Source: Piscirickettsiaceae bacterium
GTDB lineage: Bacteria; Pseudomonadota; Gammaproteobacteria; Nitrosococcales; Methylophagaceae
Reading direction: 5' to 3'
Length of the DNA: 64,000 nucleotides
Assembly: GCA_024685995.1 (NCBI GenBank)
Contig: JAIBDY010000006.1
Coordinates: forward strand, 1-64,000
In this document: one piece after another, positions 1 through 64,000 of the stretch
Position numbering within the stretch: the first letter of the stretch is position 1
Layout of the letters: each line of letters starts with the position of its first letter
Translations under genes and position numbers: made by a program
Notes under the pieces: generated by a model
What the model saw: the letters and a program-made list of their open reading frames with translations, nothing else
What the model was told of the DNA's origin: nothing
The model's database searches: none

Positions 1-1697
1 TGGACGCCGGTAACATGCTCAAACCAGCGCTGGCGCGCGGCGAGCTGCACTGTGTGGGCGCCACCACGCTGGACGAGTATCGCGACAACGTGGAAAAAGA
101 TGCCGCGCTGGAGCGGCGCTTTCAAAAAGTGGTGATCGACGAGCCCACCGTCGAAGACACCATCGCGATTCTGCGCGGTTTAAGCGAACGCTATGAAGTG
201 CATCATAATGTTGATATTACTGATCCGGCGATTGTTGCGGCGGCGACCTTATCTCATCGTTATATCAGTGATCGGATGTTGCCCGATAAAGCCATTGACT
301 TGATCGATGAAGCGGCCAGTCGTATTCGAATGGAGATGGACTCTAAGCCTGAATCCATGGACCGGATGGACCGGCGATTAATTCAATTAAAAATCGAACG
401 GATCGCGCTTGAGAAAGAGTCTGATGATGCCTCCAAAAAACGGCTAAAAATCTTAGAAGATGAGATCTCAGCATTAGAACGTGATTTGGCTGATTTAGAA
501 GAAGTGTGGAAATCAGAAAAAGCGATGATGCATGGCAGTCAGGATGTCAAAGGGCGTTTAGAAAAAGCCAGAATGGATCTTGAAGTCGCCACGCGCAACA
601 ATGATCTGGATAAGATGTCTGAACTCAGATTTGGCATTATTCCTGAGCTAGAAAAACAACGGGACCTCGCCGATCAAGTTGAAACGCAAGACTTCACCCT
701 ATTACGCAATAAGGTTGGTGAAGCAGAGATTGCCGACGTTGTTTCTAAATGGACAGGGATCCCCGTCTCTAAAATGCTGGAAGGTGAACGCGATAAACTG
801 TTAAAAATGGACGAGGCGTTACATGAGCGTGTCGTCGGTCAAGAAGAGGCTGTGACCTCGGTCTCAAATGCGATTCGTCGTTCACGCGCGGGCTTATCGG
901 ATCCTAACAGACCCAATGGTTCCTTTTTATTCTTGGGGCCAACGGGGGTAGGTAAAACTGAGCTGTGTAAGGCATTGGCGACGTTTCTCTTTGATACCGA
1001 AGAAGCCATGGTACGGATCGATATGTCCGAGTTTATGGAAAAGCATAGTGTGGCTAGGTTAGTGGGTGCGCCTCCAGGGTATGTCGGTTATGAAGAAGGT
1101 GGCTATTTAACAGAAGCGGTCAGACGCAAACCTTATTCTGTTATCTTGTTAGATGAAGTTGAAAAAGCGCATTCCGATGTCTTTAATATTTTATTACAGG
1201 TATTGGATGATGGCCGGTTAACCGATGGTCAAGGAAGAACGGTCGATTTTAGAAATACCGTGGTTGTTATGACTTCTAACCTAGGCTCTAATATTATCCA
1301 AGAGCTGGCTGGAGAAGAGCAGTATGAGCACATGAAGTCTTCTGTGATGGAGATTGTCGGCCAACATTTTCGCCCTGAGTTTATCAACCGTGTTGACGAT
1401 GTGGTGGTCTTTCACCCATTGCAACGTGCACAAATTCATGCGATTGCTAAGATTCAATTGTCACATTTGAAACAACGGCTTGCTGAACATGATATTGGTT
1501 TTGAAATCAGCGATGTCGCATTGGATCGCCTCGCTGAAGCAGGCTTTGATCCTGTGTATGGTGCGAGACCATTAAAACGTGTCATTCAGCAACAATTGGA
1601 AAATAAACTAGCACAAGATTTATTGGCGGGTCATTTCAAAGCCGATGACATCATCAAAGTCGATATCGCTGACGATGAATTGGTCTTTAACACTTAG
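1..1697 (+). CDS. clpB: ATP-dependent chaperone ClpB (5' end outside window)
   Basis: C-terminal 564 residues of the ClpB disaggregase, a cytoplasmic AAA+ hexamer that resolubilises aggregated proteins with DnaK. The reading frame is open to the window edge (it continues D-A-G-N upstream of the first ATG), so about 290 residues are missing. Visible in order: the end of AAA-1 with the arginine-finger region (ALERRFQKV), the long M-domain coiled coil (about residues 110-230), AAA-2 with Walker [10 protein letters not shown] and Walker [12 protein letters not shown], and the C-terminal D2-small domain with GARPLKR. The first ~180 bases are about 62% G+C, against about 46% afterwards, although the protein stays canonical across the change. 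The next gene is convergent, with 33 bases between. Confidence 0.97.
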
Positions 1698-1730
1698 CTA
1701 AGGCGGAGGGGGAATTGCTGTTAAATGACA

Positions 1731-3890
1731 TTAATTAATTGACAGTAATTCTTCTTGCTTTAAGACCAAGCCCCATTCCTCCGTGTATTCAGCTTCATTG
1801 CGAGGTCGTCCGATATGGAAGCCTTGCGCATGATCTACGCCAAACTCTTTTAATAAGGCGAGAATGTCGGCATTTTCGACGAACTCAGCAGTGGTTTTCT
1901 TGCCCATGCCTTTGGCTACATCGATAAGTGCTTTGACAAATAACTGATCGTCTGCATTAGTATCTAAATCTTTAATGAAAGTCCCATCAATTTTAATGAT
2001 ATCAACTGGTAATTCACGCATATAGTTAAAAGAAGAGAAGCCAACACCAAAGTCATCTAGTGCAAACTGGCAGCCAAGCGCTTTGATAGCAATCATCATT
2101 TCTTTGGCTTGTTTGATGTTGGATACCGCCGCTGTTTCTGTAATCTCGAAAATAAGTCCTTTTGGTTTGACTCCCGATCGTGCCATAAAATGCTTCAACA
2201 TTGGGATAAGCAAAGGATCGTCGGCAATGGTACCGGATAGGTTGACCGAGAAGGTCACATCAGCGCCAGCTTGTTGTAGCTCTGCCAATTTATGAATGGC
2301 TTTGTGCATGACATAGTGATCAATTTTATTGATAAGGCCGATTTGTTCGGCGACTTCAATAAATTTGCCGGGCAAACTGACCTCCCCTGTTTCAGGATCG
2401 AACATTCGTATCAATACTTCATAATGTTTTACCTTGTTTGATTGGATATCCAAGATAGGTTGAAAATAAAGAACAAAATGATCATGTTCAAGTGCTTGCT
2501 CAATTTGCTGCTTCCAAAACACCCGTGTTTCTAACTGATTTTGAGTATCATCGTTGGGTGAAAAAGTATGGAAAATACCTTTGCCACTCGATTTTGCTTT
2601 ATACATGGCCAGATCAGCGAAGCCCATCAATTCATGAACCGTCGCGTCATGTAAGGGATAATGCACAATGCCGATACTGGTTGAAATTTTATGTCGAACA
2701 TGACCATATTGAAGTTGAATTTGACTAAGTTCTTTGATGATTTTCTGAGCCAGTACTTCTGCGCCTTTGAGATTACTCTCAGGCATGAGAATGGCGAACT
2801 CATCCCCGCCTAATCTGGCGACCAGATCCGTAAACCGGGTGACACGAATCAAGGCATTTGCGACTAAGCGTAGTAATTCATCACCGGCACGGTGACCGCT
2901 AGTGTCATTAATGTCTTTGAACTGGTCCAAATCTAAGAAAAGTAGTGCATTCTGATGTCGATAGCGAATCGCAGTTTGCAATGATTTTTCAAACTCATCA
3001 GTAAACTTACGGCGATTGCATAGATCGGTTAAGGGATCATGTTCGGCTAGCCATACAATATGTTTATCCGCTTCTTTCTTTTCGGTCGTATCCATGCCAA
3101 CCGACAAGATGGATGCCTTGTTACCATTGACAGCAATAGGGGAGTGTAGCCAAGAAATATGTTTTATGTGACCGGCACGGTCTATGAGTTCAGCGTCTTG
3201 TTGTGCAATGGGCATATTACCGGCGAATAATTCTTTAAATATGCTTTGTGTTTCAGTCCAATTTCCTGAAGGAAACAGCCGAGCAGCGTTAGTTTCTAGC
3301 AGCGCACTTTCGCTTAGGCCTGTGATTTCCTGACCATGCTGATTAAACAGCGTGATATTAAATTGGTCATTGACGGTTAAAATAATTAGCTGCGCGGTGT
3401 CGACCAAGCTCTTAACAAAGTCACGCTCGGTTTGGAGTTCATTATTTTTAGTGTTGATAGAAAGGGTCCGATTCAACATGTCGGCATCGAGCTTTTCAAG
3501 TAATGTCGTTAATTGACAAGCAGCATCATGCAAGCCAGTGATTTCATGATGATTTGATGCGTCTGCAATGAGTTGGAACTGCGCTTTTGCGACATCATAT
3601 TGCTTAGACGATAATAGTGGCAATGTTTGTGTGATTTGCTCAAGGTTATTCAATGGCCGTGATAGCGCTAGATAGGTTCTGATGGAGAACAGTAAAGCCA
3701 GAACAAGTAAACACACAATGGCGGCGCTGTGATAAAGGATTAAGTCGGCTTGTGAGACACCATTGGGAAGTGCCTTGTAATAGGTGACATACCCAGCAAC
3801 AGCAAGGCAGGCTAAACCCGCAATCATGATGCTGGTAAAGGTCGTAATCGCTGTCTGCCATTGCAGGCTATTTTGCGAAATCTTAGCCAT
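1731..3890 (-). CDS. Membrane-anchored GGDEF/EAL c-di-GMP protein with PAS domain
   Basis: 719-residue cyclic-di-GMP turnover protein. Two N-terminal membrane segments (about residues 15-37 and 50-72) are followed by a HAMP-like/coiled linker, a PAS domain (about 155-270), a GGDEF domain and an EAL domain. The GGDEF motif is intact at 361-365, with an RxxD inhibitory site (RFTD, 352-355) at the usual five-residue spacing. The EAL signature reads EVL (491-493), and the LDDFG motif and KID lysine are present, so both synthesis and hydrolysis are possible; which dominates cannot be told. It lies downstream of the SDR gene on the same strand, separated by a 10-bp inverted repeat. c-di-GMP control would suit the nearby flagellar genes, but no direct link is visible. 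Confidence 0.93.
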   Translation of the reverse strand: MAKISQNSLQWQTAITTFTSIMIAGLACLAVAGYVTYYKALPNGVSQADLILYHSAAIVCLLVLALLFSIRTYLALSRPLNNLEQITQTLPLLSSKQYDVAKAQFQLIADASNHHEITGLHDAACQLTTLLEKLDADMLNRTLSINTKNNELQTERDFVKSLVDTAQLIILTVNDQFNITLFNQHGQEITGLSESALLETNAARLFPSGNWTETQSIFKELFAGNMPIAQQDAELIDRAGHIKHISWLHSPIAVNGNKASILSVGMDTTEKKEADKHIVWLAEHDPLTDLCNRRKFTDEFEKSLQTAIRYRHQNALLFLDLDQFKDINDTSGHRAGDELLRLVANALIRVTRFTDLVARLGGDEFAILMPESNLKGAEVLAQKIIKELSQIQLQYGHVRHKISTSIGIVHYPLHDATVHELMGFADLAMYKAKSSGKGIFHTFSPNDDTQNQLETRVFWKQQIEQALEHDHFVLYFQPILDIQSNKVKHYEVLIRMFDPETGEVSLPGKFIEVAEQIGLINKIDHYVMHKAIHKLAELQQAGADVTFSVNLSGTIADDPLLIPMLKHFMARSGVKPKGLIFEITETAAVSNIKQAKEMMIAIKALGCQFALDDFGVGFSSFNYMRELPVDIIKIDGTFIKDLDTNADDQLFVKALIDVAKGMGKKTTAEFVENADILALLKEFGVDHAQGFHIGRPRNEAEYTEEWGLVLKQEELLSIN

Positions 3891-3913
3891 AAATCCCTTA
3901 TTCTTAAAATTGG

Positions 3914-3947
3914 CTTAAGCGAAGTATGCCATAAATGTTCGCTTAAG
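3914..3947 (-). repeat. Perfect 10-bp inverted repeat between SDR gene and GGDEF/EAL gene
   Basis: CTTAAGCGAA (3914-3923) and TTCGCTTAAG (3938-3947) are exact reverse complements around a 14-base loop. The element starts 4 bases past the SDR stop and ends 23 bases before the GGDEF/EAL start codon on the minus strand. No proper T-tract follows, so it is a weak terminator at best. It could equally be an operator or a leader hairpin. Confidence 0.6.
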
Positions 3948-3950
3948 TTG

Positions 3951-4781
3951 TTAACTATCCGACACTTTGGCTAAAACCCAGTCTAAGCAACGGTGAGGCA
4001 GTAAACGTTTCAACGTGGCGAACAGGTAGGTTGGGAATGTGACGTAATAGCGAATTCTGGGTCGCTTGCTGTCAATAGCGTGAATTAACTTATCAACCAC
4101 TGCCTCTGGTGGTAGGGTAAAAGGCGCTGCGGGCCCTGTTTTTGTTAATCGTTTCTCCATGGCTTCATAGGTCTGACGGTGGGCGCTAGTCATTTTCTCA
4201 ATATGTTGTTGATATTTAGAAAAGGCATTGGCTCTAAACTGACTGGTGATCGGGCCCGGCTCTATCAGGCAGACATGTATATTGGTATTGGCGAGCTCAA
4301 GCCTTAAGGTATCGGCGAGGCCTTCAAGGGCATACTTACTTGCATTGTAAGCACCCCGATAGGCCAGAGATATAATGCCTAAGACAGAACTGTTATAAAT
4401 GATTCTGCCACCGCCTTGTTGTCGCATATGAGCAATGATCAAATTGGTCAGTTCTTGTGTACCAAAAACATTGGTTTCAAATTGCTCACGCAATACGGTG
4501 CGCTTGAGATCTTCTACTGCACCGGGTTGACCATAGGCCGCATTATTGAATAACGCATCAATTCGACCCTCAAAATAGTTGAGGGCAAAAGATACTGCAT
4601 TCACAATGCTTTCGCTATGATTAAGGTCCAGCTCTATACACTGTATGCCCTTTTCTTTCAATGGGTTAGCGTCATCTATTGTTCTAACCGTGGCAATCAC
4701 CCGGTAACCTTTTTGATGCAAAATAAGCGCAGCAGAATAGCCAATGCCCGTAGAGCAACCCGTGATAAGTACGTTTTTCAT
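3951..4781 (-). CDS. ybbO: Short-chain dehydrogenase/reductase, YbbO-like
   Basis: 276-residue classical SDR, probably an NADP-dependent aldehyde/ketone reductase of the cytoplasm. It has the nucleotide-binding TGCSTGIG motif at the N-terminus, the NNAAYG motif, a catalytic serine in NSSVLG and the YNASK active site (YxxxK). The C-terminal half resembles E. coli YbbO: EPGPI, then a PPEAVVDK segment and a basic KRLLPHR tail. It is transcribed away from cheR; the 109-base divergent gap contains a small palindrome (TCAAAG-ACC-CTTTGA near 4848) but no promoter I would assign. The substrate is unknown. Confidence 0.85.
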   Translation of the reverse strand: MKNVLITGCSTGIGYSAALILHQKGYRVIATVRTIDDANPLKEKGIQCIELDLNHSESIVNAVSFALNYFEGRIDALFNNAAYGQPGAVEDLKRTVLREQFETNVFGTQELTNLIIAHMRQQGGGRIIYNSSVLGIISLAYRGAYNASKYALEGLADTLRLELANTNIHVCLIEPGPITSQFRANAFSKYQQHIEKMTSAHRQTYEAMEKRLTKTGPAAPFTLPPEAVVDKLIHAIDSKRPRIRYYVTFPTYLFATLKRLLPHRCLDWVLAKVSDS

Positions 4782-4890
4782 AGTATGATATTCCGTAAAT
4801 AATGATCACCTATCTTACTGTTAGATGAGCGGCGTTCACACTTATGTGTCAAAGACCCTTTGAACAGCATGAATTTGCTGGAAACAATAA

Positions 4891-5715
4891 ATGACTAGCG
4901 TTGAATATCAGCGATTCAAGACCTTTCTAGAGCAGACCTGTGGCATCTTGCTCGGAGATGGGAAACAATATCTGATTGATAGTCGTTTGGCGAGACTGTT
5001 ACGGATGGAAAAAATCGCCTCCATAACTGCCTTATTGTCGCGGATAGAACAACCTAGTCAACATCGCTTAAGGGACGCGGTCATCAATGCAATGACAACC
5101 AATGAAACATCATGGTTTCGTGACCAAAGTCCATTTACAGTATTAAAGCAGGTCGTTTTTCCCGAGTTAGCAAAGCAGGGCAAAGCGGGGATACGCGTCT
5201 GGTCTGCAGCCTGCTCATCGGGTCAGGAGCCTTATACGATCAGTATCACATTGAATGAGTATCTTGCAGCAATGCCTCATAGTAAGCTTCGTCAGATGCA
5301 AGTCATTGCCAGCGATATATCGGCCAGTATGATCGAGCAAGCGAAATCAGGCCAATACGATGGCCGAGTCTTAGCGCGAGGTTTAACCACGCAGCAAAGA
5401 CAATATTATTTCACTGCCGTTGGTGGTGATGACTGGGCGATCAACGATGATATCAAGCGTCGCGTCAGTTTTATGGAGCAGAACCTGTTGGGCAGTTATA
5501 GTCATTTAGGGACATTTGATATTATTTTTTGTCGAAATGTCCTTATCTATTTCTCACAACAACGTAAAGCAGATATATTGCAACGGCTATCAGCAGCACT
5601 GAACCCCGGCGGTTACTTATTTTTGGGAGCTTCTGAAACCCCAATGGGCTATAGCGAGCAGTTTGAAATGATCCGCAGTGCAATTGGCGTCTTTTTTCGG
5701 CTCAAGCAAGACTAA
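4891..5715 (+). CDS. cheR: Chemotaxis protein methyltransferase CheR
   Basis: 274-residue S-adenosylmethionine-dependent methyltransferase that methylates glutamates of chemoreceptors. The N-terminal all-alpha CheR domain (about 1-75, including NAMTTNETSWFRD) is followed by the Rossmann methyltransferase domain with the SAM motif VWSAACSSGQEPYT and the FCRNVLIYF motif. Length is normal. It stands alone here, about 9 kb ahead of flgB, whereas in many polar flagellates cheV-cheR sit next to flgB. Its stop overlaps the convergent DUF4126 gene by 4 bases. The receptors at 43.0 and 46.8 kb are possible substrates. Confidence 0.95.
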   Translation: MTSVEYQRFKTFLEQTCGILLGDGKQYLIDSRLARLLRMEKIASITALLSRIEQPSQHRLRDAVINAMTTNETSWFRDQSPFTVLKQVVFPELAKQGKAGIRVWSAACSSGQEPYTISITLNEYLAAMPHSKLRQMQVIASDISASMIEQAKSGQYDGRVLARGLTTQQRQYYFTAVGGDDWAINDDIKRRVSFMEQNLLGSYSHLGTFDIIFCRNVLIYFSQQRKADILQRLSAALNPGGYLFLGASETPMGYSEQFEMIRSAIGVFFRLKQD

Positions 5716-6374
5716 GGTTTAAATTGTTCATCTCGCAAATCTGTGAGTGACGTTGATTGCGTCTCGGTAGGCGGCGGTGCGCAGAATCCCAACCAGCTGC
5801 CGACCTTGCGAAAGAGTAATTTTACTAAGCGCCACAGCCGAGGTAAGGCCCAAATCATTAACAAGATGAAAGCCACTAAACCGATAATAAATAAGACGGG
5901 GTAATTCAATGCGGTCCATAAACCGCCGATAACCAGTAAATCCTCACTGATAGACGCGGTCCAGTTACTGACCGGTTCTGGAGAGGTGTTGATTAATAAC
6001 CGTGTCCCTGCTTTAGTGGTGTGTGAGCCAGCGGCAAGCGCTCCACCTAGCAAAGCTGTCGTCAGTTCAATTGCGGGTGTGACATCGCCAACGGCACTCG
6101 CAGCCAACATCGCCCCAGCCGGGATACGGATAAAAGTATGAATCGAATCCCAAGCGGAATCAACGCCGGGCATTTTGTCTGCAAAAAACTCGACACAATA
6201 CATAAAGCCTGCAGCCGTCATCACCATCGGATTGGCAACGACTTCGAGCTCAGCAGGTAGGGTGATATTACCGGTTGTAGCCATATAGCCGAGCATAAAG
6301 ACGGTAGCATAGAGGTTGATTCCGCTAGCCCATGCGGCGCCCATACTGAGCGCAATGACACTCACTGCATCCAT
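5712..6374 (-). CDS. DUF4126 family membrane protein
   Basis: 220-residue integral membrane protein matching the DUF4126 pattern: an N-terminal hydrophobic segment with a GINLYATV motif, a DKMPGVDSAWDSIHTFIRIP stretch, a glycine/alanine-rich segment around GGALAAGSHTTKAGTR, then hydrophobic segments near residues 145-180 and a basic C-terminal tail. The function of the family is not established. It is divergent from the Nif3-like gene and convergent with cheR. Confidence 0.8.
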   Translation of the reverse strand: MDAVSVIALSMGAAWASGINLYATVFMLGYMATTGNITLPAELEVVANPMVMTAAGFMYCVEFFADKMPGVDSAWDSIHTFIRIPAGAMLAASAVGDVTPAIELTTALLGGALAAGSHTTKAGTRLLINTSPEPVSNWTASISEDLLVIGGLWTALNYPVLFIIGLVAFILLMIWALPRLWRLVKLLFRKVGSWLGFCAPPPTETQSTSLTDLRDEQFKP

Positions 6375-6431
6375 TTATTAGTCTCCAGTTTGTTATAGTG
6401 CTAGTTTTCATGGCTGTCGATGGTATTAACA

Positions 6432-7190
6432 ATGATAACCCGAACAGAGTGTTTATCTTACATTGAGACCTTGTTAGAACCGACTCGGTTCCAAGATTAC
6501 TGTCCAAATGGGCTACAAGTCGCTGGTAATGAACACATTAACACCATAATAAGTGGCGTGACAGCAAGCCAAGCTTTAATTGATGCGGCCATAGATTTGC
6601 AAGCCGATGCGATTTTAGTGCATCACGGTTTTTTTTGGCGGGGTGAAGATCCCCGGGTGATCGGCATTAAACAACGGCGATTAAAACAATTGTTAATGCA
6701 TGATATTAATTTGATTGCTTATCACTTACCCCTAGATGCCCACCCGGGCTTAGGCAATAATGCGCAGTTAGCTAAGGTATTGGGCATCGAGGTGGATGGC
6801 ACAATAGCGGGTACAGATGAGCCCGCGATTGGTTTATCTGGGCGCTTGCTATCCCCCACACCGGTGTCAGAATTTGCCGCACAACTGGGTCAGCGTCTCG
6901 GGCGCGAGCCACTCGTAATTGAAGGTCATAATCGACCTATCACGACCATCGGGTGGTGTACTGGCGCTGCGCAAGGTTATATAGAGCAAGCGGCAGAGTT
7001 AGGATTAGATGCCTATTTAAGCGGTGAAGTCTCGGAACAAACCGCCCATTTAGCGCGTGAACTAGGCATTCATTATTTTGCAGCAGGTCATCATGCGACG
7101 GAACGCTATGGCGTTGCAGCATTGGGTGCCCACCTTGCAACGCAATTTGAGATTCAACATCAATTTATTGATATCGATAATCCAGTATAG
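6432..7190 (+). CDS. ybgI: Nif3-like dinuclear metal centre protein (YbgI family)
   Basis: 252-residue member of the NIF3/YbgI family, toroidal hexamers with a dinuclear metal site and no agreed reaction (sometimes labelled GTP cyclohydrolase 1 type 2). Metal-ligand motifs are visible: ILVHHGFFW near the N-terminus, [13 protein letters not shown] in the middle and [11 protein letters not shown] near the C-terminus. I chose the ATG at 6432 because it leaves 21 residues before DYCPNGLQV, as in E. coli YbgI; an in-frame ATG at 6420 would add four residues, and neither has a strong ribosome binding site. Confidence 0.9.
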
Positions 7191-7229
7191 TACTGATATG
7201 ACAGCCTTAAATGCATTTTATGTAAAGTA

Positions 7230-8567
7230 ATGACAATGGACTTGATGAGCAACATAAAACAGTTTTTTCAGAAAAGCTTATGGCAAGAGTTGCCAGTACA
7301 GTCCAATGCGCTTGTCAGAGGGATGTTCAATAGCTTGAGAGTGGCTTATATTGTCGTCAGGGAGCTAGCAAAAGGTGAGTTAAACCTGCGCGCAATGAGC
7401 CTAGTGTTCACAACGTTATTGTCTTTAGTACCGTTAATTGCCGTCGCTTTTTCAGTGTTAAAAGCCTTTGGTGTCCATAACCAGATCGAACCTTTTTTAT
7501 TGAGTTTGTTAGAGCCTTTGGGGGCTAAAGGTCCTGAAATTACAGCCAATATTATTGGTTTCGTGCAAAACGTGAAAGTTGGGGTTTTAGGCTCACTTGG
7601 CGTCGCGATGTTGTTCTACACTATTATCTCGCTGATTCAAAAGATCGAGCATGCTTTTAATTTTGTATGGCGTGTTAAACATGCCAGAACATTAGCGCGT
7701 CGATTTACTGACTACTTAAGTGTCATTATGATTGGGCCGGTGTTGGTCGTTGCAGCAATGGGGGTGGCGGCGACAGTACTGAACCATAACGTCGTGCAAA
7801 GCTTACAAGCGATCGAGCCTTTTGGTACATTGATTTTAACGGTAACGAAGCTGCTACCATATTTGATGATTATTGCAGCTTTTACCTTTCTCTATAAATT
7901 TATCCCCAATACCCGTGTTAAACTCGGCCCAGCCTTGATAGGGGCTTCTGTTGCTGGCGTGTTATGGATAGCCGTTGGGACGATGTTCGCCTCGTTTGTG
8001 GCCTCGTCGTCTAATTACACCGCCATTTATTCCAGTTTCGCTATTTTATTCTTTTTTATGATATGGCTCTATTTGGGTTGGTTTATTTTACTCACCGGAT
8101 CCCAAGTCGCCTTTTATCTTCAGCATCCAAAGCTGGTCAATGTGGGGGGGGAACACGTTGAATTAAGCCCTCGCTTACGTGAGCAAGTGGGCATTAGCCT
8201 AATGACCCAGATAGCCAAGCGTTTTTACGACCAAATGCCAGCATCAACGATAACTGAGTTGGAAGCTGAAACGGCATTGAGCAATTCAGTGTTACAAGAT
8301 TTATTATTGAAACTAGAACAAGGCGGCTTATTGGTTGAATTAATGGGGGATGAGCCGCGCTATCAACCAGCACGAGATATCGCGAATATTAAAGTGAGCG
8401 CGATCTTATATTGCTTGCGTACTGCAGAAGAATTAACAGGGCTAACAGTACGGGTTGAGAGCAGCCCAGCGATAGATCAGGTATTAAGTCGTCTACACGA
8501 AGCCCAACAAACGGTGCTGGAAGACATGAGTTTACGAGACTTAGTGATAGGATCCCAATCACGATGA
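7230..8567 (+). CDS. YihY/BrkB family inner membrane protein
   Basis: 445-residue polytopic membrane protein of the YihY family (formerly and wrongly called ribonuclease BN). The N-terminal ~300 residues hold about six transmembrane segments with family motifs such as LNLRAMSLVFTTLLSLVP, NFVWRV and FLYKFIPNTRV. The C-terminal ~140 residues are soluble and resemble a winged-helix-like extension seen in longer family members. Transport function is unproven. Its last four bases (ATGA) contain the start of coaBC, so the two are probably translated in series. Confidence 0.9.
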   Translation: MTMDLMSNIKQFFQKSLWQELPVQSNALVRGMFNSLRVAYIVVRELAKGELNLRAMSLVFTTLLSLVPLIAVAFSVLKAFGVHNQIEPFLLSLLEPLGAKGPEITANIIGFVQNVKVGVLGSLGVAMLFYTIISLIQKIEHAFNFVWRVKHARTLARRFTDYLSVIMIGPVLVVAAMGVAATVLNHNVVQSLQAIEPFGTLILTVTKLLPYLMIIAAFTFLYKFIPNTRVKLGPALIGASVAGVLWIAVGTMFASFVASSSNYTAIYSSFAILFFFMIWLYLGWFILLTGSQVAFYLQHPKLVNVGGEHVELSPRLREQVGISLMTQIAKRFYDQMPASTITELEAETALSNSVLQDLLLKLEQGGLLVELMGDEPRYQPARDIANIKVSAILYCLRTAEELTGLTVRVESSPAIDQVLSRLHEAQQTVLEDMSLRDLVIGSQSR

Positions 8568-9790
8568 CAGCGCAAGGATTAGCGGGCAAAAAAATTGTTT
8601 TAGGGGTCTCTGGCAGCATCGCTGCATACAAAGCCGCTGATTTGGTTCGTCTTTGTAAAAAAGCAGGTGCAGAAGTTAAAGTTGTGATGACCCAAGCAGC
8701 GGCTGAGTTTATTACGCCACTGACCATGCAAACATTGAGTGGTAGCCCGGTAGCTATGGCTTTACTCGATGCAGATGAAGAATCGACTATGGGGCACATC
8801 ACGTTGGCAAGGTGGGCTGATTGGGTGATTATCGCGCCAGCCAGTGCCAATACCTTGGCAAGGCTCGCGCAGGGACTAACCGATGATTTACTCTCTGCCT
8901 TATGCCTAGCCACACAAGCGCCGATTGCGATTGCCCCCGCGATGAATACGAAAATGTGGGCACACGAGGCGACGCAACAGAATCTCGCCACCTTAGTCGC
9001 AAGAGGTTTATATGTATTGGGACCCGATAGTGGTGAACAAGCTTGTGGCGAACTGGGTGAAGGCCGCTTATTAGAGCCGGAACAGATTGTTGCTGCGTTA
9101 TCGCGGTTGATGGTGCCCGCTCGGTTAGCGAGTAAGCGGGTTGTGATCACTGCCGGTCCGACGTACGAACCGATTGACCCGGTTAGGTTTATAGGCAATC
9201 GAAGTTCGGGCAAAATGGGCTTTGAATTGGCTAATGCGGCTGTTGAAGCGGGAGCTGAGGTGATATTAATCGCAGGGCCAGTGCATTTAACGACGCCGTC
9301 AGCCGTGACACGTATTAATGTGGAAACGGCGCAACAGATGTATGATGCGCTGATGGCGGTTCAGGGTGCTGACATCGTAATCGCTTGTGCGGCGGTGGCT
9401 GATTTTCGTCCGGTAGACTATCAACATCACAAAATCAAAAAAGTGGATCGAGGTGATACAACTCTTGCCTTGACTCAGAATCATGACATTGTGGCAGCGG
9501 TTGCCCGACAACCTTATAAACCGTTTGTAGTCGGCTTTGCGGCCGAAACAGATAATGTTGCGGCGTATGCCATAAGCAAAATGCAGCGTAAAAACCTAGA
9601 TATGATTGCCGCCAATAAAGTGGGGGATGGTCTAGGAATTGGCAGCGATACGAATGCATTGCAGGTGTTTTGGCCGCAGGGTGAAAAAACATTGCCCAAA
9701 GCATTAAAAAGCCACTTGGCAAGAGATCTAATGAGACTTATTATTGAGCGTTATGATGCAAAAAATTCAACTAAAAATTCTGGACCCTAG
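8564..9790 (+). CDS. coaBC: Bifunctional phosphopantothenoylcysteine decarboxylase / phosphopantothenate-cysteine ligase
   Basis: 408-residue CoaBC (Dfp), catalysing two steps of coenzyme A synthesis in the cytoplasm. The N-terminal FMN-binding CoaC half has GSIAAYKA, the catalytic-histidine region [11 protein letters not shown], the PAMNTKMW motif and the substrate-loop cysteine in GEQACGE. The C-terminal CoaB half has [22 protein letters not shown] and the [10 protein letters not shown] motif. It overlaps yihY by 4 bases upstream and dut by 35 bases downstream, which matches the usual dfp-dut pairing in gammaproteobacteria. Confidence 0.97.
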
Positions 9791-10211
9791 ACTGGGCGAT
9801 GAGATTGCCTTACCTGACTATGCGACAGGGGGCTCCGCAGGTTTAGATTTGCGTGCTTGCCTAGACGACAAAATTACGCTTGCGCCACAACAGACGGTAT
9901 TGATACCGACTGGGCTTGCTATCCATATTAGTGACCCGACCTTGGCCGCAGTATTATTACCGCGTTCGGGTCTAGGGCATAAACATGGCATTGTGTTGGG
10001 CAACTTAGTAGGATTGATTGACAGCGATTATCAAGGACAAGTATTCGTATCATGTTGGAACCGTGGTCAGACCGCCTTTGATATTGATATTGGAGATAGA
10101 ATTGCACAAATGGTGTTTGTGCCCGTCGCCCAAGTTGAATTTGAGCATGTGGAAGATTTCACAAATTCAGATCGCGGCGAAGGTGGTTTTGGTCATACTG
10201 GACGACAATAA
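9756..10211 (+). CDS. dut: dUTP diphosphatase
   Basis: 151-residue trimeric dUTPase that hydrolyses dUTP to dUMP, keeping uracil out of DNA. All five family motifs are visible, including GSAGLDLRA (motif 1), PRSGLG (2), [13 protein letters not shown] (3), GDRIAQMV (4) and the glycine-rich [10 protein letters not shown] tail (5). The ATG at 9756 gives the same N-terminus as E. coli Dut (M-x-K-I-x-x-K-I-L-D-P-R) and sits 7 bases after a GAG; in-frame ATG 9753 and TTG 9744 are alternatives. Its stop TAA shares a base with the algC start (TAATG). Confidence 0.97.
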
Positions 10212-12715
10212 TGAAAAGTTTAGCTAAATTGATGGGCAACCCAAGTATTGCGGTTTTAGTCATACTCCTGAGTTGTGTATCAATATTGGCCGGTTTTATA
10301 TGGCAACACCAATACGTCATTAGTCAACAACAACAATCTGATGAGGACAAACACAAACATATCGCGCAAATGATCCATGCCGCGGCTGAAAGTAAAGTCA
10401 GTTTATTACAACAACAAATGGCTGCGATCGCGCAATCGCCGCAATTAGCGACTATCATTCTAAAAAGGGACCTGCGTTTAATTGCTTCGAAACAACGGGC
10501 TCTAGCGCGCCTGTTTTCGGGTGTAAAACAAGCCTGTTTGATTGCTGCGATCGTCGATGAGCCCGACCCCGATGCGTGTATCCCTATCACTTTTGCGACT
10601 TTGGAGAGTCTCCGTCAAGCCAAACAAGACGGCCAAGCATCCGTTGCTGTTATGCAACCAGGGTCTACGGATAGTTATTTATTAATGACGCAAAGCATTC
10701 ACGATAACCTAGATCAGGTTGTTGGGGTGCTGGCGGTTACGCTGGATATGCATATCGTCAGGCAACTATTACCAGCCCAATTTGGCATAGAAGGGTATGT
10801 CGAGTTACAGCAAGGGACGCAAGGTGTCACCGCCCTGGCAATGCAAGGTAGTCAACAATGGCGGCAAGGTCCTGCTTTGTATCAACAAGCGATAGCGAAA
10901 AGCCATTGGCGTATTGCATATTGGCCTGCTAAGGCACCGGAAAATAAGTCGTATTTGATAGTCGCGGGTGTCGTGCTGGCACTGGTAGTACTGTTGTGGT
11001 TATTCAGAGAGCACGGGCAGCGTTATATTTTGAGACAAGATATTGCAACGTTAAGAGTACAGCTTAGAGACTTAAGTGAGAATCAGTTAAAAGCCACATA
11101 TCCTACAATCACATCAGAACTGGATGATGTTGTAGCGGATATTCAAAGGTTGGCGCATACTTTTTCTGGTAAGAAACCAGCGGGAGAAAAACAGACAGAC
11201 GCAGCAGAACAGACGCAAAATCAAGCAGAACAACCACTTGCAACCAACCCTGCGTTAGCCATTGAAACACCGGTAGTAAGCGGATTATCCACCGAGGGTT
11301 CCTCAATAAGATTAGTCGACGATGCGGACACATCGGTTGAACTCACACCAAGCATTTTTAAAGCCTACGATATTCGTGGCATCGTGGGTGAAACAATCGA
11401 TGAACAAACATTTAGAACGATAGGACAAGCGATCGGTAGCGAAGCCTTGGATCAAGGACAATCCCGTTTGATTGTCGGCCGAGATGGCAGATTATCGAGC
11501 GAAAGTTTAAGTATCGCATTGATAGAAGGTATTTTGACCAGTGGGTGCGAAGTGGTCGATATTGGCCAAGTGCCGACGCCGGTACTCAATTTTGCTTGTG
11601 AACATCTACACACGGCATCGGGTGTGATGGTAACGGCGAGCCATAACCCAGCACACTACAACGGTTTGAAAATTGTCATTGGCGATAAACCAATCTTTGG
11701 GGCCAAGCTCCAACAATTGTACCAACGTATTTTACAAGGCAACTTGCATACAGGCGAGGCCAATCTGAACACGGCTGACCTGATCGATGACTATATCGCG
11801 CAAGTGGCGAGCAATATTCATTTGACGCGACCACTTAAAGTCGTTGTCGATTGTGGTAACGGTGCCGGCGGGTTAGTTGCCCCTAAATTGCTCACTGCCT
11901 TAGGCTGCGAAGTGATCGCTCTTTATTGTGATGTTGATGGTACATTTCCGAATCATCACCCTAATCCGAGTGATCCCGCTAACTTACAAGATTTGATTTT
12001 GGCTGTACGCCGTTCTGGCGCTGAATTAGGCCTAGCGTTTGATGGTGATGGAGATCGCCTTGGTGTTGTCGACTTAGAAGGGAATATTATTTGGGCTGAT
12101 CGTCTTATGATCATGTTTGCGCAAGATATTTTATCGAGATCGCCAGGCGCGCTAGTCATTTATGATGTTAAATGTACCAGTTTATTAGGCGATGCGATTT
12201 TAGGGGCTGGAGGCGAAGCGTTGATGTCACCGTCGGGCTATGCCGTGATAAGAGATAAAGTGGCAGAAACGGGCGCGTTATTAGCCGGTGAAATGAGTGG
12301 TCATATCTTCTTCAAAGATCGGTGGTTTGGTTTTGATGATGCCCTCTATACCGCTTGTCGACTATTAGAACTATTGGCGAGAGACCCCCTAGAACGGTCT
12401 TCTACGGACGTTTTCTCCGCTATCCCGGATAGAGAAAGTACTCCCGAAATCATTGTAGACATGGCCGAGCTTGAAAGTCGGAAGTTTATTCAACAATTTG
12501 CAGCTGAAGCTAGTTTCCCAGGCGCCAAAGTCGTGACAATTGATGGCGTGAGAGCGGACTTTCCTACTGGCTGGGGCTTGGTCAGAGCATCTAATACGGT
12601 ACCGGGACTGATTCTGCGTTTCGAAGCCGAAACACAAGAAAGCCTACAAGAGATTCAACAACAATTTAAGCAGCAGATGCTGCAGGTCAAACCGACCATC
12701 ACTTTGCTTTTTTAA
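10211..12715 (+). CDS. algC: Phosphomannomutase/phosphoglucomutase AlgC with membrane-anchored N-terminal domain
   Basis: 834-residue protein, about 370 residues longer than a soluble AlgC. The C-terminal part (about 380-834) is an alpha-D-phosphohexomutase interconverting hexose-6-phosphates and hexose-1-phosphates for polysaccharide and lipopolysaccharide precursors. It has the catalytic phosphoserine in TASHNP (S477), the metal loop DGDGD (611-615) and the sugar loop GEMSGH. The N-terminal part has a membrane segment at about 13-31, an extracytoplasmic domain of about 215 residues, a second segment at about 248-266, then a Gln/Ala-rich linker. The extracytoplasmic domain resembles a CHASE/Cache-type sensor fold only loosely. 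The start overlaps the dut stop. Extended AlgC forms are known from pseudomonads. Confidence 0.93.
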   Translation: MKSLAKLMGNPSIAVLVILLSCVSILAGFIWQHQYVISQQQQSDEDKHKHIAQMIHAAAESKVSLLQQQMAAIAQSPQLATIILKRDLRLIASKQRALARLFSGVKQACLIAAIVDEPDPDACIPITFATLESLRQAKQDGQASVAVMQPGSTDSYLLMTQSIHDNLDQVVGVLAVTLDMHIVRQLLPAQFGIEGYVELQQGTQGVTALAMQGSQQWRQGPALYQQAIAKSHWRIAYWPAKAPENKSYLIVAGVVLALVVLLWLFREHGQRYILRQDIATLRVQLRDLSENQLKATYPTITSELDDVVADIQRLAHTFSGKKPAGEKQTDAAEQTQNQAEQPLATNPALAIETPVVSGLSTEGSSIRLVDDADTSVELTPSIFKAYDIRGIVGETIDEQTFRTIGQAIGSEALDQGQSRLIVGRDGRLSSESLSIALIEGILTSGCEVVDIGQVPTPVLNFACEHLHTASGVMVTASHNPAHYNGLKIVIGDKPIFGAKLQQLYQRILQGNLHTGEANLNTADLIDDYIAQVASNIHLTRPLKVVVDCGNGAGGLVAPKLLTALGCEVIALYCDVDGTFPNHHPNPSDPANLQDLILAVRRSGAELGLAFDGDGDRLGVVDLEGNIIWADRLMIMFAQDILSRSPGALVIYDVKCTSLLGDAILGAGGEALMSPSGYAVIRDKVAETGALLAGEMSGHIFFKDRWFGFDDALYTACRLLELLARDPLERSSTDVFSAIPDRESTPEIIVDMAELESRKFIQQFAAEASFPGAKVVTIDGVRADFPTGWGLVRASNTVPGLILRFEAETQESLQEIQQQFKQQMLQVKPTITLLF

Positions 12716-13633
<918 letters not shown>

Positions 13634-14251
13634 ATGAATGTCGAAGAAAAACCAACACGGGCAGAAGTAAAGAAGTCACGCCGACAAGCTATTCTTGAAA
13701 GTCTAGCGACCGAGTTAGAGCGCAACCCAGGGGAGCGTATCACGACTGCACAGTTGGCAAAAAGCCTCGGCGTGTCAGAGGCGGCACTTTATCGCCACTT
13801 TCCTAGTAAAGCTAGGATGTTTGAAGGCTTAATCGAGTTTGCGGAAGATACTATATTTAGTTTAATTAACCGAATTTTGCAACAAGAAGCCAATGCCGTC
13901 GCACGCTGTGAAAAGATGATTACTCTGATGTTGCAGTTTAGTGCCAAAAATCCTGGAATCAGCAGTATCTTAGTGGGCACAGCCCTGACGGGGGAAACAG
14001 AGCGCTTAAGGCAGCGCGTGAATCAATTTTTTGAGCGCCTAGAAACACAGTTTAGGCAAGTATTACGTGAAAAGGAATTAACGTTAACGCAAGCAGGGGG
14101 ACGGCCAGTTAATGAAACGGCAAACTTATTGCTAACGATAGTCGAAGGTCATATTCAACAATATGTTCGAAGTGGCTTTCGTCAGTCGCCATTAGCGGTA
14201 TGGGAAAAGCAATGGCAATTATTAGCACCGTCTTTAAAGGCTTATTTATGA
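13634..14251 (+). CDS. slmA: Nucleoid occlusion factor SlmA (TetR family)
   Basis: 205-residue TetR-family DNA-binding protein that, in E. coli, binds chromosomal sites and blocks FtsZ ring assembly over the nucleoid. The N-terminal helix-turn-helix reads TTAQLAKSLGVSEAALYRHF followed by PSKARMF, nearly identical to SlmA, and the C-terminal part keeps QRVNQFFERLETQFRQVLRE. It starts immediately after the argB stop and ends in an ATGA overlap with the next gene, so it is probably the fifth or sixth gene of the coaBC operon. Confidence 0.93.
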   Translation: MNVEEKPTRAEVKKSRRQAILESLATELERNPGERITTAQLAKSLGVSEAALYRHFPSKARMFEGLIEFAEDTIFSLINRILQQEANAVARCEKMITLMLQFSAKNPGISSILVGTALTGETERLRQRVNQFFERLETQFRQVLREKELTLTQAGGRPVNETANLLLTIVEGHIQQYVRSGFRQSPLAVWEKQWQLLAPSLKAYL

Positions 14252-14697
14252 TTAATGTGGTCGTGATTAGTAACAATCCAACGCAGGATCTGGGGCGTTT
14301 ATCACAAAACGAGGATATGCAAATAGCTAAAGTCTTGCCGACAACATTAGAAGATATTATTGAACAAGTCGGCGATCAGCAGCCTGACATTATTATTATC
14401 GCTGACAGTACGCCTAGAGGTAGCCGTGATAAGCTTTGCCACTTTTTGGGAAAACATTACCACCAGACGCGTAATCTGGTTTTAACAGAATTGACACCGA
14501 CCTTTGAAATGTTAGAGAACTCTGGCTTCAGAGCGCGTGGCTATATCACGCCCGATCAGCACAAATCTTTAGCGAAAGCCGTCAGAGTGGTATTCGATGG
14601 CGAAGCATGGCTACCACGTAGCCTAGTGACCGAAATGTTAGATCGCTTTACAAATTCATTCTTAAGTACCGACAACACACCTGGACTCTCTCACTAA
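14248..14697 (+). CDS. Orphan receiver-like protein lacking a DNA-binding domain
   Basis: 149-residue protein starting at ATG 14248 within the slmA stop (ATGA). It resembles the N-terminal regulatory part of LuxR/CsgD-type response regulators: an alternating beta/alpha pattern, a DIIIIADS strand at the usual phosphorylation position, and a GEAWLPRSLVTEML segment typical of the linker just before a LuxR helix-turn-helix. No helix-turn-helix follows: the frame stops at 14697, and the next 200 bases in any frame do not encode one. It is either a truncated regulator or a single-domain protein. The function is unknown; it sits between slmA and the flgB promoter. Confidence 0.6.
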   Translation: MINVVVISNNPTQDLGRLSQNEDMQIAKVLPTTLEDIIEQVGDQQPDIIIIADSTPRGSRDKLCHFLGKHYHQTRNLVLTELTPTFEMLENSGFRARGYITPDQHKSLAKAVRVVFDGEAWLPRSLVTEMLDRFTNSFLSTDNTPGLSH

Positions 14698-14855
14698 GCC
14701 GTTTAACGGCAACATCGTTGCTGATTCTTGGGTAAACATAGGCGAGAGTCAACGCTGTCTATGCAGCAAGTCAAAAAGTGGAAAATCTTGCCGCTTTTGT
14801 TCTGACACCCTTGTCGTTATTTTGTAACATATTGAATATTATCAATTAATTTTTA

Positions 14856-14870
14856 TGGCATACTCCATGC
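14856..14870 (+). promoter_or_regulatory. Sigma-54 promoter of the flgB operon
   Basis: TGGCATACTCCATGC carries the invariant GG (14857-14858) and GC (14869-14870) with exactly 10 bases between. The predicted transcription start is about 14882, 28 bases before the flgB ATG. FlrC-type activation is expected from knowledge of polar flagellar systems. Confidence 0.8.
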
Positions 14871-14909
14871 TTAACTTTATCGTAATTCAGATTAAAGTTG
14901 GAGTTAACT

Positions 14910-15305
14910 ATGCCGATAAACTTTGATTCCGCCCTTGGAATCCATCCAGATGCCCTGCGAGTTCGTTCGCAGCGCGCAGAGCTATTGGCTTCAAACCTCA
15001 CTAATGCCGACACGCCTGGTTATAAAGCACGGGACATTGATTTTCAATCTGCCTTAAAAATGGCCAATGGTGAGATGGGCACGATGAAAACGTCGCATCA
15101 AAATCATATCCAGCCGACCGGGACTCACGTCTCCTCACCAATGGTTCAATATCGGACAACGCTGCAAGACTCCTTAGATGGTAATACCGTTGATGAGCAA
15201 ATTGAACAAGCACAATTTATGCAGAATTCAATCCAATACCAAGCCAGTCTAGAGTTTCTAGGCGGTAAATTTAATGGCCTGCTGAAGGCAATCAGAGGAG
15301 AGTAA
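14910..15305 (+). CDS. flgB: Flagellar basal-body rod protein FlgB
   Basis: 131-residue proximal rod protein. It has the N-terminal SNLTNADTPGYKARDIDF motif of the rod/hook/filament family and a C-terminal helix (QIEQAQFMQNSIQYQASLEF) for coiled-coil packing. The ATG at 14910 is preceded by GGAG at 14900-14903; an upstream TTG at 14898 would overlap that ribosome binding site, so it is rejected. First gene of flgBCDEFGHIJKL, downstream of a sigma-54 promoter. Confidence 0.97.
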   Translation: MPINFDSALGIHPDALRVRSQRAELLASNLTNADTPGYKARDIDFQSALKMANGEMGTMKTSHQNHIQPTGTHVSSPMVQYRTTLQDSLDGNTVDEQIEQAQFMQNSIQYQASLEFLGGKFNGLLKAIRGE

Positions 15306-15311
15306 TGACCG

Positions 15312-15725
15312 ATGTCTTTATTTAATATTTTTGATATTGCCAGTAGTGGGATGAGTGCGCAATCCGTCAGGTTGAATACAACTGCCAGCAACCTAGCCAA
15401 TGCAGATAGTGTCGGTTCGAGTCAGGATGCGGTTTATCGTGCTCGTCAACCCGTGTTTGCAACGGTGTTAGACGATGCCAAGCGGGGATTTGCTGTGGGA
15501 GGAGTCGAAGTGAAAGCGATTGTTGAAACCCAAACCGCTGGCAGAGAAGAATATAACCCCAATCATCCCATGGCCAACGAGAAAGGGTACGTTTATCACT
15601 CAAATGTCGATCCCATGTCAGAAATGGCCAATATGATGTCGGCATCACGTTCCTACCAAAACAATGTTGAAGTGGCGAATACGTCTAAGCAGTTATTACT
15701 GCAAACATTGCAGTTAGGTAAGTAG
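15312..15725 (+). CDS. flgC: Flagellar basal-body rod protein FlgC
   Basis: 137-residue proximal rod protein. The N-terminal IASSGMSAQSVRLNTTASNLA motif region is followed by a HPMANEKGYVY loop and a C-terminal SASRSYQNNVEVANTSKQLL helix, all diagnostic of FlgC. It begins 6 bases after flgB, with AGGAGAG as the ribosome binding site upstream. Length is typical for the family. Confidence 0.97.
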   Translation: MSLFNIFDIASSGMSAQSVRLNTTASNLANADSVGSSQDAVYRARQPVFATVLDDAKRGFAVGGVEVKAIVETQTAGREEYNPNHPMANEKGYVYHSNVDPMSEMANMMSASRSYQNNVEVANTSKQLLLQTLQLGK

Positions 15726-15742
15726 GGTTTAAGGAGTAAGTA

Positions 15743-16420
15743 ATGGCAATAAATGGTGTTAGTGACAATTCATTCTCGTTTTTAAACGGATCACAATCGA
15801 CATCGAACGCTGACAAAGATGATGGCAAATTAGCCACCGAAGATTTCTTGGCACTGATGACAACACAATTACGAAACCAAGATCCACTCAAACCAATGGA
15901 AAGTGGTGACTTTTTAGGTCAAATTGCCTCGTTCAGTACCGTCAGTGGGATCGGTGATTTGAATAGTTCTTTTGAAGGCTTTGCGCAGTCAATGCAATCT
16001 GATCAAGCGCTACGCGGCTCAGCTTTAGTTGGCCGATCGGTATTAGTACCGTCATCATTAGGCAATTTGACGGCCGAGGGCAGCATCAAAGGTCAAATCA
16101 ATGTGGCTGAACCGGTGACGGATCTGAAGGTACAAATTTACTCTGAAAGAGGCGTGCCAGTGAGAACCATCAATATGGGAGCTGCATCTGGTTACACCAA
16201 TTTCAGCTGGGATGGCTTTGACGCGGATGGCCAAGCATTACCAACGGGTGTCTATCAATATCAAGCATCGGGAACCGTTGCTGGTAGCAATACCGTGTTT
16301 GCAACGGCAACAGTAGCCAAAGTCGATAGCGTCTTAGTGGGTAATGGCAGTCAAGGATTAACGATTAATTTAGCGGGCATTGGCGCTGTCCCTTTTAGCG
16401 AAGTACAAGAAATTATCTAA
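15743..16420 (+). CDS. flgD: Flagellar hook assembly scaffold FlgD
   Basis: 225-residue hook cap that guides FlgE polymerisation and is discarded after hook completion. The N-terminal part has the secretion region and the conserved FLALMTTQLRNQDPLKPMES motif; the C-terminal half holds the FlgD Ig-like and Tudor-like domains with FSWDGFDADGQALPTGVYQY. AAGGAG precedes the start by 6 bases. It lies between flgC and flgE, as in other species. Confidence 0.97.
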   Translation: MAINGVSDNSFSFLNGSQSTSNADKDDGKLATEDFLALMTTQLRNQDPLKPMESGDFLGQIASFSTVSGIGDLNSSFEGFAQSMQSDQALRGSALVGRSVLVPSSLGNLTAEGSIKGQINVAEPVTDLKVQIYSERGVPVRTINMGAASGYTNFSWDGFDADGQALPTGVYQYQASGTVAGSNTVFATATVAKVDSVLVGNGSQGLTINLAGIGAVPFSEVQEII

Positions 16421-16431
16421 GGAGAATTCAA

Positions 16432-17709
16432 ATGTCTTTTAATACAGCATTAAGTGGTTTAAACGCGGCGTCTGCTGACTTAAACGTAAAATCTAATAAT
16501 ATCGCGAATGTCAATACGACAGGTTTTAAAGAGTCGCATGCAGAGTTCGCAGATGTCTTTGCTGTGTCAGCTTTTGGTAGTAGTGATACTGCCATTGGTA
16601 ATGGTACCGTTTTAAATAATGTTGCCCAGCAATTTGAGCAAGGTAATTTAGAATTCACAGACAATGCCTTAGACTTAGGGATTAGTGGTCAAGGTTTCTT
16701 CGCATTAGCGCCAAATCAAACCAGCAACGAAGTGGTTTATACGCGTGCGGGGGCTTTCAATGTCGATAGTGACGGCTTTGTAGTCAATAGTGCGGGCCAA
16801 TTTTTACGTACCTTCCCTGTTAACGCGGATGGCACAGTGTCATCGACCAGTATTTCAAGTACAACAACATTGCAATTACCCAGCACAGCCGGTACGCCAC
16901 AAGCGACGAGCGAGATTGCACTCTCCACAAACTTACCGTCTACGGCATCCGCATTAACGGGCGCGATAGATCCTACCGATTCGACAAGTTACACCAATTC
17001 AACATCGGTGACGATGTATGACTCTTTGGGTAATGAGCATATTGTCACGCTGTATTATCAAAAAACAACCACGGCTAATGAATGGGATGTCGAAGCGTAT
17101 ATTGCTGGCGAAGATATTATTCCTGCTACCAATACCGCACCCGTACAATTAGGGACAACACAAACCCTCACATTTGATCCTACGACAGGGGGGTCATTGG
17201 CTGCCGCAAGTACAACGTCACTGACATTTAATATTACCGGGACAGAATATGTCAGCGGTGCAGCAGCACAAACCGCCACCATAGATTTCACGAGCTCAAC
17301 GCAGAACTCTGGGGCATTTAATGTATTGGCTTTATCGCAAGATGGTTTTCCAACAGGTCGGTTGAGCGGTTTAGATATCAGTGATGATGGTTTGGTGAGG
17401 GCGACCTTCACCAATGGTCAAGCAACACCATTAGGCAAAATTGCATTGGCCAATTTTGCAAACCCACAAGGGTTAAAACAAATTGGGAATACCTCATGGG
17501 TTGAAACCCTAGATTCTGGGCAAGTACTAGCGGGTGAAGCGGGTACTGGGGTACTTGGTCTAGTTCAGTCTGGCGCATTGGAAGCATCCAATGTCGATTT
17601 GACGGCAGAGCTAGTAGGGTTGATTACGGCGCAACGTAATTTCCAAGCGAACTCAAAAGCAATTGAGACCAATAATGCCATTACACAGACCATTATTAAC
17701 TTACGTTAA
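16432..17709 (+). CDS. flgE: Flagellar hook protein FlgE
   Basis: 425-residue hook subunit. The N-terminal ALSGLNAASADLNVKSNNIA and NVNTTGFK motifs, the central hook-specific domains (about 150-340, threonine/serine rich) and the C-terminal SNVDLTAELVGLITAQRNFQ motif are all present. It follows flgD after 11 bases with AAGGAG as ribosome binding site. Its C-terminus matches the general hook/rod D0 pattern shared by flgF and flgG. Confidence 0.97.
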   Translation: MSFNTALSGLNAASADLNVKSNNIANVNTTGFKESHAEFADVFAVSAFGSSDTAIGNGTVLNNVAQQFEQGNLEFTDNALDLGISGQGFFALAPNQTSNEVVYTRAGAFNVDSDGFVVNSAGQFLRTFPVNADGTVSSTSISSTTTLQLPSTAGTPQATSEIALSTNLPSTASALTGAIDPTDSTSYTNSTSVTMYDSLGNEHIVTLYYQKTTTANEWDVEAYIAGEDIIPATNTAPVQLGTTQTLTFDPTTGGSLAAASTTSLTFNITGTEYVSGAAAQTATIDFTSSTQNSGAFNVLALSQDGFPTGRLSGLDISDDGLVRATFTNGQATPLGKIALANFANPQGLKQIGNTSWVETLDSGQVLAGEAGTGVLGLVQSGALEASNVDLTAELVGLITAQRNFQANSKAIETNNAITQTIINLR

Positions 17710-17767
17710 ATGACGGTTTTTAATTCTGTCAGGGTATCGCTGGTACTGGCTATAGGAGGACGATGCG

Positions 17768-18511
17768 ATGGATAAAATGCTTTATATTTCGATGAGCACA
17801 GCACAGCAGACCATGCGGTCGCAGGCGGTGAATACGAATAATTTAGCCAACATCAATACCACAGGGTTTCGGGCTGATTTCGAACAGTTTCGAAGTGTTC
17901 CAGTATTAGGGGAGGGCTTAGCCAGCCGTGTGTATTCTACTAGTGAACGTGCCGCAACCAACTTTGATCAAGGTACCATCCAGTCAACCGGACGGGAACT
18001 GGATATTTCAATCCAAGGTGAAGGCTTTATCGCTGTACAAGGCAACGATGGGCGAGAAGGCTATACCCGAGCAGGAGATTTGCACATTACCCCATCGGGT
18101 CAGTTAACAACGGGTACCGGCTTGGTGGTGCTAGGAGAGGGTGGCCCAATATCGATTCCAGCGGCAGAAAAAGTAGAAATAGGCTCAGACGGTACAATAT
18201 CAATACGTCCTTTAGGGGCGAGTGCCAGTGCCTTGGCGCAGCTGGACCGCATTAAGTTGGTTAAACCAGAGTTGAACCAAATTCAAAAAGACGCTGATGG
18301 TTTGATACGTCAAGTTGACGGAAATGATGCGCCTATCGATGCGACGGTCACCGTCGCTTCTGGGACCCTTGAAACGAGTAATGTCAACGCCGTAGGCGCT
18401 TTAGTCAAAATGATAACCTTGCAGCGCCAATACGAGATGCAAGTCAAAATGATGGCGACAGCGCAGGAAAACAGCACATCATCGGCACGGTTGTTGCAGC
18501 TAGGAAGTTAA
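17768..18511 (+). CDS. flgF: Flagellar basal-body rod protein FlgF
   Basis: 247-residue proximal rod subunit. Rod-family motifs flank the protein: NTNNLANINTTGFRADFEQF near the N-terminus and LETSNVNAVGALVKMITLQR near the C-terminus. It is preceded by AGGAGG at the proper distance. The 58-base gap after flgE holds no recognisable promoter, so read-through from flgB is likely. Confidence 0.96.
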   Translation: MDKMLYISMSTAQQTMRSQAVNTNNLANINTTGFRADFEQFRSVPVLGEGLASRVYSTSERAATNFDQGTIQSTGRELDISIQGEGFIAVQGNDGREGYTRAGDLHITPSGQLTTGTGLVVLGEGGPISIPAAEKVEIGSDGTISIRPLGASASALAQLDRIKLVKPELNQIQKDADGLIRQVDGNDAPIDATVTVASGTLETSNVNAVGALVKMITLQRQYEMQVKMMATAQENSTSSARLLQLGS

Positions 18512-18589
18512 TACGGGCTGCACCGTCAATAAATTATCAACGCCGCTTTCACGAGCGATAGCACATCAATTTAAATTAGGAGGGAAGCC

Positions 18590-19375
18590 ATGAATCAAGC
18601 GTTATGGATTGCCAAAACAGGCCTCGATGCACAACAAACACGGATGACTGTGATTTCTAATAATCTGGCCAACGTCAATACCACTGGGTTTAAACAAGAC
18701 CGAGCGGTCTTTGAAGACTTGTTGTATCAAACGATTCGTCAACCTGGTGCGCAATCATCCACCAGTACACAATTGCCGTCAGGCTTGATGTTAGGTACAG
18801 GTGTGCGAACAGTGGCGACAGAAAAAAGTCATACGCAAGGCAATATTGTCTCGACAGGAAATGCCTTAGATATGGCGATTCAAGGTCGCGGCTTTTTTCA
18901 AATATTAAAACCCGAGGGTGATATTGCATATACCCGTGATGGTACCTTTCAAGTCGATTCAGATGGCCAAATCGTCATGTCGAATGGCTATCCATTAGAG
19001 CCTGCAATTACGATCCCAGATCAAACCTTAAGTATCACTGTTGGAAGCGACGGTACGGTGAGCGTTCTGCAGTCTGGCCAAACGTCGGCGACGATTGTGG
19101 GCAATATTCAATTTGCAGACTTCGTTAACCCAACAGGCTTACAACCGGTTGGGGAAAACTTATTCAAGGAAACCTCTGCCAGCGGTAGTGCGACGACAGC
19201 GACTCCCGGTACCAGTGGCACGGGCACTGTTATTGGGGGGGCTTTAGAAACTTCAAACGTCAATGTCGTGACTGAGCTCATTAGCATGATTGAAACACAA
19301 CGCGCCTATGAAATGAATTCAAAAGCAATTTCGACCGCAGACCAGATGCTGCAGTACGCCAATCAAAACCTATAG
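18590..19375 (+). CDS. flgG: Flagellar distal rod protein FlgG
   Basis: 261-residue distal rod subunit. It has the canonical N-terminal [39 protein letters not shown], the FlgG-specific [20 protein letters not shown] stretch and C-terminal [20 protein letters not shown]. The ribosome binding site is AGGAGG. The 78-base gap upstream contains no clear promoter. Confidence 0.97.
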
Positions 19376-19403
19376 TGACAGTAAGGTCAGTATTAGGAGA
19401 ACA

Positions 19404-20114
19404 ATGATGAAAAATTTGATGCGGTTTATGCTGATATTTTGTGCCATCTTGCAAACAGCGTGTATGACGAATACCGCCAAACGAGATCCGGCTTATGCGG
19501 CTGTAAGGCCCATTGCTGTGCCTCAGCAAGAAAGTCATGATGGCACGATATTTAATGTCAGTAATAATATTTCATTATTTGAAGATTATCGTGCCCGCAG
19601 ACCCGGTGATATTTTGACGGTGCAGTTACAAGAACAAACTGATGCAGAAAAAGAAACCGAGACAACAATTAGCAAAAATAATAGCAACAGTATTGCCAAC
19701 CCCACTATTTTTGGTACGACGCCGCAGTTTAACCTACCAAGTCAATTGCCGTTAGCCAACACTAAGGATAATACATTGGCGTTTAATCTAGAATCAGATA
19801 GCGACTTTAGCGGTCAAGGTGATAGCGATCAAAGTAATAAATTAACGGGCAACATCAGCGTGTCTGTTGTGGAAGTGTTAGCAAATGGTAATTTAATGAT
19901 TCGTGGCGAAAAAATCATCACCATTAATCAAGGAAATGAATATATCCGAATTTCAGGAATGATCAATCCACGGGATATTGATGCTGACAATTCTATTTCG
20001 TCTAAACGGGTGGCAGATGCCCAAATTTCATACGTGGGTGATGGCCCGACAAATGATGCCAATGTAATGGGTTGGTTGAGTCGATTTTTCATTAGCGCTT
20101 TGATGCCATTCTAG
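19404..20114 (+). CDS. flgH: Flagellar L-ring lipoprotein FlgH
   Basis: 236-residue outer-membrane ring protein. The N-terminal lipoprotein signal ends at a lipobox-like LQTAC, so the mature chain would begin at that cysteine. The FlgH motifs [17 protein letters not shown] and [10 protein letters not shown] are present, with a [12 protein letters not shown] segment near the C-terminus. Two adjacent ATG codons (19404, 19407) follow AGGAG; the first is taken. The length is normal. Confidence 0.96.
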
Positions 20115-20124
20115 GAGTGATGAC

Positions 20125-21219
20125 ATGCATCTTCGAATCTTTTTAACCGCGTTGGCATTCTTATTCACAGCCAATATGGTTCACGCTGAGCGCGTGAAAG
20201 ATCTGGCTTCCATTGCAGGTGTTAGAAATAATCAACTAGTTGGTTTTGGCTTGGTCGTAGGGCTAAACGGTACTGGCGATAAAACGAAGTTTACGGGCCA
20301 GAGCTTACGGACGATGTTGCGCGAGCTAGGTGTGACATTACCACCGGGCGTCGATCCTGGCAGTAAAAATGTCGCAGCAGTATCGATACATGCAGACCTA
20401 CCGCCATTCGTGAAGCCTGGGCAGACGATTGATATCAGTGTGTCATCATTAGGCGATGCCAAGAGTTTACGTGGCGGCAGTTTACTGATGACACCATTGA
20501 AAGGTGCAGACGGTAATATTTATGCCATTGCACAAGGTAATTTAGTCGTTGGTGGCTTTGGTGCTGAAGCAGGGGATGGATCGAGAGTGACGGTGAATAT
20601 TCCCAGTGCTGGACGCGTCCCGAATGGCGCGACGGTTGAGCGAACAGTCCATAATGCCTTTAATGTAGGCGATCATATTATCCTGAACCTCCATCAACCC
20701 GATTTCACCACGGCAAGTCGCTTAACCGATGCCATTAATCATACCTTGGGCAAAGGATCTGCTCGTTCTATGGATGCGTCATCGATCAAAGTCAATGCGC
20801 CTCGTGATCCCAGTCAACGTGTTCCCTTTTTATCATTAGTTGAAAATTTACAATTGACGCCTGGTGAAGCAGCGGCAAGGATCGTGGTGAATTCACGTAC
20901 CGGCACGATCGTGATAGGTCAGCATGTACGCGTCAGCCCCGCGGCGGTCACGCATGGCAATTTATCTGTCACGATTTCTGCAAATGCTGAAGTCAGTCAA
21001 CCGAATGCTTTTTCAGAGGGTGAAACGGTCATTACCCCGAACTTTGATATTGAAATAGGCGAAGAAGACAGTCGGATGTTTGTCTTTAATCCCGGTATTT
21101 CTTTGGATGAGATTGTGCGTGCGGTCAATCAAGTTGGCGCCGCGCCGGGCGATTTGGTCGCAATTCTTGAGGCGCTGAAACAAGCGGGTGCTTTGCGTGC
21201 CGATTTGGTCATTATTTAA
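20125..21219 (+). CDS. flgI: Flagellar P-ring protein FlgI
   Basis: 364-residue periplasmic ring protein with a cleavable signal peptide (hydrophobic core followed by ...VHA near residue 21). Typical motifs: [20 protein letters not shown] at the mature N-terminus, GLNGTGDKT, and the [20 protein letters not shown] segment near the C-terminus. It assembles with FlgH as the rod bushing. It begins 10 bases after flgH, with AGGAG before the start. Confidence 0.97.
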
Positions 21220-21221
21220 TC

Positions 21222-22187
21222 ATGAGCTTGAATAATGCCATTACGCAGACAGCACTCGATACGCGAGGACTAGCAGAATTACGTCGGTCGGCGGGACAAG
21301 ATCAAAACGATCAAGAAACGCTTCGCCAAGTTGCCGGACAGTTTGAGTCATTGTTTCTAAATATGATGTTAAAAAGTATGCGTCAAGCCAGTTTAGCCGA
21401 GGGTATTTTTGATAGCTCTCAAAGTGATATGTACCGAGACATGGCCGATCAACAATTATCTGTAGACTTATCAAGCCGTGGCGGCTTGGGTTTGCAATCG
21501 GTGATCATGCGTCAGTTAGGAGGGGAGCCAAGGCAAATAGTTGAGGGGGATAAGGTGGCTGATAGTTTGAGTATGGATACCGTTAAAATCAGCACGGCCT
21601 TACCCAGTACGGATAACGACAGTATAGTCGTCTCATCACAACAAGCACTCCCCACCTTAAAAGTGGCATCGTCAGTGACGTCAGACGATGAAATACAGTT
21701 TGATTCACCGGAAAGTTTTGTGCGACAGCTTTGGTCGATGGCAGCAAAAGCGGGCCAAAAAATTGGGGTCAGCCCAGAAGTGATTTTATCGCAAGCAGCC
21801 TTAGAGACCGGTTGGGGACAGCACATCATTGATAAACCAGACAATAGTTCGAGTTATAATTTATTCAATATCAAGGCAGATGCGCGCTGGGATGGCGACA
21901 AAGCGACAGTGGGCACTGTTGAATATAGAGCGGGTGTAGCGGTGAAAGAGCAGGCCAGCTTTCGTGCTTATGAGTCTTATCAAGAGAGCTTTAACGATTA
22001 TATTGATTTTTTACTGACCCAACCACGCTATGAAGATGCCTTGAAAAGTACTGCTGATCCTGAGGCGTTTATCGAAGGTTTGCATAAGGCGGGCTATGCC
22101 ACTGATCCGGCTTATGCCGACAAAATTAAACGCATTATGAACAGTGATACGCTGGCACAATTATCACCCTCATCGGCGAAGGCTTAA
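21222..22187 (+). CDS. flgJ: Flagellar rod cap / peptidoglycan hydrolase FlgJ
   Basis: 321-residue two-domain protein. The N-terminal rod-capping domain has AGQFESLFLNMMLKSMRQA, and the C-terminal glucosaminidase domain (about 165-315) has SPEVILSQAALETGWGQHI, with the catalytic glutamate in ALETGWG, and later KAGYATDP. The linker between them is serine rich. It opens a hole in the murein for rod growth. It starts 2 bases after the flgI stop. Confidence 0.97.
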   Translation: MSLNNAITQTALDTRGLAELRRSAGQDQNDQETLRQVAGQFESLFLNMMLKSMRQASLAEGIFDSSQSDMYRDMADQQLSVDLSSRGGLGLQSVIMRQLGGEPRQIVEGDKVADSLSMDTVKISTALPSTDNDSIVVSSQQALPTLKVASSVTSDDEIQFDSPESFVRQLWSMAAKAGQKIGVSPEVILSQAALETGWGQHIIDKPDNSSSYNLFNIKADARWDGDKATVGTVEYRAGVAVKEQASFRAYESYQESFNDYIDFLLTQPRYEDALKSTADPEAFIEGLHKAGYATDPAYADKIKRIMNSDTLAQLSPSSAKA

Positions 22188-22224
22188 CGATGAATTATCG
22201 AGCGATTAACAAAGGGGTAAGGTC

Positions 22225-23904
22225 ATGAGTCTATTAACGACAGGTGTGTCAGCCCTGAATACAAGCCAGTCGGCACTGGCAACCACGGGTCATAATATCA
22301 GTAATGTGAATACCGAAGGGTTTAGTCGGCAAAGGGTCAATCAATCGACCCTGCCTGCTAACTTTGAAGGTACGCATTATGTGGGCTCTGGCGTTACCGT
22401 GGGCGGTATCGAACGTCTTTATGATCAATTTCTGGCGGGGCAAGTACGTACCTTTACTTCTCAACAAGCACAGCATGAAGCCTTTGCCAATGTGGCTAGC
22501 CAGATTAGTAATGTCCTAGGATCTTCTTCGACCAGTTTAGCAACCGGTTTAGAAGCCTTTTTTAGTGCTACGAATGGCGTGGCTAACGATCCGACCTCAA
22601 TTGCTGCCCGTCAGGTACTGCTGTCGGAAGGTGAGTCGATTACGAATCGATTTAAGACGATTGATAACCAACTAACGCAAATAGATGGCCAATTAGATGG
22701 GGCTTTAGCGACGACGCTAACGGAAATCAATGTCATTGCCCAAGGCATTGCCGAACTCAATACCGCTATTTCTGAGCTAAACAGAGGGCCGGGTGGCCAG
22801 CCCAATGACTTACTCGATCAACGTGATGCGTTAATTAATCGTTTATCGGAATATGTCTCGGTCAATACGGTAGAAGAAAGTAGTGGTTCTGTCAGTGTTT
22901 TTGTCGGTAATGGTCAGGCTCTAGTGATAGGGTCAAGACAGATTGATCTTGCAACAAGACAAGATATATCGACCGATCCACCTCGGCTTGGGATAGCTTA
23001 TGGTCCAAATGCTATTGATATAACCGCACAAATTTCGGGTGGTAGCTTAGGCGGTGCCTTGCAAGTTCGAGCTGATGTGATAGATGCTGCACGTGCAGAG
23101 CTCAATGCTTTGGCAGTAGGCTTGATTGATAGTGTCAATACCATTCAACAACAAGGTGTGACCTTAGATGGCAATGCTGGCGGTAATTTCTTTGGGCCCA
23201 TTCCGCCTGCAACAACCGTCGCCGGTGCGGGAACCTTATTCGTTGCCATCACGGATCCACGCGATATCGCCGCCGCCTTCCCTGCCGTGGTCTCGACTAG
23301 TGCCAGCGTAACGGGAACGGGCACAGTCGAGATCAGCAGTATCGATACCCCGCCACCGTTAACTCTACCCTTGTTTGGCGTCGGGGCCGATATTCAATGG
23401 ACTTATGATGCGGCTAATAAGCAATATACAGTGACCGATGGCACCAACAGCACGACCATTGCTTACGATCCGGTAAGCGATAGCGGCAAAACAGTTAGCT
23501 TGTCAGCGCCTTTTGTTGCGTTAACTGTGACATTGTCTGGCGTCCCTGAGGATACAGATCAATTTACGATAGGTAATAGTACCGCGGTCGGCGATAATAG
23601 AAATGCCTTGGCATTGGCTAACTTACAAACACAAAAAGTACTGGCCTCTGGCACACAATCTTTGGCCGATGCTTATAATATTCTAGTGTCAGATGTGGCA
23701 ACGCGAACAAATAGAGCGGATATTAATAGACAAACCCAACAGGGGTTGCTCGAACAAGTACAAGCGAGATTTGATAGTGTATCTGGGGTGAATTTGGACG
23801 AAGAAGCGGCTAATTTGATTCGATATCAACAAGCTTATCAAGCGGCTTCTCAAATTATTACGGTCTCGAATACCGTTTTTAATACCTTACTCGCGGCCCT
23901 ATAA
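22225..23904 (+). CDS. flgK: Hook-filament junction protein FlgK
   Basis: 559-residue hook-associated protein 1. The N-terminus shows TTGVSALNTSQSALATTGHN and ISNVNTEGFSRQRV, the middle has GPGGQPNDLLDQRDALI, and the C-terminus has SGVNLDEEAANLIRYQQAYQ and ending helix ISNTVFNTLL-like residues. An insert at about 390-460 carries the DGTNST-type module common in longer FlgK proteins. GGGGTAAGG precedes the start. Confidence 0.96.
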   Translation: MSLLTTGVSALNTSQSALATTGHNISNVNTEGFSRQRVNQSTLPANFEGTHYVGSGVTVGGIERLYDQFLAGQVRTFTSQQAQHEAFANVASQISNVLGSSSTSLATGLEAFFSATNGVANDPTSIAARQVLLSEGESITNRFKTIDNQLTQIDGQLDGALATTLTEINVIAQGIAELNTAISELNRGPGGQPNDLLDQRDALINRLSEYVSVNTVEESSGSVSVFVGNGQALVIGSRQIDLATRQDISTDPPRLGIAYGPNAIDITAQISGGSLGGALQVRADVIDAARAELNALAVGLIDSVNTIQQQGVTLDGNAGGNFFGPIPPATTVAGAGTLFVAITDPRDIAAAFPAVVSTSASVTGTGTVEISSIDTPPPLTLPLFGVGADIQWTYDAANKQYTVTDGTNSTTIAYDPVSDSGKTVSLSAPFVALTVTLSGVPEDTDQFTIGNSTAVGDNRNALALANLQTQKVLASGTQSLADAYNILVSDVATRTNRADINRQTQQGLLEQVQARFDSVSGVNLDEEAANLIRYQQAYQAASQIITVSNTVFNTLLAAL

Positions 23905-23913
23905 GGAGGCCTT

Positions 23914-25098
23914 ATGCGTATTTCAACCGGTCAGATTTTTCAACAAGGCTTAACGGCTATGCTGAATCAACAAAATGAGTTGGTCAAAACACAGCAGCAA
24001 ATTGCGTCCGGCAAAAAATTCACTTCGCCAGCGGATGATCCGGTCGCTGCGGTACAAATTTTAAACTTTGAACGTGAATCCAATTTATTGGGACAATATT
24101 TGACCAATGCACAAACAGCAACTAATAAGCTGAGTGCTGAAGAAAGTGTGTTGAAAGGCGTGACTAATGTCTTGCAACGCGTGAGAGAATTGGCGGTACA
24201 AGGGTTAAGCGATACTTATTCGCAAAGTGATCGGGCGGATATTGCACAAGAAATAAAACAGTTGAATGAGGAACTATTATCGTTGGCGAATACCAAAGAT
24301 GCCAGCGGGAATTATATGTTTTCTGGTTTTAGCAGTAATACACAACCCTATACTTCGGTGGGTGCAAGCTACGCAGGAGATGAAGGGCAACGTAATATTC
24401 AAGTCGGCCCCGATGTCTTAATTGAAACGAACGACCCCGGCAACGCAATTTTTGAAGCGGAATTTTCACAAACAGTCGTTACTGATAATGTTGGCCCTAG
24501 TTCAGCGACGCTAAATATCACCGCGATCGGAGTGAATAATATTATTTCACCTGCGGTGACTGTCAGTTTCGCAACGCCAGATACGTTAACGATCAGTGAT
24601 GGCACCAATAATGCTGTGGTGACGCCTTATGTAGCAGGTCAGTCGGTAGTCTTAAGTGATTTGGACGTAAACTTTCCAGAGTTGACCTTGCAATTAGATG
24701 GTGCGTTAAGTAATGGTGATTCTTATACTTTAGAAACCCAAACGACACCGAGCAATACGGTCTTTAATACGGTTAATGCTTTTGCTGATGCGCTGATTGG
24801 GGATGCTGTCGGTAGTAATGATTCCCCTAATAATGGTGACTTTCTAACCAATATTTCAACTGTACTCGAAACCGTGATAGATACTCAGGCCAAGATTGGC
24901 GCTAGGATGAACCTTGTTGAGCAGCAAGAAACAATTAGTACCGAACTATCGATAAGTGTGCAGGAAACGTTATCAGGCATACAAGATTTAGATCTGGCTG
25001 AAGCGATCTCCAGACTGACCATACAATCGACAGCGTTACAAGCTGCCCAACAAACCTTTTCACGGGTACAAGGTTTGAGTTTATTCAACTTCCTGTAA
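23914..25098 (+). CDS. flgL: Hook-filament junction protein FlgL
   Basis: 394-residue hook-associated protein 3 with flagellin-like ends: MRISTGQIFQQGL, then QIASGKKFTSPADDPVAA at the N-terminus, and LDLAEAISRLTIQSTALQAA near the C-terminus. The central part contains a DGTNNAVV module similar to the FlgK insert. It starts 9 bases after flgK with AAGGAGG. It is the last gene of the flgB operon; a sigma-28 promoter for fliC follows. Confidence 0.96.
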   Translation: MRISTGQIFQQGLTAMLNQQNELVKTQQQIASGKKFTSPADDPVAAVQILNFERESNLLGQYLTNAQTATNKLSAEESVLKGVTNVLQRVRELAVQGLSDTYSQSDRADIAQEIKQLNEELLSLANTKDASGNYMFSGFSSNTQPYTSVGASYAGDEGQRNIQVGPDVLIETNDPGNAIFEAEFSQTVVTDNVGPSSATLNITAIGVNNIISPAVTVSFATPDTLTISDGTNNAVVTPYVAGQSVVLSDLDVNFPELTLQLDGALSNGDSYTLETQTTPSNTVFNTVNAFADALIGDAVGSNDSPNNGDFLTNISTVLETVIDTQAKIGARMNLVEQQETISTELSISVQETLSGIQDLDLAEAISRLTIQSTALQAAQQTFSRVQGLSLFNFL

Positions 25099-25159
25099 AC
25101 AACGAACTAGATCTAAACAGAAGCCAGTTAAAAACGTGAATCGCATCACAAAATAGTGC

Positions 25160-25186
25160 TCAAGTTCTCCCGTCGCGGGTCGCTAA
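25160..25186 (+). promoter_or_regulatory. Sigma-28 (FliA) promoter of fliC
   Basis: The -35 element TCAAGTTC (25160-25167) and -10 element GTCGCTAA (25179-25186) are separated by exactly 11 bases, close to the consensus TAAAGTTT-N11-GCCGATAA. The fliC start codon lies 90 bases downstream, behind a GGAG ribosome binding site. Confidence 0.75.
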
Positions 25187-25275
25187 CTTTTTCGGAGACA
25201 GTGAATACGTCATTTGAATGTATATCTGTTAATTATAAACGGATTGGCATCCGACCCGGATAGAGGAGAATAGCC

Positions 25276-26784
25276 ATGGCTCAGGTCATCAATACCAACA
25301 TTGCATCACTGAATGCACAACGTAATTTAAACGCATCACAAAGCTCGCTTGCGACATCTTTGGAAAGACTTTCTTCGGGTCTACGTATCAATAGTGCGAA
25401 AGATGACGCGGCTGGTTTAGCTATCACCGATAGATTTACAACCCAAATCCGGGGACTAAATCAAGCAGCACGGAATGCCAATGATGGTGTTTCTTTAGCG
25501 CAAACAGGTGAAGGAGCACTGGCTGAAATCACCAATAATTTACAGCGTATTCGTGAATTAGCCGTCCAATCAGCTAATGCAACCAATAATGCCAGTGATC
25601 GTGCAGCCTTGGATTTAGAGGTACAGCAACGTTTAGCAGAAATTGATCGTATTGCGAGCCAAACTTCATTTAACGGCACTAAACTACTTAACGGTACTTT
25701 TGGTACGGCTTCTTTTCAAGTCGGTGCGAATGTAGGTGAAACGATTGATTTGAACATCGGCTCGGGTACAAGAACAAACCAAATCGGTCAGATTGCAACA
25801 GGCACCTCATCTGTTGAAGCCACCGTCGCCGCCTTGACGGGGTCAGGAACGATACAAGTGGGCTCTGCAGCAGCAGTGACAATTGGTGTTTCAACAGCAG
25901 GCACGGAAAATGGTCAGTCTTTGGGTAGTGCCTATGCAAAGGCAGAAGCGATTAATTCTGCCAGTGTGCCTGGTTTGACAGCCACCGCGACCAATACAAT
26001 TGAGTTAACTATTGCGGCCTTTGGTGGTACTGGCGATGCTTCAGATGCCTATGATCTTCGTATTAATGGGACAGATATTTTCTCTGGCTTTAACTTAGAA
26101 ACGGGCACCTTGTCACAGCAACAAATTACCGATGCCATTAATGCACAAAGTGATAACACGGGTGTGACAGCGGTACTAAATGGTGCTGACCTACAATTAA
26201 CTGCTGCAGATGGGCGTGATATTGCGATAGGTCAAACATTGACAGGTGTCACGGGCGGATTATCTGCAGGTGCGGGAACCGTTGTTGATGGCATCACATA
26301 CCGTGCGGGTACAGTTGGTACAGTTGCCAATGCGACTAATAATTCTAACGATGCAACGGCCGTTAATGGTGGTACGGTGACGTTGACAGCACAAGAGAAT
26401 ATTGTTGTGACAGGTGATGGTGCTATCTTAGGTTTTGCAGGTGCGAATGTCACGCTTGCCGTTGATACAACAACACTTAGTACAGTAGATGTTACCAGCG
26501 TTATCAATTCAAACAATACGATTTCTCGTATCGATGCAGCATTGAAATCCGTGAGTGATTTACGGAGCACCTTTGGTGCAATTCAGAACCGGTTTGAATC
26601 GACTGTGACAAACTTGGCAACGACAGCAGAAAATCTATCAGCGGCACGGAGTCGTATTTTGGATGCGGACTTTGCTGCTGAAACAGCGAACTTAACGCGG
26701 GGTCAGATCTTACAACAAGCAGGTACGGCAATTTTAGCGCAAGCGAATGCTTTACCACAAAATGTTTTAAGTCTATTAGGGTAA
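25276..26784 (+). CDS. fliC: Flagellin FliC
   Basis: 502-residue filament subunit. The conserved D0/D1 ends are intact: AQVINTNIASLNAQRNL and RLSSGLRINSAKDDAAGLAI at the N-terminus, and SRILDADFAAETANLTRGQI with ILAQANALPQNVLSLL at the C-terminus. The middle (about 170-400) is an Ala/Gly/Thr-rich variable surface region. Only one flagellin gene lies in this window. It has its own sigma-28 promoter and a strong terminator after the stop. Confidence 0.98.
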   Translation: MAQVINTNIASLNAQRNLNASQSSLATSLERLSSGLRINSAKDDAAGLAITDRFTTQIRGLNQAARNANDGVSLAQTGEGALAEITNNLQRIRELAVQSANATNNASDRAALDLEVQQRLAEIDRIASQTSFNGTKLLNGTFGTASFQVGANVGETIDLNIGSGTRTNQIGQIATGTSSVEATVAALTGSGTIQVGSAAAVTIGVSTAGTENGQSLGSAYAKAEAINSASVPGLTATATNTIELTIAAFGGTGDASDAYDLRINGTDIFSGFNLETGTLSQQQITDAINAQSDNTGVTAVLNGADLQLTAADGRDIAIGQTLTGVTGGLSAGAGTVVDGITYRAGTVGTVANATNNSNDATAVNGGTVTLTAQENIVVTGDGAILGFAGANVTLAVDTTTLSTVDVTSVINSNNTISRIDAALKSVSDLRSTFGAIQNRFESTVTNLATTAENLSAARSRILDADFAAETANLTRGQILQQAGTAILAQANALPQNVLSLLG

Positions 26785-26797
26785 AACAATAATTGGA

Positions 26798-26831
26798 TGA
26801 GCCTGTTTTTTTTCAGGCTCACCAGTTTTTT
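26798..26831 (+). terminator. Rho-independent terminator after fliC
   Basis: TGAGCCTG (26798-26805) and CAGGCTCA (26814-26821) form a perfect 8-bp stem with a T8 loop, followed by a T6 run at 26826-26831. It separates the highly expressed flagellin from flaG. Confidence 0.85.
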
Positions 26832-26860
26832 GACATAATGGAATCAGGAAGGAGAGCGTT

Positions 26861-27232
26861 ATGGAGATCAATAGTCAAACAAAAACGCTGACTTTGGATG
26901 TCAATACAGCCAATGTGACCTCTATTGCCAATAGTAAAAACCAACAGTCGGGGCAAAATGTTCCAACAATTGGAAATGATGGGCGATCACAGTCAACGCC
27001 AAGAGAAAAATTGACAACGGCGGTAAGCAACATAAATGACCATGTTCAAAGCTTGCAACGGAGCTTGCAGTTTACGGTCGATGAAGTGAGCGGGAAGGAT
27101 ATTGTCACGGTGTTAGATAAAGAGACGCAAGAAGTTATTCGGCAATATCCGTCTGAAGAAGTGTTAGCAATTGCCAGACGATTAAGTGAAGATAAAGATA
27201 ACGCCATTAGCTTGTTTCATTCTCAAGCTTAA
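26861..27232 (+). CDS. flaG: Flagellar protein FlaG
   Basis: 123-residue FlaG-family protein, linked in other polar flagellates to filament length control. The first ~60 residues are low-complexity, and the C-terminal half has the family signature: LQFTVDEVSGKDIVTVLDKE followed by EVIRQYPSEEVL. It stands between fliC and fliD, as in Vibrio and Pseudomonas. A strong AGGAAGGAGAG ribosome binding site is present, but no clear promoter lies between the fliC terminator and the gene. Confidence 0.93.
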   Translation: MEINSQTKTLTLDVNTANVTSIANSKNQQSGQNVPTIGNDGRSQSTPREKLTTAVSNINDHVQSLQRSLQFTVDEVSGKDIVTVLDKETQEVIRQYPSEEVLAIARRLSEDKDNAISLFHSQA

Positions 27233-27257
27233 CGGTTAGTGTAAGTAGGAGTGTAGA

Positions 27258-28634
27258 ATGGCAATTACAGTCAGTGGTGTTGGTTCAGGCATTGATATTG
27301 ATGGTTTAGTCAGTCAGCTGGTAGAGGCTGAAGGCCAACCAACGGCACTCCGTTTAGCCCAAAAAGAAGCAACATTTCAAGCAGATTTGTCAGCCATTGG
27401 CACACTGAAAAATTATTTGAGTAGCTTTCAGCAGGCGGTGCAAGCTTTACAAACACCGACTGACTTTTTAGGTCGAACTGCGACTTCAAGCGATAATGAG
27501 TTATTTACCGGAGTAGCTGATGCAACAGCTGCTCCGGGTAGTTATGAAATTGAAGTGATACAATTGGCGCAAGCAGCCAGACTGAGAAGTAACGATTTCA
27601 CCTCAGAGTCTGAAGTCATTGGTACGGGGACATTGGATATTAGCCTTGGGGCTAGCACATTCAGTGTAACGATCGACTCAGCTAACCAAACGCTTGAAGG
27701 TATTCGTGATGCAATTAATAGTGCGAGTAATAACCCCGGCATCACGGCGTCTATTATCAATGTGGATTCAGGAACACGCTTGATTTTGTCGTCGGATAAA
27801 ATTGGTGCAGCCAATACGATTACTGTCGAAGCGACGGATAACGATGCTTTAGATGGTTTCGACTTAACTCGTCTGAACAGTGCAAACTTAACGACCATAC
27901 AAGCCGCGCAAGATGCGATTGTGTTTGTAGATCAGCAACAAGTGACAAGAGAGAGTAATAATTTTTCGGATGTGATCACTGGTGTGACCTTTTCACTGCT
28001 TAAAGCAGATGTCGGCACTATCGAGACGTTGACAGTCGGGTTAGATAAATCATCGATTACAAACAAAATTAACAGCTTTGTCGCGGCCTATAATGCGGTG
28101 AGCGAAACGATGAACCAATTGTCAGCTTATGATGCCGAGACTGGGATCGCGGGCGCATTACAAGGTGATGCAGGTTTAAGAAACCTTCAAAACCAGATAC
28201 GCCAAGCTTTATCCGATCCGATTTCAGGTTTAGATGCATCGACATTAGCTGCTATTGGGATCACAACAGATAGCGAAGGCAAACTCAATGTAGATGCGGA
28301 TGATCTTAATGCGGTGATTAGTAATGACTTCACCGCGGTCTCTAAATTATTTACCAATGATAATGGCTTAGCTAATAAGTTCGATAGTCTGCTAGAGCGT
28401 TATGTGGGCTCGGGCGGTATCTTGACCTCTCGTACAGAAGGGATACAGTCCCAAATTGAGTCATTAGCAGATGACAATGAAAGCTTGAATGCTCGTCTTG
28501 CTGTTATCGAAGCACGTTATCGCGCGCAATTTATCGCTTTAGATGCTTTCGTTGCACAGTTTCAATCGATAGGGGATTTTTTAACGCAACAGTTAGCTAG
28601 TCTGCCTGAACCGAATTCAATTGGAAAAAACTAA
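27258..28634 (+). CDS. fliD: Filament cap protein FliD
   Basis: 458-residue hook-associated protein 2 that caps the filament and folds incoming flagellin. The N-terminal SGVGSGIDIDGLVSQLVEAE motif is diagnostic; the FliD C-terminal domain (about 230-440) ends with a coiled helix around EARYRAQFIALDAFVAQFQS. It begins 25 bases after flaG with TAGGAG, so it is likely cotranscribed. Confidence 0.97.
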   Translation: MAITVSGVGSGIDIDGLVSQLVEAEGQPTALRLAQKEATFQADLSAIGTLKNYLSSFQQAVQALQTPTDFLGRTATSSDNELFTGVADATAAPGSYEIEVIQLAQAARLRSNDFTSESEVIGTGTLDISLGASTFSVTIDSANQTLEGIRDAINSASNNPGITASIINVDSGTRLILSSDKIGAANTITVEATDNDALDGFDLTRLNSANLTTIQAAQDAIVFVDQQQVTRESNNFSDVITGVTFSLLKADVGTIETLTVGLDKSSITNKINSFVAAYNAVSETMNQLSAYDAETGIAGALQGDAGLRNLQNQIRQALSDPISGLDASTLAAIGITTDSEGKLNVDADDLNAVISNDFTAVSKLFTNDNGLANKFDSLLERYVGSGGILTSRTEGIQSQIESLADDNESLNARLAVIEARYRAQFIALDAFVAQFQSIGDFLTQQLASLPEPNSIGKN

Positions 28635-28693
28635 TCATGCAATGACCGTTGTTGCAATGAGATGCTACTATGCGCAGACACTGCGTTTTAGAT

Positions 28694-28720
28694 TAAAGTT
28701 TTAGATTCTATTGCCGATAA
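28694..28720 (+). promoter_or_regulatory. Consensus sigma-28 (FliA) promoter before fliS
   Basis: TAAAGTTT (28694-28701), an 11-base spacer and GCCGATAA (28713-28720) match the textbook FliA consensus at every position. The fliS start codon is 59 bases downstream. fliS and the FliT-like gene can therefore be expressed apart from fliD. Confidence 0.92.
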
Positions 28721-28779
28721 AAAGAATAGCGTCAATAACTTAAAGTTGTTGAGTAGACCTACCAAGTAAGGAACAGAGT

Positions 28780-29190
28780 ATGAATACCAACGTCGCAATG
28801 CAACAATACCGCCAAAATCATATACAGGGTGGCATTGAAGCCGCTTCACCGCACCGTTTAGTACAAATGTTGATGGAAGGTGCATTGGAAAAGATCTTAG
28901 CTGCAAAAGGGTTTATGGCTCAACAAGAAGTGGCTAAAAAAGGCGAACAGATCAGTTGGGCAATCTCAATTATTGATAGTTTACGTTCTTGTCTCAATGT
29001 CGACGTGGGCGGTGACTTTGCCCAGAACCTATTTGATTTATACAATTATATGGAACGACGCTTGCTTGAAGCCAATATCGCCAATGATTCCTCGATGTTA
29101 GATGAAGTTGGTCAATTGATTATTGAAATCAAATCAGGCTGGGATGCGATTCCTGCTGAATATCATCATAATTCAGCACAGCCAGCATAA
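28780..29190 (+). CDS. fliS: Flagellin export chaperone FliS
   Basis: 136-residue cytoplasmic chaperone that binds the flagellin C-terminus before export. The MQQYRQNHIQGGIEAASPHR N-terminus, the VQMLMEGALEKI helix and the LFDLYNYMERRLLEAN segment are typical. It has its own sigma-28 promoter, consistent with late expression together with flagellin. Confidence 0.97.
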   Translation: MNTNVAMQQYRQNHIQGGIEAASPHRLVQMLMEGALEKILAAKGFMAQQEVAKKGEQISWAISIIDSLRSCLNVDVGGDFAQNLFDLYNYMERRLLEANIANDSSMLDEVGQLIIEIKSGWDAIPAEYHHNSAQPA

Positions 29191-29199
29191 AGCGGTTCT

Positions 29200-29508
29200 A
29201 TGTCATCACCACTTCCCCTGATTTGTACGCTTATTGCTGAGAGTGAGGCACTGATAACGCTGGCTGAATCTGCTAATTGGGATGTTTGTGCAAGCTTAGA
29301 ACAGACGCGTCAGGCCAAGTTAAAAACGCTCGATTTACAGCATGTAGAGCTCTCCGAACAAGAGCATCAGCAAGTACAAATCAAAATGCAACACTTGATC
29401 CAGTTAAATACACAGCTAAAAGCAGTTTGCCAACAACAACGCACTGAAACCATTGGCGAGTTATCGAAATTAACTGCCGGAAGTCGTGCCAAAAAAGCCT
29501 ATTCTTAA
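29200..29508 (+). CDS. fliT: FliT-like flagellar chaperone
   Basis: 102-residue, mostly helical, glutamine-rich protein directly after fliS. Sequence resemblance to FliT is weak, but the size, the predicted helical bundle, the basic C-terminus (SRAKKAYS) and the position after fliDS agree with the FliT/FlaI group that binds FliD and, in some species, the master regulator. The upstream ribosome binding site is poor, so translation coupled to fliS is plausible. It could instead be another small export chaperone. Confidence 0.65.
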   Translation: MSSPLPLICTLIAESEALITLAESANWDVCASLEQTRQAKLKTLDLQHVELSEQEHQQVQIKMQHLIQLNTQLKAVCQQQRTETIGELSKLTAGSRAKKAYS

Positions 29509-29545
29509 CCGTACTCTCCTGCTTCGCCCGCCAGCCGTCATTTTT

Positions 29546-29574
29546 TTGACAAGGTATTGAAAAGGTGGTTAACT
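29546..29574 (+). promoter_or_regulatory. Possible sigma-70 promoter of flrA
   Basis: A perfect TTGACA (29546-29551) stands 17 bases before TTAACT (29569-29574), about 67 bases ahead of the flrA start. The -10 match is only moderate. A housekeeping promoter is expected for the top regulator of this hierarchy. Confidence 0.4.
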
Positions 29575-29641
29575 TCAAACTTCTGAATAACTTACAACGA
29601 TCACTTCGATCTTATATTAACTTATTCTATTTGGAGAGAAG

Positions 29642-31090
29642 ATGAGTTCAAATAATGTGCTGGTCATTGACGTCGATCCGGAGCGACAGGTTTTATTATC
29701 GACGTTGATTGAATTTATTAATTGCCGAGCCATTATTGTAGACAATCCGGATAGTTGGTTTGATGATGCCGGAACCTTGACAGACATCGTGATGGTGCTG
29801 GTTGGCGACTGCGGCGATAGACATCAAACGCGGCAAGTGTTACGTGAATTAGTCAATCATGAAGTGCCATTACCGGTGTTCACGTTTGAGCTACCAGAAA
29901 CTGAAAGCCTAAACTTCCCGGGAGTGCTGGGGACATTACGTTTTCCCGTGAAATACCCGCAATTGAGCAATGCCCTACAGCAAGCAACAGTGTATCGCGG
30001 CCAGCATGAAAACAAACAACAGCAACAACCGGATATCAGGCCGCTGATTGGCAATAGCCCGCGTATGAAAGACGTCTCCCAGATGATAGAGCAGGTGTCG
30101 GGCTCTGAGGCAAATGTGCTGATACTCGGCGAGTCAGGTACCGGAAAAGAAGTGGTTGCGAGAAATTTACATCACCTTTCTTCTCGACGCCTTAAACCAC
30201 TAGTGCCCGTAAATTGCGGTGCTATCCCTGCTGAATTATTAGAGAGCGAATTATTTGGTCACGAGAAAGGCGCTTTTACCGGCGCGATTACAACCCGCAA
30301 AGGTCGCTTTGAAATGGCCGAAGGTGGTACGCTATTTCTAGATGAAATTGGTGATATGCCGCTACCAATGCAAGTCAAGTTACTACGAGTGTTGCAAGAA
30401 AAGACCTATGAACGCGTAGGTAGCAGTAAACCGATGACGGCCAATGTGCGTGTCATCGCTGCGACCCACCGGAATTTAGAAGCGCATATCGAAGAAGGGC
30501 ACTTTAGGGAAGATCTTTATTACCGTTTAAATGTCTTTCCAATTGACATGCCGGCATTACGTGAAAGACCAGAAGATATTCCCTTATTAATTCATGAACT
30601 CATTACGCGAATAGAACATGAAAATCGGGGAAGTGTCAGTCTCACGGCTGCTGCCATCGCGTCTTTGTGTCGGTATGATTGGCCTGGCAATGTCCGTGAA
30701 TTGGGGAATGTGATAGAACGGTTAGTCATTCTGTACCCCTACAGTACGGTCGATTTTGATGATCTGCCCGAGAAATATCAGTCTATGGATGGGGAGCTAC
30801 CCGAGGCCGTAACAAAAGTCATTGCGCAAACACCTATGCAGAAAGCGCCGGTTCAATCTAAGCCTACATCGGTGACACAAAGCGAGTCAGCACCTTTGGA
30901 CGTAGAGGAACTACCCGAAGAAGGTTTGGATTTGAAGCAACATTTAGCCAATTTAGAATACTTATTAATTAAACAATCTCTCGACGAGTCTTTAGGGGTT
31001 GTTGCCCATGCAGCCAAAAAGTTAAAAATGCAACGCACCACCTTAGTCGAGAAGATGCGTAAATACGGTATTCAAAGAATGGGCGACTGA
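29642..31090 (+). CDS. flrA: Sigma-54-dependent flagellar master regulator FlrA/FleQ
   Basis: 482-residue enhancer-binding protein. An N-terminal FleQ-type receiver-like domain (1-115) lacks a normal phosphorylation site; the AAA+ domain has Walker A GESGTGKE (163-170), the sigma-54 contact loop GAFTGA (210-215) and Walker [10 protein letters not shown]; a Fis-type helix-turn-helix (about 440-480) ends the chain. In Vibrio and Pseudomonas it activates the sigma-54-dependent second tier, including flrBC, and in Pseudomonas it binds c-di-GMP. TTTGGAGAG precedes the start. Confidence 0.95.
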
Positions 31091-31166
31091 CGGTCAAGCT
31101 GTCATTTCATTGACTACGTAAAAAAATAAATAAGTAAGCAATTGATTTAAAACAGTTTAAATAATA

Positions 31167-31181
31167 AGGCATAATTTTTGC
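31167..31181 (+). promoter_or_regulatory. Sigma-54 promoter of flrBC
   Basis: The GG (31168-31169) and GC (31180-31181) of the -24/-12 element AGGCATAATTTTTGC are separated by 10 bases. Predicted start of transcription is near 31193, 33 bases before flrB. Activation by the adjacent FlrA is the expected control. Confidence 0.8.
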
Positions 31182-31225
31182 TCTTGTACGGATAGCGTTA
31201 GATATTTCGTATGGGAGCAAGGTGA

Positions 31226-32434
31226 ATGAGCTTAAAACAAATTATTGAGTCTGCAAATATTTTACATTTGCATGATCGGTACAAGCCGAGCACTACGCGT
31301 TCTGTGACAGAACCAACACGGGATCATGATGAGCGTCTAACGGAACAGTTATTACGTAGTCGCCATGAACAACATATCAAAGCCGAGCAAGCTAGCCGGC
31401 TGGCTAATCGTATGGCACAGCTGCTCGAAGTTTTACCGGGTGGCGTCGTGGTCCTAAATGGCCAAGGTAAAGTGCAACAATGTAATGCCGCGGCAGTCAA
31501 TATGCTCGGTGAACCTCTGCAGAATGAATATTGGGCTAGCGTTATCCAACGTGCTTTTGCCCCAAAACCTGATAACAGCTCAGATATTGCGTTATTGGAC
31601 GGTCGCTTAGTCCATATTTCAACCAGCCCATTGCAAGATGAACCCGGCCAAATCGTGTTATTAAACGACGTCACCGAAACCCGTCAATTGCAACTGAAAG
31701 TTTCTCATCTCCAACGTTTATCAGCGATGGGTGAAGTTGCTGCGAGATTAGCACATCAGATCCGTACGCCGCTATCCTCAGCAATGCTCTACCTGTCACC
31801 ATTGATGAAAGAAGATACCGCACCAACATTACGTCAGAATTTTGCCAAAAAGTTACACAAAAGTATTACCCATATGGAAGGTCTGATCAAAGATATGTTG
31901 GCCTTTTCACGAGGAGATATGGCCAGTACAGCCCCAGTATCGGTCGATACTTTATGTGAAACGGTCGAACAGCAGTTTATATCGCAACCCGGCGCCGAGA
32001 AATTTCATCTTCAAGTCAATAACTCCTTAGACAACGCCTATGTTTATGGGAGCCAAGATGCACTAAGTAGTGCGATTCATAATTTACTCAATAACGCTAA
32101 GCTAGCCTGCGAATCTAAAGGTGAGATCACCGTTTATGCCGAGTATGTCGAAGATGAACAAGGCTTTGAATGGGTCGAAATCAGTGTCGAAGATACCGGT
32201 ATTGGTATTTCCCCAGCAGACCAAGCGCAAATATTAACTCCATTTTATACCACGCGTTCTTCAGGTACGGGTCTCGGTCTTCCCGTGGTGAATTCAATTG
32301 CAAAAGCCCATAGAGGAACTTTATGGTTTGCAAGTGATCAGGGCGAAGGTAGTACGTTTTGCATTCGACTCCCCAAATACAAGGAGATCAATAGCAAGGT
32401 AGAATCAAAACAAGATAAGGAACTCAGAGCATGA
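31226..32434 (+). CDS. flrB: Flagellar sensor histidine kinase FlrB/FleS
   Basis: 402-residue soluble histidine kinase. There is no membrane segment; a PAS domain (about 65-150) precedes the HisKA dimerisation helix with the phosphorylated histidine H177 in LAHQIRTPLSS, then an HATPase domain with an N-box (HNLLNNA), DTGIGI and GTGLGL motifs. It phosphorylates FlrC, which is encoded next door with an ATGA overlap. Control is by the sigma-54 promoter just upstream. Confidence 0.95.
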   Translation: MSLKQIIESANILHLHDRYKPSTTRSVTEPTRDHDERLTEQLLRSRHEQHIKAEQASRLANRMAQLLEVLPGGVVVLNGQGKVQQCNAAAVNMLGEPLQNEYWASVIQRAFAPKPDNSSDIALLDGRLVHISTSPLQDEPGQIVLLNDVTETRQLQLKVSHLQRLSAMGEVAARLAHQIRTPLSSAMLYLSPLMKEDTAPTLRQNFAKKLHKSITHMEGLIKDMLAFSRGDMASTAPVSVDTLCETVEQQFISQPGAEKFHLQVNNSLDNAYVYGSQDALSSAIHNLLNNAKLACESKGEITVYAEYVEDEQGFEWVEISVEDTGIGISPADQAQILTPFYTTRSSGTGLGLPVVNSIAKAHRGTLWFASDQGEGSTFCIRLPKYKEINSKVESKQDKELRA

Positions 32435-33792
32435 ACCAAGCTACTATTTTAGTTGTAGAGGACGACAGTAACCTTCGTGAAGCATTATGCGACACATTAG
32501 AATTAGCGGGCTATAAAGTGACTTCAACCGATCACGGTCAAAGTGCGCTCAATAAATTGGCCAATGAAGATATCGGTTTATTATTGAGTGACCTGCAAAT
32601 GCGCCCTATGGATGGGCATACTTTACTCAAGAAAGCCAAAGCCTTGATGCCTGATCTACCCGTTTTGTTGATGACGGCATTCGGAACGGTACAAGGTGCG
32701 GTCGATGCTTTGCATGAAGGCGCTAGCGATTACTTGATTAAACCTTTTGAAGCCGATGACTTACTGGAAAGAGTGCAACGTTATGTGAGGACGATTGGTT
32801 TAGATGGTGATATGGTTGCGGTCGATAAATCGTCACGGGACTTGGTCTCCTTATCGCGCCGAGTAGCAGATACCGATGCCACGGTGTTAATTAGTGGCGA
32901 AAGCGGTACGGGTAAAGAGGTGTTAGCGCGTTTTTTGCACAATAACTCGGCTAGGAAAGCGAATCCTTTCGTGGCGATAAACTGTGCTGCTATTCCGGAA
33001 AATATGCTGGAGGCGACCCTGTTTGGCTATGAAAAAGGCGCTTTTACAGGGGCGAGTCAAGCCTATGCAGGGAAATTTGAACAAGCTAACCACGGTACCA
33101 TTTTGCTGGATGAAATTTCAGAAATGGACTTGAATCTACAAGCTAAACTGCTACGCGTTTTACAAGAGAGAGAAGTCGAACGTATTGGGGGGCGTAAGAC
33201 GATATCTCTGGATGTGAGGGTATTGGCAACCACCAACAGGTTATTAAGAGATGAAGTGACAGCCGGCCATTTCCGTGAAGATTTATTTTATCGTTTAAAT
33301 GTTTTTCCTTTACGTTTATTGCCATTACGCGAACGTAGCGAAGATATTATGCCTTTGTCTTATCAATTGGTTCAAAAACATTGTGAAATGACCCAACGTG
33401 CGATGCCAACATTTAGCCAATGCGCTGAAAAAAGCCTATTAAGTCATCCATGGTATGGCAATGTCCGAGAATTGGATAACGTCTTACAGCGTGCGTTGAT
33501 TTTGCAGACGGGGCAAACCGTGACTGCCAAAGATTTGGCATTTGAAAGCATGAGTGGAAGTCAAAATAACATCACACAAGCAGAAGAAGCCCCTGTATCG
33601 ACGAGTTTGGGAGATGATTTACGTAGTCATGAACAGCGCCATATTTTAGATGCTTTAGAAAAAAATAATTGCAGTAGACGCTTAACAGCCAAAGAGTTAG
33701 GCATTAGCGAGCGAACGTTGAGATACAAGATCTCTAGCTTTAGAGAGCAAGGTATTACTATTCCAGAAAAAAATGGCAAGAAGTCTGCATAA
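32431..33792 (+). CDS. flrC: Sigma-54-dependent response regulator FlrC/FleR
   Basis: 453-residue NtrC-type regulator: receiver domain with acidic pocket D11/D12 and phospho-acceptor D54 (LLLSDLQMRP), AAA+ domain with Walker A GESGTGKE and an intact GAFTGA loop, and a Fis-type helix-turn-helix at the C-terminus (AKELGISERTLRYKI). By family it activates sigma-54 promoters of hook-basal-body genes; here the flgB, 39.5-kb and fliK promoters are candidates. It overlaps flrB by 4 bases. Confidence 0.95.
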   Translation: MNQATILVVEDDSNLREALCDTLELAGYKVTSTDHGQSALNKLANEDIGLLLSDLQMRPMDGHTLLKKAKALMPDLPVLLMTAFGTVQGAVDALHEGASDYLIKPFEADDLLERVQRYVRTIGLDGDMVAVDKSSRDLVSLSRRVADTDATVLISGESGTGKEVLARFLHNNSARKANPFVAINCAAIPENMLEATLFGYEKGAFTGASQAYAGKFEQANHGTILLDEISEMDLNLQAKLLRVLQEREVERIGGRKTISLDVRVLATTNRLLRDEVTAGHFREDLFYRLNVFPLRLLPLRERSEDIMPLSYQLVQKHCEMTQRAMPTFSQCAEKSLLSHPWYGNVRELDNVLQRALILQTGQTVTAKDLAFESMSGSQNNITQAEEAPVSTSLGDDLRSHEQRHILDALEKNNCSRRLTAKELGISERTLRYKISSFREQGITIPEKNGKKSA

Positions 33793-33828
33793 GACTATGT
33801 CGTACTCAACGCTAATTGGAGAAAGACA

Positions 33829-34164
33829 ATGATAAACGGTATTGACCCAAATCAATTGCTAACGCATATGAGAGCTGCGCAAGCGCAAGCTACGCAACAG
33901 ACACAATCTACCGGAGAGCTGAAGCAAGGTAGTGTTGATAATGTCGATTTTTCCAAACTGATTAAGTCCGCCGTGGATCAAGTGAATGAGACACAACAAG
34001 CCTCGAGCAAGTTGAAAACAGCGTTTGAAATGGGCGATCCCAATGTCACCTTAGCCGATACGATGATTGCGTCACAAAAAGCCTCAGTCGCTTTTGAAGC
34101 TACGGTGCAAGTGAGAAACAAATTAGTGCAAGCTTATGAAGATGTGATGAGAATGAGCGTGTAA
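33829..34164 (+). CDS. fliE: Flagellar hook-basal body adapter FliE
   Basis: 111-residue protein joining the MS ring to the rod. The C-terminal signature is clear: GDPNVTLADTMIASQKASVA and VRNKLVQAYEDVMRMSV. It lies 36 bases after flrC with TTGGAG as ribosome binding site; I found no promoter in the gap, so fliEFGHIJ may be read from the flrBC promoter. Confidence 0.96.
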   Translation: MINGIDPNQLLTHMRAAQAQATQQTQSTGELKQGSVDNVDFSKLIKSAVDQVNETQQASSKLKTAFEMGDPNVTLADTMIASQKASVAFEATVQVRNKLVQAYEDVMRMSV

Positions 34165-34208
34165 TCATCTTCCATTTTTAATCGAATCACCATTTCAAGA
34201 GTAATACT

Positions 34209-35858
34209 ATGGAAAATGCACCGGTCACAAGCAATGCCAAGCCAACCCCAGCAAGACCCACAACATCGCTAGGTGCGATGCAGAGTAATGTCTCGCGGCA
34301 GCCGATGATGAAGCAGATAGGGTTTCTATTGGCGATTGCAGCAAGTATCGCCTTAGGTGGTTATGTGTTGATGTGGTCTCAGACACCGAATTACCAAGTA
34401 CTTTTTAATGACTTGCAAGCGAAAGAGTCTTCAGAAATCGTGGCGGTGCTTCAACAATCGGATGTGGATTACAAGGTTGATCATAGTACGGGTGCCGTGA
34501 TGGTGCCAGCATCAAAAGTTCAAATGTTACGAATGAAATTAGCAGCCGAAGGTCTGCCACGCAGTGTCTCACCCGGGATGGAAATGCTGAATCAAGATCA
34601 GGGCTTTGGTACCAGCCAGTTTATTGAACGGGCACGATATCAACATGCGATGGAAGAAGAGCTATCGCGCTCGATTTCTGAAATTTATAATGTCCGAAGT
34701 GCCAGAGTACATTTAGCCATTCCGAAACAATCAGTCTTTGTTCGTGATCGTAAGCCGCCGAGCGCTTCGGTGGTGGTAAATTTATATTCCGGCCGTAATT
34801 TGGAGCCTGGCCAAGTCGCTGCGGTCACACACATGGTCGCTTCCAGTGTGCCGAATATGTCGAATAAAGATGTCACGATTGTTGATCAAAAAGGCAGTTT
34901 GTTGACGCAAACAGATCGAGACCAAAACCTCGCCATGAGCGATACGCAGCTCGAATACACCCAAAAATTAGAGCAAAAGTATATTCAACGAATTGAAGAT
35001 ATTTTGTCTCCTATCGTTGGCGTCAATGGTGTCAGGGCACAAGTGGTCGCCGAAGTAGACTTCACCATGACGGAACAAACTCGCGAGAGTTATAATCCTG
35101 ATACCGTGGTGATGCGTAGTGAACAAGTACAAGAGGAAAGTCGCACAGGAAGTGTCGGTTCGGCACTTGGCATTCCTGGTGCGGTGAGTAACCAGCCACC
35201 AGTAGCCGGTACCAGCGCTGACGCCTTAGCGGAAAGTGGCCAAACAGCAGCCACGGCGTTGCCGGGCAGTTCAAGTAAGCAAAGCACCAGAAATTTTGAG
35301 CTAGATAGGACGATTAGCCACACCAGAGTCGCGCCGGGTTCAGTGAGAAAGTTGAGTGTCGCGGTGTTAGTGGATGAGCGCCGAACCCCAGGAGAAGAAG
35401 GGACGACTCCTTTATCAGAAGCCGAAATGACGCGAATCAATGCCCTGATTATGGATGCAATTGGCTTTAATCAAGCACGAGGTGATAGTCTCAATGTGGT
35501 TAATGCGGCCTTTATGTCTTTACCTGAACAAGAAGCTCTGCCTGAATTACCGATTTGGGAGGAAGCATGGGTTTGGGATGTTGCCAAACAAGCATTAGGC
35601 GGTTTATTGGTCATCTTTTTGATGCTCGGTGTCATTCGCCCCGCGTTTAAAGATTTGAATAAAGTTCATGTGGATCCGGAAGCCGAAGCAGCCGTCCAAA
35701 ATTTATTAGCCACCAAAACGGCTGGCGGCACTGATGATAGAATTGTCACGGGCGCTGAAGGCATGGAAGGACAACTTAATAATGTACGGAGTTTAGTGCA
35801 ACAAGATCCTGCATTGGTGGCGCAAGTCGTCAAAAATTGGACTATGAGTGAAAGCTAA
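34209..35858 (+). CDS. fliF: Flagellar MS-ring protein FliF
   Basis: 549-residue inner-membrane ring protein. An N-terminal membrane segment (about 35-56) is followed by the ring-building domains with YQVLFNDLQAKESSEIVAVL and the IPKQSVFVRDRKPPSASVVV motif, a long periplasmic loop rich in Gly/Ser, a second membrane segment (about 460-480) and a cytoplasmic tail that binds FliG. Its stop overlaps the fliG start (TAATG). Confidence 0.97.
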   Translation: MENAPVTSNAKPTPARPTTSLGAMQSNVSRQPMMKQIGFLLAIAASIALGGYVLMWSQTPNYQVLFNDLQAKESSEIVAVLQQSDVDYKVDHSTGAVMVPASKVQMLRMKLAAEGLPRSVSPGMEMLNQDQGFGTSQFIERARYQHAMEEELSRSISEIYNVRSARVHLAIPKQSVFVRDRKPPSASVVVNLYSGRNLEPGQVAAVTHMVASSVPNMSNKDVTIVDQKGSLLTQTDRDQNLAMSDTQLEYTQKLEQKYIQRIEDILSPIVGVNGVRAQVVAEVDFTMTEQTRESYNPDTVVMRSEQVQEESRTGSVGSALGIPGAVSNQPPVAGTSADALAESGQTAATALPGSSSKQSTRNFELDRTISHTRVAPGSVRKLSVAVLVDERRTPGEEGTTPLSEAEMTRINALIMDAIGFNQARGDSLNVVNAAFMSLPEQEALPELPIWEEAWVWDVAKQALGGLLVIFLMLGVIRPAFKDLNKVHVDPEAEAAVQNLLATKTAGGTDDRIVTGAEGMEGQLNNVRSLVQQDPALVAQVVKNWTMSES

Positions 35859-36871
35859 TGGCTGAACAACAAACGAGAACTTTATCGGGTACTGAAAGGG
35901 CGGCAGTATTTCTACGCTCTATCGGTGAAGCTGAAGCGGCAGAAGTGTTAAAACATATGGCGCCGAAAGAAGTCCAAAGAGTGGGGCAAGCGATGGCAAC
36001 ATTGACCAATGTTTCACGAGATGAAGTGAAAAATGTCTTAGATACATTTGTGACCACGGTCGAAGCGCAGACAGGACTCGGTATTGGCTCTCAAGACTAT
36101 GTTCGAAATATGTTGGTGAACGCCTTAGGTGAAGATAAAGCGGGAAGCGTGTTAGATCGGATTTTGTCAGGGGGCAACACTTCAGGTTTAGAACAGCTGA
36201 AATGGATGGATGCCCGAGGCATTTATGAAGTCATTAAATTGGAACATCCCCAGATCATTGCCATTGTGTGTTCATTCTTAGAATCCGATCAAGCGGCACA
36301 AGTGCTGAGCCTATTTCCTGACCGAGATCAATCGAATATTTTACTTCGAATCGCCACCTTAGATGGTGTACAGCCAAATGCGTTGACCGAGCTCAATAGT
36401 ATTTTAGAAAGGCAATTCAGTGGCGCATCACGCGGACAAAAGACCTCCGTCGGTGGACTGAAAGCAGCCGCGGATATTTTGAATTTTGTTGAGACCAGTA
36501 TTGAAGCGTCTATTATGGAACAAATCAAAACAGCAGAGCCGGATTTGGGACAAAATATTGAAGACTTGATGTTTGTATTTGAAAATCTCATTGATGTTGA
36601 TGATCGTGGTTTCCAAACATTGATGCGTGAGATTCAAACCGACGAATTAATGTTGGCCTTAAAGGGTTGTGATAATGACCTGAAAGAAAAATTCTTTAGC
36701 AATATGTCACAACGCGCTGCTGAAATGATGCGAGATGATCTTGAAGCCAGTGGCCCCGTGCGGATCAGCGATGTTGAAGCTGCACAGAAATCAATCTTAG
36801 CTACCGCGCGTGCACTATCCGATAAAGGTGACATCATGTTAGGTGGAGGCGCTGGAGATGACTTCCTCTGA
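35858..36871 (+). CDS. fliG: Flagellar motor switch protein FliG
   Basis: 337-residue rotor protein of the C-ring. N, middle and C domains are recognisable: AAVFLRSIGEAEAAEVLKHM at the N-terminus, the EHPQ-containing KLEHPQIIAIVCSFL in the middle domain, and the torque helix region DRGFQTLMREIQTDELMLAL at the C-terminus. Length is standard. The fliH start lies inside its last codons. Confidence 0.98.
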   Translation: MAEQQTRTLSGTERAAVFLRSIGEAEAAEVLKHMAPKEVQRVGQAMATLTNVSRDEVKNVLDTFVTTVEAQTGLGIGSQDYVRNMLVNALGEDKAGSVLDRILSGGNTSGLEQLKWMDARGIYEVIKLEHPQIIAIVCSFLESDQAAQVLSLFPDRDQSNILLRIATLDGVQPNALTELNSILERQFSGASRGQKTSVGGLKAAADILNFVETSIEASIMEQIKTAEPDLGQNIEDLMFVFENLIDVDDRGFQTLMREIQTDELMLALKGCDNDLKEKFFSNMSQRAAEMMRDDLEASGPVRISDVEAAQKSILATARALSDKGDIMLGGGAGDDFL

Positions 36872-37547
36872 TAAAGAATTAATCACAGAACATGCCAATG
36901 TGGTGACGGCCGAAGAGCTTGCCGATTACCAACGTTGGCAAGCGCCGCATGTGGTGTCGGTTGAAGATGTGAAAAAAAAGCCAGATGCTTTCTTAACGGT
37001 GGAAGATATTGACGCCCTACAAATGCAAGCGCAACAAGAAGGTTATAAAGCGGGTTTCGAACAAGGCCAAGCAGCAGGGCATCAAGCTGGCTTAGACAAC
37101 GCTCAAAAAAACGTCGATCAAAAAATGATGTACTTACGCCAAATACTCACGACGTTAAATAACCCACTGGAAAGCCTAGACGCAGAGATCGAAAACGATC
37201 TGGTTTCTCTGGTCACCAGTGTGGCGCGTCAAGTGATTCGTAGAGAGTTGAAAGCCGAGCCAGAACATGTGATTGGTGCCGTGCGCGCAGCCTTAGCGGT
37301 ATTACCGATTAATGATCGTAAGATAACAATAATCTTGCATCCTCAAGATACTGAGTTAGTCCAAAAAGGCCTATCGCTGGATGAGGAGGATGGCAAGTGG
37401 CGTTGGGTTGATGATCCAACCATGCAGCGTGGCGGATGCCGAATCGAAACAGCAAACACCTTGATAGATGCCAGTGTTGAAGCACGCCTTGAAAGTGTTA
37501 TCAATACCTTATTGGGGGGAGAGCGGACGGATGACCGAGCCGACTGA
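36858..37547 (+). CDS. fliH: Flagellar export ATPase regulator FliH
   Basis: 229-residue negative regulator and peripheral-stalk-like partner of the FliI ATPase. The N-terminal region has a WQAP motif, the middle carries the glycine-repeat helix ([17 protein letters not shown]), and the C-terminal half resembles the V/F-ATPase E/delta subunits. The ATG at 36858 is chosen because GGTGGAGG (36842-36849) stands 8 bases before it; a GTG at 36843 would overlap that site. It overlaps fliG by 14 bases. Confidence 0.93.
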
Positions 37548-38958
37548 CACGCCGATAGATTTTGCATCGATGTGTGATCGAACGGTTAAATGGCGCGGCC
37601 AGTTAGCGGCTTTTCAGCAACATCTAGACAATAACACTGTCGAAGGATTATGCATTGAAGGTAGGCTCACCAGAATGGTTGGCTTAACCCTCGAAGCCGT
37701 CGGTTTTAGTGCCCCTATCGGCAGTCGCTGCGAAATACAGACCAGCACGGGTAAGCCTATCGAAGCCGAGGTCGTTGGATTTTCAGGCGAAACGCTGTAT
37801 TTGATGCCAACGGGTGATATTCGTGGCTTGGTGCCGAATGCGAGGGTCAAGCCGATTCCTCACGACTCTCAAGTGCCCGTCAGCGCGGCATTATTAGGCC
37901 GAGTCATAGATGGCGCAGGGAAGCCTTTGGATGGTAAGGGACCAATCAAATTTAAAGACAGAGTGCCGCTTCATGGCGAACCTATTAACCCATTAGCACG
38001 TGCGCCAGTGAGACAGCATCTTGATGTCGGTGTAGAAGCGATTAATGCTTTATTAAGTGTCGGTAGAGGACAACGGATGGGGTTGTTTGCCGGTAGTGGT
38101 GTCGGTAAAAGTGTGTTGTTAGGCATGATGACGCGCTTTACGGAAGCCGATGTTATTGTCGTCGGCTTGATTGGTGAGCGGGGACGAGAAGTCAAAGAGT
38201 TTATTGAAGATATTTTGGGTGAAGTTGGGCTGGCCCGCGCGGTGGTAGTCGCCTCGCCAGCAGATCATTCGCCTTTAATGCGTTTACATGGCGCGATGTT
38301 AGCGACCAGTATTGCCGAATATTTTCGTGACCAAGGGCAACAAGTCCTCTTATTAATGGACTCTTTAACCCGTTATGCCCAAGCCCAACGTGAAATTGCA
38401 CTGGCTATTGGCGAGCCACCGGCAACCAAAGGTTATCCGCCTTCGGTATTTTCATTATTACCGCAGTTAGTCGAACGGGCGGGAAATGGTGCTAATGGCG
38501 GCGCGATTACCGCAATTTATACCGTATTGACCGAAGGCGATGATCAACAAGACCCTGTGGCCGATGCGGCACGGGCTATTTTGGATGGACATATCGTCTT
38601 ATCAAGACAATTAGCCGAGTCAGGGGTTTATCCCGCTATCGATATCGAGGCGTCGATTAGCCGAGTGATGCCTCAAATTATTGCGCCCGAACATTTGGCC
38701 CAAGCGCAATACTTTAAACAGATCTATGCAAGATACCGTCAGAATCAAGATCTTATTAATATCGGGGCTTATGCGATGGGGACCGACGCCAAAATTGACG
38801 AAGCCATTGCGATGTTCCCTCAGTTACAAGCGATGATCCAACAACCAATGCATCAAGCCGTCAATTGGGATCAAAGTTTGAGTCAGTTGGCAGCAAGCCT
38901 AGAGCCTCCTAAGGTTCAAACGATGCCCAACAGGCAACCACCGGCTATTGTGAAATAG
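37531..38958 (+). CDS. fliI: Flagellum-specific export ATPase FliI
   Basis: 475-residue F1-beta-like ATPase energising the flagellar type III export apparatus. Walker [12 protein letters not shown], the [16 protein letters not shown] motif and Walker [18 protein letters not shown] are present. The ATG at 37531 follows GGGGGGAGAG; an upstream in-frame ATG at 37468 would add 21 residues lying deep inside fliH and is rejected. It overlaps fliH by 17 bases. Confidence 0.97.
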
Positions 38959-38999
38959 CGGTAGGTGATAATCGCCTTTAAACTTGCTATGGTAAGCAT

Positions 39000-39443
39000 A
39001 TGAAGCGTTCGCAAAGACTCAATCCTGTTGTTGATATCGCTGCCGAGGCCAGTGCGAAAGTATTGCTGAAAGTCGGCGAGGCCAATACTGTCTGGCGTCA
39101 AAACAGCGTACAACTCGATGATTTAATAAAGTACAAAAGTGAGTATTTACTTCGGTTTCGTGCGGGAGAACAATTGTCGATCAGTGCTCAAAAAGTCATG
39201 GAGCTACGTGCGTTTTTAGTGCAGCTCGATCAAGCTATCGCATCACAACAACGACAAGTCGAAACCAGTTTACGAATACTACAACAGCAACAACAAGCTT
39301 GGAAAAAAGTGCGTAGTAAAGAGCAAGCTGTTCAATCGCTAATTGACCGTTATCAACAAGAAGAAATACAGGTTGAACTCAAACTAGAGCAGCGTGCGAA
39401 TGACGAACTCAATACCGTTCAATGGCATCGAAAACCTAAATAA
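39000..39443 (+). CDS. fliJ: Flagellar export protein FliJ
   Basis: 147-residue, almost wholly helical coiled-coil protein, the gamma-like stalk of the export ATPase. Recognition rests on size, charge, coiled-coil character and its place right after fliI; FliJ sequences are poorly conserved. It is the last gene before the 270-base gap that holds a sigma-54 promoter. Confidence 0.9.
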   Translation: MKRSQRLNPVVDIAAEASAKVLLKVGEANTVWRQNSVQLDDLIKYKSEYLLRFRAGEQLSISAQKVMELRAFLVQLDQAIASQQRQVETSLRILQQQQQAWKKVRSKEQAVQSLIDRYQQEEIQVELKLEQRANDELNTVQWHRKPK

Positions 39444-39484
39444 ACTCCCCCGATATATCTCTATACGTCAGCATTATTTTTGAC

Positions 39485-39500
39485 TGGCACGGTCTCTGCA
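39485..39500 (+). promoter_or_regulatory. Sigma-54 promoter of the STAS-CheA-like operon
   Basis: TGGCACGGTCTCTGCA matches the consensus TGGCACG-N4-TTGCA at all but one position, with GG (39486-39487) and GC (39498-39499) spaced by 10 bases. It lies 42 bases past fliJ. The next gene starts at 39714, so the transcript would have a leader of about 200 bases. Confidence 0.85.
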
Positions 39501-39713
39501 TTAAAGCCTATAAGTAGAGAATATCACGCCATTTGGTTAAATCAACATAAAGGCCTGTAACAACGATATAACAAGGTGTGACAGAGGATTTAGACTGGTG
39601 TGCGTGCTTTAATTTAGCGATAAGCGGTAAGCTAAAACGGCAATTATTAGCCTCATCGCTACCCATGTATTTCGACGTATGATGCAATATAGAGGTCAAA
39701 AGTAAAATAAATC
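39501..39713 (+). other. Long untranslated leader with nested inverted repeats
   Basis: No convincing gene lies here. TAGCGAT (39615-39621) pairs with ATCGCTA (39655-39661), and inside that GCTAA (39631-39635) pairs with TTAGC (39647-39651), giving a nested hairpin about 50 bases ahead of the STAS start codon. No match to a riboswitch consensus I know was seen. A regulatory leader or a remnant of an inserted sequence are both possible. Confidence 0.45.
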
Positions 39714-40007
39714 ATGGCAAGTGCGTTAATACAATTTGACAGCGTGTTGGGGAGGACAGAGTTAACAGCGCTGTACCCAAGACTGCTGTCCGCTTTGCTT
39801 GAGGATCAGCCTCTTGTGCTTGAGTGTGGGCAAATAACGCAAGTTGATACGGCCGCAATACAACTGCTTTATGCCTTTTCTCAACAAGCAGAAATTCATG
39901 GTAAGCGACTGCAATGGTTGCAAGTGAGCGAGGTCTTTTTGCAAGCAGTACGTTTATTGGGGTTAAGGGATTTTCTGGCACAGATAAGGACTGAAGATGT
40001 TATCTGA
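39714..40007 (+). CDS. STAS-domain protein
   Basis: 97-residue single STAS domain (anti-sigma factor antagonist fold). The central strand-loop reads LECGQITQVDTAAIQLLYAF: the usual D-S-S-G phospho-site region is D-T-A-A here, so the serine phosphorylated in SpoIIAA-type proteins appears to be missing. STAS proteins occur in some chemosensory gene sets; their role there is not settled. It is the first gene of a tightly coupled operon, overlapping the CheA-like gene by 11 bases. The ribosome binding site is weak, with GAGG too far upstream. Confidence 0.8.
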   Translation: MASALIQFDSVLGRTELTALYPRLLSALLEDQPLVLECGQITQVDTAAIQLLYAFSQQAEIHGKRLQWLQVSEVFLQAVRLLGLRDFLAQIRTEDVI

Positions 40008-41763
40008 TACTTTGGCTAGCCCAAACAGTTTTGTTGTGCAAAGTGTCGCTAATCTTGATCTGATGGTCAAGGCATTATCAAGCGAAGACAGGACCTTGGA
40101 CAAGGATTCATCTTTTATTCTCGAAAAAGTCAAAGACGGTGCAACGGCTTTGGGTTTAATGTTTGTCACCGAGCTCGCTACGGATTTAGAAAGGGTGTTG
40201 CTGGATATTCAATTACACCAACGGCCACTTACGCCAGCTGTTCGTGCGGCTTTGTTGTCGGTCATAACTGTATTGAAAGACAGTCTGCTGGATAATGACC
40301 AAGCGGATAAATCGAATGCAAAAAGCACAAACGACGTCAATCCGATCAAGCAACACATCAGCGCGCAGCACAACGATAATGACAAGGCGATGCCAGTGGG
40401 GCTGCGAACCTGGGATATTGATTTCAAACCGTTATCGACCTATCTACACTCGGGCGGCGAACCGCTGGCTATTTTCCAGGCGTTGGCGATTCTGGGTGAT
40501 CTTAATGTTGAGGTTGACCAATCTGACTTACCGCTATTTTCGGAATTAGACCCTGAACAATGTTATTTATCATGGCATTTAAACTTAACCAGTTATGCCA
40601 CTCAACAAGACATCGAAGATATTTTTAAGCGTTATCAGGCCGAGGAGCAAATGGTCATCACGCGACCGGAAAATACGGTATTGCCGTTATCGATGCTAGC
40701 CCACGCACCAGCACAAACCGACAAGCTTGATATGCTGCAAAGCTTGCTGTTAGAGCTAACGCAGACGCAGCAGACATTGCTCCAGATAGGCGAACACTTT
40801 AACCCAGCACTATGGCCAAAATTTGACGCCAATCTCACGCAATTAGTAGCGCATACCCACGCCATTGAGGACGTGGTTGGTCAAATGAGAATGTGGCCAA
40901 TACATCACCTTTACCAGCATGTGAAGTTAGTGATTGATGCGTTAGCCGAAACGCTAGGCAAGAAAGTCGAACTGATGCTATCAGGTGGCGAGTTGGAAGT
41001 AGATAAAGCTATTTTAGAGAAAGTCATCGATCCTGTCGTGCAACTGGTTACTATTGCTCTTGAGCATGACAATGTTGATGACGTAACAGTGCAATTAACA
41101 TGCACGCTTCAAGATGGATACATCGTCATCGTCATATTGTGTTCTGGTACCAGTGCCGGGATAGCCGGACCTTTGCCAGAGAACGGGGCGTCAACGTTTA
41201 CTATTGAGACTGTCAAAAAAGCGATTGGCAGTTTGAACGGCAATATTAAGATGGACTCAATACCTGAACAAGGCGTGATGTTCACGGTCTCTGTACCGCA
41301 ACAACACTGGATCATGCAGGGACAAGGGATCATGGTGGGTGACGAACAGTATATTTTGCCGCTGTCGTTGATAATTGAGTCGCTAGAAATCGCGCCCGAT
41401 CAACTAAAAAATATTGCCGGGAAAGGGGACTTATATTTATTTGATGATGCCTATATTCCCGTCTTCTCGCTGACACAATTACTCGATCTCGCAACGTGGA
41501 AACGCCCAGCACAACAGCTCCTGATCATCATGGATATTGCCGGTCAAAAAATAGGCATAGTCGTGGATGAATTATTAAGCCAACAACGTGTCGTGGTAAC
41601 ACATTTAGAAAGGCATTACTGTCAGGTAAAAGGCTTTTATGGTGCGAGTATCATGGGGGATGACTCCGCGGCATTGGTGCTCAATATTGCGGCGTTAATC
41701 GAACACCATACACGGCCTTTTGATGATAAGGCTACGTTAAATGACGTCGAGGTGCGCTCATGA
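39997..41763 (+). CDS. Degenerate CheA-like protein (predicted pseudokinase)
   Basis: 588-residue protein with CheA domain order but without kinase residues. P1-like helical bundle (1-100): the His-box reads E-K-V-K-D-G-A, with E43 where the phosphorylated histidine should be. P2-like region (about 137-225) begins TWDIDFKPLSTYLHSGGEPL, as in many CheA proteins. P3 is short (about 240-265). The ATP-binding P4 region (about 295-435) keeps the QMRMWPI entry motif and GKKVELMLSGGELEVDKAIL, but the N-box is LVTIALEH (asparagine replaced by I353), the G1 D-x-G is C-S-G (382-384), and no G2 glycine loop or lid is present. The C-terminal CheW-like P5 domain (436-575) looks intact. ATGA overlap with cheW. 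Confidence 0.88.
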   Translation: MLSDTLASPNSFVVQSVANLDLMVKALSSEDRTLDKDSSFILEKVKDGATALGLMFVTELATDLERVLLDIQLHQRPLTPAVRAALLSVITVLKDSLLDNDQADKSNAKSTNDVNPIKQHISAQHNDNDKAMPVGLRTWDIDFKPLSTYLHSGGEPLAIFQALAILGDLNVEVDQSDLPLFSELDPEQCYLSWHLNLTSYATQQDIEDIFKRYQAEEQMVITRPENTVLPLSMLAHAPAQTDKLDMLQSLLLELTQTQQTLLQIGEHFNPALWPKFDANLTQLVAHTHAIEDVVGQMRMWPIHHLYQHVKLVIDALAETLGKKVELMLSGGELEVDKAILEKVIDPVVQLVTIALEHDNVDDVTVQLTCTLQDGYIVIVILCSGTSAGIAGPLPENGASTFTIETVKKAIGSLNGNIKMDSIPEQGVMFTVSVPQQHWIMQGQGIMVGDEQYILPLSLIIESLEIAPDQLKNIAGKGDLYLFDDAYIPVFSLTQLLDLATWKRPAQQLLIIMDIAGQKIGIVVDELLSQQRVVVTHLERHYCQVKGFYGASIMGDDSAALVLNIAALIEHHTRPFDDKATLNDVEVRS

Positions 41764-42245
41764 TAGAGGAGTTAAACGCCCCGCCCTTGTGTTCAACAAG
41801 CGATGCCTATTTGATATTAAATTTAGGCGAAGCGGTGTTTGGTATTGAGGTCTCGAAGATCATAGAAATGAGAAATTGGCTTGCTGTCACACGCTTACCA
41901 AAAACCCCCGATTATGTCTGTGGACTACGCAATGTGCGTGGCAATATTGTGCCCATCATGGACTTACGGCAGCGCTTGGCATTGGCTAAAAAGGCGCATG
42001 ACAAGACGACTGTGGTTATTTTGCTGCAAGTCAACGATAAAGCAAGACAAACTACGAAGGTCATGGGCCTTGCCGTTGATGCCGTATCCGATGCTTTGCC
42101 AATAGCATCAAACAGCATCAAAGCCGCACCAGATTTCGGACAACAGCTGAATACAAGTTATATCAAAGGCTTATCAGAAATAAACGGTAATCTGGTGACG
42201 TTATTAGACACCGATATGCTATTTAGCATTGATGCCTTAGTGTAG
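41760..42245 (+). CDS. cheW: CheW-like chemotaxis coupling protein
   Basis: 161-residue single-domain CheW with typical features: YLILNLGEAVFGIEVSKIIE at the N-terminus, VRGNIVPIMDLRQRLAL in the middle and the GLAVDAVSDAL and IKGLSEINGNLVTLLD segments toward the end. CheW links receptors to the P5 domain of CheA. It overlaps the CheA-like gene by 4 bases, so it probably pairs with that protein rather than with a canonical CheA encoded elsewhere, though it could serve both. Confidence 0.92.
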   Translation: MIEELNAPPLCSTSDAYLILNLGEAVFGIEVSKIIEMRNWLAVTRLPKTPDYVCGLRNVRGNIVPIMDLRQRLALAKKAHDKTTVVILLQVNDKARQTTKVMGLAVDAVSDALPIASNSIKAAPDFGQQLNTSYIKGLSEINGNLVTLLDTDMLFSIDALV

Positions 42246-42269
42246 TTGGGTGATTCAGGTTAATTTGTA

Positions 42270-43019
42270 GTGACAAGGGTAATCGCAATTATGAATCAGC
42301 AAGCACAAGTGGGGAAAACGACACTGGCGTTGGGTTTGGCTTATGCTTTAGCGCGTAAAGGTCAGAGCGTGTTAGCGATTGATTTAGACCCCGCAAGTCG
42401 ACTAACAAGCTTGTGCGGTATACCGTCGTCAACGAGGGGTATAGATAAAGTGTTGTTAGAGGGCTCGCCTTTATTGCAAGTAAAAACGACCTTAGCAGCG
42501 GGTTTTGATGTGGTGCCTTCAGGGACTCAGTTAATAGCCTATGAACAGCGTGAGGGAGATGAGATGCACCGAGCTTACCGTTTAAAACAAGCGATAGAAA
42601 CACTGGATCAGCAAGATTTTATTCTCATCGACTGCACTAGCAAGCCAGGACTGTTAACAATGAGTGCCATGTTTGCGGCAGATGAAGTGTTAATACCAAC
42701 GACGAGTAGCTACCTTTCTTTACAAGGTTTGGTGCGTGTTATTCAATTATTTAAACGCTTGAAACTGACCTCAACAAGCAAAAAAATATGGTTAACCTTG
42801 ACTCAAGGAAGGGCCGATAATCCAGTGGCAGAAGAGGTTAAGTGTAAGTTATTGCATTATTTTCCGGGTCGAGTATTCAATACATCGATAAGGCATGATG
42901 AGACCTTGACTGCAAACCAGCATCAGAATGAAGCCATGGTTGACTATCAACAAGATAGTATGGGGGCTGAGGACTACTTCTCGCTCGCTCAAGATATGAT
43001 AGAAGGGAGAGTCAGCTAA
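42270..43019 (+). CDS. ParA/Soj-like ATPase with altered Walker A
   Basis: 249-residue ParA/MinD-type P-loop protein starting at GTG 42270, which gives the expected family N-terminus MTRVIAIMNQ. The Walker A loop reads N-Q-Q-A-Q-V-G-K-T-T: the P-loop lysine (K16) is kept, but the signature lysine of the deviant KGGVGKT motif is Q11 and the two glycines are A and Q. IDLDPAS and FILIDCTSKPGL (Walker B) follow, with C-terminal basic segment TSIRHDE. ParC-type ATPases in Vibrio place chemotaxis arrays at the pole, and a similar positioning role here is inferred. It lies 24 bases after cheW and shares a base with the next start. Confidence 0.85.
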   Translation: MTRVIAIMNQQAQVGKTTLALGLAYALARKGQSVLAIDLDPASRLTSLCGIPSSTRGIDKVLLEGSPLLQVKTTLAAGFDVVPSGTQLIAYEQREGDEMHRAYRLKQAIETLDQQDFILIDCTSKPGLLTMSAMFAADEVLIPTTSSYLSLQGLVRVIQLFKRLKLTSTSKKIWLTLTQGRADNPVAEEVKCKLLHYFPGRVFNTSIRHDETLTANQHQNEAMVDYQQDSMGAEDYFSLAQDMIEGRVS

Positions 43020-44911
43020 TGGCTGAAAAGACAACGCTCACACCACAATTGCCAGAGGCAGAATCTAAAAAACGAACTCGGACGCGATATAATCTTGCGT
43101 CATCGATGGTAAAGCAGAAAGGTAGCAAAACGACATTAGAAATCGTAGAACACAGTTTTGCTAAATTGATCGAACAAGGTGAGCTCTTAACCGTTCGCTT
43201 TTTCGAACGACTGTTATCTGAACACCCCGATCTTGCGCCTTTATTTAACGGCGTGTCATTAGATGGTCAACAAAAGAAATTTTTTGCATCGTTGGTGTTG
43301 ATTGTACAAAGCTTGCGTCAACCTGACGTATTGGCTGATTATTTACGAGGTTTAGGTGCAAGACATCAACATTATGGTGTCAAAGCTCGATACTACCCGT
43401 TAATGATAGAAAACTTGCTGGCGGTCATGGCCGAATTATCCGGCAGCGAATGGACTGCCGATGTAGCACAAGCTTGGCAAGAAACCCTTAGCGAAATCAC
43501 GGCCACGATGATGGCCTCCTCTGACCGAGACGAAGCGATAACCGACCCGCACAGCGAACAAAGGTCTGAGCCAATAGCGGCTGATACCGAGGCATCAGCA
43601 AGCCCAGAGACCGAACTCGTCCAGTTACGAGGCTCGGTGGATGAATATCAAGCTCAGTTATTGGCAATAGAAAAAATAATGGCCGTAGCCAGCTTTGATA
43701 TGACAGGCAGTATACTGGATGCAAATGACCTTTTCTCAACCTTGATGGGCTATGAAAAGGCGGCACTCATCGGACAGTCGCACCATCACTTACTCAAAGA
43801 AGGGCAGAATTACGTCGCATTATGGGAATGTCTCAATCAAGGCGAAGGACAAGCAGGGGAGTTCCAGTGGCGACGTAGTGATGGCACGTTTGTGTCAGTT
43901 CAAGCCAGTTATCACGTTATCTTAGACGATGATAAAAGGCCATTGAAAGTGGTTTGTCATATGAGTCCGATGACAGGTATGAAGCTCGCTCAGGGTGCCG
44001 TCGAGGCGCTGTTATCACAAGCATCTAGTGTGATGAAATCGGTATCTAAGGGAAATTTTACGCAAAAAATAGAAGGGATCTATGATGGCAGTTTAGCCGT
44101 CTTACAAACGGCAATCAACGATGCGATTGATAATCTTGCCACGATACTTAAGCAAACACACAAAACTGCAGCCAATATCAATATTTCGGCCACAGAAACA
44201 GTAAAAGACATTATTGATTTAAGTACACGAATAGATCAACAAGCAGCCTTAGTCGAGCAGACAGCTTCAACACTAGCGCGTTTAGCCATTGATAAACAGC
44301 AAAGCACTGTGAATGTCGACCCAATCCAACAATGGGTACTGGATGTGCAAGGGCAGTTGGAAACCAGTCGGTCGCTAATGGAACAATTGATAACAGAGAC
44401 GACGGTATTGATGCCGTCTTATTTCGGTAAAACGGAGACCATCAATGAGCTTGATGATATTGCTTTTCAAATCAATTTGTTGGCATTGAATGCCGCTGTT
44501 GAGGCCGCGCGAGCAGGCGTGCACGGTCGTGGCTTTGCACTGATTTCAACCGAGTTGAAAAATTTAACACATCGCGCAGCCGCCATGGTCAGGGAGATAA
44601 AGGTAGACGGAATTGAAGGTGAACAAAAAGTGCATTCAAACCTGATATTAATGAAAGAGAGCGACCAAAACTTGGAGCAGCTCATCAATAACGCGGCACA
44701 CCTTCAACATAGCCGTGCCCAACTGAAGATATCAGAGCATGGACAAGGGCTTAATACAGATCAAATTAGCCAGATGGTTAAGCAGTTGAGCGAAATGATG
44801 CAACGCAATGTGCCATTTGTAGATAAAGCGGTATCGATGAGCCAATTTTTAGACGAGCAAAATAGAACATTACAGGAGCTTGTGGATTTCTTTGAATTTG
44901 GGAGGGAGTAA
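43019..44911 (+). CDS. Soluble globin-PAS chemoreceptor
   Basis: 630-residue cytoplasmic methyl-accepting protein without membrane segments. A flavohemoglobin-type globin domain (about 40-165) has FFERLLSEHPDLAPLFN and a proximal-histidine region GARHQHYGVKARYYP (H116); phenylalanine replaces the B10 tyrosine of Hmp-type globins. A PAS domain (about 205-320) follows, then a HAMP-like linker and the signalling hairpin with tip [20 protein letters not shown] at about 481-500. Heme binding, and so O2 or NO sensing, is inferred. It starts on the last base of the ParA-like stop (TAATG). The signalling coils away from the tip are more divergent than usual. Confidence 0.88.
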   Translation: MAEKTTLTPQLPEAESKKRTRTRYNLASSMVKQKGSKTTLEIVEHSFAKLIEQGELLTVRFFERLLSEHPDLAPLFNGVSLDGQQKKFFASLVLIVQSLRQPDVLADYLRGLGARHQHYGVKARYYPLMIENLLAVMAELSGSEWTADVAQAWQETLSEITATMMASSDRDEAITDPHSEQRSEPIAADTEASASPETELVQLRGSVDEYQAQLLAIEKIMAVASFDMTGSILDANDLFSTLMGYEKAALIGQSHHHLLKEGQNYVALWECLNQGEGQAGEFQWRRSDGTFVSVQASYHVILDDDKRPLKVVCHMSPMTGMKLAQGAVEALLSQASSVMKSVSKGNFTQKIEGIYDGSLAVLQTAINDAIDNLATILKQTHKTAANINISATETVKDIIDLSTRIDQQAALVEQTASTLARLAIDKQQSTVNVDPIQQWVLDVQGQLETSRSLMEQLITETTVLMPSYFGKTETINELDDIAFQINLLALNAAVEAARAGVHGRGFALISTELKNLTHRAAAMVREIKVDGIEGEQKVHSNLILMKESDQNLEQLINNAAHLQHSRAQLKISEHGQGLNTDQISQMVKQLSEMMQRNVPFVDKAVSMSQFLDEQNRTLQELVDFFEFGRE

Positions 44912-45002
44912 AAGCGGCATCGATGACCTCGATAATGAAAACCAAAGGCGAAGGATCATCATGAGGCGAGCACATTGGCTGCCGGTTTTATCACGGGTTG
45001 CT

Positions 45003-45018
45003 TGGTATATAAATTGCT
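45003..45018 (+). promoter_or_regulatory. Sigma-54 promoter of fliK
   Basis: TGGTATATAAATTGCT carries GG (45004-45005) and GC (45016-45017) exactly 10 bases apart. The predicted start of transcription, about 45029, is 39 bases ahead of the chosen fliK ATG and downstream of an alternative TTG start at 44975, which is therefore unlikely. Confidence 0.75.
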
Positions 45019-45067
45019 TAATCTTCCCAAGAGATACTCTTTTTATCAACGGATGCGAGACCTAGTC

Positions 45068-46729
45068 ATGACTCAGGAAGTGTTGCTCAAAATAGATGTG
45101 CCAGCGAACCCAGCGGTATCGGTCCGATCACAAACTGGTGCTGAAACACGAGAAGACGTTGACAATACACGTTATCAGGCATTTGCATCGGAATTGGGTA
45201 AACATATAGACAAGCAAATAGGCTCCCGTCACTCAGAAGCTCAACCAGAAAAACTAGCGACTAGCGCAACGACGGCTCAAACCGCGGATGAGGCGAAAGC
45301 GGAAAAAATACTGGATAAAAACGGCAATCCATTGCCATCAGAGGCTACGCTGACAGTTAAGTTAACCCAGCAGTTGCTGGGTGATTTTGAAGGTGATCCC
45401 TCGGAAAAACAAGAATTAACGCAAATTATTGAACAGTTTGTACACCGCTGGGTTAACAACGAAAGGTCTGATATCGACCTAGAAGATGGTATTAGTACGC
45501 TGTTAAACCAATTATTAGATGCGGGCTTGGTTAACCAACCAGTCGCTACAGTGTCACAGACTCCTGAGGTGACGCTACCTACGACACAGGACGTCAACAA
45601 GGTAATTGCCTCTGTGGTGACGACAGCGTTAGCGACGAGTGAAGACCCAACAATTCAACAACAAGCTGTGTTTGAAGGTATTGCCGCACCACAACCCCTT
45701 AGATTGCAACAAGTCCAGACCGTGGATCAAGTCAAGACAGTGGACCCAGCGCAAAAGATAGAAAACACGACAAACAAGGTGGCGCAAGTTGAAGCTGCTG
45801 CTTCAGTGATTCAGCGACTGAAAGAGATAGTGATTGATGAAGTCTTCATTACCTCCAAAGAGGCGGGTGACAAAACCCAAAGTATCGCCAACGCAGTGAA
45901 ACAATTATTGACAGCCAAGTCGGTGAAAACCAATCTCAACGAACAAACCATAACATCAGTACAAACGCCCCAAAAAGACATACCGTTAAGGGCGGATATC
46001 TTACAAGCATTGACGACAAAAACGACCAATGCCTCCCTTGCCCAGACCCCATCGAGGGAGGGGGCTTTGATCGTGACCACAAGTCCTATTTTACAGGGCG
46101 AGACGAAGTTGGTGACAGACAAAGCAGCAGAGCGCATTGGACAGCTAGTCGACTTATTGCAACCTGCGAAAGCGGATGAACAACCTTCTCGTACCGTATT
46201 GACGGACAAAGCTGGACCTACCATGCCGTCTTTAACGCCCGTGTCGGTGACAAATAACAATATACGCGCGGACCTGCCGACATTAGATATACAGCCATCA
46301 TTACAAACCAAGGCATGGAATAATGTATTAAGCAGTCGTGTAGTTTGGATGGCGAGTGAAGGTATTCAGCAAGCCGCTTTAAAACTTAACCCTGCAAACC
46401 TAGGGCCAGTAGAAGTGAGACTGACGATGCACAATGAGCAGGCAAATGTCACTTTTATCGCGCACAATGCTGTAACGAGAGATGCGTTGGAGCAAGCCCT
46501 ACCAAGATTACGGGAAAGTTTTATAGAAAATGGTTTAGAATTGGCCGACGCTAATGTGTCGGACCAAGCTTCCCAACAAACGAATGATGAAGAGATGTCC
46601 CCGGACCATGAAACCGATCAAAATGGCAATATCATTGTCGTTAAGGATGAAAATATTCATGAAAATGCAGAAGCGGTCGTTACTGATACTAGTCAAAATA
46701 TTAAGCTAGGATTAAGTGTTTATGCTTAA
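45068..46729 (+). CDS. fliK: Flagellar hook-length control protein FliK
   Basis: 553-residue secreted ruler protein. The long N-terminal and central part is Gln/Thr/Ala rich and poorly conserved; the C-terminal Flg_hook domain (about 420-510) has ALKLNPANLGPVEVRLTMHN followed by VTFIAHNAVTRDALEQALP. The ATG at 45068 is chosen since it lies after the sigma-54 promoter; ATG 45053 would add five residues. In related clusters fliK follows fliJ directly, whereas here the five-gene sensory operon separates them. Confidence 0.93.
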   Translation: MTQEVLLKIDVPANPAVSVRSQTGAETREDVDNTRYQAFASELGKHIDKQIGSRHSEAQPEKLATSATTAQTADEAKAEKILDKNGNPLPSEATLTVKLTQQLLGDFEGDPSEKQELTQIIEQFVHRWVNNERSDIDLEDGISTLLNQLLDAGLVNQPVATVSQTPEVTLPTTQDVNKVIASVVTTALATSEDPTIQQQAVFEGIAAPQPLRLQQVQTVDQVKTVDPAQKIENTTNKVAQVEAAASVIQRLKEIVIDEVFITSKEAGDKTQSIANAVKQLLTAKSVKTNLNEQTITSVQTPQKDIPLRADILQALTTKTTNASLAQTPSREGALIVTTSPILQGETKLVTDKAAERIGQLVDLLQPAKADEQPSRTVLTDKAGPTMPSLTPVSVTNNNIRADLPTLDIQPSLQTKAWNNVLSSRVVWMASEGIQQAALKLNPANLGPVEVRLTMHNEQANVTFIAHNAVTRDALEQALPRLRESFIENGLELADANVSDQASQQTNDEEMSPDHETDQNGNIIVVKDENIHENAEAVVTDTSQNIKLGLSVYA

Positions 46730-46758
46730 AGTAAGCCCTTTGGACAAAGGAATTGTGG

Positions 46759-47952
46759 ATGTTTAAGTTAGAAAACTATTCGTTAAAAAAACGGATGCAG
46801 CTAATGGCGGTCATTGGCATCATTGGTTTATTTACCTTAACGGTCATTTATTGGTGGCTTGGTGCGTCAGGTATGAGTCATGCGGAACAAGGTAAAATTG
46901 GTTTGTTATTTACGATTATTGCTAGTCTCTCACTTTATATTATCGCCACCTATATCGGTAATTTTGGTGCACAACGCGCGAATAGTATCGTCGCGAGTAT
47001 TCAAAACATTAAACAAGGTGATTTGACACAAAAAATTGTGATATCAGGTAAGAGTGATTTTAGCTGGATGGCTTATGAGTTAGATAGTGCCCGCAAAAAC
47101 GTCTCGACCTTAGTACATACCTTGATTGGCGGGGTGGCGCAATTGGACACTGCCACAAAAAATATGACTTCTATCAGCAACGAGACAGTTGAGGGTGTGT
47201 TGCTACAGCAATCTGAAACCAGCCAAGTGGCGACGGCGATGAATGAGATGGCAGCTTCCGTGCAAGAAGTGGCTAGAACAGCAGCCAATACTGCGGAAAC
47301 AGCCCGTAATGCCGATGGTGAAGCTCAAGCGGGTAAATACGTTGTAACGGAAGCAATGGATGCGATTCAATCACTCGCTGACGAGGTTGAAAAGGCTGCC
47401 GAAACGCTGAATGACTTGGAGCAAGATATTGGTAATATTGGTGCGGTGGTCGATGTAATTCGGGGGATTACCGAGCAAACCAATTTGTTGGCTTTAAATG
47501 CGGCTATTGAAGCAGCACGAGCCGGTGAGTATGGTCGTGGCTTTGCCGTGGTTGCCGATGAAGTTCGTACGCTAGCGGCTAGAACGCAGTCATCAACGCA
47601 TGAAATTGAAGGGATGGTCGGTCGCCTTCAAAGTGGTGCTAAGACAGCCGTTAAAGTGATGAATGAAGGCCGTGATCGGGCTCAAACTAGTGTTGAAAAA
47701 GCAGCCAATGCCGGTGTAGCTTTGGATTCAATTACCGCTATGATCACCAGAATGGATGAAATGAATGCTGCGATTGCTAGTGCTGCCACCCAACAATCTG
47801 CTGTGGCAGAAGATATTAATCGTAGTATCGTGAATATTAGCCAAGTGGCAGAGCAGACTGCGGATGGGGCAAGAGAGACATCAACAGCGGTGGAAACCAT
47901 GTCGGCACTGTCGGCACAGCTTCAAGAGGCTGCGAGTAAATTCAGGGTTTAA
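46759..47952 (+). CDS. Methyl-accepting chemotaxis protein
   Basis: 397-residue receptor with two closely spaced N-terminal membrane segments (about 13-35 and 45-70), almost no periplasmic part, a HAMP-like linker (about 72-120) and a normal cytoplasmic signalling domain with hairpin tip [20 protein letters not shown]. With so little periplasmic sequence it probably senses a membrane or internal cue, as Aer-2-like or energy receptors do. The ATG at 46759 follows AAGGA by 8 bases; an upstream TTG (46753) is less likely. It is probably cotranscribed with fliK. Confidence 0.93.
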
Positions 47953-48007
47953 CCTTTGCAATTGAGCGAAAAGCTAACGAGCTTGTGATGGACCTCGAGA
48001 GAATGTT

Positions 48008-48700
48008 TCAGTTTAAGCTCATCTCGATGTCTTCTAGTGCACGCATCGGGTCTGCTGCCCCCGTGATAGGTCGACCAATCACCAGATAACTACTCCCCGC
48101 TGCCAGTGCTTGAGCGGGCGTCATGGTGCGATATTGATCGCCAATATCGCTGTTCTCTGGGCGAATACCAGGCGTGACTAAGTGAAAGCCAGCGCCATGT
48201 TGCTGCCGTAGTAAGCTCGCTTCTTGGGCTGAGCAAACTACGCCATCTAAGCCACTTTTATGGGCTAAATTGGCGAGTCTGAGCACAGTATCCTGAATAG
48301 TGCCAGCTAAGCCAATTTGTTGGAATGTTGTTTCGTTCATACTGGTTAATAACGTCACACCGATTAAAAGGGGACGCTGGGCATGACCATGAACCGCTTC
48401 ACGCGCAGCCATCATCATATCTTGACCACCGAGCGTATGTACATTCATCATCCAAACACCTAGGTCAGCGGCAGCATGGCATGCTTTAGCAACAGTATTG
48501 GGGATGTCGTGGTATTTTAAATCTAGAAAAATATCGAAGCCTTTCGCGACCAGCGTCTCGACAACTTGAGGGCCTGAGCGGGTAAATAACTCCTTACCGA
48601 CTTTTAACTTACACCGCTTGGGGTCGAGTTGATTTGCTAGCAGCAGTGCGGCATCCATTGTCGGATAATCCAGAGCGACAATGATTTTTGAGTCAGACAT
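48008..48700 (-). CDS. pyrF: Orotidine 5'-phosphate decarboxylase
   Basis: 230-residue TIM-barrel enzyme that converts OMP to UMP, the last step of de novo pyrimidine synthesis. [13 protein letters not shown] at the N-terminus, the catalytic [11 protein letters not shown] motif and the phosphate-binding [12 protein letters not shown] near the end are all present. It is convergent with the receptor gene, with 55 bases between, and divergent from tgt. Confidence 0.98.
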
Positions 48701-48805
48701 CGTGTTTTCCAGTGTGAGAGTGAGTGTATAGATCCTACCTTAACTGCTGACGAGAGATCGGAATTTTTGTTTTAAGGCTGTTGATAAGTGGTATTCTGTG
48801 CCTGA

Positions 48806-49918
<1,113 letters not shown>

Positions 49919-50009
49919 GAGCAGTGAAATAGGCCGATCAACTATCGTGGCTAGCAGGGCTGTGTCATAATCGCATTCTTTTTAAACAACATGCTCATTT
50001 TGAGGAATT

Positions 50010-50339
50010 ATGATGGATTTTTTTATTTCGCCGGCATTCGCTGAAGGCGGACAAGTCGCAGGACCAGGAATGTTAGATTTTATTTTCCCCGTTGCATTAT
50101 TGGTCATATTTTACTTTATGTTAGTACGCCCACAATCTAAACGTGCTAAAGAACATCGAGCCATGCAAGCGGCTTTATCTAAAGGCGATGAAGTTGTTAC
50201 CGATGGCGGCTTGATGGGTAAAATTATGGATATTGGTGACCATGCGATTCTGGTGCAACTTGCCGATAATTTGGAAGTCAAAGTGCGTCGTGAATCCATT
50301 AGCTCAGTCTTACCGAAAGGTACATTGAAAAAGCTATAA
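50010..50339 (+). CDS. yajC: Preprotein translocase subunit YajC
   Basis: 109-residue accessory subunit of the SecDF-YajC complex. A single membrane segment (about 24-42, ending at YFMLVRPQSKRAKEHR) precedes a cytoplasmic domain with ALSKGDEVVTDGGLMGKI. TGAGGA is the ribosome binding site. Length and position between tgt and secD are standard. Confidence 0.98.
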   Translation: MMDFFISPAFAEGGQVAGPGMLDFIFPVALLVIFYFMLVRPQSKRAKEHRAMQAALSKGDEVVTDGGLMGKIMDIGDHAILVQLADNLEVKVRRESISSVLPKGTLKKL

Positions 50340-50395
50340 ACTGGCTTGTTAGGAAGCAAAATAAACGCGTTAACCGCGTTTCAGGACACTAAAAA

Positions 50396-52249
50396 ATGAA
50401 CCAATATCCCATGTGGAAAAACGTACTGGTCATCGCTATCATATTGATCGGTGCCTTTTTTGCGATGCCCAACTTGTATGATAAAGATGCGGCAGTGCAA
50501 GTATCAGCTGGTCGTTACGGTAAAGTTGATTTGGCGTTGATGAGTCAAGTTGAATCGGCATTAAAAGCACACGCTGTCGAGTATATCGGTGCTGAACTAC
50601 AAGGTGATAGATTGCTGGTACGTTTAGCCGATGCTGAAACACAATTAAAAGCCAAAGATATTCTCAATACTGCCATTGAAGGGGATTATACGATTGCCTT
50701 AAACCTCGCCTCTACGACACCGTCATGGTTGTCAGGTATGGGTGCTGAGGCGATGAATCTAGGCTTGGACTTGCGGGGTGGTGTCCACTTCTTAATGGAA
50801 GTCGACATGGACGCGGCCATTAAGCAAGCACTAGAAGGCTTTGCGAGTGAGTTCAGGACATTATTACGTGATGAAAAAATACGTTATAAGACGATTCAAA
50901 CAGAAACCAATCACGTAGTGATAGGGTTTCGCAGCCAGGAACATCGTGATCAGGCCTTAGATAAAATTGATAGCGAATATAATGACATACTCATCGAAGC
51001 GGCTGATATTGGCACGATACCGTCACTAACGGTGCAATTAACAGAAGCGAGAATGCGTGAAACGAAAACCACGGCATTACAGCAAAATATTATAACCTTA
51101 CGAAACCGAATTAATGAGCTAGGTGTGGCAGAGCCGACGGTACAACAACAAGGTGATAGTCGGATTGTTGTGCAATTGCCGGGCGTGCAAGATACGGCAC
51201 AAGCCAAAAAAATCTTAGGCGCGACGGCAACACTTGAGTTTCGTCTCGTTGATTTTGAGCACGATGTGCAAGATGCCCTAAAAGGCCGTGTACCAGCGAA
51301 TTCAAAACTTTACTACCATCGTGATGGTCGGCCATACCTTTTGCAAAAACGGGTCATGTTAACCGGCGAACATATCATCAACTCGGCATCGACATTAGAT
51401 GCTGACTCAGGCACACCGGCAGTGTCTGTCACATTAGATGGCAAAGGTGCTCGGATGTTTAGCAAAGTCACGGGGGATAATGTCGGTAACCCAATGGCGG
51501 TTGTGTTTATTGAATCAAAAACAGAAACGCGTATTATTGATGGTGAAGCGGTGAAAGTCCGTCGTACACTGCCCCAAATAATTAGCGTGGCCACCATTCG
51601 AGATCAGCTGAGTAAGAAATTCCAAATTACCGGTCTAGATTCGGGAGCGGAAGCCAGTGAGTTGGCCTTACTCTTACGAGCGGGTGCGTTAGCAGCACCA
51701 ATCGAAATCGTCGAAGAGCGAACCGTGGGGCCAAGCCTCGGTCAGGATAATATTGATCAAGGCTTCCAGTCGGTGATGATTGGGTTCATTTTTGTCTTAG
51801 TCTTTATGATCATTTGGTACCGCGTTTTTGGTGCAGTGGCGAATATTGCCTTAGCAGCTAATCTCATCCTAATTGTGGCCTTATTATCGCTATTACAAGC
51901 CACGTTAACCATGCCCGGTATCGCCGGGATTGTATTAACTGTCGGCATGGCTGTGGATGCCAATGTGTTAATTTTTGAGCGTATTCGAGAAGAGCTACGG
52001 GTGGGAAATAGTCCGCATGCCAGTATTGAAGCGGGTTATGCAAAAGCATTCTCGACTATTGCCGATGCCAATATTACGACCCTGATTGCGGCCATTGTGT
52101 TGTTTGGCTTTGGTACGGGCTCTATCAAAGGGTTTGCAGTGACGTTGTCATTAGGCATATTAACATCTATGTTTACCGCGATTATGGGCACACGCGCTGT
52201 CGTAAACGGTATTTATGGCGGCAAACACCGTCCTAAACTGTCAATTTAA
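50396..52249 (+). CDS. secD: Protein export membrane protein SecD
   Basis: 617-residue RND-family subunit that uses the proton motive force to assist late steps of Sec export. An N-terminal membrane segment, the periplasmic P1 domain with GLDLRGGVHFLMEVD, and a C-terminal bundle of five membrane helices with GTVGPSLG-like TVGPSLGQDNI and GMAVDANVLIFERIREELR are visible. It is followed by secF after 9 bases. Confidence 0.98.
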   Translation: MNQYPMWKNVLVIAIILIGAFFAMPNLYDKDAAVQVSAGRYGKVDLALMSQVESALKAHAVEYIGAELQGDRLLVRLADAETQLKAKDILNTAIEGDYTIALNLASTTPSWLSGMGAEAMNLGLDLRGGVHFLMEVDMDAAIKQALEGFASEFRTLLRDEKIRYKTIQTETNHVVIGFRSQEHRDQALDKIDSEYNDILIEAADIGTIPSLTVQLTEARMRETKTTALQQNIITLRNRINELGVAEPTVQQQGDSRIVVQLPGVQDTAQAKKILGATATLEFRLVDFEHDVQDALKGRVPANSKLYYHRDGRPYLLQKRVMLTGEHIINSASTLDADSGTPAVSVTLDGKGARMFSKVTGDNVGNPMAVVFIESKTETRIIDGEAVKVRRTLPQIISVATIRDQLSKKFQITGLDSGAEASELALLLRAGALAAPIEIVEERTVGPSLGQDNIDQGFQSVMIGFIFVLVFMIIWYRVFGAVANIALAANLILIVALLSLLQATLTMPGIAGIVLTVGMAVDANVLIFERIREELRVGNSPHASIEAGYAKAFSTIADANITTLIAAIVLFGFGTGSIKGFAVTLSLGILTSMFTAIMGTRAVVNGIYGGKHRPKLSI

Positions 52250-52258
52250 GGTTAAGTC

Positions 52259-53209
52259 ATGCAAATTTTAAACAAAGAAACTGATTTTAATTTCATGTCG
52301 AAACGGAAAATAGCCGCCGTTTTCTCAATCTTCTTACTGATAGCTTCTATTTTCTCTTTAGTGACACAGGGTTTAAATTTCGGTATCGACTTTACCGGCG
52401 GCACGATGATTGAAATTGCTTACCAAGAAGAAGTTAAGTTAGAGGACATTCGCTCGACATTAGCACAATCTGGTTTTGGTGATGCTATTGTGCAAAATTT
52501 TGGCTCAATCCATGATGTATTGATTCGCCTACCGGTATTAGAAACTGAAAACATGGCTGAACTCAGCAATAAGATTGTGGCAACATTACAATCGGGCCAT
52601 GAGACGAAAATTGACGTCCGTCGAGTGGAATTTGTTGGGCCACAAGTGGGTGAAGAGTTGACCGAACAAGGCGGCTTGGCAATGCTTTATGCCTTGATCG
52701 GGATTTTAATCTACGTGTCATTACGGTTTGAATACCGTTTTGCGATCGGCTCAGTTGTCGCCTTGGTGCATGATGTAGTATTGACGTTAGGATTTTTTTC
52801 GGTATTACAATTAGAGTTCGATTTGACCGTGTTAGCCGCCATATTGGCGATTATCGGTTACTCGCTTAACGATACGATAGTTGTTTTCGATCGCATACGG
52901 GAAACCTTTCTTAAGGTGCGTAAAGGCTCATCAGAAGACATTGTGAATAGCGCTTTAAATGCGACCTTAAGCCGAACCTTAATGACGTCGTTTACGACCT
53001 TGTTAGTGGTGGCATCGTTATTTATTTTTGGTGGCGAAGTGATCCACGCCTTTTCTATCGCCTTACTACTGGGTATTGTGATTGGTACGTATTCCTCAAT
53101 CTATATTGCGAGCAACACCGTATTAACGATGGGTGTCAGTAAAGCCGATTTGATGCCAGCAGAAAAAGACAACGATCAAGAGATTAACGAGGATGGTAGT
53201 CAAGTATAA
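52259..53209 (+). CDS. secF: Protein export membrane protein SecF
   Basis: 316-residue partner of SecD. One N-terminal membrane segment is followed by GLNFGIDFTGGTMIEI, and the C-terminal five-helix bundle contains GYSLNDTIVVFDRIRE and the SRTLMTSFTTLLVV motif. A strong bidirectional terminator follows after 18 bases, closing the tgt-yajC-secDF run. Confidence 0.98.
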   Translation: MQILNKETDFNFMSKRKIAAVFSIFLLIASIFSLVTQGLNFGIDFTGGTMIEIAYQEEVKLEDIRSTLAQSGFGDAIVQNFGSIHDVLIRLPVLETENMAELSNKIVATLQSGHETKIDVRRVEFVGPQVGEELTEQGGLAMLYALIGILIYVSLRFEYRFAIGSVVALVHDVVLTLGFFSVLQLEFDLTVLAAILAIIGYSLNDTIVVFDRIRETFLKVRKGSSEDIVNSALNATLSRTLMTSFTTLLVVASLFIFGGEVIHAFSIALLLGIVIGTYSSIYIASNTVLTMGVSKADLMPAEKDNDQEINEDGSQV

Positions 53210-53227
53210 GCTGCTTGCTGGAGTTAT

Positions 53228-53257
53228 AAAAAAGCCCGAATACATCGGGCTTTTTTT
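53228..53257. terminator. Bidirectional Rho-independent terminator after secF
   Basis: GCCCGA (53234-53239) pairs with TCGGGC (53245-53250), flanked by A6 on the left and T7 on the right, so it can end transcription from secF on the plus strand and from the 64-codon gene on the minus strand. Confidence 0.9.
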
Positions 53258-53287
53258 ATAGTAACGATTTGATGATGAAACAGGGCA

Positions 53288-53482
53288 TTACCTGCCGCTA
53301 GAGACCGACCTTAATGGTGGAGCTGAACGCTGGGGTAGGGCGGTTGGCGCGACGGTTTCGACACTTAAAATTCGCATCTGGCTATGGTTGCTTTGAAAAC
53401 TCATAAAAGTGGCAAATTCTTCTAAGCCTTGCATAATGTCACGCGCATCGAGTTCGCGTGCGTTTTTATTGAATGTGGTCAT
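53288..53482 (-). CDS. Small protein of unknown function behind a sigma-28-like promoter
   Basis: 64-residue protein that I do not recognise. The first half is charged and probably helical (ELDARDIMQGLEEFATFMSF); the tail is rich in Ser, Pro and Arg. Support for a real gene: a GAGG ribosome binding site about 9 bases before the ATG, a sigma-28-like promoter 23 bases upstream, and the bidirectional terminator downstream. It has no membrane segment or signal peptide. If the promoter is real, it belongs to the late flagellar/chemotaxis regulon despite lying 5 kb from those genes. Confidence 0.6.
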   Translation of the reverse strand: MTTFNKNARELDARDIMQGLEEFATFMSFQSNHSQMRILSVETVAPTALPQRSAPPLRSVSSGR

Positions 53483-53504
53483 GAATATATCCTCGTTATC
53501 AATA

Positions 53505-53531
53505 TTAACGGCAGGTTGATTCAGTTCTTGA
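53505..53531 (-). promoter_or_regulatory. Sigma-28-like promoter of the 64-codon gene
   Basis: On the minus strand, TCAAGAAC (53531-53524) and GCCGTTAA (53512-53505) are separated by 11 bases. The -10 element differs from the FliA consensus at one position; the -35 element is weaker. No other feature explains the 210 bases between this small gene and mpl. Confidence 0.5.
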
Positions 53532-53695
53532 GCTAGGCAATAACATTTATGCGCTTGAGGTCGACGATTCTGGCTTTGCTTGTAGTTAAGTCCGCCGGAT
53601 TACTTTATTATCAAGGCTGTATAGATAAGGTGGCGCGACCAACAAACGACAGCTTTAACCCTTAAATTCTAAAAATGGTAGACAATAGTTTCAAT

Positions 53696-55054
53696 ATGCA
53701 TATTCATATATTAGGTATTTGCGGCACATTTATGGGGGGGGTGGCCTTATTAGCACGATCATTAGGTATGACCGTGTCGGGATCGGACGCCAATGTCTAT
53801 CCACCGATGAGCGATCAACTCATTGCCGCAGGCATTGAACTTCAAGAAGGTTATTTAGCAGAGCATTTACAGCCTGAGCCAGATTTGGTGGTCATGGGTA
53901 ATGCGATGTCTCGCGGTAATCCAGCAGTCGAATATGTACTGAATAAGGGCTTACCTTATACGTCTGGTCCGCAATGGTTAGCCGATGTTGTATTGAAGGA
54001 TCGTTGGGTACTCGCCGTATCCGGCACCCATGGTAAAACAACAACCAGCAGCTTATTGGCTTGGATATTACAAGAAGCCGGTATGACGCCAGGCTTTTTG
54101 ATCGGTGGTGTCCCGGCTAATTTTGGAGAAACAGCACGTTTGGGCCAGACGCCATTCTTTGTGATTGAAGCCGATGAATACGACACAGCCTTTTTTGATA
54201 AACGATCAAAATTTGTTCATTATCACCCTCGAACCTTAGTGCTAAATAATTTAGAGTTCGATCATGCGGATATTTTTGATGATCTGGCGGCTATTCAAAA
54301 GCAATTTCATCACTTGATACGCACGGTACCTTCAGAAGGGCTCATTATTATGCCGCCTGATGTGCCAGCAGTTGACGATACCATCGCGATGGGGTGTTGG
54401 TCACAACAACAAGCGGTGGGTATTGGAGCCGGGGAATTGCAAGCGACGGCAGTCAGTGCTGACGGTAGTGAGTTTGATGTCGAGTATCGAGGCCAACATC
54501 AAGCTAAAGTTAACTGGTCGATGTTGGGTGATCATAATGTCAATAACGCCTTAGCAGCGATTGCAGCAGCCCGACATGTTGGTGTTACTATCCCACATGC
54601 TTGTGAAGCCTTGGCAACATTTAAAGGCATCAAGCGGCGGATGGAATTGTTTGGCGAAGTGAATGGCATTCGCATTTATGATGATTTTGCTCACCACCCT
54701 ACCGCGGTTGCGACGACGATCCATGGCCTCAAAGCCAATATAGGGGATCGAAAACTCATTGCTATTCTCGAACCGCGCTCAAATACCATGCGAATGGGTA
54801 TCCATAAAGATAGCCTTGCCGATGCGTTGCAAGTTGCAGATCGGGTGATATTATTCGAACAAGCAGAGATGAACTGGACATTATCATCTGTGCAACAGCA
54901 GTTGGGTGACAAGGCGACGGTGAAAAAGGAGATCGACGCTATCGTAGGCTTAATGTGTGATGAAGCAGAACCCGGAGATGAAATATTGATCATGAGCAAC
55001 GGCGGCTTTGGCGGCATTCATCAACGACTATTAACGGCATTGGCAGAACGATGA
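53696..55054 (+). CDS. mpl: UDP-MurNAc:L-Ala-gamma-D-Glu-meso-DAP ligase (murein recycling)
   Basis: 452-residue Mur-ligase family enzyme that attaches the recycled tripeptide to UDP-MurNAc. It has N-terminal HILGICGTFMGGVALLAR, ATP motif VSGTHGKTTTSS, NNLEFDHADIFDDL and the DDFAHHPTA motif near the C-terminal domain, all as in E. coli Mpl. I take ATG 53696 (MHIHILG) because it matches the family N-terminus; ATG 53675 would add seven residues, and neither has a good ribosome binding site. It overlaps ubiX by 4 bases. Confidence 0.96.
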   Translation: MHIHILGICGTFMGGVALLARSLGMTVSGSDANVYPPMSDQLIAAGIELQEGYLAEHLQPEPDLVVMGNAMSRGNPAVEYVLNKGLPYTSGPQWLADVVLKDRWVLAVSGTHGKTTTSSLLAWILQEAGMTPGFLIGGVPANFGETARLGQTPFFVIEADEYDTAFFDKRSKFVHYHPRTLVLNNLEFDHADIFDDLAAIQKQFHHLIRTVPSEGLIIMPPDVPAVDDTIAMGCWSQQQAVGIGAGELQATAVSADGSEFDVEYRGQHQAKVNWSMLGDHNVNNALAAIAAARHVGVTIPHACEALATFKGIKRRMELFGEVNGIRIYDDFAHHPTAVATTIHGLKANIGDRKLIAILEPRSNTMRMGIHKDSLADALQVADRVILFEQAEMNWTLSSVQQQLGDKATVKKEIDAIVGLMCDEAEPGDEILIMSNGGFGGIHQRLLTALAER

Positions 55055-55659
55055 TAGATAATAAACAGATTGCACTAGCGTTGACGGGTGCATCGGGTGC
55101 GGTATACAGCCAACGGTTATTGGACATTCTATTAGGGCAGGGTTTTACGGTACATTTGATGGTATCAGCCGCAGCCAGAATCTTGTTTTCGGATGAGTTA
55201 GGCTGGACATTACCTAGCAGAGCCAGCGATGTGCATAAGTTCTTAGTCAATGAATTTGAATGTGACCCAGAACTGCTGAAAGTGTATGGCGAACAACAAT
55301 GGCATTCGCCATTAGCGAGTGGGTCGCATTCGGTTGGCGTGATGATTATCTGTCCATGCACAATGGGTACATTATCGTCGATAGCGTCGGGTAGCAGCGA
55401 CAACCTGATCAATCGTGCAGCCGATGTCATGATTAAAGAAAATAGGAAATTGATTATAGTGCCGCGTGAAACGCCGTTCTCTGCGATTCATTTAGAAAAC
55501 ATGTTGAAATTATCTCGGCTCGGAGTGTGTATTTTGCCGCCGAACCCTGGGTTTTATTTTAAGCCTACTCAATTGACGGAGATCGTCGATTTCGTGGTCG
55601 GAAAGATATTAGATCAGGCAGGGATAGCACAAACTATTACCCCCCGCTGGGGAGAATAA
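55051..55659 (+). CDS. ubiX: Flavin prenyltransferase UbiX
   Basis: 202-residue enzyme that prenylates FMN to make the cofactor of the UbiD decarboxylase in ubiquinone synthesis. [18 protein letters not shown] at the N-terminus, the [20 protein letters not shown] segment and [19 protein letters not shown] are diagnostic. It starts within the mpl stop codon (ATGA), a pairing common in gammaproteobacteria. Confidence 0.97.
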
Positions 55660-55717
55660 ACTGCTAGACAAGCAGGTAGTTATAGTTAAAAACAATACAA
55701 TGGGTCGGAAACCGGAT

Positions 55718-57388
55718 ATGTCAGATATTGAAATTGCACAACAAGCCGTAATGGCAGACATTACGACATTAGCTGAGCAAAAGCTGGGCTTAAGGTCTGA
55801 GAAATTAAATAATTATGGTCGCTATAAAGCCAAAATCGCTTTAGAAGTCATGGATGAGTTGGCCGATAAACCCAATGGCAAATTGATTCTAATGACGGCG
55901 ATCAGCCCAACGCCAGCTGGCGAAGGTAAAACCACAACAACGATTGGTCTTAGTGATGCATTAAATCGACTCGGCCATCAATCTATGGTCTGTATCCGGG
56001 AACCTGCGATGGGCCCTTGCTTTGGTATGAAGGGAGGCGCTGCGGGTGGTGGTTATGCGCAAGTCGTACCAATGGAAGATATTAATTTACATTTCACCGG
56101 TGATCTTCATGCGATAAGTTCGGCGCATAACTTATTATCAGCCATGATTGATAATCATATTCATCATGGAAATGCATTAGACCTTGATGTTAGGCGGATC
56201 ACTTGGGGTCGTGTTATGGATATGAATGACCGAGCACTACGCGACATCACTGTTGGTCTTGGTGGCCCAGCCAATGGCTTTCCACGTCAAGATGGTTTTG
56301 ATATTGTGGTGGCCTCCGAAGTGATGGCCATTTTTTGTTTGTCTAACTCTTTGGCTGAATTAAAAAACAAGCTGAGCAATATCTTGATTGGCTATTCGCG
56401 TGATGGCACGGCCCGTTTTGCAAAAGATCTTCAAGCACACGGTGCGATGGCGACATTGTTAAAAGAGGCCTTAAAGCCTAATTTGGTTCAAACATTGGAG
56501 AATAACCCTGCTTTTGTACATGGTGGTCCATTTGCCAATATTGCGCATGGTTGTAACTCTGTCATTGCCACCAAGATGGCGTTGAAGCTCAGCGATTACG
56601 TGGTGACCGAAGCAGGATTTGGCGCCGATCTGGGTGCTGAAAAATTCATTGATATTAAGTGTCGTAAATCGGGTTTAAAACCGGATATTGCGGTGATAGT
56701 CGCGACAGTGAAAGCCTTAAAATACCATGGTGGCGTTGAAGCTCAAGACTTGGCTGAGGAAAACCTCAACGCATTAGACAAGGGTATGGAGAATTTAGCG
56801 CGTCATTTGAATAACTTGCAACAGCAATTTGGCCTCCCTTGTGTGGTGGCGATTAATCATTTTGTTCAAGATAGCGAGGCGGAAATAGCCTTGATCCAAA
56901 GCGCCGTTGAAAACCTTGGTGCGAAGGCGGTTATCGCTAAGCATTGGGCTGAAGGTGGTGCGGGTGCAGAGCTGCTTGCCCAACACGTTGTATCGATATT
57001 AGACCAAGGCAATGACCGTTTTCAATTTCTATACGATGACGAGCAAACACTCTGGGATAAAATCACGACCGTTGCGACAAAAATTTATAAAGCCAGCGAT
57101 GTCGTTGCTGATAAGAAAGTCCATGACAAATTAGCTGTTTTTAATGAAACACACAGTCATATTCCGGTCTGTATGGCTAAAACGCCGTATTCCTTTGGGA
57201 GCGACCCATCACAGCGTGGCGCTGTTTCAGATCATACGATTACGGTTCGAGACGTCCGTTTATCACGCGGTGCTGAGTTCCTGGTGGTGTTATGTGGCGA
57301 TATTATGACCATGCCGGGCTTGCCAAGGCAACCTGCCAGTGAACGTATTGATCTGACTGATGATGGTGTGATTAGCGGCTTATTTTAA
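55718..57388 (+). CDS. fhs: Formate-tetrahydrofolate ligase
   Basis: 556-residue ATP-dependent ligase forming 10-formyltetrahydrofolate from formate. The N-terminal IEIAQQAV, P-loop [16 protein letters not shown], and [20 protein letters not shown] motifs are present. ATG 55718 gives the usual family length; ATG 55700 would add six residues. The enzyme fits a one-carbon-using metabolism and lies in its own transcription unit, 58 bases after ubiX. Confidence 0.97.
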
Positions 57389-57516
57389 ATGTTATATCAT
57401 CGTTTATATCCCGATAACATCCTCGCTCCTTGAAATAAATAATGCTCACTTTATTCACTTTCTTGTAAACTGAAAATAATCATGATTTGACTCGCTATCG
57501 TAGACAAGGGAAGTGA

Positions 57517-58215
57517 ATGAATATTAATCTATACCCTAAAGGGATCTTCAAGGTAAACCTGTATCTAATTTTATTTTTGTTGTGTGCAAATACGCTTGGA
57601 ATCGTTTTCAAGTATGGTTATGACCATCCCCATGTTTATGGGTTTGTTGGCTCTTTTGATTTTAACACTGAAAGAAATATTCCGACAATATATTCCTCAA
57701 TCGCACTCTTAGTTTCCAGTATTTTACTGCTGTCTATAGCGCTGACTCACAAAAAGACGAAATCCTCTTATATCCAGTGGCTAGTACTTTCATTTATATT
57801 CTTATTTTTATCACTCGACGAGCTTTTTTTAATTCATGAGCGTTTTGGACGTGTTACACCAGAATCCGTGAAAAAATCAAGTTTATTGTATTATGCTTGG
57901 GTAGTACCTTATGGTATAGCCTTAGCCGTTTTTGTGATTGCATACTTGAGGTTCTTGTTTAAACTGCCCAAGAATATAATGATTTTATTTTTAGTTTCTG
58001 GCGCTATGTTTGTTTCAGGTGCAATTGGCTTTGAGATGCTCGGGGGTAGACAGGATAGTCTGTACGGTGTGGATAATATTCTCTATGCCATTTTTTATAC
58101 TTTTGAAGAATTGCTTGAAATGCTTGGTATTGCTTTATTTATCTACACTTTGTTGACACATATCGTCAATGAATTTGAGCTTATAAGTATAACTATCGAT
58201 AGAAAAATAAATTAA
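57517..58215 (+). CDS. Six-TM membrane protein of unknown function
   Basis: 232-residue integral membrane protein I cannot name. Six hydrophobic segments are visible (about 11-31, 56-77, 87-108, 126-148, 154-172, 190-215). Charged residues lie within or at the edge of membrane segments: SLDE (99-102) with H107-E108, E173 in GAIGFEMLGG, and E197-E198-x-x-E201 in TFEELLEMLG. Such a pattern could bind a metal or conduct ions, but this is inference. The gene is about 33% G+C, well below its neighbours, and begins a stretch of small, non-core genes, suggesting horizontal acquisition. Confidence 0.75.
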   Translation: MNINLYPKGIFKVNLYLILFLLCANTLGIVFKYGYDHPHVYGFVGSFDFNTERNIPTIYSSIALLVSSILLLSIALTHKKTKSSYIQWLVLSFIFLFLSLDELFLIHERFGRVTPESVKKSSLLYYAWVVPYGIALAVFVIAYLRFLFKLPKNIMILFLVSGAMFVSGAIGFEMLGGRQDSLYGVDNILYAIFYTFEELLEMLGIALFIYTLLTHIVNEFELISITIDRKIN

Positions 58216-58219
58216 CTAA

Positions 58220-58399
58220 GCAATTTTGCATTGCAATCAATGCAGATCATGCGAAGCATGTGATAGTGAGATCCGACAAGCGCGTCGTGACGCGCTTCCT
58301 AGTGCTGGTCTTGGTATTCATTGCCAGCCAAAGTTTGAAGATCTGATTAGTTCGGGTGCTATCAATCGTGGAGCTAGCAAAGATAGTGAACGAAGGTAA
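58220..58399 (+). pseudogene. Decayed YbiI-type TraR/DksA zinc-finger gene
   Basis: An open frame of 59 codons reads as the C-terminal part of a DksA/TraR C4 zinc-finger protein of the E. coli YbiI type: CEAC, then QARRDALPSAGLGIHCQ and the tail NRGASKDSERR, which parallels the NRRGSKDSQLR tail of YbiI. The N-terminal half is missing (the frame is closed by TAA at 58217), and the third zinc cysteine aligns with glycine. TTG 58226 is the only start-like codon early in the frame. It is most likely a relic; a short functional protein is less likely. Confidence 0.65.
58227..58297. repeat. Three consecutive small inverted repeats inside the YbiI-like relic
   Basis: TGCATTG-CAAT-CAATGCA (58227-58244), CATGC-GAA-GCATG (58248-58260) and AAGCGCGT-CGTG-ACGCGCTT (58278-58297) are three perfect stems in 71 bases. 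None has a T-tract. They coincide with the start of the relic zinc-finger frame. Confidence 0.5.
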
Positions 58400-58442
58400 T
58401 CGTATCCTGTGCGAATCAATCTTCCTTAAGACCGAGGTTTAC

Positions 58443-58721
58443 ATGAAACAACTATTAAGACATCTTTTTTCCCCTATTTTGAATATTTTTGAAAAGGGCG
58501 ATGAGACCTATGTCTATAAATCATTCAATAGAAAAATTCTTATTTTCATGGGGGCTATTTTTGCTGGATTAACATTTTTAATCCTAAAGTTTATTCCAGA
58601 AGGGGTAGGGCTTAGCGCCTTAATACCCGTGATTGTCTTTGGTTTGGTTGCCTTAGTGACCTTAGTGGTAGGTTTCTTGGGGGATGATCGTGCTGTCAGT
58701 AAAATCTGGGGTAATAAGTAA
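58443..58721 (+). CDS. Small two-TM membrane protein
   Basis: 92-residue protein with a conserved-looking N-terminal amphipathic part (LFSPILNIFEKGDE), two membrane segments (about 30-48 and 58-80) and a DDRAVSKIWGNK tail. Similar hypothetical proteins occur in marine gammaproteobacteria; no function is known. ATG 58443 follows a good GAGG; an upstream in-frame ATG at 58356 lies in the zinc-finger relic and is rejected. Confidence 0.7.
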   Translation: MKQLLRHLFSPILNIFEKGDETYVYKSFNRKILIFMGAIFAGLTFLILKFIPEGVGLSALIPVIVFGLVALVTLVVGFLGDDRAVSKIWGNK

Positions 58722-58849
58722 CTGCCTTGTGTGTTGTTTGTGAGTCTGCTTAATTTAGCACGTTCACCTTTTTAAAATCGCCATTTATTCATAAAGTTGG
58801 TTCCTGATTTAAGTCGCTAATTCCTTGTGAAAAGTGGTTGCTTTGTTTA

Positions 58850-58872
58850 AATATGCATGTAGAATGCATCTT
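58850..58872. promoter_or_regulatory. NsrR-like operator upstream of hmp
   Basis: A 23-base imperfect palindrome centred at 58861: left arm AATATGCATGT, right arm GAATGCATCTT, matching at 8 of 11 paired positions. The two ATGCAT cores with an 11-base period resemble the NO-sensing NsrR consensus of gamma- and betaproteobacteria. It ends 46 bases before the hmp start. Confidence 0.65.
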
Positions 58873-58918
58873 TATGCAAGATATTTTATGTGCTTATTTA
58901 ACAAGAAAGGAAAAGCGT

Positions 58919-60097
58919 ATGCTCAGTGCACAAACGATTGAGATTGTGGAATCAACTATCCCCTTATTGGCAGAACACGGCGAAGCGATTACTCGTCACT
59001 TTTACGACAAATTATTAACAGAAAACCCTGACTTGGATAATGTATTTAACCCCTCAAACCAAGCTCAAGGTGGTCAAGCGAGAGCCCTTGCAGATGCTGT
59101 CTTCGCTTATGCTAATCACTTAAACGATCTAGAAGCATTACTCCCCGCGGTAGCGAGAATAGCCCATAAGCATGTCAGTTTAGGGGTGAAACCAGAACAA
59201 TACCCCATTATTGGTGGCGCACTTTTATCGGCAATACAAGATGTCGCGAGTTTACCCGATGGCCATCCCGCTTTAGTAGCGTGGGCAGAAGCCTATGGCG
59301 TCTTGGCAAATGTTTTTATTCAGGCAGAAGAAGCGTTATATCAGACTAGTGAACAAGTACAAGGCGGCTGGCGCGGCTTTCGTGACTTTAACATTGAGGA
59401 TGTTGTAACCGAAGCACCGAATGTGAAGTCATTTTATTTAAAACCCAAAGATGGTGGTGCCTTACCAGCATTTAAAGGTGGACAATATGTCGGATTAAAG
59501 GTCAATTTAGAGAATGATCATTATGATCAAATCCGACAATATTCTTTATCAGGACAGTCTGATCCTAGTTATTTACGGATCACGACTAAAGCGGAACCAT
59601 CTGGTCGTGTATCTAATTATCTACATGCTTGTGCACAAGGGACAACGGTATCAATACAAGTCCCCACTGGCGTGTTTAACCTTGATAAGCAAGTAGGTCA
59701 ACACGTCTTTTTAGCTGGTGGTGTAGGTATAACACCGTTGATGGGCATGTTGTACGAAGCCTTAAATAGTAGCGTGAACCCGAAAGATATTCTGTTTGTA
59801 CAAGCGCAAGAAGGGCCTGATAATGAGATTTTCAAAAAAGAACTAGTTGATTTACAACGTCAATGGGGATTTCATTATCAGACTCAATTCAGTGGTGGAG
59901 ATGAAGAGAGCTACATTAATGACGCGAGACTAGAACAATGGTTAGCGGCGGCAAATATAGATCCAACAAAGGATATTGCGGTCTATACATGTGGACCAAA
60001 GCCATTCATGGCGGCCATGAAAAAACATAGTCAAGGCATTGGTGTGGCGGTAGAAAATATTCATTATGAAGTCTTTGGTCCAACAACGGCCCTATAA
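58919..60097 (+). CDS. hmp: Flavohemoprotein, nitric oxide dioxygenase
   Basis: 392-residue cytoplasmic enzyme oxidising NO to nitrate with O2 and NAD(P)H. The globin domain (1-140) has B10 tyrosine in RHFYDKL and proximal-histidine region KHVSLGVKPEQYP; the FAD domain has RQYSLSG; the NAD domain has GGVGITPLMGML and YTCGPKPFM. ATG 58919 follows AGAAAGGA; an upstream in-frame ATG (58838) would read through the operator and is rejected. Confidence 0.97.
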   Translation: MLSAQTIEIVESTIPLLAEHGEAITRHFYDKLLTENPDLDNVFNPSNQAQGGQARALADAVFAYANHLNDLEALLPAVARIAHKHVSLGVKPEQYPIIGGALLSAIQDVASLPDGHPALVAWAEAYGVLANVFIQAEEALYQTSEQVQGGWRGFRDFNIEDVVTEAPNVKSFYLKPKDGGALPAFKGGQYVGLKVNLENDHYDQIRQYSLSGQSDPSYLRITTKAEPSGRVSNYLHACAQGTTVSIQVPTGVFNLDKQVGQHVFLAGGVGITPLMGMLYEALNSSVNPKDILFVQAQEGPDNEIFKKELVDLQRQWGFHYQTQFSGGDEESYINDARLEQWLAAANIDPTKDIAVYTCGPKPFMAAMKKHSQGIGVAVENIHYEVFGPTTAL

Positions 60098-60112
60098 AAA
60101 AAGGTGGATGTC

Positions 60113-60295
60113 ATGAACCACTTTTTACAATGGCGGTGGTTCATTGTCACCGCCATTGTGGGCACCACATTGAATTTGATTAATCAATGGGATGGCCTAA
60201 TGGGGGCAGCCCCGATTGATTATTTCAAATTGATGTTGACCTATCTCGTCCCGTTTTTAATCTCAAGCCTGTCTGCTTGGCAAGCAAAAAAATAA
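60113..60295 (+). CDS. nrtS: NrtS-like nitrate/nitrite transporter
   Basis: 60-residue two-TM protein directly after hmp (15 bases), with AAGGTGG as ribosome binding site for ATG 60113. The pattern TAIVGTTLNLINQWDGLMG followed by KLMLTYLVPFLISSLSAWQA matches the small NrtS transporters described in cyanobacteria and Marinobacter. Hmp makes nitrate, so a nitrate carrier in the same NO-controlled operon makes biochemical sense; direction of transport is unknown. Confidence 0.72.
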   Translation: MNHFLQWRWFIVTAIVGTTLNLINQWDGLMGAAPIDYFKLMLTYLVPFLISSLSAWQAKK

Positions 60296-60313
60296 GCACA
60301 AGCGTGATTCAAG

Positions 60314-61087
60314 TTAAGCGCGGTGTTTTTTAATTAAGTCGTAAGCGACTTGAATTTCTTTTGCTTGTTCGGTGGCGACTTTGACCATATCTTCTGGCAC
60401 ACCTTGGCCTATCAGCTTGTCTGGGTGATACTGGCTCATCAATTTTCGGTAAGCGCGTTTAATATCTTGGTCCGACTGATCGGCAGTGACGCCTAATGCC
60501 TTATAAGCATCATCTAATGAAGAAGCGGATACTGGACTGCCTTGACTAAAGTGCGATTGGTTCAGCACCATATCAAGCATTTGCCTAAACTCAATATCGC
60601 TATAACCTAGGCGGTTAGCAACTTGCTTTAGAAAGGCTTCTTCTTGCAAATCCACTTCACCATCGGCGACCGCCATGACGATTAAGTACATCAATAAAAC
60701 TTGCTTCAAATGCAGCGTTTGTCCGCAGTGCGCTATAAAAGCGTTTAAGGTGGCATCAATGTTAAAGTCCGGAGCGGACCCGCGTTTAAACTGGTTTATT
60801 GCCTGCTGGCGATGTTCTGCCGACATCCCCATCTTCTGAATAAAATCTTCGACATGATTGATTTCATCTTTGGAAATATGACCATCAACTTTGGCTAATT
60901 TGCCCATTAACACGAAAGTCGTTTCAAGAAAGACCTGTTTTCGTTGACCGCTGGCCAACGGGTTGATTGCCCCTAAGCCAAGATCTCTGGCGCGATCAAT
61001 ACCGCCACCAATGAAATAAGCGAGTAATGTCAGTAGAAAACTACCGGTGAAGTAGTAGGCAGCAAAAGCAAGAATATATTTAAACAC
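60314..61087 (-). CDS. djlA: Co-chaperone DjlA-like (TerB and J domains)
   Basis: 257-residue membrane-anchored J-protein. One N-terminal membrane segment (about 7-28), a TerB-like helical domain (about 50-155) with LAKVDGHISKDEINHVEDFI, a linker and a C-terminal J domain (about 190-257) with the HPD tripeptide in YHPDKL. DjlA stimulates DnaK in E. coli and is linked there to envelope stress. It lies 29 bases after ubiB on the same strand. Confidence 0.93.
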   Translation of the reverse strand: MFKYILAFAAYYFTGSFLLTLLAYFIGGGIDRARDLGLGAINPLASGQRKQVFLETTFVLMGKLAKVDGHISKDEINHVEDFIQKMGMSAEHRQQAINQFKRGSAPDFNIDATLNAFIAHCGQTLHLKQVLLMYLIVMAVADGEVDLQEEAFLKQVANRLGYSDIEFRQMLDMVLNQSHFSQGSPVSASSLDDAYKALGVTADQSDQDIKRAYRKLMSQYHPDKLIGQGVPEDMVKVATEQAKEIQVAYDLIKKHRA

Positions 61088-61116
61088 GATAAACCTTGAG
61101 CAAATTAGATGATGAA

Positions 61117-62781
61117 TTAGTGTTTCTTAACGCTAGAAAGTAACAGCAAGCCGCCCCAGAGACCCAACACCCAGCTCAGTAATGGCATCTCTGCAATCAT
61201 CGTCGGTGAATGGCCATCAAGTGCTTTGATAACCGCTGCGCCGATAATAAATGCCGCACCGCTGATAGCGGCAGTACTGCGAGCGCTAGCAGCACGGATT
61301 TCTTTATGAATTGTTTCAAGATCTTTAGAAGATAACTGCATTTTCAATTTGCCTTCTTGAACTTGCTGACTAATATCGTGGATCAAACGAGGTAACGTTG
61401 GCAGTGTATGCAACCAGTTTGGAGCTTCTTGTTGCAAGGTTTTGAACGCTGCTTGTGGCCCCATTTTTTCTTTCATCCAGTGTTCAAGAATCGGTTTAGC
61501 CGTTTGCCAGAGATCTAAATCAGGATAGAGTTGGCGGCCTAAACCTTCGATATTGAGCAAGGTCTTCTGTAACAATACCAATTGGGGTTGCACTTCCATA
61601 TTGAAACGCCGAGCAGTTTGGAATAAGCGAAGCAGGAGTTGGCCAAAAGAAATTTCTTTGAGCGGTTTTGCAAAGATTGGCTCACAAACACTGCGAATCG
61701 CGGCTTCGAATTCATCTAAACGCGTCTCAGCGGGCACCCAACCGGATTGGATATGTAATTCTGCAACACGGCGGTAATCATGGTTGAAGAAAGCCAAGAA
61801 GTTATCTGCTAAATAGCGCTGATCATCGGGCGCTAACGTACCCATAATGCCAAAATCAATCGCAACATATTTCGGGTTTTCCGGATCGCTGGCGTCGACC
61901 ATAATATTGCCTGGGTGCATATCGGCATGGAAAAAGCTATGTTTAAAAATCTGGGTAAAGAAGATTTCGACGCCAATTTCGGCGAGACGTTCTAAATTGA
62001 CATGTTGCGCTTTGAGCGCATCAATATCTCCTATCGGGATACCGTAAACCCGTTCTTGGACTAACAGCTTACTTTTCGTCAGTGGCCAGTGAATATCAGG
62101 GACATATAAAATATCGGTATCGGCAAAATTACGTTTTAATTGAGATGCAGAGGCCGCTTCTCGCAGCATATCGAGCTCATCAATTAAATTCTTTTCGAGT
62201 TCAGCGACCACTTCGGTTGGCCTGAGTCGCTTGCCTTCAGACCAATACCGTTCTGCGAGCCCGGCCATAGTATAGAGCAAACCAACATCATGTCTGATCG
62301 TGCTTTCAATATTCGGCCGAACTAATTTGAGAATAACCTCTGAGCCATCTAATAATTGTCCTGCATGGACTTGGGCAATGGAGGCGGAAGCTAGGGGGTA
62401 CTCATCAATATGAGCAAAGTGTTGGTCAATGGCGTCGTCACCATAAGCTTGACGAATTAAGGCTAAGGCTTGGGCATTGCTAAAAGGCGCAACTTGATCT
62501 TGTAACTTGGCTAATGCATCTGCAATATCATCAGGCAAGAGATCGCGACGGGTGGAGAGTAATTGACCAAATTTAACAAAGATCGGGCCCAGGTCTTGTA
62601 AAGCGAGACGAAGTCGTTCACCCCGAGGAACTTTCTTACTGTGAGTGAGACGGTAGGGTGATAAATAGCTGAGGTAGCGCAGTGGTCTAATCAAATGCAT
62701 TGTCTGAATAATATCGTCTAAGCGATGTTTAGACAGCACATGGTTAATTTGGATAAGACGAAAAATTTGGCGTAGTTTCAT
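61117..62781 (-). CDS. ubiB: Ubiquinone biosynthesis protein kinase-like ATPase UbiB
   Basis: 554-residue atypical (ABC1/ADCK) kinase-like protein required for ubiquinone synthesis. The KxGQ motif FVKFGQLLSTRRDLLPDDIA, the catalytic region FFHADMHPGNIMV and the DFGIMGTL motif are visible, with two C-terminal membrane segments (about 495-512 and 528-550). It overlaps ubiJ by 4 bases (ATGA). Confidence 0.97.
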   Translation of the reverse strand: MKLRQIFRLIQINHVLSKHRLDDIIQTMHLIRPLRYLSYLSPYRLTHSKKVPRGERLRLALQDLGPIFVKFGQLLSTRRDLLPDDIADALAKLQDQVAPFSNAQALALIRQAYGDDAIDQHFAHIDEYPLASASIAQVHAGQLLDGSEVILKLVRPNIESTIRHDVGLLYTMAGLAERYWSEGKRLRPTEVVAELEKNLIDELDMLREAASASQLKRNFADTDILYVPDIHWPLTKSKLLVQERVYGIPIGDIDALKAQHVNLERLAEIGVEIFFTQIFKHSFFHADMHPGNIMVDASDPENPKYVAIDFGIMGTLAPDDQRYLADNFLAFFNHDYRRVAELHIQSGWVPAETRLDEFEAAIRSVCEPIFAKPLKEISFGQLLLRLFQTARRFNMEVQPQLVLLQKTLLNIEGLGRQLYPDLDLWQTAKPILEHWMKEKMGPQAAFKTLQQEAPNWLHTLPTLPRLIHDISQQVQEGKLKMQLSSKDLETIHKEIRAASARSTAAISGAAFIIGAAVIKALDGHSPTMIAEMPLLSWVLGLWGGLLLLSSVKKH

Positions 62782-63371
62782 GATGCTTTACCGATTAACC
62801 TTGCAATACGAGCTTCTAGACGGTCGGCATCAGCACGTAAGGTATCAACCTCTGACAGGTAGTCCTTAACCTGGGATTTGTCCGGTAAGATCTGTGATTC
62901 TTCTCGTAGGTATTCTGCGATATTGAGCTGCATAGCTTGGTGGCTATTTTGCGCCCAAGTATGGAATTGTCTCAGACTATGTGCGATGGGGTAGGCGAGC
63001 GTATCGCCAGTGACCTTGGCCAGCTGTTGTTCCCAGTCAAAGTCAAAACCTTCTATTAGATCGCGTACTTGCTTGGCAAATTGTACATCACCATGGATAT
63101 TGATAGCTGCAGAAAATAAATTATCTGGATTGTTGCCTAGTTTCGCTAGGCTTAAAGCTTGACCTGTAATAACAAGATCGGAGGGTGGGGTATCGCCCAA
63201 TGTCAGTATCAGTTGCGATTGTTTAACCGATACTGACAGGGTTTGTTTCAGATCTGTGATCACAATCGCGATGCTGCGTTGATCAAAGGTGGTGAGTTTG
63301 GATTGTGTTTCAGGATCCTGTGCGATGGCGGCATTTAGCGCGAGCTCAAAGGGCTTTAATAAACGGCGCAT
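62778..63371 (-). CDS. ubiJ: Ubiquinone biosynthesis accessory factor UbiJ
   Basis: 197-residue protein with an N-terminal SCP2 lipid-binding domain (about 15-110) and a C-terminal coiled coil (SEVDTLRADADRLEARIARL). With UbiK it binds the lipid intermediates of ubiquinone synthesis. It lies 3 bases after ubiE and overlaps ubiB, the usual ubiEJB arrangement. Confidence 0.95.
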   Translation of the reverse strand: MRRLLKPFELALNAAIAQDPETQSKLTTFDQRSIAIVITDLKQTLSVSVKQSQLILTLGDTPPSDLVITGQALSLAKLGNNPDNLFSAAINIHGDVQFAKQVRDLIEGFDFDWEQQLAKVTGDTLAYPIAHSLRQFHTWAQNSHQAMQLNIAEYLREESQILPDKSQVKDYLSEVDTLRADADRLEARIARLIGKAS

Positions 63372-63374
63372 TGC

Positions 63375-64000
63375 TTAGAACTTATAACCACTATGTAAGG
63401 CGACAATGCCTGCGGACATATTGTGATAATCGCAGCGTTCAAAGCCAGCATCTGCCATCATTTGTTTTAATGTGGCTTGGTCGGGATGCATACGAATTGA
63501 CTCAGCGAGGTAGCGGTAGCTATCTTCATCATTTGACACCAATTTGCCAATTTTGGGCAGTAGCTTAAAAGAATACAAATCATAAATGGGCGCTAACCAG
63601 TCCGCAGGTTTAGAAAATTCTAATACCAACAATTGTCCCCCCGGTTTTAACACGCGGTACATTGACCGCAAAGCGGCATCTTTATCGGTGACATTACGTA
63701 AGCCAAAAGCGATGGTAATACAATCAAAGCTATTGTCAGGGAAAGGCAACGCTTCCGCATTGGCTTGAACATAATCGATATTATCGACTACACCTTCATT
63801 GATCAGCCGATCTCGACCGACATTTAACATACTGGCATTGATATCGGCTAAGACAACCTGGCCAGTGCTACCCACCATTTTAGAGAACTTAAGCGTTAAA
63901 TCCCCTGTACCGCCGGCAATATCTAATACCTTCGCACCTCGTCTGACACCACTGGCATGCAAGGTGAAGCGCTTCCATAACCGATGAATGCCCATTGACA
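63375..64000 (-). CDS. ubiE: Ubiquinone/menaquinone methyltransferase UbiE (5' end outside window)
   Basis: C-terminal ~208 residues of the C-methyltransferase acting on ubiquinone and menaquinone precursors. The SAM motif [15 protein letters not shown], then [20 protein letters not shown] and the ALHSGYKF C-terminus are as in E. coli. The frame is open to the window edge (S-M-G-I-H-R-L-W), so about 45 N-terminal residues are missing. Confidence 0.97.

Follow-up and report, generated by a model that had tools for sequence, protein, structure and literature searches.

A five-gene chemosensory operon between fliJ and fliK, almost certainly a reduced descendant of the stage 1 F7 system

Five genes encoding a STAS protein, a CheA-like protein, CheW, a ParA-like ATPase and a globin receptor lie between fliJ and fliK in the window (the whole 64,000-nucleotide stretch of DNA that was analysed). 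Almost certainly they descend from a gammaproteobacterial stage 1 F7 chemosensory system and have been reduced by the loss of CheY, CheR, CheD, CheB, a second receptor and the catalytic residues of CheA and ParA. This line of descent is shown by synteny and homology with the intact clusters that related genomes carry at this locus. The first-pass annotation had put the operon forward as the strongest candidate for an undescribed system, a status that it loses because its five genes derive from this known F7 class.

Reanalysis recovered all five open reading frames and the junctions reported for them. The STAS and CheA-like genes overlap by 11 bases and the CheA-like gene and cheW by 4 bases, while a 24-base gap separates cheW from the ParA-like gene, which in turn overlaps the receptor gene by a single base.

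Table 1. Features of the operon, with positions in the window
Feature	Position	Strand	Observations
Sigma-54-type promoter TGGCACGGTCTCTGCA	39485..39500	+	229 bases upstream of STAS; one mismatch to TGGCACGN4TTGCW
STAS-only protein, CheS-like / F7 'anti-sigma factor antagonist'	39714..40007	+	Pfam STAS_2 2e-13; orthologue of the first gene of intact clusters
CheA-like protein, kinase-dead	39997..41763	+	P1 without His; P4 without N-box and G-boxes
P2 domain of CheA-like protein	40402..40674	+	With P5, relatively best conserved; omega=1 rejected
P5 (CheW-like) domain of CheA-like protein	41305..41721	+	Pfam CheW 1.4e-19; omega=1 rejected
CheW coupling protein	41760..42245	+	Pfam CheW 1.6e-29; omega=1 rejected inside reduced clade
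ParA-like ATPase, GTG start	42270..43019	+	Pfam ParA/AAA_31; QAQVGKTT versus KGGVGKTT; Arg motif lost
Soluble globin-PAS-HAMP-MCP receptor	43019..44911	+	Pfam Globin 1.8e-15, PAS, MCPsignal 3.4e-20; without W[DE]EF tail and DPLAWL

The assembly that contains the window (1.84 Mb, 82% complete) was compared with about 40 genomes of relatives of differing completeness, Methylophaga species among them. The host of the five-gene operon is a marine methylotroph. Annotation of the fliJ-fliK interval revealed that most of these relatives carry a full cluster there, in the order STAS, CheY, CheA (∼700 amino acids), CheW, ParA, globin receptor, CheR, CheD and CheB, most often followed by a second receptor. 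Apart from ParA, which takes the place of one of the two expected CheW genes, this order agrees with the one in the literature on stage 1 F7 systems (PMC7184735). Clusters of the same type are present in many other Gammaproteobacteria, where they are sometimes also flanked by fliJ and fliK (loci L113, L144 and L168). The gene order STAS-cheY-cheA-cheW-receptor-cheR-cheD-cheB is present in the intact relatives and incomplete in the window copy, and no CheD was found anywhere in the 82% complete assembly. A neighbourhood search combined with a comparison of residue loss, as had been suggested, thus turned up intact clusters at this locus in most relatives and reduced forms in some. The operon does separate fliJ from fliK, as first observed, but this position is old and common to the relatives rather than peculiar to this genome. 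An insertion specific to the window genome was ruled out, since the relatives' clusters occupy the same place.

The intact relatives also match the order in V. cholerae cluster III and Methylomicrobium alcaliphilum (Ortega et al. 2020, PMC7184735), in which CheB is followed by an McpA-like receptor and the main receptor is likewise soluble. The Methylophagaceae version differs from these systems in its ParA gene, its globin receptor and its location between fliJ and fliK.

In a tree of seven proteins from this region, the reduced clusters of G000, G010, G011 and G016 form a clade with 100% bootstrap support. None of the four has CheY, a P1 histidine or an N-box, and these losses are therefore most simply placed in the ancestor of the clade. 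Later changes include fusion of STAS to the CheA-like protein and loss of ParA in G010, loss of P1 in G011 and loss of STAS in G016. The near-consensus sigma-54 promoter described earlier was confirmed, and its position is kept in most relatives of the genus, which carry the near-identical TGGCATGGTCTCTGCA on the downstream side of fliJ. Within the reduced clade the site is kept in G000, G011 and G016 and lost in G010. Judging from this promoter, the operon would be expressed with flagellar genes. The promoter and the gene position are the two observations that suggest a possible coupling of the array to the flagellum.

The CheA-like protein has lost its catalytic residues. Only P5 scores above the Pfam cut-off; Hpt is sub-threshold, and P3 and P4 were not found by Pfam. 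At the P1 site the relatives' IFRAAHSIKGG has become SSFILEKVKDG, so that the phosphorylatable histidine is gone. In P4, LVRNSLDHGLE and DDGAGLN of the relatives correspond to LVTIALEH and CSGTSAG, and the F and G2 boxes are absent. An AlphaFold model of the protein contains five CheA-like domain folds (pLDDT 74, pTM 0.43) and matches CheA structures, although its input alignment consisted of intact CheA proteins, which biases it towards that fold. All five CheY-less clusters that can be traced through to fliK have lost the P1 histidine and the N-box as well. This count, like those below, is of genomes rather than independent events, with each type of loss occurring at several separate positions in the tree. 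CheY, the histidine of P1 and the N-box make up a phosphotransfer module whose parts were lost together.

A second group of losses concerns adaptation. The W[DE]EF tail of the receptor is present in 19 of 19 clusters with CheR and absent in 13 of 14 without it; the single exception, G048, has the tail without CheR in its cluster but carries CheR, CheD and CheB in a second cluster. The corresponding pentapeptide GWEEF at the C terminus of the Pseudomonas aeruginosa Che2 receptor McpB (Aer2) binds CheR2 and CheB2 (PMC7698151), whereas the window receptor has lost its tail along with cheR, cheD and cheB. These three genes and the tail constitute an adaptation module that was lost as a unit. The receptor had been judged to look functional, and alignment indeed reveals that its globin histidine region (RHQHYGV) and hairpin tip are kept, but the W[DE]EF tail and the N-terminal DPLAWL motif are not. 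The protein matches the NCBIfam Aer2 model over the HAMP and MCP region 331-626, far below the cut-off, and is predicted to be a heme-type globin sensor.

The third group involves ParA. Its P-loop in the window reads QAQVGKTT, with the GKT part kept and the signature lysine gone, while intact F7 ParA proteins outside the family have QKGGVGKTT wherever the motif is readable. With the ParA of G036 taken as KGG, the KGG signature and the receptor DPLAWL motif occur together in 24 genomes and are both missing in 12; two genomes have KGG but not the motif, and the reverse combination does not occur. The signature lysine and the N-terminal G.DPLAW motif are likely to form a ParA docking module that was lost together. 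Because both are gone in the reduced clade, the suggestion that the operon specifies a polar landmark is weakened. Three members had been described as lacking the residues that define their families. This holds for the CheA-like histidine and N-box and for the ParA lysine, but not for STAS, whose D-[T/A]-A motif is the same in intact relatives; STAS was therefore dropped from the list of degenerate members.

The constraints on what is left differ from those on intact systems. Between pairs of intact CheA proteins, domain identity is ∼0.9 for P3, ∼0.8-0.9 for P1, P4 and P5, and mostly 0.62-0.78 for P2. Between reduced pairs it is ∼0.3-0.45 for P2 and P5 and ∼0.1-0.35 for P1, P3 and P4. The order is thus inverted, in that P2 is the least conserved domain of intact CheA and, with P5, the most conserved in the reduced clade. 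CheW identity is 0.29-0.47 in this clade versus 0.64-0.90 in intact systems.

A CheA remnant of 301 amino acids with only P2 and P5 is encoded by G035, a 99% complete genome of the other main genus that groups with the intact clusters (82% support). STAS, CheW and the globin receptor are likewise kept in this genome, as is ParA, which is intact and accompanied by DPLAWL. The shortening of its CheA to P2 and P5 is a second reduction that arose independently. In G015, P1 is lost and the P4 boxes are changing while CheY and ParA are intact, which shows an earlier stage of reduction. In a published survey covering thousands of CheA sequences, none lacked P1, P3, P4 or P5 (PMC10782961). When 369 gammaproteobacterial genomes were searched for further cases, none of the short open frames inspected encoded a CheA of P2 and P5 only; they proved to be genes that were split, frameshifted or cut off at the end of a contig. 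A search of genome contigs with the window CheA-like protein found no relative, and intact CheA as the query recovered 80 F7 loci.

Whether the reduced operons are decaying was assessed using codon models and simulations. In pairwise comparisons of G000 and G011, omega=1 is rejected for the CheA-like protein (2dlnL 75), CheW (41), ParA (69) and the receptor (176), but not for STAS, which is borderline (3.5). Only the test against omega=1 was used, as pairwise omega is saturated and its very small values at t near 55 are artefacts. Four-fold sites in neighbouring flagellar genes differ between members of the clade with p of 0.65-0.71, which is near saturation. In 2000 simulations of neutral evolution the CheA-like and receptor frames never stayed open, even with as little as 0.2 changes per site. 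The reduced-clade proteins evolve much faster than their intact-cluster counterparts, yet the open frames and the rejection of omega=1 imply that selection is relaxed but present. The receptor tip, CheW, P5, P2 and STAS are the parts still held by purifying selection, STAS on the weakest evidence. Close relatives with an intact histidine and N-box, or elevated dN/dS, had been named beforehand as signs of simple decay. Relatives do keep both features; dN/dS, on the other hand, is below 1. Plain decay fits poorly given this result, frames that remain open through deep divergence and a reduction that recurred independently.

The main and a serious rival to a working array is slow loss, in which the operon is a relic with residual constraint and no new function, caught at differing stages in each lineage. 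We consider this possible, though rather doubtful. The family provides a series of such stages, from loss of adaptation only (G001 and the G037 clade, probably also G024) and loss of P1 (G015) to loss of the kinase and CheY (the G000 clade and G035), ParA as the sole remainder (G007, outside the clade) and loss of everything along with the flagellum. The faster evolution of the reduced clade is also as slow loss predicts. It is harder to reconcile with omega below 1 and open frames after the loss, across a divergence that saturates four-fold sites, with a promoter conserved in three of the four clade members, or with the retention of P2 and P5 in two unrelated reductions.

The alternative that we favour, with confidence about evenly divided, is that the remainder works as a non-phosphorylating lattice of receptor, CheW and P5 with a docking face formed by P2 and STAS. 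The parts that are kept are the lattice builders and the P2/STAS pair. Comparable pairing exists in Sinorhizobium meliloti, where the small STAS-only protein CheS is encoded with cheA and is reported to bind CheA (PMC12654446), and this favours a lattice with a docking face. The window operon differs from that system in lacking CheY and in having a kinase-dead CheA. Fusion of STAS to the CheA-like protein at P2 in G010 fits the known CheS-CheA complex (PMC12654446), and by this fusion, its position and its size, the window STAS is a candidate CheS-like partner of CheA. Receptor, CheW and P5 would still assemble into a cytoplasmic lattice, which ligand binding at the globin or PAS domain may alter. 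In other CheA proteins, the region of the P2/STAS face binds CheS and CheY. Output, if any, would occur through binding at this face and not by phosphotransfer. The operon had been interpreted as a non-phosphorylating array or polar landmark with a heme sensor, and the reanalysis supports this in so far as a non-phosphorylating operon here descends from an array whose sensor is of the heme type. Points against a working lattice are the strongly accelerated evolution, the differing component sets (ParA is absent in G010 and STAS in G016), the failure to reject omega=1 for STAS and the 82% completeness of the window assembly.

As a special case, the lattice may passively dock CheY of the F6 system through P2 and STAS and thereby buffer CheY near the array. 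P2 binds CheY in CheA proteins generally, both independent reductions retain it despite having lost their own CheY, and S. meliloti CheS affects the binding of CheY by CheA (PMC12654446). However, P2 is perhaps kept merely for STAS binding or folding, and we regard CheY docking as unlikely.

In another reading, receptor, CheW and P5 join the flagellar F6 array and relay the globin signal to its intact CheA. Such co-assembly is less likely than a separate lattice, and indeed improbable in our estimate. An F6 cluster in the genome includes CheY, CheZ, a CheA in which P1, P3, P4 and P5 were each detected, CheB, MotAB-type stator genes and CheW, and V. cholerae Aer2 can drive E. coli CheA (PMC7534058). 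Nevertheless, in the species that have been imaged such F7 receptors assemble into arrays separate from those of F6 (PMC7184735, PMC7534058), and co-assembly leaves the retention of P2 and STAS unexplained. Since the F6 cluster looks complete where seen, control of swimming need not depend on the five-gene operon.

The function of stage 1 F7 systems has been stated to be unclear (PMC7184735, PMC7534058). The natural losses described here separate phosphotransfer, adaptation and ParA docking, and they reveal which parts are kept once the chemistry is gone, making a CheY-independent role of the F7 array testable. With doubt only slightly outweighing belief, we propose that kinase-free arrays are a stable functional state, in which receptor, CheW and a CheA working through P2 and P5, together with STAS, build a lattice for sensing or positioning with protein docking instead of phosphotransfer as its output, and that in intact relatives G.DPLAW, on the gene that follows ParA, is the docking site through which ParA positions the array. 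The cytoplasmic cluster of Rhodobacter sphaeroides (CheA3/CheA4, TlpT, PpfA) similarly has soluble receptors, a ParA homologue and CheA proteins that lack some parts, although there the mutually complementary CheA3 and CheA4 still pass phosphate on to CheY6, whereas the window locus encodes no partner kinase. PpfA, the ParA homologue, positions that cluster through the soluble receptor TlpT (PMC6829392).

A full-text literature search turned up no published description of G.DPLAW, which offers a specific and cheap handle on how ParA finds the F7 array. In ∼1.28 million residues of plus-strand translation from the 80 F7 loci, G.DP[LM][AS]W[LMI] has 36 matches, all of them at the beginning of whichever gene immediately follows ParA; some ParA-bearing F7 loci lack the motif. 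One motif on varied carriers, always beside ParA, is best read as a putative ParA docking or activating peptide. In Methylophagaceae and Thioalkalivibrio (L129) it sits on the globin receptor; most other groups have it on a STAS protein, and L150 on a globin-STAS protein.

Three loci represent further stages of reduction at the position between fliJ and fliK. ParA is the sole remaining gene there in L071 (genome G007), the cluster of L080 (G039) has no receptor, and L089 (G048) holds STAS, a CheY fragment, ParA and the receptor, with CheA missing. A different route of reduction is seen in a subclade of Methylophagaceae (loci L073, L074, L075, L081, L084 and L088 of genomes G043, G038, G037, G042, G050 and G056, respectively), whose members retain CheY and most CheA catalytic motifs, lack CheR, CheD and CheB, and carry a short receptor with a strongly altered tip and a ParA motif changed to QTHDVGKTT.

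Two genomes have a second F7 cluster at another place (L072 in G023 and L077 in G048). Because contamination of G023 is 6%, its second copy may be foreign. F7 CheA is divided into adjacent frames in L173 (G095) and L174 (G380), from other families; these contigs are long, and the divisions represent either frameshifts or true split genes.

The receptor encoded after fliK is far better conserved than the F7 receptor, with about 70-75% identity in most flagellated relatives.

Among the 80 F7 loci found with intact CheA as query (L093-L172), G.DPLAW[LM] occurs at the N-terminus of the protein encoded immediately 3′ of ParA. All 36 matches are located in this gene, and the carriers differ, being a globin receptor, a STAS protein or a globin-STAS protein. 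The globin-STAS protein of L150 combines both alternative carriers in one.

Coordinates of receptor and motif-bearing genes
Feature	Location	Position	Remarks
Receptor gene	window 46753-47952	directly after fliK	TTG start
Globin-STAS protein	L150:15652-16527	directly after ParA	292 aa; DPLSW motif
Motif-bearing gene, example	L114:15360-15818	after ParA	
Motif-bearing gene, example	L129:12396-14981	after ParA

Follow-up and report, generated by a model that had tools for sequence, protein, structure and literature searches.

The window, the 64,000-nucleotide stretch of DNA analyzed here, encodes a kinase-dead homolog of CheA at positions 39997 to 41763 of the plus strand, on which all features described below lie. 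We refer to this protein as CheA*; its identification draws on the reading frame, Pfam matches, alignment, and an AlphaFold2 model. At the CheA* locus, the catalytic residues and the cognate CheY have been lost, while constraint on the P5 and P2-like domains has been retained, as have CheW, a receptor, a STAS protein, and a promoter. We consider it rather probable that CheA* is a phosphorylation-independent array adaptor that is coupled to the STAS protein and that descends from an F7-like CheA.

Catalytic boxes and predicted folds of CheA*

The coding sequence is a single uninterrupted frame of 588 amino acids that begins with ATG at 39997 and ends with TGA at 41761-41763, exactly the boundaries given in a preliminary description of this DNA. 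Across the same interval, the other two frames of that strand hold 42 and 40 stops. Pfam recognized the CheW domain of P5 (70.5 bits) and scored Hpt at 19 bits, below the cut-off of 24.6, with no match to H-kinase_dim or HATPase_c. When aligned with intact orthologs, the His-box HSIKGGAGTFG has become EKVKDGATALG (EKVKDG at 40123-40140), and the alignment contains no alternative histidine at the phospho-acceptor position. The N-box LVHLVRNSLDHGLE now reads VVQLVTIALEH, which corresponds to N353I (41053-41055), while DDGAG of the G1 box reads CSGTS, replacing D-D-G with C-S-G (41140-41148). The F/G2/lid region has been deleted, such that the stretch IFLPGFST..SGRGVGMDVV is missing, and G3 is degraded from GxGSTFTI to EQGVMFTV. 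The preliminary description had reported the EKVKDG His-box, the N-box isoleucine, the C-S-G, and the absent G2 loop, and all four were seen in the alignment. Among 55 intact relatives, every sequence that spans the His-box position (53 of 53) has the histidine, and all 55 have the asparagine and D-D-G. Because these residues are universal where covered, the changes in CheA* are not ordinary variation.

Judged by its sequence, CheA* is a homolog of CheA and not a CheA kinase. It has the C-terminal CheW-like P5 domain of such a kinase, and it has neither a phosphorylatable P1 histidine nor the N, G1, F, and G2 boxes in P4. It also differs from CheV, which combines a CheW domain with a receiver, since Pfam found no receiver domain in CheA*.

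We built the AlphaFold2 model from a 56-sequence alignment (mean pLDDT, 83.3) and compared its domains with solved CheA structures using VIA-align; the alignment included intact relatives, and the retention of folds is a prediction rather than a measurement. Of the solved structures, E. coli CheA was closest. A pseudo-P1 domain (residues 1 to 126; 39997..40374), identified by fold and motif, forms an Hpt-like helical bundle without the phospho-histidine and matched CheA P1 (1i5n) with a Z of 17.0 and an rmsd of 2.3 Å over 122 residues. Alignment and model likewise define a pseudo-P4 (residues 299 to 436; 40891..41304) with a HATPase fold that lacks the N, G1, F, and G2 boxes; its core matched CheA P4 (1i58) with a Z of 17.9 and an rmsd of 1.7 Å over 126 of 175 residues. 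These two matches came from a fold comparison that had been suggested in the preliminary description, which also called P5 well preserved. Consistent with that view, P5 (residues 437 to 572; 41305..41712), for which the Pfam CheW match agrees with the fold, aligned to CheA P5 (4jpb) with a Z of 19.9 and an rmsd of 1.7 Å over 131 residues. The P3-like dimerization helices (residues 236 to 298; 40702..40890) comprise model helices 240-266 and 270-298 and are matched by E. coli CheA from residue 241 in phmmer, with H-kinase_dim scoring only 14.2 bits.

Model, structure match, and conservation delimit a P2-like domain (residues 132 to 226; 40390..40674) with a ferredoxin-like fold (pLDDT, 90.4). 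It matched CheA P2 in 1u0s (Z of 7.7, 2.3 Å over 73 residues) and in 1ffg (Z of 7.3, 2.1 Å over 67 residues, 19% identity). A Z of 7 to 8 is no better than that obtained with other ferredoxin folds, such as ribosomal S6, and the assignment to P2 therefore rests on position and fold. Searches of CheA* gave no match to the Pfam P2 models and no PDB match by sequence for this domain, and its 43 members yielded a single weak Pfam CheY-binding match. Thus the P1-to-P5 order proposed earlier stands as folds in the model, with the qualification that P2 is supported by its ferredoxin-like fold and not by a Pfam P2 match. Overall, CheA* is predicted by the model to keep the architecture of CheA as folds, without its chemistry.

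The flagellar locus and its relatives

The host assembly (G000; 1.84 Mb, 82% complete) carries CheA* within a flagellar operon in the order fliJ-STAS-CheA*-CheW-ParA-globin/PAS receptor-fliK. The STAS-domain protein (39714..40007; 97 amino acids; Pfam STAS_2, 50.7 bits) is encoded immediately upstream, its gene overlapping the start of CheA* by 11 bp. Downstream lie the cognate CheW (41760..42245; Pfam CheW, 102.7 bits) and a ParA/MinD-family ATPase (42270..43019; Pfam AAA_31, 117.7 bits) that is conserved in the locus and is a possible array positioning protein. The last gene of the module encodes a globin-PAS-HAMP chemoreceptor (43019..44911; Pfam Globin, PAS, and MCPsignal; Aer2-like by NCBIfam) with a CheA/CheW-binding tip that is recognizable in a tip alignment. 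Elsewhere, the same genome encodes an F6-type flagellar cluster that is complete, comprising CheA (L003, intact), CheY, CheZ, and CheB, and it also encodes a ChpA-like protein.

Upstream of the STAS-CheA* operon is a sigma-54-like promoter element, TGGCACGGTCTCTGCAT (39485..39501), which agrees with 11 of 12 consensus positions. The 17-mer TGGCAYGGTCTCTGCAT is near-invariant in nearly every member of the genus that has the locus, including degenerate G000, G011, and G016 as well as intact relatives, and the spacer around it is unalignable. Conservation upstream of the STAS gene, in the window and 18 relatives, extends to the spacer bases of the 17-mer. The element fits a sigma-54 promoter, and its conserved spacer bases suggest a role beyond the -24/-12 contacts. 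Rfam gave no match in the loci of three relatives or around the promoter-STAS spacer of the window. In about eleven relatives, an open reading frame of ~60 amino acids, ending in ...SGNxKAARM...RWxxTLQxYSDYLIRY, lies between the promoter and STAS (an intact copy is found, e.g., in L055 within 5070-5400); in the window, it is reduced to a degraded remnant, SGKLKRQLLASSLPMYFDV, at about 39572-39682.

Most of the genomes we compared are metagenome assemblies. An alignment of 13 orthologs was too variable throughout to provide a search query, and a closer set of six orthologs was usable. Most members of the genus and family have, at the same position, the order fliJ-STAS-CheY-CheA-CheW-ParA-MCP, with a full-length CheA of about 680 to 720 amino acids and intact boxes. 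Against this background, the 588-residue CheA* of G000, with its pseudo-P1 and all kinase boxes lost, is one of several degenerate forms. G010 encodes a protein of 581 amino acids in which STAS is fused in a clean frame where P1 was, G011 has a protein of 539 amino acids with no P1, and the CheA of G016 (583 amino acids) is also degenerate. In G035, 301 amino acids remain, consisting of the P2-like domain and P5 alone. G015 (563 amino acids) has P1 deleted and G2 mutated, and G024 has a mutated G2 and nothing else, leaving a partially damaged kinase.

Species relationships were taken from a FliG-FliH-FliI-FliJ tree. In this tree, G000, G010, G011, and G016 form one clade (UFBoot, 97), while G015 stands beside intact G005 (UFBoot, 100) and G035 beside intact G030 (UFBoot, 99). 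These placements indicate, from sequence, at least three independent losses of kinase function among these related marine bacteria: one in the four-species clade, one in G015, and one in G035. Even within the clade, the fate of P1 differs, being degenerate, deleted, or replaced by STAS. The losses seen in CheA* are common to, or repeated in, its relatives, which answers a question posed with the preliminary description.

Several other candidates were rejected as kinase-dead cases. G075, G402, and G061 have short frames at contig ends. In G197, the boxes are intact and the frame stops inside P5. G322 encodes a CheA with an intact His-box whose frame is broken by frameshifts; its F7-like STAS-CheY-CheA locus (L201, 5709-8430) has CheA in three frames, reflecting a recent pseudogene or sequencing error. 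Elsewhere, G023 carries a second cluster with CheA, two CheW, a receptor, ParA, and STAS (L064, contig C39, 5493-12307), possibly a duplicate F7-like system, and the L064 match carries one stop (TAA) inside. In G007, just a ParA-like gene is left between fliJ and fliK (L206, 3791-7326); STAS, CheY, CheA, CheW, and the receptor are gone from the locus, and the genome still has flagellar genes and an F6 CheA. Since G007 keeps ParA alone, this protein may serve a separate function.

Loss of the kinase was accompanied by loss of its response regulator in five of the six kinase-loss genomes. The cognate CheY, a protein of 120 amino acids encoded between STAS and CheA in intact loci, was present in every STAS-CheA gap examined in the genus and family where CheA is intact, and also in G015, the exception among the six. 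The outgroup G053, from another family, has no CheY at the locus and a STAS-CheA gap of 104 bp. In G000, G010, G011, G016, and G035, the gene was missing from the locus and absent genome-wide, the best CheY-like receiver having 32 to 39% identity; checked genomes that retain the gene have proteins 92 to 100% identical (92% in G015 and G005). The locus is contiguous and without N in all five CheY-less genomes, of which G010, G011, and G035 are 99% complete. In the CheY-less loci other than that of G010, the STAS and CheA* genes either overlap or are separated by no more than 15 bp. A stretch at the end of the P2-like domain, FEWVxDDC, is kept in G015 and altered in all five CheY-less proteins. 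This stretch may bind CheY, and its alteration disfavors CheY docking as the present role of the P2-like domain. The coordinated loss of CheY, the STAS partner, and the repeated independent losses had all gone unnoticed in the preliminary description.

Residual constraint and competing explanations

Conservation in intact lineages is highest for P1, P3, and P4 (82 to 85% mean identity) and lowest for the P2-like domain (67%). In the clade of G000, G010, G011, and G016, the P2-like domain and P5 are the most conserved (28 to 45%) and P1, P3, and P4 the least. We expressed domain rates on terminal branches, with the flagellar topology fixed, relative to flagellar proteins. Degenerate-clade rates exceeded this background 11- to 17-fold for P1, 9- to 15-fold for P4, and 5- to 8-fold for P3, compared with 4- to 9-fold for both the P2-like domain and P5; in intact lineages, they were 0- to 4-fold, mostly 0 to 3. 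Between G000 and G011, 43, 29, and 66% of first, second, and third codon positions differ in P5, and 45, 27, and 62% in the P2-like domain. For P1 of G000 and G016, the values are 62, 53, and 62%, against an unrelated null of about 72, 72, and 75%. From the unequal rates and codon positions, we infer that P1 and P4 are close to free and evolve near-neutrally, while the P2-like domain and P5 are still held by constraint. Open frames remain unbroken in the degenerate lineages. In the degenerate clade, drift has also affected CheW, ParA, and the receptor, including its tip, which is normally invariant.

These patterns are best explained if the ancestor was a second, F7-like CheA whose substrate was a dedicated CheY encoded alongside. 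Following loss of the CheY gene, the phospho-acceptor histidine and ATP-binding boxes would have decayed, with the protein retained as a structural adaptor. P5 would give CheA* a place in the ring that CheW and the receptor tips form, P3 would probably dimerize it, and pseudo-P1 together with the P2-like domain would offer a docking site. The most likely ligand of this site is the STAS protein, which is translated immediately ahead of CheA*. The receptor, with its globin and PAS domains, probably senses gas or redox; it would act by conformation and occupancy, and not by phosphotransfer, to control STAS availability or array placement. The order of events, array entry, dimerization, STAS binding, and any output of CheA* are what we infer here. 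The STAS protein is favored as the partner because the two are fused in G010 and their genes are tightly coupled in the other loci. The earlier proposal of a scaffold that can enter arrays without kinase activity is well supported by sequence and model: the catalytic elements are gone, P5, CheW, the receptor, and P3 (as a fold) remain, and relatives share or repeat the losses.

The main rival is that the locus is a relic in slow decay, an F7-like system that lost its CheY output and is now functionless, its deletion merely pending, with P5 and the P2-like domain slower for historical or folding reasons. We regard this explanation as unlikely, yet it has an appreciable claim. Every gene of the cluster is accelerated and the receptor tip degraded, as in decay, and the clean loss of all but ParA in G007 is what decay predicts; both count against an adaptor, as does the weak conservation of P3 in the clade. 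The degraded small frame between the promoter and STAS and the partially damaged kinase of G024 also fit a relic. Nevertheless, decay does not easily explain why long frames stay intact in several diverged species, why codon positions in P5 and the P2-like domain change unequally, why the promoter is conserved, or why the STAS fusion in G010 has a clean frame. Moreover, G010 retains the module after losing the F6 kinase and CheZ. That genome is 99% complete and has FliM and flagellin, and a genome search found no F6 CheA, CheZ, or CheV-like adaptor, leaving STAS-CheA*, CheW, and the receptor as the sole flagellum-linked chemosensory proteins found. Motility in G010 may differ from chemotaxis as usually understood. 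G009 and G012 have neither FliM nor flagellin, and the module is also missing from both.

It is improbable that the P2-like domain instead acts as a CheV-like sink or store by capturing the F6 CheY or CheB at the array. In known CheA proteins, CheY and CheB dock on P2 (PMC10782961), and the P2-like domain is kept in all degenerate forms, being one of the two domains left in G035; however, FEWVxDDC is kept in CheY-bearing G015 and altered in all five CheY-less proteins, and G010 lacks the F6 CheA and CheZ. Even less credit is due to a dominant-negative role, in which CheA* would enter F6 arrays or heterodimerize with the F6 CheA and lower its activity. The intact F6 CheA of G000 and the sharing of arrays by paralogous CheA proteins in Azospirillum (PMC6759762) would permit it, but CheA* has its own CheW and receptor and a diverged P3, and G010 keeps a homolog without an F6 CheA. 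The latter makes dilution of the F6 CheA unlikely as a general role. The preliminary description had suggested that CheA* dilutes or inhibits an active CheA; this is not supported as a general function, and CheA* descends from the F7-like system rather than from the motor-driving CheA. Finally, half of a split kinase acting in trans, for which R. sphaeroides CheA3/CheA4 is a precedent with a dead CheA3 HATPase region (PMC10782961, PMC6829392), is barely credible, as the locus holds no partner gene and CheA*, with both histidine and ATP site gone, can supply neither half.

Known chemosensory systems and implications

The F7-type CheA of gammaproteobacteria (PMC7184735) shares with the intact relatives of the locus the gene order STAS-cheY-cheA-cheW-aer2, the last gene being one for a PAS-type receptor in the relatives, and with the CheA* locus itself sequence homology from the P2-like domain to P5 and coexistence with an F6 system. 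In contrast to F7 clusters, the CheA* genome has lost the cognate CheY and all kinase boxes, and its locus has a ParA gene instead of cheR, cheD, and cheB and is inserted between fliJ and fliK. Compared with the F7 ancestral stage (PMC7184735), a single cheW was seen, and neither a second antagonist nor a phosphatase. An F7-type system of Shewanella has a connection to STAS/anti-sigma partner switching of RpoS (PMC9855816), an analogy that makes a STAS output plausible without being evidence for the CheA* locus.

The nearest precedent for CheA* is Rhodobacter sphaeroides CheA3 (PMC10782961, PMC6829392), which likewise has a nonfunctional ATPase region and degenerate inner domains together with a working P5. 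CheA3, however, works together with CheA4 and still has a P1 that can be phosphorylated, whereas CheA* has lost both the histidine and the ATP site. CheV and CheW adaptors resemble CheA* in being CheW-domain-based array adaptors without kinase activity, and the P2-like plus P5 form of G035 has a CheV-like architecture. CheV, however, has a receiver domain, whereas CheA* has pseudo-P1, P2-like, P3, and pseudo-P4 regions from CheA. The short CheA of E. coli (CheA-S) has no usable P1, but its P4 is still active, and the partner is phosphorylated in trans. It resembles the G015 form in missing a usable P1 and differs from CheA* by its active P4. In open-licence papers, we found no described case of a CheA homolog that lacks the ATP site and the histidine alike. 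A survey of 13,673 CheA sequences reported P1, P3, P4, and P5 in all of them and used the ATPase domain to recognize CheA (PMC10782961), so homologs without that domain would be missed.

Taken together, the findings suggest that an array has been reused without its normal phosphate signal or is being slowly discarded. More broadly, and only tentatively, the F7-like array of Methylophagaceae may have turned repeatedly into a phosphorylation-independent device, with receptors acting via a kinase-dead CheA on STAS and not on CheY, a generalization that we consider doubtful at present. Sister species form a natural series: it starts with an intact kinase, passes through stages in which CheY is lost and the kinase is dead, and ends with a P2-P5 remnant or with nothing left. 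This series lets one ask whether chemoreceptor arrays have a role when there is no kinase output, and by what routes a second chemosensory system is lost or put to new use.
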